From: Lytechinus variegatus | Lineage: Eukaryota > Echinodermata > Echinoidea > Temnopleuroida > Toxopneustidae | Assembly: GCF_018143015.1 (NCBI RefSeq) | Contig: NC_054740.1 | Span: 38,752,180-38,816,179, forward strand | Reading direction: 5' to 3' | DNA length: 64,000 nt | Shown here: piece by piece, positions 1 through 64,000 of the stretch | How positions within the stretch are numbered: the stretch's first letter is position 1 | Layout: every line of letters begins with the position of its first letter | Made by a program: the position numbers and the translations under genes | Notes under the pieces: model-generated | Seen by the model: only the letters and a program-made list of their open reading frames with translations | Told to the model about the DNA's origin: nothing | Database searches by the model: none

Positions 1-428
1 GGGCATTTTCATTTTATTATTAATATTTAACATTTAATGTCCATGTATCTATTTATTGAAGGGGGCCATCATTCACAAGATTTGCTTTCCAGGAGGTTCC
101 CATTTCATTTCATTTTGTTGTATTATATTTTTCGTTACTTTTGTAATTCCGTTATTTGAAATCAGATAAATTCTCTATCAAATAGTCAATCAATCAATAC
201 ATCATTCCATCCATCAATTGTTATATATATGTAGAATTATAAGAGCAATTACATTCATTTATTTAGTTATTTTCTCTTTAAGGATATATATAATGAGATG
301 AGAGTAATTTCTATTATTTCTGGAATTTGCAATGATACACAATAGGCTGAGGAATTTTGTTATATCTGAAAAGAGACTACTTTACAATAGACTCATAGGG
401 TAGTGGAAATGAACAATTGGATAGCTAT

Positions 429-1183
429 GTTGTTTACAGTACATTGTTAATTTCACTGAGGTCATTCAAGAATGTTCTAAAATTAGACTGCTCTAGGAAT
501 TAGCAGAATGTCCTTTTTTGTAGACAATACTAGAGGCTTCCAGAATAGTGAATAATGTGTATATAAGCTGTCAGTTTCTTTCAAGAAGATCATCATATCA
601 GATCAGAACTCAGAGTTTCACACTAGATTTTATGTCAGAACAGAGTTGATTTCAAACTGGTATATAACATTTATCCTCTTTATGATTATTTGCACGCCAT
701 CAATGAACTGTTTGCAGTTACTTTGAAAGAGGAATTCTCAGTTCTCATCGAGATCATCAACCTGTTTTAATGAACGCTTTTCAACCCAAGGATTGCTGAA
801 ATTGACCGTTAAGAATCATCAACATCGTCTTCACGGACATTTCCACTCGTTATAGTGACTCTTTTTATTCATCGTGCTTCAACTTCAATTTCATCATCGC
901 CATTATTGTGAACTTTAATTTAGGGAATCTTCGCCAACCAACCATCTGCAAGAATCTTCAACCCTGAAGGAGGCAGGTGTAACCTGAAGAAGAAGAAGAA
1001 CCGACTTGGATTTTTATTAGGATTATAACTTTGGATTGTACATCGGACACTTCAAGAGATTGATGTAAGACCATTGTTTGGTTTTATTTTGTTTAAGTAT
1101 ATGATCTATTTCCTGTAACAAAAGACAAGGGAATTAAAGTTAAAACTAAAATTTTCATTGTTATTTGTTGCAGTATCGTAACA
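429..1183 (+). mobile_element. Possible solo LTR or promoter-bearing repeat
   Basis: The stretch has a TATA box (GTGTATATAAGCTGTCAG, 557-574), a C-rich coding-poor leader and an end near ATTTGTTGCAGTATCGTAAC. A TGTTG start at 429 and a ...AACA end at 1183 would suit an LTR. No 5 bp target duplication and no second LTR were found, so this rests on composition alone. Confidence 0.25.
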
Positions 1184-2465
1184 GAATCAATGAATAGAAC
1201 AAATTTACAAATTTAATAGGCTTGATATTCTTTCTAAGAACATGAACACTATATTTACCTCCATTCATAGGTCATGGGAACAAGGTTAAATGAGCTTGAT
1301 ATTATTTTTTCTCAGATACCCCTCCCCACCCACCCCGAACTTGTCGAATCATGAAATCATAATTATAAATAATATATGGATCAAGGCAAGGGATCAACAC
1401 TTTTAGGTGTGTTTTCCAGTTTCATATCCGTTATGACTATCGAAGGACAAAGGGGAAATAGAGCAAGAATATGACAAAAAGTATTCTTTTCTTGAAGAAT
1501 CACTTCGTTAATATAGACTTATCAGTGGTGTATATTGAGGGGCTCCAACGTGGAGTAGCGGACAAAAATTTCATATAAGCATAAATCGAGCAAAATTGAG
1601 ATTTTTAATATCAAGGTGTATTTTTTTATTTTGACAAAGTATTTACAAAATAATATCATATTTCACCAATTCCTCATTCGTATCCGTCCCATGAAATCTA
1701 ACGAGCAAGAAAAGAAGAATTGTCTCTCCCCAAATACCGGTATAGTTTTCTATTACTCAGAACTTCTCCTCGTGGAGGGGGTGGAGTCGGGGGCAGATGC
1801 AAAGTTCTTCATGGGAGTTTTTCATTTCTAGCACAGACCGCGGGAGCTTCATATTCTTGAATTCCTAGAGAGGAATTATGAATTTTCATACTATATCAAC
1901 TTTTATTCTAAAAAGAATCCGATTTGTTAATGTTACCGGCCCTTTAATTTTTCCAAATGGTGAAGATTTAGAAATGGGGAGAAGGACGCTGTGATTTTCT
2001 TTTTTATAAAGCCTGATTTGATTTTCTGTTAAGGCCATTTAACAACTGTTTAGATTTTTTCCCTATTCTATCGGGTTGATAAATCATGTATCAGCTCGCC
2101 TTTATGTATTTGATTCTACTAATATTTATCACTTTTACCCCCTCTAATATTGTTTCGGTGAGTAAAAGCTTGTTTGGAAATAAAATATTACCTTTTTTAT
2201 TGAAAGTATTGAATAAAAACGGAGGTTGCTTTTACAATTCTATATTGGCGATACCGTCATGTTCCTTTGTAATTCAAATTAAGCTTGGTTTGTCGGGCGC
2301 CATATCTAAAGGTTACGGAGTCAAACGACTTCTGCAAGTCCGCATTTTCTGTTAGAGTTTTTAAGCAATCAACTACACAACATTAATCGTTTTGTCTCAC
2401 GAGAAAAGAGTAAGTGGTGAGGATTCCGTGCAGCCTTTTAATTTATAATTTGAGCTGATATTGCT
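1184..2465. other. Non-coding stretch, nothing recognised
   Basis: AT-rich sequence with short C- and G-runs. The small open frames here lack splice context or any known domain. Confidence 0.4.
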
Positions 2466-2552
2466 ATGGAGTAGCTCAGTCGGTTAGAGCGCATGTTTCG
2501 GATAAGATCGTAGATCTCAACGTGAGGGGTTCAAGTCCCGCTCACGAAGAAA
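2466..2552 (+). repeat. tRNA-like repeat remnant
   Basis: GTAGCTCAGTCGGTTAGAGC is a good A box, and GGGTTCAAGTCCCGCTC a good B box, 54 bases apart. The acceptor arms do not pair, so it is not an intact tRNA gene. It is probably the head of a SINE. Confidence 0.55.
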
Positions 2553-2567
2553 CGCGTTTAACGTTTT

Positions 2568-2636
2568 TGGGTGCTTTTCGAGACCTCATGGTCGCGCATG
2601 GTATCCACTTGTGAATGGAAGTGCCCCCCCCCCGGG
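2568..2636. mobile_element. Truncated end of the CCCGGGGGG MITE family
   Basis: GGGTGCTTTTCGAGACC, CATGGTCGCGCATGGTATCC and GAATGGAAGTGCCCCCC match the right end of the elements at 55527 and 57173. The rest is missing. Confidence 0.75.
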
Positions 2637-2803
2637 GGGTCTTATGCCTTTTTAAAATTGTCACATAGGGAATGTTGACCTGACCTCATCTAGTTTGTGA
2701 ATTACCGGTATGATAAATTCCCCCTTTATTTTAAGTGATGTACTGTCTTTCGGATCTGAATTAATTAAATTAAATAAACATGCCACCAAAACCCATGTTG
2801 GCA

Positions 2804-3237
2804 AGACTTCCATATGTCCCCTCCACTAAAATTGAAAAAAAATATGGAGAAGGTTTATCAAGAATTATCTAACATATATCTAAGAGATTTAAGAAGGAAA
2901 AGTCGGATACATACCAAAATATGGCTTTATTCCGTCAAAAATTCGAGTGTGTGTAATTCCCAATGGCATCGGTTTATTTAGTCAGAAAAATAAATACTCA
3001 ATACTCTTGGAGAGTAGACTAGTCGTAATATCGGTTGATAATTGTTATGAAACCCATGGCTTTCAACAATTCCTGCAAGCTCAGTGACAGACTGGAGATG
3101 CTTCGTTCTGCAGCGAGAGGTTCGAATCCAAGTTCCCACCGGAAGTAAGAAGAAAAAAAAGAAGAAAAAAGAGAAAGACAGAAGGGGGTTTTGGGGAAGT
3201 ATTTTTTAAAATTAGTGGAGGGGACATATGGAAGTCT
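2804..3237. repeat. Inverted repeat with ~30 bp arms
   Basis: AGACTTCCATATGTCCCCTC (2804) is inverted at GAGGGGACATATGGAAGTCT (to 3237). The arms extend into ACTAAAATT / AATTAGT. A 434 bp MITE is likely. Confidence 0.65.
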
Positions 3238-3239
3238 TT

Positions 3240-4225
3240 CCCCGATGTAAATAGGGCATATCGACGAAAGTAATCCGTTAACAAAACGCCGAATGTCTAT
3301 CCATAATAATAGATCCATGGTAATGCACCGGGGCGAATAAACGAGTGCACAGTGGCGGGAAAATTGAATAGCTGACGGGCAGGCGATAGTGAATGTACAG
3401 GTTTATAAAGGAATGCAAGCCGTGAATACGGGGTACACCACGGCATCACCACCACCAACAACGGCGTATCACAACGCTGAGAAAAGATGCAAGGATTGCT
3501 GAATTTAAACTGCTGGAAGGTTTTTTCCCCACAAGATTGGAAAGGAGGGAAAATGCAGGAACTGATTTCAGACATTATTTTGGCGATAACCAGGTAAGTG
3601 GGATAATTATCTAACTGCTAGCAATTAAAAGAACCTTCTGAAATGGCTCACACCAACGGCTTATGTCAATATAAATTGGTGTTTGCTCAGATTACTTTAA
3701 AGTAAATGTGTTTATATTCATACAAACTTTAAGAAAGTCTCACACGATTGAAAATAGCTTTATTGAGAGGCACATTAATGTTTTGAAAAGAATTTATTAT
3801 GAAGAATATGATTACTTTCGATTGTTGTGTAATGAAAATGTGATTCCAGTTTGTCTATATTTGATGATATCCAGGGATATCGTTAAAAAAAACTGTCAAA
3901 TTTATTTTTTAAAAGTTTAAAAATCATGATGAATGTTATCTCTGTTTGCATAAGGGAATAGAACAATGGATGATATTATGTTGGTAAAATGTGAAAACCT
4001 AAAATCTCTATGGAAAATTGCAAAAACCGAGACATGACCTTTTTTCATTTTTTGTCTTAAAAATTCAGATCTAAACCAACGAACTAGATTTTTACTTGCA
4101 CAAACAGCACATTTTTTTTAAAAAGCACCAACAAGTCTCATGGATCCTGCTGAGCCGCGTCGTAGAAGTATATAAAAGTAGAAGATTATTAATGAAAATA
4201 TGGTGATGTAGGTTTAGATGGTTAC
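3240..4225. other. Non-coding stretch, nothing recognised
   Basis: No splice-bounded exon, transposase motif or strong repeat was seen. Confidence 0.35.
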
Positions 4226-4226
4226 A

Positions 4227-4692
4227 CTTCGTAATTCCGAAACACGTAAATTGCCTATACCTCGATATTCGTTAATCCGAAAACGTAAAAGGGTTCGTTA
4301 ATCCGAACATTTGAGGCGTTATTCCGAAGGTTCGATAATCCGAAAACGAAATAAGGTTCGATATTGAAGGTTCGTTAGTCCGAAAACAAAATAAGGTTCG
4401 TCGTTCTGAAGGTTCGTTAATCCGAAAACGAAATAAGGTTCGTTAGTCCGAGAACGAAATAAAGTTCGCCGTTAGACATTACATTTTCAGACTAACGAAC
4501 CTTCGAAATTACGAACCTCATTTCGTTTTCGGATTAACGAGCCTTCGGAATTACGAACCTCACTTTGTCTTCGGACTGACGAACCTTCGGAATTACGCCG
4601 AACCTCATTTTGTTTTCGGATTAACGAACCTTCGGAATTACAAACCTTTGGAAATACGAACCTTCGGATTAACGAACCTTCGGAATTACGAA
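4227..4692. repeat. TTCGTTAATCCGAA palindromic array
   Basis: About twenty short units alternate TTCG(T/A)TA(A/G)TCCGAA with GAAATAAGG or its complement. The left half reads GGTTCGTTAATCCGAAAACG and the right half is its inverse (TTTTCGGATTAACGA(A/G)CCTTCG), so the whole 466 bp can fold into a long hairpin centred near 4470. Confidence 0.9.
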
Positions 4693-6399
4693 AGCATGCG
4701 GTTTAGATAACCAAAGTACTGGTTGATTATTTGTCATTTTGATTTTTCTCAATATACAATTTACAAATTACCATGAAATGAATTTGGAAAAAAGACTTGC
4801 TATATACTTTGTTAATGTAAGACAATTACGGATGATTTTGAAAATTAAAGTAAGATATCATTTAATTTCAAAATATATTGCCAAATCTTAACAATAGAAA
4901 AGAAATAGAGAAACTGTTAGAATTCACTTGGTGATTGCTTTCAGCTACGTACATGTATGTGCTAGTGATTTGTGTATTTTATCATAAATTTGTAAATAGA
5001 ATAGAGGTTTATTGACTAAAATTATCTTTTGAACTTTTTTTCATCAAAAAGCTGAATTTTGATTCACAGAAAAATTTAAGAAATTTAAGAACATATAAAA
5101 TTTCATGATTTATTGCAGTTCTGTTTATCAAAGCACATAGATTTATTATTGATTTCATTGAAAGGATTGTCGATTTAATCAAAGTCACTTCATAAACATA
5201 ATTTTGGCCCGAAAGAGTATTTTCTCCCAAATGAATTTTGAAGAAATTTAATTTTTCTGACTCAATGGTTTAGTCCTAACACTGAATTATATAAATGTGT
5301 AGTTTCATGTTATTTGATTTTTGATGGATTATATCAACACCGTTTATATTACCAATGTCTTCAATGTCTTTTCATTATCTTGATATCATTATTATGTCAA
5401 ATCCTTTAATAATAGGGTAGTCCACTCCACAGGGTCTAAAAAAAAACGTATTTTAAAACACATCATAGACCTGTGCCTTTCAAATTTGCATCCATGGCTG
5501 TGATTTGAGATGAATGTTTTTTTAATACTTATATTTTTTAAGTGATGTTTTATTTTCTTCAAACTTACTAATAGAATTAATAGGATCTAGCAGAAAGCGA
5601 GGTACAGAAAGTCCACTAGGGACCAAGCAGCAACCAGGAAGCATCGATACATTAGGTAAAACTCATTCTTATCTCCTTCATCAATTACTGTATTAGGCAT
5701 TTTTTTAAAATAAGAAGTCGATTCTTTGAAGACGGCTTGTATCTGAACCTCGCGTTATTCGTGGGATAATTTTTGTAGGGTGTATTTTTAAATAAAGGAG
5801 ACAAAACTTGAATGTTTATGAGAAATTTATCCAATTAATAGTTAAATAACCTTTTCCTGGTAAAGGTATAGCTAATTAACAAAGTTAGGTGTATAAAACA
5901 ATGTGTAATCAATATGTTCTTACATAAACAAAAATAGACATAAACGATTGGTAAGATATCTTTTTATGCCCTTATTCATTGTCTTTAGTGTTTTGAGCAT
6001 AAAAGTGAACCAAGTTCATATTTGCACATTAATTTAAATAAGAATGGTGTTTGCAGAGGCATGGTCATATTACGTTATCACTTGGGTACGAATTGTAATG
6101 CTAATAGGGTTCATTTCTACGGGCATATTATTTTCGATGTCACTTATTTTCTATTTTTCTCTGGAAGAGGCATTGAAATTTGGTTTCCTTTTTATTGATA
6201 CATCCAGTGTTTTGTAGAACATAATATGCATGTTTGAAAAAATAGATGTTTCAAATTCACTTCATAGTTACAAACAGAAAACTTGAACTTTGCAAGCTTA
6301 TTTCATTTTAATTAATTAATCATATCAAGAGAAAATAATAAAATCTGTTTGGGGAAAATCATCTTTATAAACTCTCTAAATGAAAAATAGTTAATCTGA
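4693..6399. other. Non-coding stretch with one weak exon-like segment
   Basis: Mostly AT-rich sequence. At 5595-5656 a TAATAG acceptor-like end is followed by an open frame reading SSRKRGTESPLGTKQQPGSI and DTL before GGTAAAAC. No family was recognised, and there is no second exon that can be joined with confidence, so it is not called a gene. Confidence 0.3.
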
Positions 6400-6544
6400 G
6401 GCCCGTTGCAGAAAGAGTTGCGATCAATCGCAACTCGAAAAATCTTGCGCAACTTGATTTTCAGCCAATGAAGCACCCGTATTCGAGACTTGCGCTTGAT
6501 ATTTTGATTTGCGTTTGAACGCAACTCTTTCTGCAACAGGCCCC
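6400..6544. mobile_element. 145 bp palindromic MITE
   Basis: GGCCCGTTGCAGAAAGAGTT at the left is inverted at AACTCTTTCTGCAACAGGCC at the right. It directly abuts the next MITE. Confidence 0.85.
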
Positions 6545-6545
6545 T

Positions 6546-6717
6546 GGTGGGTGTTTCATAAAGCTGTTCATAAGATACGAACGACTTTATACGCACGACT
6601 TGTGATCCTTTTTTGTGCTATGTGATATCCCTATATCATTGATTAATGACCCAAGAACATGTTCCAGTCGTGCGTAAGTTGTGCATAACTTACAAACAGC
6701 TTTATGAAACACCCACC
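6546..6717. mobile_element. 172 bp GGTGGGTGTTTCATAAAG MITE, copy 1
   Basis: GGTGGGTGTTTCATAAAGCT is inverted at AGCTTTATGAAACACCCACC. Its middle matches the copy at 9812 in opposite orientation (GGAACATGTTCTT / AAGAACATGTTCC). A lone end of the same family lies at 26208-26240. Confidence 0.9.
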
Positions 6718-7474
6718 TGAATCCTAATCACACTCCTCTCAGAGTGAGATGAGGGACCAGTCCTGATGGAATGAGGTTTCAATCTTTCAAGAGTGAATTT
6801 TCACCTTTCTTGGAGTGAAAATGTTTTTAAAATGTACACTCTTTTACACATAAAAGGGTCAAAATGCATTCTTGAACGATTGAAATATTCCATCGGGACT
6901 ACTTCCTCATCTTACTATGAAAGGAGTCTGATTAGGGACCAGATCAACTCTTTTCCATTTAGAGAGTATACTCCTATATGCGCTATACAAGCTATCGGTA
7001 CAAGATATGAACATGCTCATTTTTCAATTTTTTATTTCCACAATAACAGCAAAGTAAATACGTTTTTACATCTCAACGTCATTATGTAAAAGATACAATT
7101 TAAATTCCATAGAAATAAAACAATACAATACATTCGTGAAAGTAGTCAAATTATTGGTAATGATCATGTTACTTAAAAAAAATATCATGTGGAGGAAACC
7201 TTGTGAAAGCATGCAGAGTTTGTGACATGGGTTCCTTTTTACTATTTACTATTCTCACAAATCCGTCCTTGTATCATGTACTTCATGTTCAGATTATCAC
7301 AGCAACTGGTAAAAGGAATTGTTCATTACAGGTTAATAATGGTGAGCCAGTAATTACAAGACTAGATTTGCTGACATCAACAAAATAATAATAATTATGT
7401 ATCATAGCGCTTAGGACTAATACAATATTACCTTTAAGTACCGCTACGCTCTAAATTGCAGGGATTAAAAAGAA
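6718..7474. other. Non-coding stretch, nothing recognised
   Basis: A 98-codon frame at 6793-7089 has no start context, domain or splice sites and is not called. Confidence 0.35.
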
Positions 7475-7650
7475 ATCCAGATGGAGTGTAGTAACGGACC
7501 AATCGAATTCTGAATTAAGATTTGAATCCTACAGATTGATTTTTAATTCTCAAAGGATTTAAATTTAAATCCTCGTTATTCAAAACCATTGTATTAAGGA
7601 TTAAATCTAAATTCAGGGTGCAATTATCCCTAACTACAGTCCATCTGGAT
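7475..7650. mobile_element. 176 bp palindromic MITE
   Basis: ATCCAGATGGAGTGTAGTA at the left is inverted as TAACTACAGTCCATCTGGAT at the right. The interior is rich in GGATTTAAATTTAAATCC-like pairs. Confidence 0.8.
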
Positions 7651-7924
7651 AATTGTAAATCTATGCAATTTATTGATGATGAAAATGTTATCTTGTTTAA
7701 TATTTCAAACACTTTTTAAACTGTTAAACAACTACTTTGAAAGTCGTACAGCATTGTGAGGGCCCAAACATATATAAATATATATATACTTAACGTGATT
7801 GGCTGCTTTTAGATTTGTTTCGTGGCAGTTGCCACGATAGTCCGGTAGTTGTAATTCCTTATGTAATGAGTTGTAGCTCTGTTTTGCTGGCATGTCTGTA
7901 GAAGACAGTTCCACCCATTTTTCT

Positions 7925-8960
7925 TTTTCTTTTTTTCCAGGTGCACAAAAAATAGCCTAATGTCGACCAAGTCTTTTACCCCAGATCAGGGCCTGGATTA
8001 CGATCGATGTATGCTGATCAACAATGGGATAGAGAATAGGCCTGCGCCAGGCTATACATCACCAACGTGTGACCTGGTCAACGAGGATTTGAGTATGTTT
8101 TCATCAGGATGAGATGACGGGTCGGTTGGATAGGAGAATGTTGCTTGGAAGGCATCCTTATGCGGTTATATTACGGTGAGATAGGTCTGACGTCCGTCAC
8201 GGTTCACCGGCCAATTCTGTTTCCGGGTTCTGTTTCCAACTTGAGAGAGCCTATATTTAAACGTGCAGGATCACCGTAAGAAGGTATAATGTGTGGCAGT
8301 GTACTTCGGTCGACGATGCAGATACGATGGCCTTTATGGTTGAAAAGTTCACCCTATGCAGGTAAGGGGTGATCAAGGATCTAGTTGGTCAACTTGACCC
8401 GATGGGAATATTCACTGAGACATGAGATACTAGACAACGGGATTCAATGAAAGAAAACTGGAGAACGTGTAATTAATATATTTGTCCTACAAGTTTTCGG
8501 ATCTGATGACTTTCCTTGATTTCGATTGGCCAAGTGGGTATGGTAAAGTCGGATAAAGCGGAACTTGTCGGAAAAAATGTCTGACAAGTTCTGTTATGAA
8601 AGCCTTCCAAGTGCCATGTCTTACAAAGAGTAACGATTGATCCGATCAACCTCAAGTCCATCAATGCCATTTTTTTCTTCAGGAAATTTGCACACTGTTC
8701 TTTGAAAACAAAGAGAAGCATACTGAATTTTTAAGAAAACTTTGAATGTAGGACTACACGCCATTTCCAGAAAATCTTTTGAAGAAACACGTATTTTAAA
8801 TATTGGCGTTGCTGGCTTTCCACAGATGTAGTTGACTGGATCTATCGTAACTCTTTGTAAGACGGGGCCCAGATCAACCAAATTGGCTCAACCTTACTGT
8901 TCTCTGTGATCTGTTTTATGGCGTTATTCAGTCATACTTCTGGGTGTTATTATTACTGAG
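7925..8960 (+). repeat. Diverged ~1 kb direct duplication, copy 1, with exon-like start
   Basis: After a pyrimidine tract and CAG (7921-7940), a frame of 56 codons is open to a TGA at 8112 and includes SLMSTKSFTPDQGLDYDRCM. The following sequence (TTGGATAGGAGAATGTTGCT, GGTGATCAAGGATCTAGTTG, TTTTATGGCGTTATTCA) is shared with copy 2 at 10385-11065. A MITE-like insertion with inverted GTCTTACAAAGAGTAACGAT (8618) / ATCGTAACTCTTTGTAAGAC (to 8861) lies only in this copy. No family recognised; it may be a duplicated terminal exon or a repeat. Confidence 0.55.
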
Positions 8961-9440
8961 TATATGAGTACGAGTTTGACCCACGTCCGTATCTCGGCTG
9001 ACATTAAATATGGAAAATTGCTGCTTAAACTTGAGCACATCTTGTGTGTAGGGCCTAATTTATATCTTGCAAATCCACATGGAAGTGCCCGAAGCGAATG
9101 CAAAAAAAATGGCCAAATTTCTCACAATAGTTGTTTCTAATTTTCTTGATTTACTCGAAATTAACTATTGTGTAATTAAATTTGGGTCATTATTATATTC
9201 ATATAGCCAATTGATGATTTTCCTCCTTTTGATTTTATGTACTTATTTATAGATGAACAGACCAGTCAATTACAGCTGCAGTGTTAAAGTTTGGGTGTTA
9301 TTTAGTTCAACACCTTTGATTGCTACTTTTGCACCATCTGGCGTTATGTTCAAGCTCTCGTGCTTTTTGTTTACACCCAGGGCAGGGTCCTGCGGGGAGC
9401 CTGTCTTATAATAGTTTCAACACTCTCATTTTTATGTGGA

Positions 9441-9727
9441 AGCGCCGCGGCGCGCCGTGGTGTAGCGGTTCTGACTCTCGCCTTGTAATCAGAGGGTCGT
9501 GTGTTCGAATTCCACCATGGCCTATAGCGCCCTTTGGCAAGGCGTCAATCCACACTTTGCCACTCTCACCCAGGTGCTAATTGGGTACCGGTAGGAAACA
9601 ACCGTCATTGTGGTTGGTTTAGCAAGTTTGCGCCTAACAGGCTGCTTGGAATGCTATGAATCCAGTGACTGGGTAATGATAATTGTAAAGCGCTAAATAA
9701 ATGCCAATTATTATTATCATTATTATT
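9441..9727 (+). mobile_element. tRNA-derived SINE, different body
   Basis: The head has GTGGTGTAGCGGTTCTGAC (A box) and GTGTTCGAATTCCACC (B box), followed by a body with CTCACCCAGGTGCTAATTGG and GTAAAGCGCTAAATAAATGC. The tail is (ATT)n. The head resembles the other two SINEs; the body does not clearly match, so it may be another subfamily. Confidence 0.78.
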
Positions 9728-9811
9728 TTACATCGAGTTTGATCAGTTCATTTTTACGAACTCAAAAATTTACAATACGTATTTGGATATTTTACAATAG
9801 AATAATATACA

Positions 9812-9979
9812 GGTGGGTGTTTCATAAAGCTGTTCGTAAAGTTACGAACGACTTTACGCATGACTGGAACATGTTCTTAGGTCATAACTCAATTACGCAG
9901 TGTACAAAGCACAAGAAAGGATCACCAGTCATGCGTAAAGTCGCTCGTATCTTACGAACAGCTTTATGAAACACCCACC
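9812..9979. mobile_element. 168 bp GGTGGGTGTTTCATAAAG MITE, copy 2
   Basis: Same terminal repeats as 6546-6717, interior inverted relative to it. The two arms pair over about 50 bases (GTTCGTAAAGTTACGAACGA / TCGCTCGTATCTTACGAACA). Confidence 0.9.
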
Positions 9980-10228
9980 AGGTATGAGTTCATTGTATAC
10001 TTATATTCAGTGCTTTGAATCAATCAATTTTAATTTGATTTCAGGCATTGCCTACGAGCGCCAGTGGGAAAGGATTCTTTCGTTCCCATGTTTGTCTCTC
10101 ATCGAGGGACCAAAAATATCACAAAAATTGCTGCCTATGACTTTGTCTCGTTTATTGATTCGAGACACACCAGATAAATAAAATAAAAGAATATTAAATT
10201 TGTAATTATTACCATAGTAACATTGATT

Positions 10229-10285
10229 GTATTTGGCAGCTGAGCAGAAAAGTTACAGTAACTTTTCTGCTCAGCTGCCAAATAC
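10229..10285. repeat. 57 bp near-perfect palindrome
   Basis: Arms of 28 bases (GTATTTGGCAGCTGAGCAGA plus AAAGTTAC and its exact complement) meet at a single central A. Such a loop-free palindrome is unusual. Confidence 0.95.
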
Positions 10286-10384
10286 AGTAACTGTAGTCAT
10301 GATAGTTGCAACTCTACGAATCGGGCTCTATGTTCCTTATTTTGTTGGATATATACGAGAGACTCTTTCATTTTTCTTTCTCCC

Positions 10385-11065
10385 TCTTTTCTGTCATTTT
10401 CCATTAGAGCAAGAATTAACCTGGCGTCAACCAAGACTTCAGGACTTGTTGGTGGTCAACGATCTGTGACCACCTCATGCATCACGGGCCAAAAACTTGA
10501 CGTGGAACAGGCAGACGCTCGAGTATATATGTCACCATCCATGAAACCTGATCAGCGAGGAAGAGAACAGGTTTTCTTCAGGAGATCTTGGATGGCGGGT
10601 CAGTTGGATAGAAGAATGTTGCTTGGAAGGCATCCGCATGTGGGGGTTATATGCCGGTGAAATGAGATCTGATGTCACTGCCGACTATCCAATTCGATTT
10701 GCCATTTGAATGCGAGGACCCAGTTTTACTATGAGAAGGGTCGAGGAGGATGTGGATAATGGACTTTGGTCGACGGCCATGCCGATCCCCATGGTTGGAA
10801 GGTTCACCCGATGCAGTCTCATCATGGTGATGGGTGATCAAGGATCCAGTTGGTCTTCTGCATATATCTTCCGCTGGCCCAAGCCAGAGGGGCTTTACGT
10901 TGCTTGCATGCACGACAGGAATGCTTTCGATAAAATGCTACAATCTGACCGACATCATCATAAAATAGGTCCACCATATTTTGCCCATCTTTCCACTCAT
11001 GCGAAAACGTCATTCTTTCACATGTTTGTTTGGGTTTTATGGCGTTATTCACATAAAAAAATAAC
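10385..11065 (+). repeat. Diverged ~1 kb direct duplication, copy 2, with exon-like start
   Basis: After TTTTCCATTAGAG (ending 10409) a frame is open to a stop at 10660, including RINLASTKTSGLVGGQRSVT and MSPSMKPDQRGREQVFFRRS. The first part aligns to copy 1 at STK(S/T). The downstream match includes TTGGATAGAAGAATGTTGCT, GGTGATCAAGGATCCAGTTG and TTTTATGGCGTTATTCA. The function is unknown. Confidence 0.55.
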
Positions 11066-13060
11066 GTATATTGGTGAAGAACTCGGAACCTTCACCTACT
11101 ACCTTGAGTAGGGAATCGTTGGATTTACACATTAACTGTATGTGGATTCGCAACTGGTCCCTGAATTTCTCAAGGAAAAGGCTGAATTCTGTCATGTTCT
11201 TCCATGTCAAACATAATCATGATTATTTATTGCTTCATATGGATTCCAGGAGAAACACAGCATGCCGTCCATGGTGATGAAAAAAATGAATTGAATTGAA
11301 TTGAATAACTGGTTGTTGAAAGAGTAAGCATAGCCTTTGGAGGCTTTCAACAGGACAATGATAAAGCTCGGTCGATTTGCTTGCTTTCACGATTCTCTCA
11401 AAATTTGTTTCACACTCTTGTTTATTTCTTCTAAGACTGCCTTTTCGTAGGCCTATTCGGAGTTCAGTCTTTGCAGCGTTCATGGGGGCAGTGTTGAGTG
11501 GGCAGAAAAAATGGAGGCAGGAACTTAATATTCTTTATAATACAAAAGATGAATGCACTTGTCCAGAAATCAAGCTTGAGGTTTAAATTCCACTTTTTCT
11601 TTGCTCAGATGCTTCGCTTACTCACCTAGTTTTTGTTTTGTTTGCTTGTTTGTAAAATCTCATGAGAGTTTTGCAGCACATAAAGTTTAAAGGGTTAAAT
11701 ATTTCTTCCGGTACTTAAGAAAGGAATTTGCTTTGAATAGTTGACTTTTTTTAGGAAAAAGCATAGCCGGTGGAAAGGAGGGGGGGGGGTCATTTTACAA
11801 TACGTATAAAGAGTGTTGGTTTAGAACTCCCCCTCCCCCAAAAATGTGGGAAAAGAAGACTTGCACTTTTCCGTTGAAAAAATATCTAAATTAAAACAAA
11901 ATGTAACGCATCACTCCATTCTGAGTGTGGTCTTAGGCCCTTAACGGCCCCAAATCTTGCAGTATAGGAACAAATGCCCGGGCGGGACAAAACGCCAGGC
12001 TTTTGCTTTATGCCCATAAAGATTAAAAAAAAAACACACACACACTGAAATCAAATGGTAAAGATGAACAAAACTAAATGTTTTCAGTGTTTCCATATTT
12101 TTTGAAAAATAATTTGGGAGTAGAATCAACTAAAATGAGAAATATGCCCCCTTCTTCTGTCGGCTATGCTGAGGACTTTTGTTTCCTTGATGGGTCGTTT
12201 TACAATCAGGGAACATCAATTAAAAGGCCTTCAGTGCATCAGACAAAGAAACGTATTGGGCACTTTAAGACCAAACTGCTAAGAAAAAAAATATTGAACT
12301 ACACATTAATTTCTCAAAATTGACCATATCTTGAATTTTAGGGCAAAATTTACTGTCTTATTTTTTTTTCAATTTTGAGCCCGGACATCTCTATGTCCAG
12401 TCATTATACATTTTTTCACCAATCAAAATTAAATATTGGATTCGTTTGACATTCTAAATCCTCAAACGCTTCAGACGGTTTTTATTTTAGTAAAAAGTCA
12501 CTTAATTGATAATCTCTTTTTAATACTTGTGTAGTAATATGCAATATTCTTAGACTGTTCACTTCGCTCACTTCCGCTTATCATTGTACCAGTTCCACTG
12601 TGCAAAATGGTCCTCTGCGACAATTTAAGCAATTGACATAACTTAATCATTTGATAGAATCCCTACAAAGAAGTGACTGACCGTATATGCCGCACAATTT
12701 GAAGGAATTCAAAGCAACTTTTTTTGTCAAATGAGACAGTTGAGTTACCCTGATTGTAAAACGGCTCATAATCATTATAAAAAAAAACCTTCAGAGAACA
12801 ATAACTACACTGTTGAATGTGAATTGTCAAACGTTGTCTGTGGTTCAAATGATGTTTTACGAAATAGTGGTTTGGATCATTTTATTTGATAAACCGTCTT
12901 CATCTCAAAACCTTGACCTGTCTGTATAACAAATCATGAGAACGGGTCCTCAGCAAAATTTCTTGTTAGCTAAAATAAATGATTGGTCACATGGTATATT
13001 TCAGCCAATCATTTGATTGGGATCCATATCACTATTTTATAAACATAAAGTAAATGATCG
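11066..13060. other. Non-coding stretch, nothing recognised
   Basis: AT-rich sequence with scattered homopolymer runs (a G run at 11780 and a CA run at 12030). Small open frames show no domain. Confidence 0.35.
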
Positions 13061-13089
13061 TGTTACACCCTCCTTCGGGCTACTTGTAT

Positions 13090-13290
13090 TTATTCTCGTA
13101 CCGGTTACTCCCCCCCCCCCCCGGCATTGGCGGCGGAAGCCAAAAATTTTAGGAGGGGACAACCAAAAAATTTTTGACAAGCAAAAAAAAAGTCATCAAC
13201 AACAAATTTAGGGGGGACCGTCCCCCCCCCCTCCTCAAATTTAGGGGGGACACGTCCCCCCCCCCCCCGCCGCCTATGCCCCCCGGTCCA
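13090..13290. repeat. C/G-run repeat with AATTTAGGGGGGAC motifs
   Basis: AAATTTAGGGGGGACCGTCC and AAATTTAGGGGGGACACGTC occur 38 bases apart, bordered by long C runs and TTGGCGGCGGAAGCC. It looks like the end of a repeat family; a similar C/G-rich block is at 63345-63405. Confidence 0.55.
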
Positions 13291-13574
13291 CCTCGCTCTC
13301 TCTCTCTCTCACTATCTCCCTTTTTTCCTCTCTAAGCTTCGTGATTACTGATTTTATCTCTTGCATTAAACTTCTATCCCTCTTTTCTCTTTATTTCTTT
13401 CTCTCCGATTGTCTCTGATAATTTGCATTCATAAGTTCACATTTTCGTTCTTTGCTAATATTCCCAATTTCTTTCTCGACATAGCCTATGTTTTTCCATC
13501 TCCCCCTTTTTCACTAAAATATCTTTCCTCTTAACCACCTTCTTAATAATTAAACGGTCAATCCTTTATTCTAT

Positions 13575-13835
13575 CTGACATGAATGTCATAATCAAACTT
13601 TATCATTTTATTCTTTCAACAATAATAAATAAATCCTTCACCAAATCCCCCCCCACTCCCCATCCAGATTATCTCGAACGCCAGGTTTCTTGCATTCTTT
13701 TCGGTTATTCATTTTTTCCATCTGACATGAATTTCAAATTCAGCTTTATCGTTTTATTCTTTCAACAATAACAAAACAATCCTTCACCCCCCCCCCCCCC
13801 CCTGCATTCACATCCGGGTTATCTCGAACGCTCTC
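13575..13835. repeat. Two tandem ~147 bp units in a pyrimidine-rich stretch
   Basis: CTGACATGAAT occurs at 13575 and 13722, TTATTCTTTCAACAATAA and TTATCTCGAACGC recur at the same spacing, and each unit has a C run. The sequence from 13290 to 14160 is generally T/C-rich. Confidence 0.75.
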
Positions 13836-14579
13836 TTGTATTTTCCTCATTTCTTTTCTCGTTTTGCATTTCAACTTCAGAAACCATGGCAACCTTTCAC
13901 TTTTTCTTACCTCACCTCAAACTGTTCTCATCCGATTGATGTTGGTCTATAACCCTGGCCCAATCACACTTAGCTTTAATAACAAATTATAGATCTATCA
14001 TGTTTGTCATTTTATCTTATTAAGCCATTCTATGTGACAATCTCTTTTTCTTTCCCTCCCTTTCTTTTATCTCCCTCCCACTTCCTTCTCATTCATTCTA
14101 TCCCCCTTTCTTCCTGTTCCTCCTTTTCCCTTCCGTCACCTTATCCCCTTCTCTCTCCCGCCCCACCCTTGGATGTGGGGGAAAAGAGTGAACTTCAGGA
14201 AATGCAAATGCGAATAAACCTGATCAAACAATTACTTCAGCAAAGAAAAAAAAACAGAACTTCCAATTATCTTCAGATCCAAAACTTCGTGTGACATAAA
14301 CACTTAAAAACTTTATCCAAACTAGATATATATATCTGTTAGCACTGCCAATTTAAGGTAATATGCCTATTCTGGTTTTGTAAATTACATATATGATCCA
14401 TGTATTTGCATCTCTTTAAATGCATTGATAGTTCAAGAATACAGCACGTATTTTGTCAGAAAGTAATCTTCATATTAAATAACCAATATCAAAATCATTT
14501 CCACAAAATTGCATTTCATGAAGTTCACTTTTTGAAAATGAAAAAAACAATATCCCGCCTTAGTTTTAACTGAAACTAT

Positions 14580-14790
14580 ACTCAGAATGTTGCAAAATGG
14601 GTCAATAATCGCTTATTCCTATTTTGGATCATGGAAACACTTGAAACTACCAGTAAATGAAATTGGTAGATTTCATCTCACTAAAAAAAAACAAGGAATG
14701 GTTACCATGGTATCATTATCTGTATTTTTTTAAAAGGAGGAAAAGTTTGGCCCTCAATATCAATCCATTTTGCAACATTTTATCCAGAGT
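14580..14790. mobile_element. ~210 bp MITE
   Basis: ACTCAGAATGTTGCAAAATG is inverted at CATTTTGCAACATTTTATCC...AGAGT with a small gap. Non-coding. Confidence 0.65.
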
Positions 14791-15183
14791 CATAGAAATA
14801 GGATGGGGGGGGGTTCGATGACTCACTGAGACTTGCACATCAATGGAAAGTATTTTTAGAACGTAAAAATTACCAATTCAATGAAAAGGGTGGCAAAAAT
14901 GCCATTGAAAAGGATAAATTTTCTGAACTTGTTGGCAAGAGGATTTTTGAGAATGTCCGCTTTTCAGGGGGATGTTTTCTTTATTCATGTGCAAATCTCA
15001 ATGGGGGAGGGGGATTATCCTGACCTGCTGCAAGCCAAAACATGACATTACCTTCAAAGTACTTTATAAGCTGAAATTGTTTCATACATTTTTGCGTTTT
15101 ACAAATTTATGAAGTCGCAAATTTGCCACTAGCTTGAAAATATCTGTGTGCTTAAAAATTTTGCTCATACGGCGCAAAAAAAA

Positions 15184-15370
15184 GGTAATCCAAATATGAG
15201 GGCTGATGATAAAAAAAGACAAATATTTTTTAAAACATTATCGGTAAAGTCTAGGCATTTTACCGACACTGCACATTTGTCACTGAATGAATTTATATCG
15301 AAGTGACTCGACTATAAAATGATGGAAATTGTGCATTGATTAACGTCTGCCCCACTATATTTGGATTACC
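15184..15370. mobile_element. 187 bp MITE-like inverted repeat
   Basis: GGTAATCCAAATATG at the left is inverted at TATATTTGGATTACC at the right. The short arms make this less certain. Confidence 0.5.
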
Positions 15371-15482
15371 TTCTACATAATGATCTAGAATGCCTATTAG
15401 AAATCTGAAAAGCTATTGATTACAGGAACAATGTCAGGTTTTGCTTGCAGAAGGGGTGGGGACACTAGCCTTAATCCTTGCG

Positions 15483-15545
15483 TTGCAACTATTATTCAGG
15501 GGGGATGTAATACCATATCATCCCCCTGAACAATAGGTGCTGCAA
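15483..15545. repeat. 63 bp hairpin
   Basis: TTGCAACTATTATTCAGGGG pairs with CCCCTGAACAATAGGTGCTG with a few mismatches around an 11-base loop. Confidence 0.75.
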
Positions 15546-15755
15546 GAAATTATGCTAGTGGGCGGGAGATCACAATAGATAACAAAGGTCGGGGGGTGAC
15601 AGTAGATAATAAAAGGGGTGTGGGTATCGCATCGGATGATAAAAGGGGCAGGGAGATTGCAATAACTAAAAGGGTACAGATACAAATGAAAAGCAAGAAT
15701 TTTTTTTCATTTTCCAAGGGGTTGGTTTATTCAAAAAAATAATTAAAAAAAAAAT

Positions 15756-15978
15756 GACCAGCAGCCAAGAAGATCCATCCAAGTTAGGTTTCCATAGCAA
15801 CTGACCTTGATTTGATGGAGCAAACCCTAACCCTCACAAAATGGCCGCCAGTCTGAGCTGAGGTCTCCGAGACAATATCACACAATACATGACGTCACTA
15901 CCAGTCGTTCTATTTATAAGTGTGCAGGGCGGGGCACTGGACACTGCCATGCATGACATACTACATTTTTAATGTAGG
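15756..15978 (+). repeat. Left arm of a 3.7 kb inverted repeat pair
   Basis: The arm starts GACCAGCAGCCAAGAAGAT and runs through AAAATGGCCGCC, TGACGTCACT, TATTTATAAGTGTGCAG and GGGGCACTGGACACTGCCAT. The inverted partner is 19480-19706, about 75% similar by eye. The arm contains a CRE-like TGACGTCA and a TATA-like TATTTATAAG. Confidence 0.85.
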
Positions 15979-18900
15979 TGATTTACTTACAACTTCAATG
16001 ATACTTTGTGCAGCCAAGTGTATGAGAGACAATGCAGTGATTTTCCAGCCCCTCCCCCTCTTGCCATATCAGTTAATCATCTTTGTAATCGCCTTATACA
16101 CCCATGAACAAAACCACCCTATTTCCTTTAATCTGACCCCTTCCTAATCACCACCCCCTCCTTCCCTCTATCCCCCTCTTCTTTTTAAAGGTTGTAAATC
16201 TATTGATTGAGGTCTCGCTCCATACCTCCCTGTACTATCCATCGCAGGGAGGGTTTTATGTAAAACCCTCCCTGTATTTCTGTAAGTGACTTTCACCAAC
16301 AGATGTTACAAGATACTGAAAATTCTTGCATCTGATTGGCTGAGAGCTAATTAGTGAAAATCACTGACAAAACTCTCCATGAAATGCTCCCCATATCTGC
16401 CAACCTACCTTAATTTCACATCTTATTATTATCATTTTTATTATTATTCAAAGATTTATTTATCATCATTATTGTTTTTTGGGGGGGCTATTATTTTTAA
16501 ATGAGTAGTTGCCTGAGCAGATGGGAAGTATTAGAACAGTTTTGTAAATAAGTGCAACGTTTTTCTCTACATACCGGTAATACAATTGTGTTTACATGAA
16601 CTTCGACACTGCATTTTTGGTTAATATTTAGAAATAAACCAATAAGGGAAACAAACATTTGATGGTTTCTTTTTTTCTTCTTTTTTGTTGTTTTGTTTTC
16701 TTTGTTTACGTCTCCCCTTCATTTATTCACCATCATACAAGAACCAAATGATGTGGTTTGCGTATGTATCCAACACTTCTTCCACACAATTTTGAGAGAC
16801 AAAGCTATTGCATTCAGAATGACAAGATATATGCGAATCTAGATCTAACAGGTCGAACCCTCAAGATAGGCTCGTCCTGAGGAAGTGCACTCTATATCCC
16901 ACAATGCACCATCAATCACCACAGTACAATGCATGTTCCCAAAGTAGTGAAGTGCAATGTCAAATTCATTAGATGGCACCCAATAAACTGTCAAAAACTC
17001 ATTCCAGAATGGATGTAGGAAACACTTTGAGTCAAAAGATGACTAAGAAGGAATTTTAGAAACAGCACCAGATAAAAATGTCCACAGCTTCTTCCAGACT
17101 AGATGGAGGAAAAGGTGTTACTATCTTCTGCAAGAGGAAATGTCAAATTTCAAGGACAGCATGAAATGGAATTTCCAAACTTATACCAGACTGATGTCGG
17201 AAACCATTGTAACTATCGAAGTAGAAGAAGTCATCCAATTACACTCCATCAAAACTGGGTTACGCTAGAGGGCCCCTTCGTCCCTGCCACAATTATTGGT
17301 CCATGTGAGAATTTGTTGAGGCTATTCAAGGTATGACAATCCAATACAGCATGGCCAAGCTTCAAACAATCATTCACTCTGACTTCATCACTGTGATAGC
17401 ACCATGTGTGGATGCTGATGAGGCTCTACAAGGAATTACAAGCATCATTGATTGATCACCATGGTCAGAACTTTCAGGTCTGGAATCAGGTCTCGAAGAG
17501 ATATCCTCATCTGGCTCTGTCCTGTAAGCGTCACGTCACAATCCTTTACGACCACAATAAGTAAAGCCCGACTTGAACCAATATTTCAGTTTTGTCCAAA
17601 TACATGTAGCAGCTCTGGTTTGGACCAAATAGAGTTTTCAAAGCACAAGAGAGAGATAAAGTAAATTTGAAAGACGACCAGATCAATCAAATCAGATATG
17701 CCAAGTTCTATCAATTGCCTTAACAAATACAGAAACCCATTTTGAATTCAGCCAAGTGAATAAATGTGATTCTCATTCCCTGGTGAAGAACTACTAGGCA
17801 ATGCAATGATTAAACGATGATTGAAAGAATGGATAATGGAGAATTCAGAATGTTGAAAATGTGGTTGATCACTGCCTCACCCACAGACTGAAATGTGGAT
17901 GAATTCCAGAGTCCAGATGGCAAGACCCATGTAGATCAAAATGCTGTAATGTTTACCAAACGATGCAAGAATTATTATCATTTACACCACCTGTAAGGCA
18001 CCATGTATTCTGGTCAAACAATCAAAGGCACAGACCCCTCAATAGATATCACCATTTGAATTTCTAGTCATGCAGCTTGCATGTTTTAAAGAGCAATGGA
18101 TACCAACAAATAGGATGAAAAAAATACTATTCCTCTTGGTCAGAGAATACCTTAGGATTACCTCATCATTACCATATTTTCAAAGACCAAAAATGTCACA
18201 TGCAATTGAAACATTACTCCGGAAGTCAGCAGACCTCTCTTCAAACATAGGTCTACAGTTATTGTCTTTGCTTGTTTGTAGTGCAAACCGATTCTTGATC
18301 GACCTTGATCACTGCCATGAAGCCCAAAACTGTCTTGGCTAAACTGCTCCATCAAATATACTTGACAAATGTGCAAAAGGCCCAATACAATGGGTCAACT
18401 AGAAATACTAGAGCAGGCAAGGCTTATAAAGTAAAAAGCACCTGCTGGCAGGATAGAAATCAATATTTGACATTGCACTTCTACAACTAGATTCCAGACT
18501 AACTTGTCTTGTAGTGATTGGAGGTACAGTTTTTACCTTTACACATTTTTACCTTTACACATTGTGGAAACCATTGAAGCACACATTCCTCATAAAAAAG
18601 GTGTAACTCTTTATCCAAAATTGAGTATAAAAGACAAAAGCTTTTTGATGTTTTTGTCTTTTTTTTTTGGCAGACAAACCGATATTGAGAAGCCACCTTC
18701 ATCACAATATCATAATCATCCAACACAGGTCTGGCTAAATCTCTCGCATTATGTGTTTACATAATGGATACACACTAGGCATAAAAAAAAAATAGGTTCA
18801 TGATGAATGGGGATCAGACCAAACAGAAAAAATAATTCCAATTAGTCCATCCAAAAAAAAAATTGTACAGAAAAAGGGATTTGATTTATTGCAAAATAAT

Positions 18901-19479
18901 TCACACTGCTCTATCATGGCTAGGTAACTGATAAAAAAATAACAATATCATAGTCTGTAAACATATATCAATTTCCATTTTTGATTTCTTTGTCTTATTA
19001 GCAAATTATAATATCAGTCATGGCAGATGTTTCAACAGTGTGAAGCAAAGATGAAATTGGACCAGCAGCTAGAGCGGATAGTTTCAGGGAGGTATGTAAA
19101 GAAAGACAGCAATCAATGGATCAAAAGATAATGCAAGTATTACATTGTAGAAGAGAAGGGAAAATTAAACACAAGGGGGAGGAGAGCAATGGGGAGTTTC
19201 TTGAGTCCCTACAAAGTCATCAAAATTGCTTTCAGGGATGGTATCGTTTTGATAGATTTTCATAAAAAGAATATCATTCCAAAGATTAAAGAGAACGTCA
19301 TGAATTTAAAAAGTGCAGTTGAGGCTAAATGAAAAAAAAAGCCCAGTTTGGGGAAAACTACTGCCCGATATTTCCTAACTAATTAATATCTTCAGTAATG
19401 ACTGCTGGAAAATCAATTACATTGTCTCACATACTCTCGGTTACACAAAATGTCATTAAAATCGTCAATAAAGCACTTA
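15979..19479. other. Segment between the inverted arms; coding content not recognised
   Basis: Less AT-rich than the surroundings between 16.9 and 18.5 kb, with short open frames on both strands. The minus strand around 17535-17400 reads RTEPDEDISSRPDSRPESSD in one frame. No transposase, polymerase or known domain was recognised. A 30 bp palindrome (CAGGGAGGGTTTTAT...) lies at 16245-16274. Confidence 0.35.
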
Positions 19480-19706
19480 CATTAAAGAGGTTGTATACCA
19501 TGCATAGCAGTGTCCAGTGCCCCTCTCTGCACACTGAAAAATAAAACTCTTGGCAGTGACATCACATATTGTGTGATTCTGGCAGGAAGATCCCAGCTCT
19601 AACCAGACAGGAAGCCATGTTTGTGAGGTCTAGGGCCTACTCCATAAATCAATGAGGTCAACTGCTATGGTCCTCCAACTTGAGCAAATCTTCTTGGCTG
19701 CTGGTC
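19480..19706 (-). repeat. Right arm of a 3.7 kb inverted repeat pair
   Basis: On the minus strand this reads GACCAGCAGCCAAGAAGATT, ACATGGCTTCCTG, TGTGATGTCACT, CAGTGTGCAGAGAGGGGCAC and TGGACACTGCTATGCATGGT, matching 15756-15978. Both arms point inwards. Confidence 0.85.
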
Positions 19707-22700
19707 TTACAGTTTTGTTCAAGAAAGAAAAGTAAAATCATGAAACATAGCAAGTAGTACAGACAATCGTACACTTTAAGGCAGGATGGCAGGTCCAAGC
19801 TATCTGACATTACATGCGACATATGAGACAAATCACAGGAGCGCTTCACAAAGATTTAAGTACAACTGCAAATTGTTTTTAAATATACACTTGTGTGTGG
19901 AAAATGAAATACAAAACTGCATTAGTTGGATCATGCTCAGAGAACGCGCTCACTCTGAATTAATGGGACTCCACATTAAAGCTAAATATAGTAGTTGTTA
20001 GTTGATAGTAGTTGCAATAAAACACTAATTTCGTGAGAAAGTCTGTAAAACCAAGGTTAAGTATGACTATATCATCGTGGATCTAGATCTGGTACAGTTA
20101 CATACAATGAACTTTGTGAAATCATAAAATCCAAGCTGAAATACGATCACACTGAAGTTCGCCAACACAGATAGGCACATGTGGGACAGTGTATTATTAT
20201 TATTGCTGGAATCAAGACCCGACGGAAGTGACCGAATCCGCGCTTATTTTGCTTATTTCTCAGCAATTACACAATTTTTTCCAGAATCCTTTGGCACATA
20301 TTTTCTATTCATATAAACAGACACTTTGGTGGTCATTATATTAGATTCTGTAAAATGTAATTTTGAGATCTTTACCAGAATTGGAATTTATCTTTAAATA
20401 TTCATGTGTGTGTGTGTTAATACTAAAGCATGACTTTGAGACTGATTTTAGCTACTTGTAAAACACTTCTGGGAATTGTCTCAACAGTGCCATATACAGA
20501 GCTGCCAACGTACATTGTGAAAAAAAATCCTATTTATTTATTTCTTTTTATCTTATCGTCAAGCCTACAATCTTATTTTTCTTTAAACTTTTGAGAAAAC
20601 AAAACATACTAAAAATTATCATTCTTACATGTTTCATAAATCGCATTTCCAGGGGAAAACCCTATTTAGTGTCACTTTACCCTTACGATCCTATTAATTA
20701 TTTAGGACAAAATCCTACTACTTTGCAACTCTGCATATACTTTTCAAATATCTAAAATAATTTGATAATTGGTATTAAAGTACTTCCTAAACAGGCCTAA
20801 ATACTCTGGGGCTTTTACTTAACAAAAAGAAAAGCACATAACTGGCACCATATAGTACTGGGAAACTTTGACGAAACTTGAAAAAATCTACAAAATGTAC
20901 AAGGATTATTGACTTCATGCAATGAAATTTTATACCCCAGCCATTGCCAGACCGAGAATATATTGCAAACCTATCAAATCTAATTTCAAATAATGACCTA
21001 TGGGACATTTGACCCTGAGCAGGGGAGTGAAAATCTTGTGTTGAAATATTCTACGACAAGTAGATCCAGGGTAAAAAACCAGAGATAAAACTCAAAACGG
21101 CAAAAACTCTGGAAAACCTTTGGACCCACTTTTGCAGACTAGTCGACACAAAATAATCACAACTTCACTGAGAGAAAATTTTAAAAAATGATTGAAAGCC
21201 TGTTTTTAGCCTTGGTAAATCCACCAAATACATTTAGTGCCTATGGCAATTGCAATTTATTACTAGATTATATGAATGTGTATGTCCTAAAACATTTATA
21301 ATGAGGACGTAAAATAAAAACGCGTTTCACTGTAAAAAATTTTGGGATTTTACATGACAATGTATTTTGATCGGGTGCCCACCTGCCCGGTCAAAATAAA
21401 ATATTTAAGATGTTTACGTTTTTGTTAACCTAATCCAAAGCATGGACTGGGCTGAAAATTTTAGGATATAATCTTTGACTGTAGCTCCTTGATATTAAAT
21501 CAATAAATTTGAAAGATGAAATGGTTAAAGAGCCCTATTAAAGGAACACACTATATCAATGATAGAGGGCACTAGATATCATGTTTGATTTAAATACCGG
21601 TATTTAGATTTTCACAGAGAATCGGGGGTTGAAAAAAAGATCAAGGTGCTACTACAAAGTTTGAAGATTAAAATGTAAGATGATCAAGTATATTTTACAT
21701 GTTTCACCCTTTTCCAAAACTAAAGACGATCTTTTACTCCACAAATACTCAGCCTAATATCTAAATGATCATCACAATACTTGCAAATCATTTCTAAACT
21801 AATGCTCAAGTTATCTTTTTGACTCCTAGGACCCATGCCTAATAGTTTGCATCTACTAATAAAACAATTGATAATTCAGACACAGTTAACTGTAGGCACA
21901 GAGTTAATAGCTTGGACCTGCTCCTTGAAACTACACAAAAGTCAACATAAAACATATCAAATGGGTTCATGAGTAGCAAATGCGCATCAAGTCCCATATT
22001 GGATGAAACAAATATATGACTCATGACGGATTCAATTTGATTAACATGACAGAAATCTCCCATGTTAAACAGAAAGTTTTGCCTGCATTAAGCAATTCAT
22101 TATCAGAGGACTGTTGACTTTCCGACTTTGAAATCAATTTTTTGTTTTCTCTCCTTTTCATTTACCCTTAAAACTGTGATATTCTGAGGCAAACAAAGGG
22201 GGCAATGATATCAATGACTCATTGACACAAATGTATGGTATCCAGACAATGAGTTATTGCATGCTGACCCAATGCACTCTGAGCCGGGCATTATCTGTAT
22301 AATATTGCACTAACTTCTTCAAAAGCCTTTGGTAGTCTGCAGGCAAAGACCTTTGAATTTCCACAAAATGCATAACGCAGAGTCTGAAGTAGTTGGACTA
22401 CATTCACTTTTGTATAAAAAGGGGGGGGGGGCATGTCTGCACACTTAACAATTTAGATTAACATTACTCATGATTTTTCTTTAATTTCAAGAAAATTTAG
22501 TTGATAATGTTCCTTGCATTCTCAAGAGTATGTGTGCCAAAAATCTCATAAAAATTTGAGAGAAATATATGATTTTCTTGGAAAAGATATCGGCCAGTCA
22601 CTTTCAGATTGAACAAAACAATGGTGCCACATGCCTGCGCACCCATTCACTTTACACACGATTTCAGGAATTCTTATGAAAAAGGCTGCATTTGGAGGCT

Positions 22701-22844
22701 GTCACATAAAATTCCCCAAAATCATTGTTTTTCCACCATTTCGAGTCAGATTTGTTAATGAATATCTTTCTATGTTAAAGTTGTGTAGGGCAGTGATCTT
22801 CATAACCCAGAAACCTATGTTTGATGCGAGGTCTTAGGTCCTGA
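19707..22844. other. Non-coding stretch downstream of NARS2
   Basis: AT-rich, with no exon seen. It lies in the direction of the NARS2 3' end, so part may be 3' UTR, but no poly(A) signal near 23.2 kb was identified. Confidence 0.35.
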
Positions 22845-22845
22845 T

Positions 22846-23097
22846 GGGTGATTCACAAAGAGATAAGAATGACTTGGAGTCATGCTTAAACGCTAACATG
22901 CACAGGGTAGTGCATGTAAAGGGCGTAACTGAAATTTAAGTGAGACTCTTAGGGGGGTGTTGCAGGGAAATATTTGCAATCATTGCAATTTTTCATGGGT
23001 GACTTTCCATTGATCTGTGGTCCTAAAATTATCTTGCAATTAATTGCAGGTTTCTTGCAATACTCCATAAGTCACACTTAAATCTTTGTGAAACACC
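22846..23097. mobile_element. ~250 bp MITE next to the NARS2 stop codon
   Basis: GGGTGATTCACAAAGAGAT...AATGACTT at the left pairs with AAGTCACACTTAAATCTTTG / TGAAACACCC at the right. It lies 190 bases past the stop codon, so it may be transcribed in the 3' UTR. Confidence 0.7.
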
Positions 23098-23286
23098 CCC
23101 CCCCCCTTTCCTGGCTTCCTTGATCCTCATTGTCCATGTCCCTCTGCAAGGATGCAAAGTCATCTGTTCTCTGGTTGCTAGCAGACATTCATCATCCTTT
23201 CTTAGGAGTCTGGTAAAATCAGCACCACTACACCACAATCGGAAGACGTCCCCATAATGAAGTTTGACAGCTGCGCAGAGCTACCA

Positions 23287-23431
23287 TCAGAGAGGGCAGG
23301 AGCCAGGGAATCGTGGGAAGGGAATGACATCTCGTATATGGTCCACACCGAGCAAATACTGTAGCAGGCGCTCAAACCCAAGTCCAAAGCCACCGTGGGG
23401 AACTGTTCCAAAGCGTCTTAAATCCAGATAC
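23287..23431 (-). CDS. NARS2: NARS2 exon 12 (motif 3, stop codon)
   Basis: After the split Trp the exon reads [20 protein letters not shown], then [20 protein letters not shown] and FPGSCPL, with a TGA at 23289-23287. GFGLGFERL is class II motif 3, containing the ATP-binding Arg. The C-terminal IPFPRFP...L tail matches the human end, so the protein terminates normally. The 3' UTR must lie below 23287; no convincing AATAAA (TTTATT on this strand) was found within the first ~1 kb. Confidence 0.96.
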
Positions 23432-26400
23432 CTGGAGAAGCAAAAGCAGGTATTTATTTGTTAAGCCAGGCGTAAACTGCACATTCCATTGCGATCAATA
23501 AAATTGCAATAGCACTCGATATGAAAATTCCAACCCATAAAATCTTTACGATCAAAGTTCTTGGGCGGTATTCTGAGGTCATTTTATCTTTAAAAAATTT
23601 TATTTTTACATCTTAAAATGAAATTGATATTCTGACATTACAGTTTATCTCTCAGATAAAATTAAAATTTTTATTTACGTATAAATTTCATATTGCGTAT
23701 CTATGATGATACGCATGAGAACAGTGCCTGCGTAGACAGGCCCATCATGTATCTGGATGTTGCAACGTGGATAATGTGCTTGTGCACATGTTACTTTGAA
23801 GAAAAAATAAAATAAACTTAAAAGAGGGTAGGGGCTATTTTATCTCCGCAATGTTGATTTCATCAATATTTCTAGGTGAATTAACTCCAAACATTGGCAT
23901 GAAAATGAAGAAAAATTATATATTTATTGAGAACAACATCTTAACATTATTCCTGTACAATCAGGAAGTATTTCATAAGACTTTTCTTGACTAATTGTCT
24001 TTGAAATGATGCTTGAAAAGATGGGATATAGACTTTGAAAAAAGATGAGAGTATTGTCATTTTTGTTAAAAAGAAATCTCTGTAAAGACGCGCAAGCATA
24101 TAGTGCGAGCGTATTTGAAGTCAATAAATTGGCGCAATCTCACTCCTTTGCCACACCTCCTGGCAGAATTGATTTCCATTGGTTGAGTGCAATGAAATAG
24201 CTATAAAAGCATGTTTCTAATTGGACATTGATTAAAAAATAGGTGTGTCTTACAGAGATAAAATGAAGATAAAATTGCTCTCAGAATACCAATTTGGAGA
24301 GATTTTAAGGGTATCTTATCTCACTGATTTTAACAGAGATAAAATATTTTATTTTATCTGAGATAAAATGGATCTCAGAATACCACTCCAGAATAATTTA
24401 TGAATACTGAAATCAAAATTCCAGTACAGTTCAAGGCTCCCTGTAAGAATTAAAACAAATTCACCCCTGAATTCCTTGCCACCAGCATATAAAATCTTTA
24501 CGATCAAAGTTCTAAATAATCTATTAATACCAAAATCAAAATTCCAGTGTAGCTTCCCTCTAAGAATTAAAACAAAGTCAATTCCAAATTTGCTGCCACT
24601 AAAAGAAAATGTGGACTTAATTCTGACCACAAGGCTTGCAAAGCAGAATTTTTATTTTATTATTCTAAAAAGCATTGTGCCAAACTGAAAGTAGAATAAG
24701 TTTACTTCTTGGAATATTCAGATTTAATGAAAAGTGCTCTGCTTAGTTTTGGATAGTGTAGTGCGAGGCAGGCTTTAGTGGTATTGTGGCAGTAAAGGTT
24801 TGGGGATAGCTTTATACCTACTTGGTCTGCAAACAATTGGTCTACATCTAAGAGAGTCTAACACTACATATGCTAAATCCAATCAATCTACCAACAAGTT
24901 GGTCTAATTGCCACTTGATTAAACTATCACTTGGTCTAACTGTCCTCTAGTCTAATATCCGTTTACTCCGTAATACTCCATTTACCTGCTTTTTTGTACT
25001 TTGTCTAATGAAAATTTGGTTCATAACAGTTTATCTTATACAGACTGAGTGTTTTTTAGACCAAGTGGGTTATGGATAAAAGAGGTAGAGTAGCCTAAAT
25101 GTGGACTAGACTTCATGGTAGATGCACTAGGAGACAAAAGGGGGCAGTAGATAAACTGGTTGTAGAACCAAATGGAATATTGCTTAGGAATATTGGCAGT
25201 TTACCAAGAAGAGCCTTTACGAATTTGTGAAATAGCCCTTAGGCTCTTTATACATAATGTGCTTGATTTTTATCACAATTGTCATCTGCATAATTCATTT
25301 TAAGCTGATTAAACCATTTCTGAACAAACTTTTGCTCAAATAAATGTCACAAGTGTTTGAATTTTGAATTTCTATTCCAGGGGCCCATAACACAAAGCTT
25401 AGCAATGATCGTACGTACAGCATTTTTCTACGATTGATTCCACTGACTACAATGTACAATGAATGGTGAAAATCAAGCGTACGATTGATTGCTAACCATT
25501 GTGTTACGGGAGCAAGGTGACAAAGTAATTACATATCCAAAGTGTAAACTCTATAACCACTGCATCTTAGCTTCAATCTTAACTTCTGAAACTGGGGTAT
25601 TGCTCTTCATACCATTGGTAATCCGCATCCTGTAGTCCCAGGTGTTGTATTCTCTGCTGGAGCACATTGTGACGTTCCTCCCTCAAGCTACCACCAATCA
25701 ACTCTCCTACTCTCGGTACCAACAGATCAACAGCCGCTGCCTAGGGTAAAATATAAACCATTATCAAGTTAAAGATAGATTCATATAAAACAAAATCTTA
25801 TCATTTAGATCACATACTACCAATTTGCATTGCTAGTGCAATCAGCCGCCGAGATCTCAAGGGGGAGGGGGTGAATAATTCCTCCCCAACCCCAAAGAAG
25901 CCCCAAAAGACAGGCCTGGTTACGGTTAGAATACCAGGCATTGCAGGTGCAGATCAAGAATCAGACTGTTATGGAGTGTGAATTGTCATGACAGCGCTGT
26001 TATCAGCCATTGTTGCAAAGGGGGTGCTATCATTTGCATACCGACCGGGACGTGCATGTTACTGTTTTGTGAAATTAAGCAAAATTCAAAAAGTTCAATA
26101 ACTTCTTATTTTACATCCGATTTTGATGAAATTTTCAGTATTATGCTTGTTGGATTTTTCTCTTTTTATTTAAATCAACTTTTTGTTGGGGTGGACTTGT
26201 CCTTTAACTTACGAGCAGCTTTATGAAACACCCATCAGGGAAATTTTATCAAAATTGGATGCAAATAAAGCAAATTATATTTTATAATTTCACTTATTTT
26301 GCACAAAACAGTGAAATGCAAATTGGTGAATGAATGATAGTGCCCATTCACTTTTCTTTGATATTTCATTTTAAACCCTATCTTAACTGGGCTATTTCAG

Positions 26401-29400
26401 ACCAACATAATATACGGGGGGGGGGGGGGTTCAATTTAACCCCCCGCCAATCTCAGCCGTTAATTGTGCGATCACCGCAAAAATTTGCAGGTGCATAGAG
26501 CCAGATGTAAACTACAGTAAAAACTATAGTATAATTTTCAAAAAATTAATTGCTTACATTAATAAGCACATGAAATTTGCCCTAATTTTGGGGGTTTTTT
26601 GCATGTTTTTGCCTTTAACTCAATTTTTGGTGAACATATATATATTTTTACATTTTTAACCAAAAAAAAAAAATTGGCGAAATATAATTAATTTCCTATG
26701 TATCTCATTGTTTTTTAATTCTTTTTGATATGTATTTCTTTATTTTTTTCAAACGTTTTTTTTTTTATTGCTCTTTCAATGAACTTTACATTATCAGGAA
26801 ACTTTTGTGATCATAAATAACATAACATAAATCTATCTAAACCAACAAAAGTAAAAATAATCATTCATTTATGATTTTTGGTTGAAAAACACAATTTGCA
26901 TTGATTTTGTAAATGTAATCACGTTTTTGAACAATTTTGGGAACGTCATGCATTTACAAAATATTGTGATATTTCGGAACCGTGTACCCGGGCATTGCAA
27001 ATTTAGTCTTAAAAGATGCGCAAGACTTGGAAGTAAAAAATTGCAAGGCGGCGTAGTGGCAAAATTTGTAGAGGAGTCAAATCGACCCCCCCCCCTAGTT
27101 TGATAAGGGTTAAATTATACATTATTAATTTTTTGCGGATTTGACAAGAGATAGACTTTTCATCAAATCACAATAGATAATGACAATTCCACACATTCAA
27201 GGAAAAGTCAATTACTAGTATTGTTTCACATAATAATGTGGAGAAAATTGAGATATTTCATATTTTGCATAATACATAAGAAACTGATGAAATGAGCATT
27301 GTCATTAGTTCCCTCATTTGCATACTGACCAGGATGAGCATACCGCTGTTTTTGTTTTTAATTTATTCCATCAAATTTTTTAATGAATATTCAGCCAAAC
27401 TTTTTGTTGGGGTGGACTAGATAGAACTTTAAATTTGTCTTTTTTAAAAATGAATTTAAATCATTCGATTTTAGTTATGTGTTCTTGAAATATGTCAAAC
27501 CAGCTACTCAACTGTTTTGTTATCACTATTCATCCTTGCATAGAAAGGTTTGATATCCTTGGGGTAGTCTACTACAAAGACAGGGATGTTCCCACAGTGA
27601 CAAACCAAGAAGGCCTCGTGTTCAGACTGCAGGTCAATGCCCCACTGTGAAGAATAAAGCAAAAAGCATAAATGAAAGAAAAACTGATTAATGCCTCTGC
27701 CCTTCTAAACTCTGAGATAAATGATTGCGCAAACCTGTTGAATTTTCGAGGAGTTTGATACAAGGAAACAAGAATACAATGATGAAAATAGATTAATGTC
27801 TCTAGCCTTCTAAAATCTGAGATAGATAATAGCACAGACCTGTTAAATTTTCAAAGATATTTGATACACAGATATGATGATGAAAATAAAGTAGAGATTA
27901 ATGTTTCTGCCATTTCAGCATGCCATGGAAACAGGCGTCAATTTGGCACATTGTGACAAACGCAGTAGATTAAGCATAATTTATACAGGAAATCTACATA
28001 AATCATGGGTTCAACCAATGTTTTTTCAAAACTACCTTTGTGAATTCGGGCCAATGCCTCTGGGCCAACCTGCAGTACAGTGGGCGGAGGCATAAAAATC
28101 AGATTCCAACAAATTAGATTTTCAGACAATGATTCAAGCTATATTTTACTTTATAACGAGTAGAAAACTAAAATATTCAATTAAAAGAAACAAAATACAC
28201 TAGTGAGTGGGTGACGTCATCAGTTCAGTCACTTTGTAGATACGTGAAATAGCGAAACTTTAAAATGTCATAGCTTTCGTATATTTTACATCAGATTTTA
28301 ATGAAATTTTCAGCATTAAACTTGCTTGATTTCTCTCTCATTTCATATAATTTTTTTTGGTTGGGTGGGCTTCCCAGAGATGGATGAAATGCCAATCGAC
28401 TTACTGATGGTGTGAATTCAAATTGATCTTTATGTCTGTCCAATATTGAGATGGCTTCTGTATACGAGAGTCTGTACAAAAAGAGCATAAAAGCAAAAAT
28501 GGGCCAAAATTGTGGCATTTCAGCATCACTCAATACTAATCATATATATTCATTGTTTGTAGGCTTTACAAATCGATTATTAAAAAGGCAATACATGTAC
28601 TGGAAATTTCAAAATTTTAATGTTTAATGAATTTATCAAGCAAAATAGTGTTTACCTCTGTAACACCGGCAAGATGTCCAAGCAGCATTGGGATATTTAT
28701 TTACATTTGGTCCCAGAAGTCATATTATGGCAATTATGTTGACCAAAACTTGAAGTAATATACACATTTATTTGTTAAGTCAGGTAGCTAAATACCATAG
28801 GTTTCCTAGTTCTCTCTATAGAAGAAATTTAAAAAAATGAAAATTTGTCACTATGCTTCTCAGTGTCCACCAAAACGAGTATAACTATATTTTAATCAAA
28901 TAATCTCTCACCAAGTGTACAGTTGTGCTCAAAAGATAGTGACCCCTGTGAGTTGAATGAAGACAACAACACTACCATGTTTGCCAAGCCCAGAGAAACA
29001 CACTTTATTGAAAGTAGTATCTCATCACCTGACTTCACAATTAAATATCTAAAACTTGGAAGAATTCCAAAATTTTATACGCTCATTTTCTTGAGTGGTT
29101 CTCTAACTTTTGAGCACCACTGTATATATTGTGTGATGAAAAGTGGAACAAATAAATTCAATTCAATCTAAACTGCTTCATACTTACGTTGTAAATGGTT
29201 TCTGCAATGCAGTTTGTACTTCTTCCTGTATTAAAAAAATGAAAAGGAGAATAATAGCCCTACTGGGAATCTTAAACAATAACAATAATTATGAAAAATA
29301 ATAATAATAACATACTGGTATTCCAGTCATCTTGTAATTCTTTGTAAATTTCCTATTCCCCACTAAAAGCAGGAATTCAAAAGACAATGTCACATGTTAT

Positions 29401-32400
29401 GGGGCATTCTTTTCATGTTACAGAGTTTAGCATGAAATATTGATGGGGGAAAGGCTAACTTGCCCCCTCCCAGCTATGTAGGCTTCATCATAAATACATT
29501 GATATTGACCTAAAAAATTAGAAGGAAATTCCAGATGATTTCATACATGATCTCAATATCTAGCCATTGCATACCAGAACTGGGGTCCGTTTCATTGAAC
29601 TTATCATAACGAATTTACAATAAAAAGTTAAAAGCTACTGAAATTCATCAATCTGATTGGCTGATAGTAAACTTTTTATAGAAACTGTGCATTTGTTATT
29701 AAAACGAGTCCTTACGAAACAGGACCCCATATGGTCCCTGTACACTGTGATTGGAATGACATTTCACTAGTGTTTCCACAGATCGAAAACAAAATTTACC
29801 CAAACTGACTCATGAACTTCCTGAAATTCATAGACATTTCCTGGAATTTTCAAATTTGATTTTTAATGAAAATCAGGCATTAACAAAGCGCACCTAAACT
29901 TGGTCCAAGCAACCAAAATCAAAGAATTCAACCTTTTTTGTTGAATGCACTTTACAAAATGCGAGCGGCCTGGCGAGCGCGAACAGAAAATTTTGAGCTA
30001 CGTACATGTATAAGGCAAACAATTCTTTAAATATAACATTAATATTGAAAGTTGCTATATTTAATTGCAATTTTCTGATTTCCAGGAATTTCCTGGAATT
30101 TTTTCATTTCACGAAAATAACCTGAAAATGATCCAGATTTCCTGGAATTGTGGAAGTTTCCTTCTAAGTGGAAATTCTGTCTTTCACTGAATCAAAATCC
30201 AACTCACCGCATGTTTTGTTCCTTCGTTGATTCTGTCCCCAATAAATTGGACATCCTCTGAGCTCTTTGTGTAGACGGTATTTGCAACTGATTTCACAAA
30301 GTCTTCCATGACCTGAAACATCAATGTTCATAAGATAATGAAGCAATGGGGCCTATTGAGAGTAAAACAGGTTGTGAGAATAAGTAGATTTTCATGGACT
30401 GACATGGGCCACAAAAAAAATAACCCACAAGCTCAAGATGGATACAAGCTTTCAAGTTGGTGATACAACATTAGCTCCTGCGACATTTGCTACGGTCTTA
30501 ATATCCAAGAGGGAATAGGGTTAGTGTTGAGATTATCATAGACTTTTTGGTTCAGAACAAGGTAATGATTCTGTAGGGTTTGTTCAATTTTGCAGATTTT
30601 TCAATCGGAGCAAATGTCATGGAACCTTCCAGTTGCTGGCGGCAACTCAACAGGAAATCAAAGCTACAAATCCTTTGAAAAGCTGACAATTTTCTTAAGA
30701 TTATGAGAAATTGTTTTTACATGTAACATCTCTTTTCAATTTTTAAGCTTGTGACCTTGTTTTAACCAAATCTAGTACGGGTATTTTGGGAGATCATAGG
30801 GTCGGGAGGGGGGGGGAGTTCTGCGATATCAGATCAATTTCTTATGTAATACATTTTTTGTGGCAATTTGTTATGTATTTCTTTGCTTTTTGGACCTTTC
30901 GTTTTTCATTGTTTTTTACTGAACTTTGTCGGGAACTCTTTTGAGATCATGAACAGCATTCAATTCAATTCATGAAATAAATCCATTTACATGTAGACCA
31001 GCCAAAAGTAATCATACATTTATGATTTTTTATTGAAAACACATGTACAATTTGCATTGACTTTGTACACGAAATCACGTTTTTACGTAATTTTGGAACC
31101 GCATTTTCACTGACAACTTCTATAAGCCACTGAAATCCTTGCATCTGATTGGCTCAGAGCATATGAAATGGTGAAATTCAATCACTCTTTGCTACATGAA
31201 ATACTCTCATGAAGTCAAAAACACCCCCACTTTGTCTACTTTCCATTCAATCTCTTCCCACATGGTCTAATACTAGTTTGTCCACAATCAATTTGTCTAC
31301 TAACTTTTTTTTCTAATTGCCATTTAGCCCAATATACCACTTTGTCTAAGTTCCAATGCAGCTCCATGTATAGCCATTTTCCCTATCTGTTTTGCCTAAT
31401 ACTTAATCTATATCATACAATGAACTGTTTATGAACCCAATTTTAAATTGACAAAGTGCAAAATAATGAGTAACCAAAATGGAAATCTTAGGGTTCATAT
31501 TAGACCAAGTGTTTATGGGACAAAATGGTAATTAGACAAAATTGATGAAGAGACCAAGTAGTTTACTCATAATTCATTGTGGGGGCATCTTCGCCTAGTG
31601 GTTATGACTCTCGTCTCTCAATATGTGGGACGAAGGTTCCATTCCCAGCCACGGCTCATTTCCCTTCAGCAAGAAATTTACCCACATTAAGCTGCATTCA
31701 ACCAAGGTGAGGTAAATGGGTATCCGGAAGGAAGAAATTTTCTGAACGCTTGAGAACTTATATAGGCAGCGCAAGCTTAAGCTGAGGTAATAATAGTAGT
31801 GCTTCGCATCCTCAGGCTAAAAGTGCTTTATATATCCAGCTTTTATTATTAATTGTGTTAGACAATCTGAGAATTAGACCAAATTAGCAAGTAGACAAGG
31901 ATACAAACCTCAAGAATTGAGGAAAAAAAAGATAATTACCTTGGTGATATCTTGTAATGATTTAGTAAAAGCAAGCTCTCCTTCAACCATATAGAATTCT
32001 GCTAAGTGACGTCTTGTCCTCGAGTTCTCTGCCCGGAATGTTGGACCAAACGTGTAGGCCTTCGTATGAGAACTAAATGGAAAAGAAATACAAAACGAAA
32101 ATGAGAAACCTCTTGATGCAAAACGCACCTGAATATCATCACATTTCACGAAAGTCAAATGATAATGATACAGACGAGACTTCTTCATTTGCTTTATCAG
32201 GAGTGTCTAAGAGCCCTTAATATTAAATACTGCATTTTGGCCAGAGTTAAGCATCTGAGCAAATTTTATGCCCTTTTGAATTTCAAAGAAAAAGAAAGAT
32301 GAAATTAACCTTGGTTGAGTGCAGTTCAATAAATAAATTTCTCGTTGAAGGGCATACGGGCCATGGCTCAGATTTGAACCTGGTACGTACCTCTGAAAGA

Positions 32401-35400
32401 AAAACTAAAGTCAGAACCTAAACCACACCACCTCACAGAGATATACAATAGGGGTTGGAACCTACGATGTCATTGATGTCATTTAGCAAGGAATTCATCT
32501 GCATTTAAAGCTGGACTTTATTTTACGACCATTTTCTGTAATTGAGGTATCAAATTAAAGAGCAGATATTGAACTTTCTGAAAATGTGGTTTTCTTTTTG
32601 AAACCCAGATACAGCCCGCCAAGTACCTTTTTTGTATCCCCTCTTCAAATTGTTTTTGCTCACTAATGCGTGAATGAAAAACAATCTAAGTAATATCAGA
32701 TGAAAGAGGAGAATTCCAGTCCATATTGCATTTTATTTATTTATTTATTCATTCATTTGTTTGTTTATATATTCAATTATTTATCTATTTGTTTGATTTG
32801 TTTACCCAGGGTAACCCCTCAGTGGACTAAGCACTGTTTTTCTTGGGGCCCTGCATACAAGTAACAAATACATGTAGGGGAAGGCGGGGTAAGTTGTGAC
32901 AGTTTTTGCTTTTTGCATGTTAGAATTGATATGATTAATAATCTTGTCGAAATAAGTACCTTGCCTTGAAATTTAATTCTTCTGAAATATTTTCCACCTA
33001 TATATAACTTTCTATCCCCACACTGAAAGCCATCGTGACCTTTGAAAAAAACGATGTCAAATGGCTCAACTTGCCCCATATATGGGGTAAGTTTGAGCCA
33101 CCTTCTGGGGTAAGTTGAGCCACAAAAACTATGTACAAAATGTATGAGGGGAGAACCAACATGTCAATTTTTTGTTTAAAGTCTTTTCACTTGCTAATTC
33201 TCTGTAAATACTTACATCCTTTAAAAGGAAAAGAGCAGTCATGCAAATTTGCTCCTTTCAGCCAGCATTTCAATTGATTTTTAAGGTTTGTTTGTTTTTT
33301 AAGAAACATTACCATAGGAATTACCATGGCTCAACTTGCCCCATGCTGTTTGGCTCAACTTACCCCAGTCTGAACTTAGTGCGATAATTTTGTATCCACA
33401 CATTTATTTTGCATCCATCATATAAAAGACTATGACAAGAATGAAGATCCATACCTGGACTAATAATGTTGTTATCATGTCTTTATTATATTTAAAGACA
33501 TGTGTGTTTATAAAGCACTTATCTATTTCACACTCTTTTTTACTTTTTTGGCTGAAATTCATATTTTTCCCTCTAAAAAACTACTTTTTGTTTCAAAGTT
33601 GAAAACAATATGGTGGGGTTAGGGGTTATGCTATGGGTCATCAATACATGACACCACAACAATGTCTGACTCATTCATTATTGACCTGGGGCTGGTGGCT
33701 CAACTTGCCCCTATGCTCAACTTACCCCGCCTTCCCCTACATACATATAATAAATACAAACAATGAAAAAGTATCAAACAAGGAAGAAATACATGTGTGT
33801 ATGCAGAACAAAATCAACATATATACTGTGCATATGCAAATCCATATAAGTATATATTCCCTATGATCATTTGTCTATTGATCATTTTTGTGTTTACTTG
33901 ATTGCTCATCCCTGGAACCATTCATGAGATTAATCCAGCTATAGGTACATGTACCCATTCACCTCACCTGGGTCAACTCAAGTAACATTCTATCATTCAG
34001 TCTGAAAGGGTTTTATTTATAAAACAAATAATGCACAAGTTTGAATTTAAGTGAACCATACCATGCTACTGTTTCCAGCTGAAGTTGTCCAGACACTTGA
34101 AGGTATACAGGAGTTCCAAAGAAATCATCACTATCTTCCTTTGCATCATCTGAAGGCTTGATAAGGCAAGAAGAAAAAAACAATTTGCATGACAATACCT
34201 GTAAACCCTTAAAAATAGTAATACTTTCTTTTTACCTTCAGAATCTAAAATCAAATAAACCTCCTAGGTCCCACCAACTCATTCATTTGGAAGTGGAGTG
34301 TGCATTTTTACTTTCACAAGTACTTTTTTATATAAAAACAGCAAGTTTGCCCAGCTTGCTTGACTCCAGCTGCTACAGTCAGTGCATGTCTCATACAATA
34401 ATGTCCATTGCATGTGGATGCGCTGTGTTCACAGCATCCAGATCACACATGAAAAAATGGTGGAGACATTACATATATTCTTGTGTATCAGACTCGTTAC
34501 ATAACCCCAATGAATCTCCCAGTGCCTCACGAACACACGAACATAATATTGTACATGTATGAACACATGCACATATATGAGTTTGTTTCTAAATTGGAAG
34601 CTTAGTATATACATACATTGTAAATACATTTCACAACTCTGTTGAGTTCCCATTCCTTTTCTGTTTCTCAGGAAGTATAAAGTTTTAGTCACAAAATTTG
34701 CAAAAATAAAGCCCTATTAAATATTGAGCTTAAAACAACAGTTTGGATCAGGAGAGGGGCCCTCCTAGTTGATACCTCCTTCCCACTTTCGTGTGATCCA
34801 TTACAAATGGCACCATTGGCCTTTCATAACTGATCGTAATTTCGAACATTTAAATTTTTTTTGACAATCAATACAACTGCAATGACTGATCAGATACGAT
34901 CACTACGATTAAGCCCACCATTTCAAATGTGGCAGAATCGTGACAGTTGGCTCTACGCAAGTACTAGCCAACATAAGCAAATCTGATTTGAGAGCTGAAA
35001 TGGCCTTGAGAGAATTGGCTCTCGGAACCCACCTGGACTCGGAATAGATTCCCTCCTCCTTCGCAGTCACTCGAGCTCAGCACCGGAGTATGGACATTGA
35101 TGAATCCCTCGTCTTGGAAGAAATTGTGAACGGCAAGCGTCGCAGCACTCCGTACCCTTGTGAGGGCACCGTTGACGGGTGTCCTTGACCTCAGATGAGG
35201 GTACTGTCTCGTATACTCCAAGGGATGCCTTACTTTCGCCTTGAAGGGATATGCCTGGAAAGGAGAGATGAAGGCATTGGGGAGTCATGATATAATCTTG
35301 GTTAGAGTTGATTCACTGAAACTTTTGGTTGATGTTGCTGGTTATTCTGCCGAATGCAGGGGAGTGCTTCATCAACATTTCTGCCGGACAAGTTGTCAGA

Positions 35401-38400
35401 TCTAACAAGTCTCCATGACGTTGATTGGCTTAGAAGCAGTTTCTATGTTAACTGTCAGATAAAACAGAACTTGTCGAATAAAACATCCAACAAGTCATTT
35501 CATGAAACACTCCCCAGATCTTTCTATGTAAAATTGGCAGCAAAATAAAGTTTGACAATTCCTTCTTTCTTTTGACACATGATACAATATGAAATATTCA
35601 TGCATCGATGAACTACATGCAGTAGGCCCGTTTCGGGTACACGTGTACACGCACGGTCAAGTCAGTGCACGTGTACTAAATTCCATCACCGTGTACACGG
35701 TAGCATCTGCATAAACAAGCTCACAGCCTCACATTAAATCTTAGTTCTCAGACACTGCACATGTTTTAATTACTAATATGTCAACATATTTCAATTAATC
35801 CAGAGTGAGTTCACTTCCAAAATCGCCAATTTAATCCACATTCTTTCTGGAGACTCACGTTTTTGTACCACGAAATCGGCACGAAAAGGGTCTGCTCCGG
35901 TCTCAAAAGCTCGAAAGCGTTGCTCAATCACACTCAGTGTCAATTTGAGAATCACCAATTGCGATAGCGATCATCGCTACAACTTACGTGTTATACGCTC
36001 GCACACAAGCCTACAAACAAACGCTCTTCAAATTGGCAACATAATAATGAAAATTAATCGATAACTTCAGTTACACTTATTCTGCAGCGATCTGTGCATG
36101 CATGTACGGTACAGTATACAAAATGCGCATCCACCGAGCGTCGGCGATAGCTAGGGCCCTGCACTGATTTTCTTTTGCATTCTTTATTAATTTAATGCGC
36201 TGCTAATCCGAGTAAACTTTTAATTTGCACCAATTTTTGTGGATTGATACTTCAAACTTCTCAGGTAAGCTTTAAAACCGTGACTTAGGCTATATAGACC
36301 CCTTTTTATGACATATTGATGCGGGTCCGTGTCGACATGAAAACAGAACTTGCTCTCACAGTGTTTACAACGTGTACACGTGTACACGACCGAAAAACAC
36401 GCCGTGTACACGTGCATCAAAAATGGACTTTCGAAACGGGCCTAACATGAAGAAGAATATAAAGTTTTAGTGTCCTTCTGATTTGCATATAATTTGCGGT
36501 CCAGATTCTGGAGAATGCTAAAATCTTTCTTGAGAAAGAGATGGTTCATCATCTTACTTTTATGCTCTTTGTAAGAGTAATTACATCAAATTTTTGAATG
36601 AGAGTGACTAAGGACTTAATCATGAGGTTTTCATTTGCTTGCCTGACCATGCAGCCTACAACATGGCATCAAGTAATCCTGGTCATCATATGGAACGCAC
36701 AAGCCTGCAAGTTGCTCAGGCTTTCCAAGATCATTTGCTACATAGAAATGTACCATCAAGGTCTACCATATGGAAGAAAATTACGAAGTACCAACATGAG
36801 GCACATGCCTAAACCTCAACAAGGGACGCTATGGGAGACCCAGATCGGTGTGACCAGTGAATAACATCGCCTTGTTCTAGAGGAAGTCTCCATGCAAAAA
36901 TAAACAAGTATCATCCAAAAGAAATGTTCAGAGTTAGACTGACTAATTCATACTATTAGATAATCAGATTGGACATTCAATGGTTTCCATACAAGATGTG
37001 CATCTGACATCAACTATTAGAAGTATATATGCCCAGATAAAGCATCATGCATCGTGAACAACCACAACATACTATGTGCACCCAATTCTTCATCCACCTC
37101 CCTCCAATTACAGTGGAAGGTTTCCGTCTGGGAAGGGTTTTGTGGTAATGGATCATTGATAGGGCCATTTTTCTTTGATGGAAATCTTCAACATATCTTC
37201 ATCAATCATCATCATATGAAGAGATCGTTTCCAGGTTTTGATCAGCTCTTTGTTCGCCATAATGGGAGCGTCGAAAGAATCTGCTTGGCACAAGATGGAG
37301 CCCCTCCTTATCGAAGACTGATCGTCAGGGAGAGATGTCAGCAGCTCCCCAACAACAGAATCCTAGCACTGGGCCATGAAGCAGAATCGGCATCCAGGAG
37401 ACCCGACCTCAACCAGTGCGATTCTTTCCTTGGGGCTACCTATTAAAGAGCAAAGTGCACACCTCCCTGCCAAGGAACGTGGACGACCTACGCAACAGGA
37501 TCATCCGAGAGTGTGAAACATTCCGGCAAAAAGAACGCATGATCTGCCAGGCAGTATAAGAACTGAGACGATGGGCAAGGATATGTTAGGTCATTGAAAA
37601 ACAAGGTGAACATGGACACAGGGTCCATATTCTGAAGTCGGGTTTATTCAAACTCTGGTCTAAATTGCGGTTTAACTATGGATAGCCAAATGTAACATAA
37701 ATCTGTAAATGAGAATAGAGTGAAGTACCTGTCTATGCGCTGTGAAATAAGTTAATATGAAACATCGATTCCATTGTCTTATTCTTTTTTTTTCTTTAGT
37801 AAGTGAAACATGAATAGAAACTTATATACTTATTTGGACTTTACTATGACCACAAGGTCGACACAAAGCAAAATTACGATTTCATTATCCCTAACATTAT
37901 GCTAAACTTCAAATGAATACCTCTTGGAACTTTCTTATTCTTGCAAAATCCGATTTATTATTATTAAAAAATTGTGTTGCATCGGATCGCTTAGTGTGCG
38001 CTGGGCTTTATAAGAAACCTACCTCTGTATCACAGGAACCTGTTACTTGAATTGAAGATGCAAGCAGTTCTATTGGTTGACCTTTGGACTGACTCTTCAC
38101 AATTTGACCTTTGACCTCTACACCACTTCCAAATGTAAATTCACTGTATAAGGATATATAAGAGGGGTAAGGTTCAAATCATTACAAATTATGCAGTGTA
38201 ATTCTTTTTTTTTACAGGTAAACAATACCATACAGCTTTATTATTTACAAAAATAATTTAACACATTTAAGTTGAAAATAATCATACATATCTATGATTT
38301 TTGGTTGAAAAACACAATTTGCATTGACTTTGTACACCGAATCACGTTTTTTGAGCAATTTCGGGTCTGACATGCATTTACAAAATGTTGCGTAATTTCA

Positions 38401-41400
38401 GAACCGCATCCCCGGGCGTCGCAATTTTGGTCTCAAAAGGGGGGGTCAATTTGACCCCCCCCTCCTTCAATTAACAGTGATTTTAATCACTATTTATTGA
38501 ACACAAATGTTGCTCTGTAATTTTCATAATCAACAATTTTTTAGTCACATTGTGTTACCGCGATATATCAACATAATCATAAAACACGTTTCGATATCGT
38601 TATCGGTATAATTTTTTTTTCAATATTGCAACATTCTGATAATACTGAAATATCGTCCAGCACTCATCGCTTACCTATCATTCTGGACAGTTTGCGGTTT
38701 GACCACCACCTGGAGATCCTGGGCACAGGAACCATCATTCACATCTAAAAATGTAACTCCTTTGTGCTGTCGCAACCCTCTGATCCATGCCTACAAATAT
38801 AAAAGACAATAAAGAAGAAACAGCTGTGTCATGACCTCAGATAAAAAGTTTTAGGTACAAAAATGAATGAGACACTGCTTTCCCTCAGCAGTTAGTCCCC
38901 TGTTTATGTGTGATCATTAAACGTGTACGGGAAGGTTGTAATATCCCAATGACATCCAATACTCATTTCGCTTCCATTCATGAATGATCAGCTATGCTTT
39001 ATGTGGTGATCAAGTATTCTGCACTAATGTTGTAACCCGCACCCGTTGCGGTACGGGTTAACCTGCCGGTATGCCTCCGATCGCGGGTGCGGGCCGGGCC
39101 GAGTTCATTCTCAAACCCGCAGACCGTCATGCGAAAAAAAGGGAGAATAAACGACGCATAATAAAAACATTCACAGTGAAAATTGAGTTAAGATCTTGTG
39201 CTTCTTACGTGGCAGATTCTTTTAGAGACGTAGATATTTCCTTTTAAAAAATGCTTGCGTATTTTTGTCTTGTGAATAGTGAACAGGACTGAGTCTGAGA
39301 CAGTTCAACATGATAAATACGAGTTGCTCTTTCAAATGCCAGCGCACGCCAGTGCATGCAGCGCAGTCAAAAGCAACCGCATGGGCCAATGATACTCGAT
39401 GTTGAGTTTCCCGTCCCATTTTTTCCAGCTCATAATGAGGAACCGATTTCATTATTATTTTTCAGAAGATGAAAGTTTGACCTTTTGTAACCTTTTAACG
39501 CACTTTATTCTGTGGAACTTGAAGCCAGGGAAAAATCAATCATTTTTTTCGGGGGCTCCATTTTCATTTTTTTTGTAATATTTCAGGAGCTCTTTTAAAA
39601 TACTACGTTTTTGTATTTTGAGGAATACCTGTTCACTTATTAAATTAATTATTACTTGTTGTTTAATATTGTATGATTTTTTAAGTTTTTTTTGTGTGGG
39701 TGTGTTTGTGTGGATGAGACTGTGAGTTGAACTTGATATAAATGAATTTAATATCTAATTTTTACTCCATCTAATTCCAGTACTTGGCCATGTAATAAAG
39801 GCCCACATACCCTTACTTTTCCTGAAGTTCTTTGAAAACGCAGATCTCCACGAAAATTGTATTTCTCTATGGGGGAGTCTAAATTTGGTGAGAATGAACT
39901 CATTAATAACTTAAATATACATGACAATGAAGAAATCATCAAACTTCATTGGCAGTTTTGAAAAATATACCCGAAATATAAACTCTGTCTGAAGCAGAAA
40001 ATCACCATCATTGAGGCCTTTACAGAGCAAATTGTCCCCCAGAGCTCTGGCAGAGAGACAGAGCTCAGACTAGCTAGCACAAGCGCCAATGCGTACGTGG
40101 GTGAGCCTCCCGTCGGCCTTGTAACAGATTGAGCTTTGATGATTTTTTTGTCTGATATTTACCTCATCCCCTGGAAAAATAAAACAAATGATTTTTAAGT
40201 TATAATTAGCAAATAAGATAAGTTATTTTGGATGTTACTAGGCCGTATAATAACTCACCAACGCGAGGTTACTAGACTTTGGGATTTATTGAGGTAGCTC
40301 AACCATACCTCGAGCGATGTTCGTGCAGGCTCCACCACTTCTACGGTTGTTGAGTGGAGCCTGCACGAACATCCCTCGAGGTATGGTTGAGCATGCAGCG
40401 TCATTCCATTCACAAAAAAAGAAAGAAAGAAAAGATTTACAGGTATTTACAAGATATACAAGTAATTGTGTTACTGAAAAGCTTATATTAATGTTTTAAA
40501 TCAGTTTTGAATCTAGATATCCAAATAGTTTATTTTCAGAATTTGATTTTCAAACGCGGGCCAAATTTCATAACGCAGGCGGGCGACGGGAAACTGAACA
40601 TTGAGTTTTAGCGGCCATATTATCGAATGAAATACAAAAACAGAAGGAAATGATATAGAGATAAATGAGAAGAAAAATTGACTGTATCATTATCCAGGTA
40701 TTTATTGCAATTTTGATTACTTTATAGACGAGGTCCCATAGCCGTCTGCCGATCCTTGCTGGGCAGCCTGGGCTAGCTAGCGCGCTGAGCTAGCTGCGGC
40801 TCGCTAGCTCCGATCAGAGGCGTTAATTGCGTAATGCTTTCAATTTCGAGATCAGAGCGGACCCATTTCGTGGTACAAAGTCACCCCAAAAAACATTTTC
40901 TCTCCGGAATAAAAGGCGAATTTGCAAATTGTAAGTAAATTCACTCTAGGCTAGGTAGTAGTAGACACATACATGTACTTTCCTGATTTGAGCATGTATA
41001 GTGTGGGGATTGCAGAAATAATGTTTTTCATTTTTCAAAGATAAATTGACTTGCGGGTTAAAACCCGACGGGTCAGCGGGTCCTGCTTGCAAATTATTGG
41101 ATTATACGGGACTGTACGGTTCGGGTTTTCACTTGCGGGTTACAACTATTCTGCACTTGCTTCTAAAAAATTGTGTGAGGATTATTTCTTGAATATTGTC
41201 ATTACAGAAACTTTCCCTAACATCTGTAATATCACAATGTTATATCACTATTAAATGTCAATTGTCATGCAGAAAATTGATATTTGATATATTCCAATCG
41301 ATTTGGAGCTAAACCTGCAACAATGTTGCAGCTAATGGCAGTTTCAACCTGCAGGAACATCAATCCCACATCGCCTAATGGTTGAGCCTGCACCAACAGA

Positions 41401-44400
41401 ACTTCAGCCAATAGAAGTTGTACCTGAATCAGTATCAATTTCATAGCCAATGGAGTTGAAAACGTCAAGCCCTGGGTGTAACTAGTGTAAACACCGACTC
41501 TTTCAGCAAAAAAGTGGAATGCCTCTGGCCGTCTCACCTGCATCACGCGTTTCAATATAGCAGCAGTGCTGACTTTGAATACTACTCTAACTCGCACAAG
41601 ATGTTCAGTGATACATGGTTACTTACTCTTATGTCCACTTTTTTATGAACTAGACCAATAAACTTACAGAGATATGATGGTTATTCAACAAAAAACCCCA
41701 ACATAGCCAAAGTTCATTGACCTTACATGACCTTTGACCTTGATCATGTGACCTGAAACTCGAACAGGATGTTCAGTGATACTTGATTACTCTTATGTAC
41801 AAGTTTCATGAATCAGATCCATAAACTTTCAAAGTTATGATGTTAATTCAACAGATACACCCAATTCGGCCAAAGTTCATTGACCTTTGACCTTGGTCAT
41901 GTGACCTGAAACGCGCACAGGATGTTCAGTGATACTTGATTACTCTAATGTCCAAGTTTAATGAACTAGACCAGTAAACTTTCAAAGTTATGATGGTAAT
42001 TCAACAGATACCCCCGATTCGGCAAAAGTTCATTGACCCTAAATGACCTTTGACCTTAATCATGAGACCTGAAACTTGCACAAAATTTTCAGTGATGCTT
42101 GATAACTATTGTGTCCAAGTTTCATGAATCAGATCCATAAACTTTCAAAGTTATGATGGGAATTCAACAGATATCCCCAATTCGGCCAAAGTTCATTGAC
42201 CCTAAATGACCTTTGACCTTGGTCATGTGACGTGAAACTCATGTAGGATGTTCAGTGATACTTGATTAACCTAATGTCCAAGTTTCATGAACTAGGTCCA
42301 TATATTTTCTAAGTTATGATGACATTTCAAAAACTTAACCTCAGGTTAAGATTTCGATGTTGATTCCTCCAACATGGTCTAAGTTCATTGACCCTAAATG
42401 ACCTTTGACATTGGTCATGTGACATGAAACTCTAATAGGATGTTCAGTAATACTTGATTAACCTTATGGCCAAGTTTTATTAACTAGGTCCATATACTTT
42501 CTAAGTTATGACGTCATTTCAAAAACTTAACCTCAGGTTAAGATTTGATGTTGACGCCGCCGCCGCCGTCGGAAAAGCGGCGCCTATAGTCTCACTTTGC
42601 TTCGCAGGTGAGACAAAAACTCAACTCGAGAAACAAAAAGTTGAAAGTCAACGATTCCAAAGCTCAACTTTGTGCAGGTGACTTTGATGCCCATTCCGTT
42701 GGGACTCGGAATGTGAAAAAGGACACAGAAACCACTCATGCCAACTCCAAATCTCACTTTAAAGGGGAAGTTCACCCTGACAAAAACTTTATTGTAAAAA
42801 TAGCAGAAAAAATAATAAAAAATATTGCCGAAGGTTTGAGAAAAATTCATCAAATAATTAAAAAGTTATTAGAATTTCAATTATTTGATTTGTGACGTCA
42901 TATGCGAGCAGCATTCCTACATAGCGAATGGTAAAAAATCAATAAAATGTCATTTTCTCAGAAAATTGAATATGAAAATACTTACCTGATTTTCTTATTT
43001 ACGAGATAACTCATACATCTACTTGATTTGCTAGTTCAGCCCTCTGGACTGCCATACCCGAATAGAACTCCCAAGGATTTAAAAAGCGCGAGCGCGCCCT
43101 CTCCCGTTCAGGCTTACTACCCATGATCACCGCGCAACTAGCGTCCATCTTCCTCACCTTTCGCAAGCCCATACGTTGAAACATGTTGCTACGCAAGGCG
43201 GAGGGTCGGTGGGAGGGTATCAAGTAGATGTATGAGTTATCTCGTAAATAAGAAAATCAGGTATTTTCATAATTTACTTCAATAACTCCATACATCTACT
43301 TGATTTGCTAGACCAGCACGGACTCAAACCGTAGGGAGGCATGTTTTCAATTGTAAGCCTAAGAAAATTTAAAAGAAAAAACAAAAACAACGAAATTTAG
43401 GGAGAGGGGGAAAAAGCCGCAGCTGCTTTAAGCGCCGAAGCAGCAAATCTCGCCTCGCTGGACGGAATGTCCTTCAAGTAGAAAGAAGTGAAGGAGTTAG
43501 TTGAGCGCCAAAAGGCGGCCCTCAAAAATGTCCTCGAGAGGAATGCCCTGTATACTCAGGAATACTAAGTATCATGGGCCCTCGGCCTAGTGTCAGGAGA
43601 ACAACATCACCTGCTGACTAGAGCGTAAGAATCGAAATTTGTTGAAAATTTCAACAAGAATCGTGATCGGAAAACTGAAGCTTTTAAGGCTCAGTAAGTG
43701 ATCAATCGACCAACCTGAGAAGGCGAGATATCTCAGAACCCCTACCGAAATTTAAGCGTGCCGCTTGCTAGTAACTAGCATGCGACTAGCAGGGCACTCG
43801 CTTAAAAAGCGAGTGCGTGCTAGCGAACAGTCCCTGCTCGCTAAAAGATCGCTTAACTATTACTCTGCACGCATATCACACGCTTATTAAGCTAACCGCA
43901 TGCTAGTTACTAGCATGCCGCAAGCTTGCGCAAGCTAGTCGCACGCTTCCCGCAAGCTTGGAAATTTCTGTAGGGGAAGCCTCCGCGTGGGAGAAAACGC
44001 CCAGAATTCGATATCTGTCTCAAATGCGTGAGGGCAGAAATCTGCAGAATTCTGATAGAGAGCTGTGGTAAAAAGTTACTAGCGGTCCGAAGGGGACCAG
44101 GAACGACGGAGAGTAGGGATTTAGGAAGAAAACCACTCGTAAGGCAGACAAGGGTCGAGAAAGCGACTGAGTGCCATCCTGTTAATAAGGAATGCCGCGG
44201 ACATGTTGCCTATGTAGAATAGAGCAGTCTGGTCAAAACAGCTCAACCGGGCGTGTCAGGGATACAGCGCGGTACACATCACGACAAAAGTGTGTTAGAC
44301 CGAGTGATCGAGAGAGAACTCAGGATCCCCTTTCTCCCATACTGATTGAAGCACCCATCTGAGGGTGCAGTGCCCGCGGTGGAAGAGGTGGCTTGGCTCA

Positions 44401-47400
44401 AGCCGCCATCGCCGAGAGAGCCCGTGAGGCTAGGCTGCGATGGCTGTCCGCTGGGCGGGGGAATCCCTAGCAGCAGCAAGTGTACGCCAGAGGGAGCTGG
44501 CGAAAAAAAATCTGTCACGATATTACGTGTAAACGACCATCAAGAGATGCTCTAAACGAACAGACATCGCCAGATATGATACCTCAACCGTTACATTCCC
44601 AACGGAATCGAATGAGGTAGCAACGGCCCTGTCCTATCAAGTTAGGGACGGAAACTGGCTAAGAGTGTCGAAGTCCTCGCTTGAAGAAACAAGCGAAGGA
44701 GACTTGAGGAAGTAATCACAAAATTTCCATCAGTCTGCGGTGAGAACCAGTTGTTTATGAAAACAGTCACAAGGCCTGTTTCTCAGGTGATCGTAAGAGC
44801 GAGCACCGCCGGCGCCGGTTGCGGCAGCGTGGAACAGTCCAAAAAGCTGCGGGGGGCGGCAAAAATGACGCCCTAAGCAGCGGGGGATGAGAATCTAAAT
44901 TTCTAAAAGAAGAACTCCAGTGAAGTAAATCACTTACATGGAGAGGCTCATCCACAGTCGGCCCGAGAGAAGGCGGGTCGTAGTGATCGTGGTTAGGAAG
45001 GCATAAGCATACATCCATCCACTGTTACATCATCCTCGGTCGTGCGGTGACCCTGGCCACATGCCTTGCATGGAAGGAGGATGAAAGCAGCATGCGGGGC
45101 GACTCGAGTGTGCCGTGAAAAAATTTCTAAGAAAGAAGCCGATTCGACTAACGGGCACGGTAAAGACATCCACCGTAGACCACTCCGCACAAGGAGGGAG
45201 CGGCGGAGACGCCCGCAAGATTGACCCACATAGAGGGCAGTCTATAAGATAGACAGTTAGAGCTCGACCGATGGTCTGGCGGTGTACAGTTTGGTGTGAA
45301 CTCGCCGACCCGGTACGGTGGGTGTGCCCAGAAAGTAGGCATAGAATGCCGACAGAGAATCCTGGGGCTTTAAACAAGTTTGAACGCGCGTACATAGCCA
45401 ACAATCTCATGAGATGTACGGCGGTTACTTTCCTCCGAGATGATGTTTACCCAACCGGGAAAGACTCGGGGAACAGCTGTGAATGTCAACAGGAGGGATA
45501 TCTAGCATATGAAAAGCTGATTCCTTCCACGTATTCGGTGCGGGTGCTGCCGGCGGTGTCCGGGGGGACGACCCGTGATGGCAGCTCGGGCAGGGTTCGT
45601 ACGAGCCGCCCGAATACGAGACAAATAGGTTAACATAACCATAATGCACCGGGTGGTGAAGGCATAGCGATTATTAAGCACAGGAGAACTTTTAATCGCC
45701 GTGACATTCAGATCCGATATACATACTCATAAGCTCGGAGAGCTATGAGATAGTGAGACATACCGCTGAGCGGTGATGGTGCTCATATCAGAGTCGCCCT
45801 CTCTTCAGCGGCGATCGCTGGAGAACGGGTGTCTGTACTAGCCCTGACTCTGGCGTTGCAAGGGTAGGAGCTAAGTAAGACAGGGCACCCTTACTTTCGA
45901 ATAGAAAGTGAGGTTCAGGCCAGAAAAGCGACGGTCCCGTCGCCTGGGCGGACGGTCCGCGGACGTGATAGGTTGTCCTCTCAAAGCAGCCAAACATTCT
46001 CACGAGAGAAGTGCGGCATGCGGTATGTAAGAGATTCATACCTCCAATCTACGGGCCCGCTTAGGGGGAAGAATGGAGAGAGTTACCGCTGAAGGAGTCG
46101 TCGCCGTATGTGAGCTTGACGTAGAGGGCGAATTCGGGAGAACCTGCATAATAATCGCCCCCCCCCCCTGCCTCTGCCTTCTCGCTAGCCTCGAGAGGCT
46201 TGAAAATTTCGAGACGGCGGCGTCGGAGCCTGGCGCTTCCGGGCAGCAGCAGAGCGGGGGTGGGTTTACACCCACGGAGCTGGCGGCTTCCTCGTCGTAG
46301 GAGCCGCCTCGTCTAGAGCGACCCCGTCACTCTCTGAGACCCCCAATTCGGCCGATTGAGCTCGGAGCGCCTGAAGAGGCGGGGCGAGAAAATATGGACT
46401 CCCTTGCTTCATCAATACCCCCACTCGGAGGGTAGATGTGAGGTAGATACTTGTCAAGCAGCGCCTGAGCGCTTACTGAAAAGTCGACCGCGGGATAGGG
46501 GTTGTCCTCGTAAAGGGAGTCTCGCTCTATGGACTGAACCGGGGGGTTGTCCAGTAAGCGCCGGGGTGGCCCCGCGTGTCGGCTGGGACACGTGCTCTGA
46601 GATCGACGAAAATGCTGGAAAGCACACGCGATCTTGGGGCACCCGGTTAGTCGGTGCACTGGCTGGCGATTTAACAGAATCGCTCGAGGATTTCCCGGGT
46701 GTCTGGTGGTTATTGCCCACTTGTCTCCTTGATGCTCAGGGGCATCAGCGGGGTGAGTAGACGTCGAGGGTGGGGTGAACCCGCACTACTCGAAAGCAGA
46801 ATGTAGCAGCATGAATAGCTGTAACATCTGACCACCGACACAAGGGTCTGAAGGAGGAACGCCCATGGCAACAGGGCTGGCCGACCTCACCTTCGACCTC
46901 TTCTTCTTCGCGGCCTCCGCCGGTGTGGCCGGGGCAGAAGAAGGCACAAGAGGCACGGGTGATTTCTTACGATTTGCCGCCCCTGGCAGGGCGGCCGTCA
47001 ACAACGAAACTTCACCCGAATCTGACGGGGTCAGATTGTGGTCACAGTCTGATGTGTGACGCCTCTCGCGGTAGCATAATGTAGCAGCATGAATAGCTGT
47101 AACATCTGACCACCGACACAAGGGTCTGAAGGAGGAACGCCCATGGCAGCAGGGCTGGCCAACCTCTCCTTCGACCACTTCTTCTTCTTCTCTTTCTGCG
47201 GGCTCCGCCGGCGTGGCCGGGGCAGAAGAAGGCATGAGAGGCACGGGTGATTTCTTACGATTTGCCGCCCCTGGCAGGGCGGCCGCCGACAATGTAAATT
47301 CACCCGAATCTGACGGGGTCAGATTGTGGTCACAGCCCGATGTGTGACGCCTCTCGCGGTAGCAGAATATAGCAGCATAACATGTATGACTGTAACATCT

Positions 47401-50400
47401 GGCCACCGATAAGAGGGTCTGAAGGAGGAATGCCCATGGCAACAGGGCTGGCCGACCTCTCCTTCGACCTCTTCTTCTTCTTCTTATTTTGCGGGCTCCG
47501 CCGGCGTGGCCGGAGCAGAAGAAGGCACAAGAGGCACGGGTGATCTCTTACGATTTGCCGCCCCTGGCAGGGCGGCCGCCAACAACGAAACTTCACCCGA
47601 ATCTGACGGGGTCAGATTGTGGTCACGATCAGATTGTGGTTACAGTCTGTGTGACGCCTCTCGCGGTCAGGGGCTGGGCGATCTCTCCCGATGCTGTCAA
47701 CGGAGGACGACTTATACGGCAGAGATCCTGACCTGTGCCGGGGGGAGAGAACCGCACTCTCCCTCCGGACTTCTGGTGACCCGGTAGCCGGTGGGTCGCA
47801 TAGCCCTATGGGTGCTGCGGCGGCAGGACCTAGTTTAGGCTTGGAAGCCTTGGCTACCACTTTTTCCTTTGTCCGAGACCGTGGCACCACAGTCTCGGCC
47901 TTCCTTCTCTTAGCATCCGACCGCAAATTCGGAATGCTGATCGACGCACCCTCATACTCACCGCCGCTGGGCGCTCACCGCGGCGTCCTTCCTGCTCGCC
48001 TGGAGGCGGCCGACTTCTGTAACTTGCAATCGGGACGGTCCCCGTGGAGGGCACCAGGTCCTCTGGGGCTGTGTTAGTCCCATTCAAAGATACCTCTCTC
48101 TACCCTGAAAAAGGAAAAACAAGAATTTTTCTTTTTCTTTTTTTTTTTACAAAGATCTCGCTTAGATTAAAGGTGGAGACCGGAGTGGTCTTTCCCTCCT
48201 CCTAAAAGGAGTTTGTTTGAGCAAACAGAACAAAACAAGAGGGGAGGGGTAGGGAGGAAGAAGAAACTAAGAATAGTTTAGGTATCTGCCTGTAAGAAAA
48301 TAAAAAGGAGGTCGGAGACTTTGAAAAAAGAAACTCCTACAAGGTTCCCCTACTATATTCTCTTTTTTGTGCCCGAAGGAAAAATTCGAAACAAAAATTC
48401 AAAATTGAATGCAAGTTCAGAAGAGAACGAACTTTCCACCTGCGAAGAAACACAAAAACAAGCATTTCAGAGCAGGAAGAAAAGGGATTGAGAGACAAAT
48501 AATTCCAGATAAGAGAAATTTTACGATAATTTCCAAGAGGAAAAAAAAAAATAACCTCCTGTGGAAAGGTAAAGAAATTCAGAACAGGAGGAAGGAGGAA
48601 CGTCTCTAGTAACGATTCCAAGAGGAAGAACGACACAGTAAATCCTCAAAGGGAATCGTAGAGCCCGCCTGTCGAAATAAAAAATATATAAGACTAGGAG
48701 GGAAGAGGGAATTGAACGAAGAAAACAATTCCGGGACAGGTCAAAAAAATTTCTAACAGGAAGGAGACCCACCTGTTTTTTTTTTTTTTTTTTTTTTAGG
48801 GGGGATTGAATAACCAAACAATCATCAGGTATAATTGCGTAAGCCGAATTAAACAATCCCCGAAGCGTCTGTGAATAAAATACTAATCAAGAATTTTATT
48901 CAGAACAGAAAGGAAAAGGAATTGAGCTTTAGGATGCGCCTGTGAATAAAATATCAATCAAGAAATTTATTCAGAACAGAAGGAAAAGGAATTGAGCTTT
49001 AAGATCCGCCTGTGAATAAAATATCAATCAAGAAATTTATTCAGAACAGAAGGAAAAACGAATTGAGCTTTAAGATCCGCCTGTGAATAAAATATCAATT
49101 AAGAAATTTATTCAGAACAGAAAGGAAAGAGAATTGAAGAATTAATCAGTCGAAAATCTTAATAAATCAATTCCAGAAAGCAAGGAAGGAACAGAGTTGA
49201 AGATCCCAACCTGCAAAAAGAAATAACAATAACACCCTCGACAACAAAGTGTAGAGGCTGTCTAGAATTTAATTCAAAAACGGCACCAAAAGCCACCACG
49301 CTTTGAACGTGAAGAACAATAACCATGACAGGTGGTGAAGGCTTGCTGCCACGTAGGCAGGCCAAGCCCGGTGCCTCGCGAACGCGCAAGCGATGCGGCG
49401 CGACGAGAACTCAAACGTTAGAAAAACAATTTAAGTGTCACCAAAAACACGTCTAAAAGTCACGCCAAGTGTAAATTCTGAACACAATCTTACACACAAA
49501 TGGAAAGATTGAAATTAAAAGGGAGAATGCACCACAGATAAGCGAAAATAATATACCAAAGCTCAAAAAGATTTGAGCTCTTAGGAGACTTATCTGAGCA
49601 CGTCTTGACAGGTGGCTTGCCGAAAGCAAAAGAGGAAGATGGACGCTAGTTGCGCGGTGATCATGGGTAGTAAGCCTGAACGGGAGAGGGCGCGCTCGCG
49701 CTTTTTAAATCCTTGGGAGTTCTATTCGGGTATGGCAGTCCAGAGGGCTGAACTAGCAAATCAAGTAGATGTATGGAGTTATTGAAGTAAATAATGTTTT
49801 TTACTGTACCTTTTGTATATCAATAGACAAATCATTTCACACCCGATCATGAAAAGAAAACAAAATTAAGTCATCAGGAACCATGCAAAATTTGAAATTC
49901 ATGCATTTTATATTACATAACACATGGGGCAGCTGCTCGTTTATGACGTCACAAATCCAAAACTTTGAACTCTAATAACTTTCTTACTCTTTAACGGATT
50001 TTCCTCAAACCTTCACCAATATTTTTACTATTTTTTCTGCTATTTTTGCAACAAAGTTTTCTTCAGGGTGAACTTCCCGTTTAAGGGCTATTCAGTCCGC
50101 TTCTGAGCCACAACTTGCGGTCCAGCTTCACACACTCGATGACCAAAAGCATTGGAAAATGTGTAAACTCTTTGACACTGCCTACACCATTGCCTTTATT
50201 GAGCAGCCATTCACTTTTTTTAACCACTCTGGTTGCGATACAGAAGAAGCATGGTACAGACCTAGGCAACAAATACATCAAAGACAAAGCATGTAAAACC
50301 TTCACCACTCAAATTGTCAGTTCATTAGAGGAGGAAAGGCAGAAGTGGTGTTACAATCACAAGCGATTATATTTCTGCATCTTCTCTGACAGGAGTACCG

Positions 50401-53400
50401 GCTGTAAATGAAGAGGAGGTCAGTGTCAAGTTCCTGGATTATGGTGTTCCGAAGACCAGACTTTGGGGGTAATACTATTAGTACTTTTAAAACTATTTTC
50501 AATACTTTTAATCATTTAAATTTCAAGCTTGTAGTTTTTTTTTCCATACTCCCTTTTTTACGGAGAGGGAAGAAGGAAAACCTAGAAAGATATTGTGGAG
50601 AGCCTCGAAAAGTAAAAAGTAACAACATATTACATGCCATTCTCAAGATGCACTCAAAATTTATAACAACAAACGTGTTATGATTTTGCAATTCATTAAC
50701 ACAGAATTGCAGAGCCATCTACTTGTGTTGCCGAAGGAGTCCACCACGCCATCGACGAGCTCTGTACACAACACAACTAATACCAATACGAGACAGGCTA
50801 GAAATAACATATTAAATGCCATTCTGAAGACCAATCAAAACTTATAACACAAGAATTATAATTTCTCCTTTTATCAATCGCAGAGCCATCCTCTTGTGAT
50901 GCCAGAGGAGTCCACCAAGCCATTGACCAGCTCTGTACACAACACAACTAATAACAATACGAGACAGGCTAGTAATAACATATTACATGCCATTCTGAAG
51001 ACCTATCAAAACTTATAACACAAGAATTATTATTTCTCCTTTCTTATATTGGAGAGCCATCCTCTTGCGATGCCAGAGGAGTCCACCAAGCCATTGACCA
51101 GCTCTGTACACAACACAACTAATACCAATACGAGACAGGCTAGTAATAACATATTACATGCCATTCTGAAGACCTATCAAAACTTATAACACAAGAATTA
51201 TTATTTCTCCTTTCTTATATTGGAGAGCCATCCTCTTGCGATGCCAGAGGAGTCCACCAAGCCATTGACCAGCTCTGTACACAACACAACTAATACCAAT
51301 ACGAGACAGGCTAGTAATAACATATTACATGCCATTCTAAAGATCAATCAAAACTGATTATAAGAACACAAGAAGTATAATTTCTCTTTTATCAATACAG
51401 AACTGATTAGCCATCCTCATTTTGTGATTGTGAAGGAGTCCACCAAGCCATCGGACAGCACTGTACACAACACAACTTGCCAATATGAGACGGGCTAGTT
51501 GCTGCAGCAGCAGACAGAGCAGCTGTCAATTTTGGGAGAATAAGAAGTGCAATGTACTTCACATCAGCTTGAGGTGTCACTCAAGGATGCATTCAAGGAA
51601 ACATATTTTTACAAAGGTTTGTATAACAATATGGTTCCATTTGCTTTTTTAAATCACTTGATAATTTCACTTCAGTTTGGTTTATTTTCATATGTCACAA
51701 AATATAATTCATGTGTACCTTGTAACATTCAACAATAAAGAACAAAACCTTCATAACAAATAAGTACATTAAAAAAATCAATAAAATATGGCAATGGTTG
51801 AGACTGGAAACATATAAAAACATGAGAATATAAAGGAAAAATTATTCAAAAATAGAGCTTGTACTTTAGGTTCTCTAAGAACAACTCATAAGTTATTGTC
51901 CATTTGTTATAATAATAATGTTAATATAAAAAATAAAACCAAAGAGAAATATACTTGAGGGGGGAAAGAAGGAAAAAAGGGGGGCCAGGGTGAAACACTA
52001 CATAGCCATAAAGTATAATACATAAATTTTCTAAATTTTTGGGTTGCAACGAGACAGGCATCTAGTGTTGTTATCTAGAAAAAAAATCCCGGTCCGAAAC
52101 CGTCCCGGCAACTTCAAAATTTCCTTATCGGGATCCCGGCTCGTCCCGAATCCCGAAACATATCTCCACGCACAAATGCAATCCAAAAGTGTATACCTAC
52201 ATTTCCAGCCTTAAACACTGCGCACTGGCGGTGCACCAGACAGTCAAAGCATAGAACTATTAACTGTTAGCTCCATGGTCAAAGTGTGCATGCCACCACC
52301 GCAAATTGTAAACATTCACTCAAAACGTGGGGAAAATAATGATGAGACAGTCAAAGCGTGCCACCACCGCAAACTGTAAACATTAATGACCACTGACATG
52401 ACCCGAATTATGTTTGAGTTGACCCAGCTGCTGATCTGACAGTCCAATAACACACGTGTCGGTGCCACTGATCTGTGGTCGGTGCGCACGTGGTTGACAG
52501 TTATAAGCAAATTGCGTAATGTCTTGTCAGTGCGCCTGTGGCCCTAGCTAGCCCAGAATATGGATTTACTTTCAGTTTCACTCTCTCTCCCTCTCTCGTA
52601 ACTCTGAACAGTATGATATCACCAAGGAGATATCTCCTTCATATCACTACTACTGAGAAAAGTGAATACTATCTTATCAGAGAAGCTTATTTGGAAATTT
52701 ACACAAGATTACTCCCGGCGGCCGGCACTTCGCATCAAAACAACAAACTCATTTTTTCTTTAATCATGAATTACTTTCGATCGAGAAAACATTTGAATAG
52801 ATACTCAGACTATTCACAGTAAAAAAATATTTTGAACAACTATTTAAATATTAAGAAACATTGTTTAAGCCAGTCAATATACAACTATTTTTTAAACTAT
52901 TAAACCAATAGAATTTTTTTAAACTTTAAACAGTTTGTTTTTAAATATTTTTTGCAATTTCCAACGATATCATTTAAAACTGTTAATATCATTGGAAATT
53001 TGTTTGATGCATTTAACAACATATTTTTACAACATATAGGGTATGATATGACTTTCAAAACAATGTTGTTTCAAAGTTTAAACAACGCCACTTTAAACAT
53101 CCCCAATTCTAACAGCGTTTTGGTACAATTTTACAATTTAAGTCGAAATATATCTAGGAGAAATGATTTGACCATAGAGCTATTAACAGCTCCATGATTT
53201 GATCGACTGGTTTGCAATTGTAAACATCAAGTCAACAGATGACAGATGGTCCCCAGTCGTGAACGACCAAGCACTTCCCGTAATCCCCCCTTCTCTCTCT
53301 CTCTCTCTCTCTCCCGGCACTAACCAGCTGAAACATGATGCGCATTCGTCTAGTTGTTATTTGCAAACCCTTTCACAAAAAAATACCCCAACAAATACAA

Positions 53401-55058
53401 TCATCACAAAATTAATGTCGACTTTTTTTAAATGACTAAATTTGCAAATACACATAGATCATCATTGTCAATTGTTAGTATAAAATTATTTCATGATAAA
53501 TTCACTAGTCCATACATATCGTAGCAGATTCAACTCGAAAGTATGGGGTAAATGAATGACTCAGTAAAACGAACCGAGGCGAAAGAGGTCTGCACATGAG
53601 ACTATACAGTAGACGATTGTTGTCTGCGGAGATCTCTCGAAGCCGTGTGCAAAGCTAGATTGCGTGCATGCTCATGCGATCGACGAGTACAGATAGCTAT
53701 ATGTAATTGCGTAATATTTCGAGGTGCATGTGCACACAGCCAGTTGAAACTAAATTGTTCTCTCGTATTTCGTAAGTACAATTACTAATTAGGGAAATAT
53801 TACAACATGAATTTGGCCATTATTGATTTTATTTTCCTGCCGGGATACGGTCTAAGTTGATTGATCCCGGAACCGTCTCGGAGCCTCAGACCGCCGGGAA
53901 TTCATCCCGATCCCGGACCGACTGTCATCACTCTTTGTTTTGGACTCATCTTAACTTCTAACCCTTAATCTATTACTAAATTTGTTCCAGAAGGATTTCT
54001 AACGGCAATGGGATTGTGCGTCCCCTTGACCCTCAGTGCCACAATTCAAGGCAAATTTTTTCTTTTATTTTGATGAACTGTCCCTTTTTATACCTTTGAT
54101 TCCATGTCCTCTTCCTGTTTCAATTTCCTATTTTTCCTCCTTTTTTAGGTCTTCTGCCACTCGATCATTTCTATATTTTTTCACCAATCTTTTGTTTCCC
54201 AATGACGTTTTCCTTTATTCCCCTAAGGCTAAATCAGTATCATTTTCTTTTAATTTAAGTGTCGGTTATTATTGTTTGCTACCCTTTGTTCTTGTTGTCT
54301 TTCCCTTTGGCTTTAGGCTTAGCTTTAAACCTCTGCCTTATTAATATTATCTTTGGCATTTTGCCTCATTTTCTTCCTCGTTTTTCTGTTCTCATTTCCC
54401 AATCTACTTTTCCCCTTTCGCCACTCTTTCAACTTGTTCAACGAACAACGTTGTTTAAATATGCCCTGCACTTGCCTTGGCTTCTAGCTACTCAACACTT
54501 ATTAATGCTTTTCCCCTTTCTTTCTCCCTTTTTTATTTTAGTTTTGACTTTTCTCATTTTAATACTTAGTACTGTAGTTTCATCTCTTCCCCTTGGCTTT
54601 ATTCAGTAATTTGAGCTTTAAATTCTCTCCTGTGATTTGTCTCTTTCAAGACTTTCCTACTTTTGATTTCTAATTTCTCTCTCCTTTTATTCCATTTCAC
54701 TCTTCTCGGCATGGATCGGGAGGCAGTGAGTTTGGTAGATTCGCGCGGAGCACGAGACTACCTTGTTGCCGATCGAGGCGCGAGGTGCCCGGGCCCGGGG
54801 GCAGCCGGCAGGGCCAACCGCGAGCAGTCGACGCGACGGCAGATGCAGATCGACTCGAGCGATTGCTTCGTGTTTACTTACCTTTGCTTCCACATCCTTT
54901 CCAACATTTCCTTCATAACCGATCAAATCTTTGATGTTATTGGCAGAATGTGCGTCACCGAAATTCCTGACTGAAATTGGTATCCCCTGCAAAATGTTCA
55001 GTCTTTTAAAAAAAATGCCATGCCTTTTACACACGACGTGCGCACAGGAGGATGCCAT
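23287..55058 (-). CDS. NARS2: Mitochondrial asparaginyl-tRNA synthetase, complete 12-exon gene
   Basis: This gene encodes the class II aminoacyl-tRNA synthetase that charges mitochondrial tRNA-Asn in the matrix. The exons, read on the minus strand, are 55058-54882, 38790-38675, 38143-38023, 35254-35033, 34156-34062, 32072-31940, 30312-30208, 29225-29188, 28471-28405, 27644-27513, 25740-25613 and 23431-23287. Every junction has GT donor and AG acceptor bases, and the phases add up to one frame of about 492 residues (human NARS2 has 477). The order is: a basic N-terminus that could be a mitochondrial presequence, an anticodon-binding OB fold (exons 1-3), class II motif 1 (exon 4), motif 2 with [10 protein letters not shown] (exon 6), and motif 3 with GFGLGFERL just before the C-terminus. 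Similarity to human NARS2, judged from memory, is clear in every exon from 2 to 12. No frame break or missing motif was seen. Intron 1 is 16 kb and full of transposons. Confidence 0.95.
23533..24610. repeat. Tandem duplication (~130 bp unit), first unit split by a TIR element
   Basis: ATAAAATCTTTACGATCAAA occurs at 23537 and 24488. AAATCAAAATTCCAGT and AAGAATTAAAACAAA also recur after each (24410/24535 and 24446/24566). Removing the element at 23567-24383 leaves two adjacent units. Confidence 0.8.
23567..24383. mobile_element. 817 bp TIR element in NARS2 intron 11
   Basis: GGTATTCTGAGGTCATTTTATCT at the left pairs with AGATAAAATGGATCTCAGAATACC at the right. Subterminal copies of TTATCTC/GAGATAA recur. 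Non-coding. It has landed inside one unit of a ~130 bp tandem duplication. Confidence 0.82.
25380..25514. mobile_element. 135 bp palindromic MITE in NARS2 intron 11
   Basis: CATAACACAAAGCTTAGCAA...CGTACG pairs with CGTACGATTGATTGCTAACC/ATTGTGTTACGG. Confidence 0.8.
25613..25740 (-). CDS. NARS2: NARS2 exon 11
   Basis: Forty-two codons: [20 protein letters not shown] then [20 protein letters not shown], ending TG|GTATGA (split Trp). The D-L-L-V-P-x-V-G-E-(L)-(I/F)-G-G-x-x-R-E-E-R block is a hallmark of AspRS/AsnRS, with the G-G-x-x-R-E-E-R residues contacting ATP and Mg. Confidence 0.95.
26021..26345. mobile_element. ~325 bp inverted-repeat element in NARS2 intron 10
   Basis: GGTGCTATCATTTGCAT and ACTGTTTTGTGAAATTAAGC on the left pair with TTTCACTTATTTTGCACAAA/ACAGTGAAATGCAAAT and GATAGTGCCC on the right. 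The GGTGGGTGTTTCATAAAG family end at 26208-26240 lies inside it. Confidence 0.6.
26410..27110. repeat. ~700 bp dispersed repeat with G-run/C-run ends
   Basis: It begins with a G run followed by TTCAATTTAACCCCCC and ends GTCAAATCGACCCCCC. The segment TTTTTGGTTGAAAAACACAA to CCCGGGCATTGC is shared with 38285-38470 and, more diverged, with 31020-31100. Confidence 0.7.
27513..27644 (-). CDS. NARS2: NARS2 exon 10
   Basis: Forty-four codons: [20 protein letters not shown], then [20 protein letters not shown] to DNKT. The acceptor is TTCTTCACAG and the donor ACA|GTTGAG. W-G-x-D-L-x-(S/T)-E-H-E and the NIPVFV..YP...KPFY stretch are nearly diagnostic for AsnRS. They line the adenylate/asparagine pocket. 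Confidence 0.95.
27686..27905. repeat. ~105 bp tandem duplication beside NARS2 exon 10
   Basis: GATTAATG starts occur at 27686, 27791 and 27896 (step 105). Units share CTTCTAAA(A/C)TCTGAGATA and TTTGATACA. Confidence 0.85.
28405..28471 (-). CDS. NARS2: NARS2 exon 9
   Basis: After the split Thr the exon reads [20 protein letters not shown] and PS. The donor is TCA|GTAAGT, phase 0. S-Y-T-E-A-(I/V)-x-I-L is a strong AsnRS signature; human NARS2 has ISYTEAVEILKQ at the same place. Confidence 0.94.
29188..29225 (-). CDS. NARS2: NARS2 microexon 8 (38 bp)
   Basis: Twelve codons plus two bases ([12 protein letters not shown], then a split Thr) between a TAATACAG acceptor and an AC|GTAAGT donor. It is short and carries no diagnostic motif. 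It is supported because its phases (0 in, 2 out) are exactly what exons 7 and 9 require, and because human NARS2 has a comparable linker here. Confidence 0.82.
29582..29728. mobile_element. 147 bp MITE in NARS2 intron 7
   Basis: GGGGTCCGTTTCAT is inverted at ACGAAACAGGACCCC. Inner AAAAAGTT/AACTTTTTA also pair. Confidence 0.8.
30208..30312 (-). CDS. NARS2: NARS2 exon 7
   Basis: Thirty-five codons: [20 protein letters not shown], then [15 protein letters not shown]. The donor is GCG|GTGAGT, phase 0. This is the helical insertion between motif 2 and the later catalytic core. It is poorly conserved, and it is assigned by frame, position and the E-D/E-x-V-x-F pattern seen in human NARS2. Confidence 0.88.
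30780..31110. repeat. Diverged copy of the same dispersed repeat, in NARS2 intron 6
   Basis: A G run near 30810 is followed by TTTTTGTGGCAATTTGTTATG-like sequence, then TTTATGATTTTTTATTGAAA and CACGTTTTTACGTAATTTTG. Similarity to 26410-27110 is partial. Confidence 0.5.
31580..31852 (+). mobile_element. tRNA-derived SINE
   Basis: The head has an A box-like CGCCTAGTGGTTATGACTC and a B box-like GAAGGTTCCATTCCC. The body has CCTTCAGCAAGAAATTTACC and CAACCAAGGTGAGGTAAATG, and it ends in TATTATTAA. The body closely matches the SINE at 61730. It lies in NARS2 intron 6. Confidence 0.8.
31940..32072 (-). CDS. NARS2: NARS2 exon 6 (class II motif 2)
   Basis: After the split Cys the exon reads [20 protein letters not shown] and then [15 protein letters not shown] to ...LQDITK. 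The donor is AAG|GTAATT, phase 0. The FRAENS...RHLAEF stretch is class II motif 2, whose Arg binds ATP and the acceptor stem. The M-V-E after it is the usual AspRS/AsnRS continuation. Confidence 0.96.
32875..33739. mobile_element. 865 bp TIR element with GGGGTAAGTTGAGCC motifs
   Basis: TAGGGGAAGGCGGGGTAAG at the left is exactly inverted at the right (CTTACCCCGCCTTCCCCTA), with TA at both outer edges. Inside, the motif GGCTCAACTTGCCCC / GGGGTAAGTTGAGCC recurs several times in both orientations. It is non-coding and lies in NARS2 intron 5. Confidence 0.8.
34062..34156 (-). CDS. NARS2: NARS2 exon 5
   Basis: The exon reads [20 protein letters not shown] then [11 protein letters not shown], ending phase 2 (TG|GTATGG), and the split codon gives Cys. 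Two AG acceptors lie close together. The one after ...TTATCAAG is used here because only it keeps the frame with exon 4; the second, six bases on, would drop two residues and also stays in frame, so NAGNAG-like wobble is possible. FF..P.(Y/F)L..SGQL.LE is the conserved AsnRS/AspRS segment before motif 2. Confidence 0.9.
35033..35254 (-). CDS. NARS2: NARS2 exon 4 (linker and class II motif 1)
   Basis: This is the longest coding exon (74 codons), starting [20 protein letters not shown]. It includes [13 protein letters not shown], a helix, and then the motif 1 strand [15 protein letters not shown]. It ends GNLFRVQ at a CAG|GTGGGT donor, phase 0. The proline in HTP is the motif 1 proline that packs at the class II dimer interface. 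Confidence 0.95.
35359..35515. mobile_element. 157 bp MITE
   Basis: The ends GGGGAGTGCTTCATCAA and TTTCATGAAACACTCCCC are inverted. The interior has paired GACAAGTTGTCAGAT / ACTTGTCG motifs. A related GACAAGTTCTGT-type segment occurs at 8470-8620. Confidence 0.65.
35623..36444. mobile_element. 822 bp TIR element with ACACGTGTACACG motifs
   Basis: The ends TAGGCCCGTTTCG (35623) and CGAAACGGGCCTA (to 36444) are exact inverted repeats beginning in TA. Both subterminal regions contain GTACACGTGTACACG-like palindromes. There is no transposase. The flanking TA would suit a mariner-type insertion. The element sits in NARS2 intron 3. Confidence 0.75.
36600..37620 (+). pseudogene. Mariner/IS630-type transposase remnant
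   Basis: From about 37100 the plus strand encodes [20 protein letters not shown], later [25 protein letters not shown]...[13 protein letters not shown] and, after a stop, [20 protein letters not shown] and IRECE. This is the C-terminal half of an invertebrate mariner-like transposase: the QDGAPPH and SPDLNPCDFFLWGYLKS motifs carry two of the catalytic acidic residues. Here the D of QDG and the D of PDLN are still present, but stops break the frame (for example at 37443 and near 37585). The N-terminal half (36600-37050) is too decayed to recognise. It lies in NARS2 intron 3. Confidence 0.75.
38023..38143 (-). CDS. NARS2: NARS2 exon 3 (OB-fold, second half)
   Basis: Forty codons follow the split Ser: [20 protein letters not shown] through ...[10 protein letters not shown]. 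The donor is GAG|GTAGGT, phase 0. The G-S-V-x-V-x-G-x-I/L-x-x-S strand and the following I-x-V-x-G-x-C strand are typical of the OB barrel. The exon corresponds closely to human NARS2 around SSVEVQGQLIKSPSK. Confidence 0.93.
38285..38475. repeat. 3' part of the same dispersed repeat, in NARS2 intron 2
   Basis: TTTTTGGTTGAAAAACACAA, TTTGCATTGACTTTGTACA, CATGCATTTACAAAATGTTG and a terminal GGTCAATTTGACCCCCC match 26878-27100. Confidence 0.75.
38675..38790 (-). CDS. NARS2: NARS2 exon 2 (OB-fold, first half)
   Basis: The exon reads [20 protein letters not shown] and onward to ...TVQND, ending in phase 2 (AG|GTAAGC) so that a Ser codon is completed by exon 3. The WIR...R..K...FL..NDGS pattern is the start of the anticodon-binding OB fold of AspRS/AsnRS enzymes. 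It corresponds to human [21 protein letters not shown]. Confidence 0.93.
39026..41146. mobile_element. 2.1 kb hAT-like non-autonomous element in NARS2 intron 1
   Basis: GTTGTAACCCGC (39029-39040) is inverted at GCGGGTTACAAC (41135-41146), and TATTCTGCACT occurs on both outer sides (39015-39025 and 41147-41157). Taken as an 8 bp duplication, TCTGCACT fits a hAT-type insertion. The ends are rich in ACCCG/CGGGT. Part of the interior (40840-40910) resembles 35850-35930 in the element at 35623-36444 in opposite orientation (shared TTTGTACCACGAAAT). No coding sequence is evident. Confidence 0.7.
40297..40392. repeat. Near-perfect 39 bp hairpin inside the 2.1 kb element
   Basis: Arms 40297-40335 and 40354-40392 pair with one mismatch around an 18-base loop; both contain GTTCGTGCAGGCTCCAC or its complement. 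The short loop and long stem look like a tiny MITE or foldback insertion. Confidence 0.9.
41260..42615. repeat. Tandem array of ~165 bp units with a GC-rich end, in NARS2 intron 1
   Basis: ATGTTCAGTGATAC-type starts lie at 41601, 41769, 41922, 42085, 42248 and 42440. Each unit carries AATGACCTTTGACCTT(G/A), GTGACCTGAAACTC and CTTTCAAAGTTATGAT. The array is preceded by a unique block (41265-41590) and ends with GACGCCGCCGCCGCCGTCGG and CTATAGTCTCACTTTGCTTC/GCAGGTGAGAC, a short hairpin. The fixed ending suggests a mobile element carrying the array, possibly Helitron-like, but that is not proven. Confidence 0.8.
43006..43155 (+). repeat. DIRS-like terminal repeat, inner (ICR-proximal) copy
   Basis: This is the inverted terminal repeat next to the internal complementary region. 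It contains GCGCGAGCGCGCCCTCTCCC and ACCCATGATCACCGCGCAAC and ends inwards at GCGTCCATCTTCCTC. The matching arm is 49632-49783. Confidence 0.85.
43219..43312 (+). repeat. DIRS-like internal complementary region
   Basis: The first half (43219-43270) is the reverse complement of the left outer end (42971-43029), apart from four missing bases near the tip. The second half (43271-43312) is the reverse complement of the right outer end (49752-49792). In DIRS elements this fused copy templates completion of the termini during circle formation. Confidence 0.8.
45788..48087 (-). pseudogene. gag-like region of the DIRS-like element, interrupted
   Basis: The minus strand from about 48087 is GC-rich with long open stretches in shifting frames. 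Examples are a basic stretch with [20 protein letters not shown] (47926 down), a 218-codon frame (47442-46786), and a frame containing [20 protein letters not shown] (46659-46327). The composition (Pro, Ser, Arg, Lys) and position behind the left terminal repeat suit gag, but no zinc knuckle was recognised and the frame breaks several times. A triplicated ~285 bp segment sits within it. The assignment rests mainly on the DIRS architecture. Confidence 0.5.
46786..47660 (-). repeat. Three tandem ~280-290 bp units within the gag-like region
   Basis: The block GAAGGAGGAACGCCCATGG recurs at 46850, 47128 and 47421 (the third with one change), giving steps of 278 and 293 bases. Shared pieces include GATTTGCCGCCCCTGGCAGG and CACCCGAATCTGACGGGGTC. 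On the minus strand one frame stays open across two units, giving a repeated protein segment with [19 protein letters not shown] and HTS(D/G)[16 protein letters not shown] pieces. Confidence 0.85.
48870..49150. repeat. Four tandem ~70 bp units in the DIRS-like leader
   Basis: TGTGAATAAAATATCAAT-type starts occur at 48870, 48941, 49011 and 49082 (period 70-71), each followed by TTTATTCAGAACAGAA and GGAATTGAGCTTTA(A/G)GAT. The array lies between the gag-like region and its terminal repeat, where an untranslated leader is expected. Confidence 0.9.
49632..49783 (-). repeat. DIRS-like terminal repeat, gag-proximal copy
   Basis: Inverted partner of 43006-43155, differing by few bases. In DIRS elements this left repeat carries the promoter of the genomic RNA, which would run on the minus strand towards gag. 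Confidence 0.85.
50615..51505 (+). repeat. 171 bp tandem repeat containing a hAT transposase segment
   Basis: AGAGCCATC starts at 50711, 50882, 51053 and 51224, exactly 171 bases apart. A partial unit precedes (from ~50615) and a diverged unit follows (~51405-51505). Units share GGAGTCCACCAAGCCAT, GTACACAACACAACTAATA and ACGAGACAGGCTAG. The two middle units are nearly identical. Each includes codons for [14 protein letters not shown] residues of the surrounding transposase remnant. Confidence 0.92.
52075..53935. mobile_element. ~1.9 kb element with CCCGG-rich inverted ends, possibly hAT-like
   Basis: The left end reads AGTGTTGTTATCTAG then ATCCCGGTCCGAAACCGTCC. The right end, complemented, reads AGTGATGACAGTCGGTCCGG and then GATCCCGG-like pieces. 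The interior is non-coding and AT-rich. The ends are imperfect and no clean target duplication was found. Confidence 0.5.
54000..54700. other. Pyrimidine-rich stretch, NARS2 intron 1
   Basis: Long T/C-rich sequence with open frames made of Phe, Leu, Ser and Pro. These reflect composition, not a gene. A GC-rich patch follows at 54720-54850, just inside intron 1. Confidence 0.5.
54882..55058 (-). CDS. NARS2: NARS2 exon 1 (start codon, presequence)
   Basis: These 59 codons begin [14 protein letters not shown] and end ...KDVEAK at an AAG|GTAAGT donor in phase 0. The first ~35 residues are rich in Lys, Arg and hydrophobic residues with few acidic ones, as expected for a mitochondrial targeting peptide. 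An in-frame ATG also exists upstream at 55181. It would add an aspartate/tyrosine run encoded by an ATC-type microsatellite, so the ATG at 55058 is preferred. The N-terminal residues are not conserved with human, so the start is inferred from frame and charge. Confidence 0.85.
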
Positions 55059-55526
55059 CTTGAGATATGGCAGCTTTGAAGAAAAAATATGATTATAATA
55101 ATAATCATCATCGTCATCATCAACATCATAATTGTTGCTTGTGCAAAAATACTTCGGCAACGATAATTCATCTATTAACAATACCTAGATGTTGAGCAAA
55201 TTATAAATTTACATTGAATTCTACTTTCCATTGTCTTTCATTAATTTTTTACACAGTAATCATCGTTTGCTAAATATAAAACAGAACAATTACTATTCTT
55301 CTACGAAGATGTCATATTGTCTCATCTTACCTCGTATTGGTGTGTGTGCAACATTCGATAAATAAGCTACTTTTTTGTAAATGTGGGATCATTTTGTCAC
55401 AATTTAATTTACGTTTGAATAGAGCATGATATGTCCATTTTTTTATAACTTAAATATTTCTTCCCTCTTGGTTGCAGTTTTATTTTTAAATCTATCGAAT
55501 GAAGTAGGTATTGTTTGTATTTTGAG

Positions 55527-56073
55527 CCCGGGGGGCCACTTACATTGACGAGTGGATACCATGCGCGACCAAAAAAACACGTAAAAAGGATGTCTTTTTC
55601 ACGACAGGGCACGTTACGTACGTAACGTGAAAAGGGTGTCAAAAACACAAAAATAATGAAAAAAGGGTATCTAATTCGCTAGGAAGATTACGTGTTTAGG
55701 GTCAAATTTGCGGGGATGATAAAACAAAATTAAAATGTTTTATAAAAGATGTCCTTTTTGCCCCAACACTTCGTGTTTAGAGTCCGATTTGCGCGAGGTG
55801 TAGAAGGTGGGGTCATACTAAACCAAAGCCGACGACCGAATGACCCGTAACAATAAAACATTCCTGTACTTGTTTAGGGGTCCATTTCAGGAAATATTTG
55901 CCAAGAGTATCGTTTTGTTTCCAATACTGTCTTGTTAAGGGTAGGGTTTCACACGCCAATACTTGTTAAGGGGTGCATTTTCAGAATATGGAAATTACGT
56001 GTTTAGGGTGCTTTTCGAGACCCCATGGTCGCGCATGGTATCCACTCGTGAATGGAAGTGGCCCCCCCCCGGG
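55527..56073. mobile_element. 547 bp MITE, CCCGGGGGG family, copy 1
   Basis: The element starts CCCGGGGGGCCACTTACATT and ends TGGAAGTGGCCCCCCCCCGG G. The 8 bp ATTTTGAG lies directly outside both ends (55519-55526 and 56074-56081), a clean target-site duplication. Subterminal GGATACCATGCGCGACCA and its inverted partner extend the pairing. The interior repeats CACGTTACGTACGTAACGTG. It is non-coding. Confidence 0.88.
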
Positions 56074-56081
56074 ATTTTGAG

Positions 56082-57172
56082 AGAATTAGCAACTGAAAAA
56101 ACAAAAATGACCACACACTGAAGTAAACAAAGATGGGGAAAGATTTCTATATTGCAATTTTGCATATCGGATTTATTAGATTAGGCACCGCATTTAGCGT
56201 TTTCAAAACGCATCGGACCCTTAAAATCTAATTAATTTATCAAAATATCTTCCTCGAAAATGATATCGACTAAAATTTTTAGTTACTTACTATAAGTAAA
56301 CCTATCAGTGCCCCGATTTATTTTTGGACAAAAAAGTGGAAAGTGCTAGAAATTCTAAACACTTTGGAAATCGTAAAAAAGGATAACCTGATAACTAAAG
56401 AACTGATGCGAGCGCTAGCTGAAAAATTCGAGATTTACACCTATAAAAATGGGACACTCTTTTCATGTTTTGTAAATCATGAAAAGGATGAGTAATTGGA
56501 AATCTTCCTACATTAAAAAATGCTAGCGCAAAGCTCGAGCAGAAAATTTTTTATATTGTGATAGTGTAATAGATAATGATTTAAATAGAGAACAAGCTGC
56601 GTATCTGAATTAACATGCGCGCGCGTGTTTCAGATTCGAACTAGAATCTGGGCATTCTAAAAATACCTTTTTTACCGTGAAAATCAATAAAGCGAGCGCG
56701 AAGCGCAAGCTTGAAATATTTGATATTCCGATCTGAAAAGGGTCAATTTAAGCTATTTAAAGCACTTTGTAGGAACATTGTGAGGTGGATATGAATATCA
56801 GTTAAAAAGAGCTGATATGTTTCTTTATTATTTCTTTGAGTTTTGAGAACCGCGACACAGAACATTATGTCATAATATGAAAATGATGACTATCTTCCTA
56901 TTTCTCTCTAGCACGAGATGAAACTTGTCGATATTCCATTCTAAAACAGGGACAATACGATTATTACATTAATATCTTATTTATAAATCTAAAAAGCCTA
57001 ATGCTTGTTCAATATGATTACATATTTAATATATATTTTGGTTTGTCATATCTTCAAGCATTTTGCCTATGATGTCAATCCGTCTTCCGCATGTTATTTT
57101 ATTTTATGTACAGTATAAAGCCGGGGTATAATAGCAGGATCCGCTGGGAGAACAGCAGGCTTAACTTATTAC
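56082..57172. other. Intergenic stretch between two MITE copies
   Basis: AT-rich, with short GCGCGAGCG/AGCGCAAGC motifs. No exon was seen. Confidence 0.4.
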
Positions 57173-57706
57173 CCCGGGGGGGGCACTTACATTGACGAGT
57201 GGATACCATGCGCGACCAAAAAACACGTAAAAGGATGTCCTTTTCACGATAGGGCACGTTACGTACGTAACGTGATAAACGTGTCAAAAACACAAAAATA
57301 ATTCAAAAAGGGTATCTATTTCGCTAGGAAAATTACGTGTTTAGGGTCGAATTTGCGGGGATGATAAAACAAAATTAAAATGTTTTATAAAGGATGTCCT
57401 TTTGCCCCAACACTACGTGTGTAGAGTCCTATTTGCACGAGTACTAAACCAAATAAGGTAAAGCCGACGAACGAAGGACCCGTATATAATAAAACATTCC
57501 TGTACTTGTTTAGGGGTTCATTTCAGGGAATATTTGCCAAGAGTATCGTTTTGTTTCCAATACTTGTTAAGGGTAGGGTTTCACACGCCAATACTTGTTA
57601 AGGGGTGCATTTTCAGAATATGGAAATTACGTGTTTAGGGTGCTTTTCGAGACCCCATGGTCGCGCATGGTATCGACTCGTGAATGGAAGTGCCCCCCCC
57701 CCCGGG
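57173..57706. mobile_element. 534 bp MITE, CCCGGGGGG family, copy 2
   Basis: About 90% similar by eye to copy 1 along its length. The flanks are CTTATTAC (57165-57172) and CTTATTAT (57707-57714), seven of eight bases matching. Confidence 0.88.
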
Positions 57707-57844
57707 CTTATTATTAAAACTTCTCTGTTATAATTTTGTTACCATATTAATTTGGTAAAATACCGCGGCACCTCGAGCTCCTACACCTTGCTCAAAACGG
57801 ACTATAAACTCGTAGTGATGGGTCAAAAAGTAGGCCTACATCCT

Positions 57845-58022
57845 TTACGAAGCATTTTAGTCTTTTAATACCCTCGCAAATTTGACCGTAATCACGCAGC
57901 TTTCCTAGCGAAATATATACTCTTTTCCAGTATTTTAGTGTTTTGACACCCTATTACGTTACGTAGGCATACGTAACATGCCCCAAAAGAGACCCATCAT
58001 GGAAGTGCCCCCCCCCCCGGGA
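57845..58022. mobile_element. Truncated and rearranged copy of the CCCGGGGGG MITE family
   Basis: ATTACGTTACGTAGGCATACG, GACACCCT and TGGAAGTGCCCCCCCCCCCC resemble the left part of copies 1 and 2 in reverse orientation. Its other end is not visible. Confidence 0.65.
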
Positions 58023-58356
58023 TTCTGGACGAGGACGGGAGCATATATATTCCATGTATTCTGCTATGCAGACTCTGAATGACTCGTGAGGTGGGATCTC
58101 AGCGCGCGAAGCGCCCTGCTGCTGGTTTTCGTAGCAGCCTGAAAGGGCAAAGCTAACGAGCCATTTCAGAATCTGCAGTCAGAGTATACCTAGTCTGCTA
58201 TGTAGACTCCTTGAATCGGCTGTTATACATACACTACAGATGTGGGTCTACATTGGTAGACTATATTCCATGGGCCAATAAGCACATTGTTAATTTTTTT
58301 GCAGTTGATGTCACCCGATCGACAATGGCACGGTTGCAAAACTATACAGACTGACT

Positions 58357-58854
58357 CCCGGGGGGCACTCGACCAAAAATGTGGTGGGGGTGTGCCGCGG
58401 GAGAGACAAAAAACGGGGGCCTTGGAGCGGGCTTATTGTAAAAAGGAGGGTCCTCGGAACGGGCTTCGGAACGACAAATGTTTGTGAAAACGGGGGTCCT
58501 TGGAACGGATCGCCAGCGTGTGAGTGCGTATGCATCCCTATGGAACGGTCATGCGTGCATGATGCAGCTAGCGCGGCCTCCGCCGGGGGAGCTCTCCGGC
58601 CGCTTTTCACCAAAATTCGACTCATTCAATGCGATCGGAGCGGCGTAACGAAAAATATGCGAAGCTTTGGAGCGGATTTACCTCTTCTTTTTCTCGATAA
58701 GAAGAAAATGCTATGCCTTGGAGCGGCTTTCTTTGTTCTTTTTCTCAACAAGGCAAAACTGCTATGCCTTGGAACGGAAATTTGAGTGTGAAAATGGGGG
58801 TCCCCTCCGCGGCACATACCCACTATGCATTATATACTGAGTGCCCCCCCCGGG
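58357..58854. mobile_element. 498 bp MITE with CCCGGGGGGCACT ends and a different interior
   Basis: CCCGGGGGGCACT at the left is inverted as AGTGCCCCCCCCGGG at the right, and GACTGACT sits on both sides (58349-58356 and 58855-58862). The interior is unlike copies 1 and 2. It repeats short pieces such as CGGGGG(C/T)CCTTGGA(G/A)CGG and CTATGCCTTGGA(G/A)CGG. Confidence 0.85.
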
Positions 58855-59119
58855 GACTGACTCACCCAAATGATATGGAGCTGAAGCTCAACCATACCAG
58901 GAAGACTAATTAATTTCCATAAGTGCACTCGTCTGTTGATACACCCACGGTTTTTAATAGACCGATGCTCGCAATAATAGTCAAACTCCCGGGTTAAACT
59001 AAATACTCAAGTCTACCTGATCAATGTCGCGGCAGCATTGGTAGCTGAAAATTTTTACGCTCGCTGTTCTTTTCTCTATACGCAACACAGTACACCTAAC
59101 TATTGTTTTCGTTTTTGCG

Positions 59120-59168
59120 GTATAATATTTAGTGAAACTGCTGGTATTTTCTGCATAAGGAAGGAATC
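59120..59168 (+). promoter_or_regulatory. Possible core promoter/5' UTR of the IDS-like gene
   Basis: A TATA-like stretch (GCGGTATAATATTTAG, 59117-59132) lies about 40 bases before the start codon. If it acts as a TATA box the 5' UTR would be very short, so it may simply be AT-rich leader. There is no other evidence for the transcription start. Confidence 0.2.
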
Positions 59169-59223
59169 ATGAAGTATATCGTGGCTATATTGTGTGTTCT
59201 GTTGAACATTTCTTCCAATTCAG
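59169..59223 (+). CDS. IDS: IDS-like exon 1 (signal peptide)
   Basis: Eighteen codons plus one base, ending TCAG|GTAGGA in phase 1. A Lys at position 2 followed by an eleven-residue hydrophobic core and small polar residues is a standard signal peptide; cleavage could fall around the SNS-A boundary. Phase 1 fits exon 2, whose first two bases (CG) complete an Ala codon. This exon is less certain than exon 2 because signal peptides are not conserved. Confidence 0.72.
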
Positions 59224-61491
59224 GTAGGACGGATCGACGCTGCTATATATTCACAGGTGTAATGTGATACAACCCTATATAGACATGCCGGATCATGTGA
59301 CATTCATAGATATTCTCACGTGATATATGCCTATCATGATCATGTGATATCTATCGATGATCGGTTCAGTATTGAGTATAATACAGTTACAATTTTATAA
59401 TATATATATATACATATAATATTATTTCAATTTTTATGCATGTACGTGGGCTATATCATTCATAGCATAATATCACAGCCATATTATATCGAAGGCAATC
59501 CCTGTGACCCACCTAACATTTATCTCTCCATCCATCTATCTAGATATCTTCCTCATTATGTATCCCCGTATGTATCTGTTTAAATATGTATGTCTATCTG
59601 TCTATTTATCTTTCAATCTAATATCTACTCATTTGTTTGTCATTTTGCCTCCGAAGAAGATTCTGCTAGGATCGAAAGCTTAGGCCCCTTTTGACTCTCA
59701 CTCCATTGGCTCTTTTTTTTAGATAAGCAGTTTTCAGCAGCTTCTTTTTGCCATTGAAAGATAAATAGACGGATAGATAGACATACATATTTAAACAGAT
59801 ACATATAAGACAGATATAAATAGAGAGATGGATAGAGAGATAAATGATAGGTGGATAGATTAATAAAAGATAGACAGATATATTGATAGATAGATGGATT
59901 GGTGGATAGATAAAAGATAGGTGGATAGATTGATAGAATATGTGATAGATAGATAGATAGACATACATACATAATTATTTAAACAGATAAATAAATATTA
60001 GATTAAATATGAATGGATAAGTAGACAGATATTCAAGCAAATAGATACAAGATAGAAATCTATAAATAAATAGTTATAGACAGGCAGGTAGATGGATAGA
60101 TCCACGGGTTGGAGGTCGTTATAATTATGTTACGCCCCGTGTTACGTGTGAGTGCAACAAAGTGTGACTGTCACTGAGAGAGGGAGAGAGAGAGGTGGGG
60201 GGATGAGAGGAAAAGGATTTACATTTCTTATTTTTGACTGATCATTTATATTGTAAGGCAATGATCTGAAGTGACTGTATTTTCGTTATATCTTGATTTG
60301 ATGTATTTTCATTGATAATATCTATAAAAGAGCTCGAGATGGAGAGGAGGAAGATCAAGCATAGAGTTTGGAGAGGGAGTGTTATCAACCTCATTTAAAA
60401 AAAAATCACCCTTTATTCCGTTTTCTTTCTCTTTTTTCTCTACTTAAAATATATATATATATCCATGGAGGATAAAGGGGGCGATATCCCCCTTGCTCTC
60501 TGATCGTTTCCATTTTTTTTTGTTCACAGTATCATTGTCAAAAAGGTGTTTTATTTACATGTGATTGACGATTTTACGAACATCTCTCGAAAGTTATCAA
60601 AATTATCGCCATATATCCATTATAATGAATATCTTTGTGTAAACTTTTTGAGTAATTTATTTATTGAATGCTTATCATTTAAAAAAGATATCCAGTCTTG
60701 TATAATATCCATGTTCATACCATATAAATATGTTCCTCTGGCTGCCAATCATGTATTGCCAATAAAATACATATTGGCCCCTATCAGTTGGTGCCCCTAG
60801 CTGGGTATGACGATTGTATAATTTCATGTTTCTGTTCAAAGCATTGTCAGATATAAACAAAATGTGATATTTATTGTGACTGATTTTACGAGCATACCTT
60901 GAAAGTTATGGAGGTCCAATCATAATTACCGCCATAAGGGGGTCAGGCTATCCCCTGTCAGTCGATCGCGACGCCCCTGAGTATGACGATTGAGTTCATG
61001 CATTTTCATGTTTCTTTTCACAGCAATATTATCACTAAGAAACCAAATGTGTAATTCATTGTGAGGTGAGAGCTATGGAGGTTCAATCATAATTACCACC
61101 ATAAGGCGGGGGAGGGGGGGTTATAGCCCCTGTCAGTTGTTGCCACTTGGTATATAACGATAAATTTTGATTAATTAATTGTCAGAGAAACCAAATGCCA
61201 AATGTATTATTCATTGTGATAGAGGATTCACCATCCCTTGAGAGGTTAACGCCGTAAATGGGGGGGGGGGGTATATAGCCCCCGTCAGTCGGCGCCCCTA
61301 GCTGAGTATGACGATTACATGTTCATTTTTTAATGTTCCTGTTCACAGCGTTGTCTGAGAAACCAAATGTGTTATTCATCGTGATTGATGACTTACGGGC
61401 CTCCCTTGAGAGCTATGGAGGTCCAATCATATCGCCATACATCACTGAACTTGCTTCGCGATCGGCTCTCTTCAGCAACGCCAAAGTGCAA
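59169..61491 (+). CDS. IDS: Iduronate-2-sulfatase-like gene, 5' part (two exons, partial)
   Basis: Iduronate-2-sulfatase removes 2-O-sulfate from iduronate in heparan and dermatan sulfate inside the lysosome. Exon 1 (59169-59223) encodes a hydrophobic signal peptide, MKYIVAILCVLLNISSNS. Exon 2 (61349-61491) starts by completing an Ala codon and reads LSEKPNVLFIVIDDLRASLE, then SYGGPIISPYITELASRSAL and FSNAKVQ. The I-D-D-L-R motif holds the two metal-binding aspartates of the sulfatase fold, and LASRSALF.NA is the typical next element. Human IDS has NVLLIIVDDLRPSLGCYG here. The catalytic C-x-P-S-R exon was not found before 64000, so the gene is cut by the window edge. Intron 1 is 2.1 kb and holds decayed copies of exon 2. 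Confidence 0.88.
59515..60100. repeat. Inverted TAGA/TCTA microsatellite with 45-50 bp matching arms
   Basis: The tract runs as TCTA on the left and as TAGA on the right. GTATCTGTTTAAATATGTAT...CTATTTATCTTTC (59569-59613) is the complement of 59754-59805, so 59569-59805 can form a hairpin. The spacer contains CCGAAGAAGATTCTGCTAGG ATCGAAAGC, which resembles the 3' ends of Penelope-like elements (uncertain). Confidence 0.75.
60480..61295 (+). pseudogene. Four decayed tandem copies of IDS exon 2 with flanking intron
   Basis: Four stretches upstream of the real exon resemble it together with its acceptor and downstream intron: about 60530-60640, 60845-60945, 61023-61110 and 61175-61255. They share pieces such as GAGAAACCAAATG, TATTCATTGTGA, TTTTACGA(A/G)CAT, CTTGA(A/G)AG and AGCTATGGAGGT. 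Each is followed by an intronic block with CCC(C/T)GTCAGT and GAGTATGACGATT. All copies have early stops or frameshifts. The first still reads an Asp-Asp pair, the second has Thr-Asp, and the fourth lacks a proper acceptor. The array therefore looks like repeated local duplication of exon plus intron followed by decay, with only the last unit kept functional. Confidence 0.8.
61349..61491 (+). CDS. IDS: IDS-like exon 2 (metal-binding DD motif)
   Basis: The acceptor is TGTTCCTGTTCACAG and the donor CAA|GTAAGT. Two bases plus 47 codons are open, and the sulfatase N-terminal strand P-N-V-L-F-I-V-I-D-D-L-R is intact. Human IDS continues with QQAVCAPSR right after the equivalent NAFAQ, which agrees with this exon ending at ...NAKVQ. 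It is the only copy of this exon with an unbroken frame; four damaged copies lie directly upstream. Confidence 0.9.
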
Positions 61492-61729
61492 GTAAGTATT
61501 TTGTATGATTTTATTCTATGGAGGTATGATATGGATTCAACAAAGTTTAATTTACTTCATCATCAGGGGCCTGCATGGGAACGATTTCCAAAGTGCTGGT
61601 TTGTTTCTAAAATTTCACTCATGTTCATCATGTTTTGTTTTTCTCTGTTTTCGTTTTGCTAATATTTGAATATGTTATGCTTCATTTTTCAAAATTATAA
61701 CAACTCTTATTTATCAAACTTGTTAAAAA

Positions 61730-61955
61730 GTGGAGCGTTGTGGCCCAGTGGATTAGTCTTCTGACTTTGAAATAGAGGGTCGTGGGTTCGAATCCCAGCC
61801 ATGGCGTAATTTCCTTCAGCAAGAAACTCATCCACATTGTGCTGCACTCAACCCAGGTGAGGTGAAAGGGTAATAATCAGGGCCCGCTGTTAGAACAGTT
61901 TTCGGAATTGAAGCGGCTACCCTGGGTAAATATATCTATATTATTATCATAAGTA
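61730..61955 (+). mobile_element. tRNA-derived SINE downstream of IDS exon 2
   Basis: The head contains GGCCCAGTGGATTAGTC (A box) and GGGTTCGAATCCCAGCC (B box). The body contains CCTTCAGCAAGAAACTCATC and CAACCCAGGTGAGGTGAAAG, shared with 31580-31852. The tail is TATTATTATC. Confidence 0.8.
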
Positions 61956-62354
61956 TGACTTTCATTACAGAGATAAGAATCATTTTCTAGTCGGAATAAT
62001 GAGGGGTTTTTTTGTTGCTTGCTTGTCAATTTTTTTAAGGGACGAAACGTCCTTCATTTTTGGCTGAAAACCTTTTTTTGTTCAAGTTTCTCCTCGGGTA
62101 AATATACCCATCCCCTTTGAAAAATCCTTGACCCTCCCCTGGAAATAAGATGCAGAATGAGATGGAAGGAAGCTCGTTCCTTCTCCAATAAGATAAGCAT
62201 TAATATGCTATTATAAGGTGGACAGCAATTTAAAAGTGATATATCTCTCTCCCTTTTTGTCTGATATGTTTCTTTTATGTTGGGGAGGCAGATTCGTTTG
62301 ATCCAATATAATTGTCCAATCAATTTGAGCTACAATTCCTGTTCAGGGGCAGCG

Positions 62355-62735
62355 CCAGGATATCATCATCATCATCACCATCACCACTATCATGATCATC
62401 ATCCATCATGATGATCATCATGATCATCATCATGATCATGATCATCATCCATCATTATCATCATGATCATGATCATCATTATCACCATCATTATCACTAT
62501 CAGCTGTATCATCCACCACCACCACTATCATTATCATCATCATCATCACCACCACCACCATCATCGTCATCATCATCATCATAATCATTATTTGTATTCT
62601 AATAGTAATTATAATATAAAAAATGATAATACTTATGTTTTTAGTATAAGTATTGGAATTATTACTGTTATTACTATCATCATCATCTTCATCATCGCCG
62701 TCATCATCGTCAGCATCATCATCATAAATATTATT
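62355..62735. repeat. ATC/ATT microsatellite
   Basis: Mostly ATC triplets with ATT, ACC and ATG variants. The long Ile/His open frame on the plus strand here is an artefact of the repeat. Confidence 0.95.
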
Positions 62736-62759
62736 AAAATAGGATCATATCAGTGGTAT

Positions 62760-63000
62760 AATGAGTCAAAAAATTGAGGGGGCAGGTTTAAAAAGTTGCG
62801 AGTGAGCAATGCAAGCAAGGTAACCATTTTTTGTAACAAAAAACAAATTTTGTGATTGATTTTGACATAATATTCAGAAAATAAAATTTCACCCTTCTCC
62901 TTTCCCTTCTCTGTTTAGTCATTGTTATTTTATTCATTTATTGTTTTTTTGTGAGAGGGGGGGGGGCAAGCACCTCAAGTCCCCCATCTGTATGCCACTG
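62760..63000. repeat. Repeat with GTGGTATAATG... and ...GTATGCCACTGAG ends
   Basis: TCAGTGGTATAATGAGTCAA at the left and CCATCTGTATGCCACTGAGC at the right are partly inverted, with a G run between. A small MITE is likely. Confidence 0.5.
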
Positions 63001-63339
63001 AGCCATATAATGTGAAACCAGATCGACCTCTCTTTATATAATGTTCTTCCTTTCTTCTTTTAATCTTTTTCTTTATCAATCACTACTTAAGAAGGGTGGT
63101 TGCCTTGTGCCCCTGAAATAAGCAACATTATATCGGGAAGATTCTGAACAAAAGCATAATACACACACAAAAAAAACACTGTTCAAAATTGCATACACCT
63201 CTGCTTACCATGGAAAGTTACCTTGCAGGAGTTGTTCAACAATTTAAGCAACCGTGCTTAATTTATTGAGAATTAAGTATTAAAAATCAAAAATGTTTTT
63301 TAAGATTTCATACAGGACTTTTGTTGTGTGCACTTCCAT

Positions 63340-63410
63340 ATTCAGCTCCAGGCGCGTAGCCAGGGGGGGCGGTGGGGGCGGTCGCCCCCCCCAAAACGTC
63401 CCCAAAAAGA
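63340..63410. repeat. GCGCGTAGCCAGGGGGG repeat fragment
   Basis: GGCGCGTAGCCAGGGGGGGC followed by CGGTCGCCCCCCCC is a short G-run/C-run inverted repeat next to a purine-rich tract (63400-63480). Confidence 0.55.
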
Positions 63411-63599
63411 AAAAAAAGAAGGAAAAAAAGAGAGGAGAAAAGGAAAAGGGAAGGGAGGAAAGGGAAGAAAGGAAGGTAGCTTTGTATTTTTTTTTTATTC
63501 TTTATTTTTTCTCAAAAGAGAAACTCCTTCAATCTTCTTGCTCTAAATTTATATACGAATTTTGCTTCCGCGCTGCGCGCGGTTAGATGACAATATTGA

Positions 63600-64000
63600 A
63601 GTTCTCCATTGTTTCCCCACCTTTTCTCTAACCCTGTTTTTCTACCTCAGCTATGTGCTTCTTGCCAGTTAAAGTTAAAATTGTATACATTAGGGTATGA
63701 ATTTGAGTAAGGTTAGACCGAAGTAAATATATGAAGTTATCTTTTTTTTCAATTGATCGCGCAACTTCTGGTCTGGTCGGCTCCGGGCGGGTAAAATCTT
63801 TATATCAGTTTCTGCCGTCACCTACATAAAGTCAACTTCTCCCGCTTTTCAGCTCATTACTAAACAACCATAATTTTGGGGCAAACAGGTTCCTAATTTC
63901 GTTCGTGTCGTATTAAATAAAGTACAATATTTTTTATAATAATATATAATAATAATAATTTGTCCATTTATATAGCGCAGTTTTTATATGCAAATACTCA
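63600..64000. other. End of window, IDS-like intron or beyond
   Basis: No exon with the sulfatase C-x-P-S-R motif was found from 61492 to the window end. Confidence 0.4.

Follow-up and report, generated by a model that had tools for sequence, protein, structure and literature searches.

The element at 42971..49792, whose sense strand is the minus strand of the window (the whole 64,000-nt stretch of Lytechinus variegatus DNA analyzed here), is a complete non-autonomous DIRS1-type element of 6822 nt that very probably moves on borrowed proteins. Its ends are exact: all 30 fetched left junctions start with TATGAAAATACTTACC, at the base equivalent to 42971 in the window, and GTAAAT closes each of the 20 parsed full-length copies at the base equivalent to 49792. 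Across these 20 copies no ORF is longer than 253 aa, and the element itself encodes no intact gag, RT-RH-MT, or YR, which makes this a non-autonomous derivative rather than an autonomous DIRS1-like element. Searches of the window with Pfam (ORFs and three sense frames) returned no match above chance, and known RNA families gave zero hits at gathering scores. The DIRS-type call made in the initial annotation is borne out by copies with the same ends, by relatives sharing the internal complementary region (ICR), and by an empty site free of target-site duplication.

The outer ends of this element, given previously as about 6.8 kb long with differing ends, are indeed unequal. The 3′ terminus (42971..43011, minus strand) comprises the right extension (rE) and the divergent part of the 3′ inverted terminal repeat (ITR), finishing with ..TATTTTCATA ahead of the target core, and the 5′ terminus (49776..49792, minus strand) starts with ATTTACTTC in 20/20 parsed copies. 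The inverted repeats of about 150 bp said to close the element correspond to a 3′ ITR at 43012..43155 and a 5′ ITR at 49632..49775 (both minus strand), each of 144 nt and 100% complementary to the other. The ICR (43219..43311, minus strand) joins the reverse complements of both outer ends, with 43219-43271 complementing the 3′ end, 43272-43311 complementing the 5′ end, and the circular junction reading ATT (AAT on the minus strand) at 43272-43274. More precisely, positions 43219-43263 reproduce 42983-43027 in reverse complement (45 nt, 100%), and 43268-43317 is complementary to 49747-49796 at 94% across 50 nt, including an exact core of 40 nt. The longest words common to the ends and the ICR are therefore 45 and 40 nt, compared to at most 13 and 10 nt in 200 shuffles. 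The right extension ..AAGAAAATCAGGTAAGTATTTTCATA is confined to the ICR and the 3′ end, and an ICR joining both ends at the junction was present in 30/30 loci.

The segment at 43219-43312 had been described as joining, head to tail, the reverse complements of exactly those two ends. Both ends are joined there, with one departure from an exact match: the ICR of the window copy lacks four bases (TTAC) that its matching end has. The 3′ terminus at 42971-43011 complements the ICR part 43219-43271 save for this 4-nt gap. The same ICR/3′ end mismatch occurs in 7 of the 20 compared copies, the window copy among them. In a first sample, the 4-nt deletion was seen in 7/30 ICRs and 0/30 ends. The notion that it is limited to ICRs was dropped once 28 deletion places had been sorted by orientation against other searches: 15 lie in ICRs and 8 in ends, and 5 were left unassigned. 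Copies with the ICR deletion form no tight cluster when the whole element is compared. A separate ITR variant is carried on both ITRs in five copies and on neither in the remaining 15.

A search for other copies with the same ends, as proposed earlier, found them readily. The ICR junction has 437 matches genome-wide versus 1 for the reversed control, and a 347-nt query from the 3′ end matches 40/40 scored candidates (the best 40 of 902) at ≥99%. Left flanks are distinct in 28 instances among 30 loci. The family is thus young and multi-copy, although the average identity of 99.4% among 20 complete copies, of which 19 were fetched and one is the window's own, is biased towards young copies because these were picked from the top hits of a single 347-nt query. 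An empty site could be reconstructed from one nested copy (locus L050, analyzed apart from the 20 parsed copies), where 80/80 flank bases match with neither duplication nor loss. Target-site duplications at ends of the 42971/49792 type, which the initial annotation had named as evidence against a DIRS element, are absent from this exact empty site, the one site compared, and none was seen in the flanks. The target core in 28 flanks reads AAT (11), AAA (6), GAT (3), GAA (3), AGT (2), CAT (1), AAG (1), or GGT (1), and at each of its three positions exceeds the 99.9% null.

Sampling 20 further ICR junctions revealed 17 with the interior of the dead family and 3 with the interior of a YR-bearing relative that has the same ICR. 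The 5′ terminus lies at an equal distance in two of these three relatives, the third being L062. The one relative read further, over about 5.1 kb (L071 and L066) ending short of the 5′ leader and the 3′ outer end, contains, in this order, an open gag, RT, a weak Dam-like match, and YR. Its RT matches RVT_1 (3.5e-22, 79.6 bits, cut-off 29.6) and has a YLDD motif. The YR scores under the Phage_integrase cut-off (9.4e-4, 19.4 bits, cut-off 27.1), retains HxxR, and shares 58-60% identity with six loci scoring above this cut-off; the YR tail found no match among solved structures up to E 1. The methylase region is likewise under its cut-off (Dam, 0.0012, 19 bits, cut-off 28.1), as is the Pfam score of a SAM-like domain relative to the curated one. 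A relative of the kind that the earlier reading called for is found as regards reverse transcriptase and tyrosine recombinase; for RNase H, Pfam returned nothing in the relative up to E 0.1. Among the best 150 of 900 candidates, at least 24 stop-free YR tails have ≥94% identity, and 17 of these belong to frames of ≥525 aa. Insertion of the YR type without duplication would also suit a YR DNA transposon (Crypton-like) moving as DNA only with no RNA step. We consider this very improbable, given the reverse transcriptase in relatives with the same ICR, the ITR variants that appear in both repeats of one copy, the pattern expected when each cycle remakes the two repeats, and an ICR plus ITR architecture that is the published DIRS1 signature (PMC3266345).

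Proteins of the relative also match the minus strand of the window in tblastn, the check that had been suggested. Its 650-aa Gag frame identifies a broken gag remnant at 46194..48099 (minus strand, E down to 6e-76), in agreement with the gag-like region reported there, and the expanded tandem segment was confirmed as a gag unit of ~290 nt, tripled at 46795..47626 (minus strand; TRF period 293, 2.9 copies) and present once in the relative. A second, 71-nt tandem array occupies 48869..49137 (minus strand) in the 5′ leader according to TRF; it coincides with gapped columns in the copy alignment, and its length differs among copies. The reduction of the coding part to gag does not hold. A broken C-terminal YR remnant lies at 43400..43666 (minus strand), where the YR tail of the relative aligns in tblastn at 57% identity (E 1.6e-16) and the surrounding DNA is 93% identical to the relative, and a strongly decayed pol-derived stretch at 43945..45258 (minus strand) is collinear with the relative's RT-to-methylase region, so that the element, which keeps these together with the broken gag, is not "gag-only". 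The pol stretch gave no match in a protein-level search, and its Smith-Waterman score is 481 at 51.5% identity versus 100 shuffles (mean 197, maximum 268). Foreign filler across all of 43667-46194 was suspected first, as standard blastn and tblastx were blank there, and was revised after Smith-Waterman alignment and a permissive blastn, which returned two collinear sense matches, one of which alone recurred with query and target exchanged. No similarity was detected between the stretch at 45259..46193 (no strand assigned) and the portion read from the relative. The gag identity to the relative is 80-93%, as is that of the YR-tail segment, the ends are near 100%, and the pol stretch is at about 52%. 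It would be unusual for a simple deletion derivative to have so decayed a pol next to a gag at 80-93%.

Stops at three sites cut the gag frame in 20/20, 20/20, and 20/20 compared copies, and a fourth in 19/20 (a gap in one), so the element does not encode Gag. Because these stops are common to copies that are 99.4% alike and stand at separate loci, the dead state is older than the spread; judged from the sequences, the amplified source element was already protein-dead. The same stops lead us to reject dead debris of a formerly autonomous DIRS family, its intact elements decayed in place with no trans mobilization, a reading that the gag, pol, and YR remnants in the expected order might favor and that we regard as highly unlikely. 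Least credible of all is a DNA transposon with a DDE transposase and an incidental internal repeat, which could account for long perfect terminal inverted repeats and a non-coding interior but is rejected by the lack of duplication at the empty site, the fusion of both ends at the ICR junction in 30/30 loci, and the RT and YR encoded by ICR-sharing relatives.

We are confident in the explanation as a whole, namely a non-autonomous DIRS1-like family circularized and inserted by the proteins of its relatives. Borrowed proteins are very probable because the element has lost its own genes and kept its special ends, and a gene-bearing relative with matching ends resides in the genome. We infer mobilization in trans with the ICR-sharing relative as protein source; the earlier proposal of trans-mobilization is well supported to this extent by a relative that bears genes, the same ICR, and the same 5′ terminus. 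In this scheme, whose RNA and circle intermediates are proposed, element RNA (the window minus strand) would be copied and circularized by proteins of gene-bearing relatives. The ICR would bring the two termini of the DNA copy next to each other, giving a circle with an AAT junction (GTAAAT-TATGAAAA), which the relative's YR would then put into a degenerate R-A-W trinucleotide. More tentatively, and with less than even odds in our judgment, this may be a long-lived parasitic DIRS lineage with dead genes, in which pol has drifted to ~52% and the gag-derived, YR-tail, and end segments have been kept relative-like. If so, DIRS reverse transcription would freely take foreign templates, repeated switching between co-packaged RNAs would refresh the parts required in cis, and the independent 4-nt mismatches (in ICR or end) would imply that the ICR does not serve to rewrite the 3′ extension in each cycle.

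The geometry of ITRs, ICR, and junction agrees with that described for DIRS1-like elements by Piednoel et al. 2011 (PMC3266345). The window element likewise has ITRs, unequal ends with a right extension, and an ICR at its 3′ side; its ATT/ATT ends with an AAT junction are the commonest class in Table 3 of that paper, its ITR (144 nt) is inside the 66-316 range given, integration occurs without target duplication, and the relative's order of gag, RT, Dam-like, and YR agrees. It differs in having zero intact genes, a tripled gag unit, and a 3′ end with 4 nt absent from its ICR, and at 6822 nt it is longer than the 28 elements described there (3974-6283). Ngaro and PAT-like YR retrotransposons also encode YR and RT together, as the relative does, but PAT-like elements have split direct repeats (PMC3266345, PMC9210276); inverted repeats and an ICR, not split direct repeats, were found here. 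A methylase domain is absent from Ngaro and VIPER according to PMC3266345. SIRE of Trypanosoma cruzi (PMC6681497) is similarly a non-autonomous companion of a YR retrotransposon (VIPER) with both ends kept, but it is a few hundred bases long and has VIPER-type repeats instead of ITRs and an ICR; its mobility is treated as an open question in that paper. TRE5-A.2 of Dictyostelium (PMC5633606), a variant without enzyme genes mobilized in trans by a relative, is a non-LTR element, and the likeness is limited to the logic of supply in trans.

If borrowed mobilization is the right explanation, the family shows that proteins of DIRS elements can work in trans. Other transposon classes have well-known non-autonomous companions. 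None for DIRS elements was named in the library searched, which covered only open-licence PMC text. The family would also offer an example of DIRS integration with an exact empty site, and its ICR/end mismatches and paired ITR variants would serve as natural markers for the origin of the parts of a new copy (RNA, other ITR, or ICR). Together with the mosaic divergence, the end/ICR mismatches may possibly aid in testing the DIRS circle model.

The element at 42971-49792 (6822 nt, both ends exact) has its sense strand on the minus strand, and its two outer ends are unequal, with their reverse complements fused at 43219-43311, as the initial annotation had described. This internal complementary region (ICR) shares words of 45 and 40 nt with the ends, compared with at most 13 and 10 nt in 200 shuffles. 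Two fully complementary inverted terminal repeats (ITRs) of 144 nt each lie at 43012-43155 and 49632-49775. The minus-strand (sense) sequence of the element starts at the 5' end with ATTTACTTC and finishes at the 3' end with TATTTTCATA, followed by a target trinucleotide. Since the sense reading of the ICR is ..GTAAAT TATGAAAATAC.., the circular junction is AAT, the most frequent class in Table 3 of PMC3266345.

Copies with the same ends occur elsewhere in the genome: all 40 scored candidates for a 347-nt 3'-end query (the best 40 of 902) were at least 99% identical. The ICR junction pattern occurs 437 times at up to two mismatches (reversed control, 1), and a 35-nt 5'-end word that also fits ICRs occurs 663 times at up to one mismatch (control, 0). 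Among 30 loci, 28 left flanks were distinct. Twenty full copies (19 fetched plus that of the window) measured 5915-6971 nt, with a mean pairwise identity of 99.44% (range, 99.18-99.85%), which overstates their youth because they were picked among the best matches. One locus, L063, is a variant with a deletion from mid-element to close to the ICR.

An exact empty site is provided by L050:923-8040, a copy nested within another copy of the same family. At this one site, the target-site duplication that would have argued for a DNA transposon is absent, and the rejoined flanks equal the resident sequence at 80/80 columns, without loss. The last three bases of 28 left flanks were AAT (11), AAA (6), GAT (3), GAA (3), AGT (2), CAT, AAG, and GGT (1 each), and all three positions exceed the 99.9% null. 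The right end was AAT in 20/20 parsed copies; the parsing script itself sought an exact AAT end, which was present in each. One target-derived core and an opposite core from the element is what integration by a tyrosine recombinase (YR) predicts. By its ends, ICR, junction, and insertion, the element is of DIRS1 type, as initially proposed, and the function-like and membership readings agree. The window copy seems to have landed within another inverted-repeat element, whose arms (42759-42912 and 49932-50084) are 79-90% complementary and lie on either side of it. Tandem arrays are found nearby at 41589-42554, 50705-51499, and 62362-62725 (163-192-nt, 171-nt, and ATC units).

One ITR variant was present in both ITRs of 5 copies and in neither ITR of 15. 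Over 144 nt, the ITR pairs were identical in 14/20 copies and differed at one to three positions in five, with L035 left out. Such pairing fits both ITRs being remade from one template per cycle. In 7/20 full copies, TTAC is missing from the ICR yet kept in the 3' end; the shortened word occurs 28 times in the genome (by orientation, 15 ICRs, 8 ends, and 5 neither), and two elements carry it in both places. The ICR and the 3' end can therefore disagree, which would mean that a new copy does not always derive one from the other; slippage recurring at the TAC repeats accounts for the mismatches equally well. The sense 3' extension (42977-42999, minus) contains CAGGTAAGT, which matches the 5' splice-donor consensus perfectly and occurs just once on the sense strand of the element. 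The 4-nt deletion in ICRs and ends takes away CAGGTAAGT or its reverse complement.

We then sampled 20 further ICR loci (~0.8 kb each), all outside the listed matches to the 347-nt query. Seventeen, including L063, shared the interior of the window element, without intact genes. In the other three (L053, L062, and L066), the sequence departs from it ~280 nt ahead of the ICR and continues as a YR tail frame that contains HxxR. L062 and L066 keep this frame open; L053 lacks one piece and has an early stop. The exact 35-nt 5' terminus lies 6.5 kb away in L053 and L066, the distance seen in the window element, and no exact terminus was among the matches listed for L062. A relative encoding reverse transcriptase (RT) and YR, of the kind that the initial annotation had suggested seeking, does exist: L071 (4.3 kb), which adjoins L066, carries such open frames. 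They comprise a 650-amino-acid (aa) frame at the Gag position, a 443-aa frame matching RVT_1 (3.5e-22) with a YLDD motif and Ty3 RT among its nearest solved relatives, and an overlapping frame that matches Dam weakly (0.0012). The YR frame of this relative matched SAM-like (0.026) and Phage_integrase (9.4e-4), both under the Pfam cut-off; no relative of solved structure emerged for its tail at E values up to 1, but the tail shares 58-60% identity with six genomic loci above the cut-off. Among the best 150 of 900 candidates scored, at least 24 full-length YR-tail matches were stop-free at 94% identity or more, 17 of them within frames of at least 525 aa. The other seven (94-97% identity, e.g., C6:14852875-14853510) have frames of just 219-251 aa and are perhaps a second non-autonomous group retaining the YR tail. 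Other DIRS families of the same genome are represented by further DIRS-like YR loci that share 57-61% identity with the relative (e.g., C1:28944398-28945003; several with open frames up to ~979 aa).

The window element is a mosaic of well-kept beside badly decayed parts. Its gag-derived blocks are 80-93% and its 3' tail 93% identical to the relative, and the expanded tandem segment noted in the gag-like region corresponds to one gag unit tripled with respect to the relative. In protein comparison, Gag residues 1-372, 462-500, and 584-621 and a YR end are recognisable; with decayed pol present as well, the element is not gag-only, as had been proposed as a possibility. The middle of the element gave nothing by blastn, tblastx, or Pfam, and weak matches with permissive blastn that were reproduced in part. 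A collinear alignment with the relative (51.5% over 1605 columns) scored 481, above all shuffles (mean, 197; maximum, 268), which identifies 43945-45258 as decayed pol; 45259-46193 was assigned no similarity. No stop-to-stop frame in the 20 full copies exceeds 253 aa. Of four stops bounding gag pieces, three are present in 20/20 copies and the fourth in 19/20, with a gap in one, and ORF variants are spread over all codon positions. The form that spread was therefore dead already.

The element is non-autonomous because it does not itself encode the required proteins. The wording we searched for on non-autonomous DIRS was absent from the open-licence PMC literature; a known analogue is SIRE of VIPER (PMC6681497). 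A trans-mobilised family, as first suggested, is probable, and the best inference is that the ICR-sharing relatives would supply its proteins in trans.
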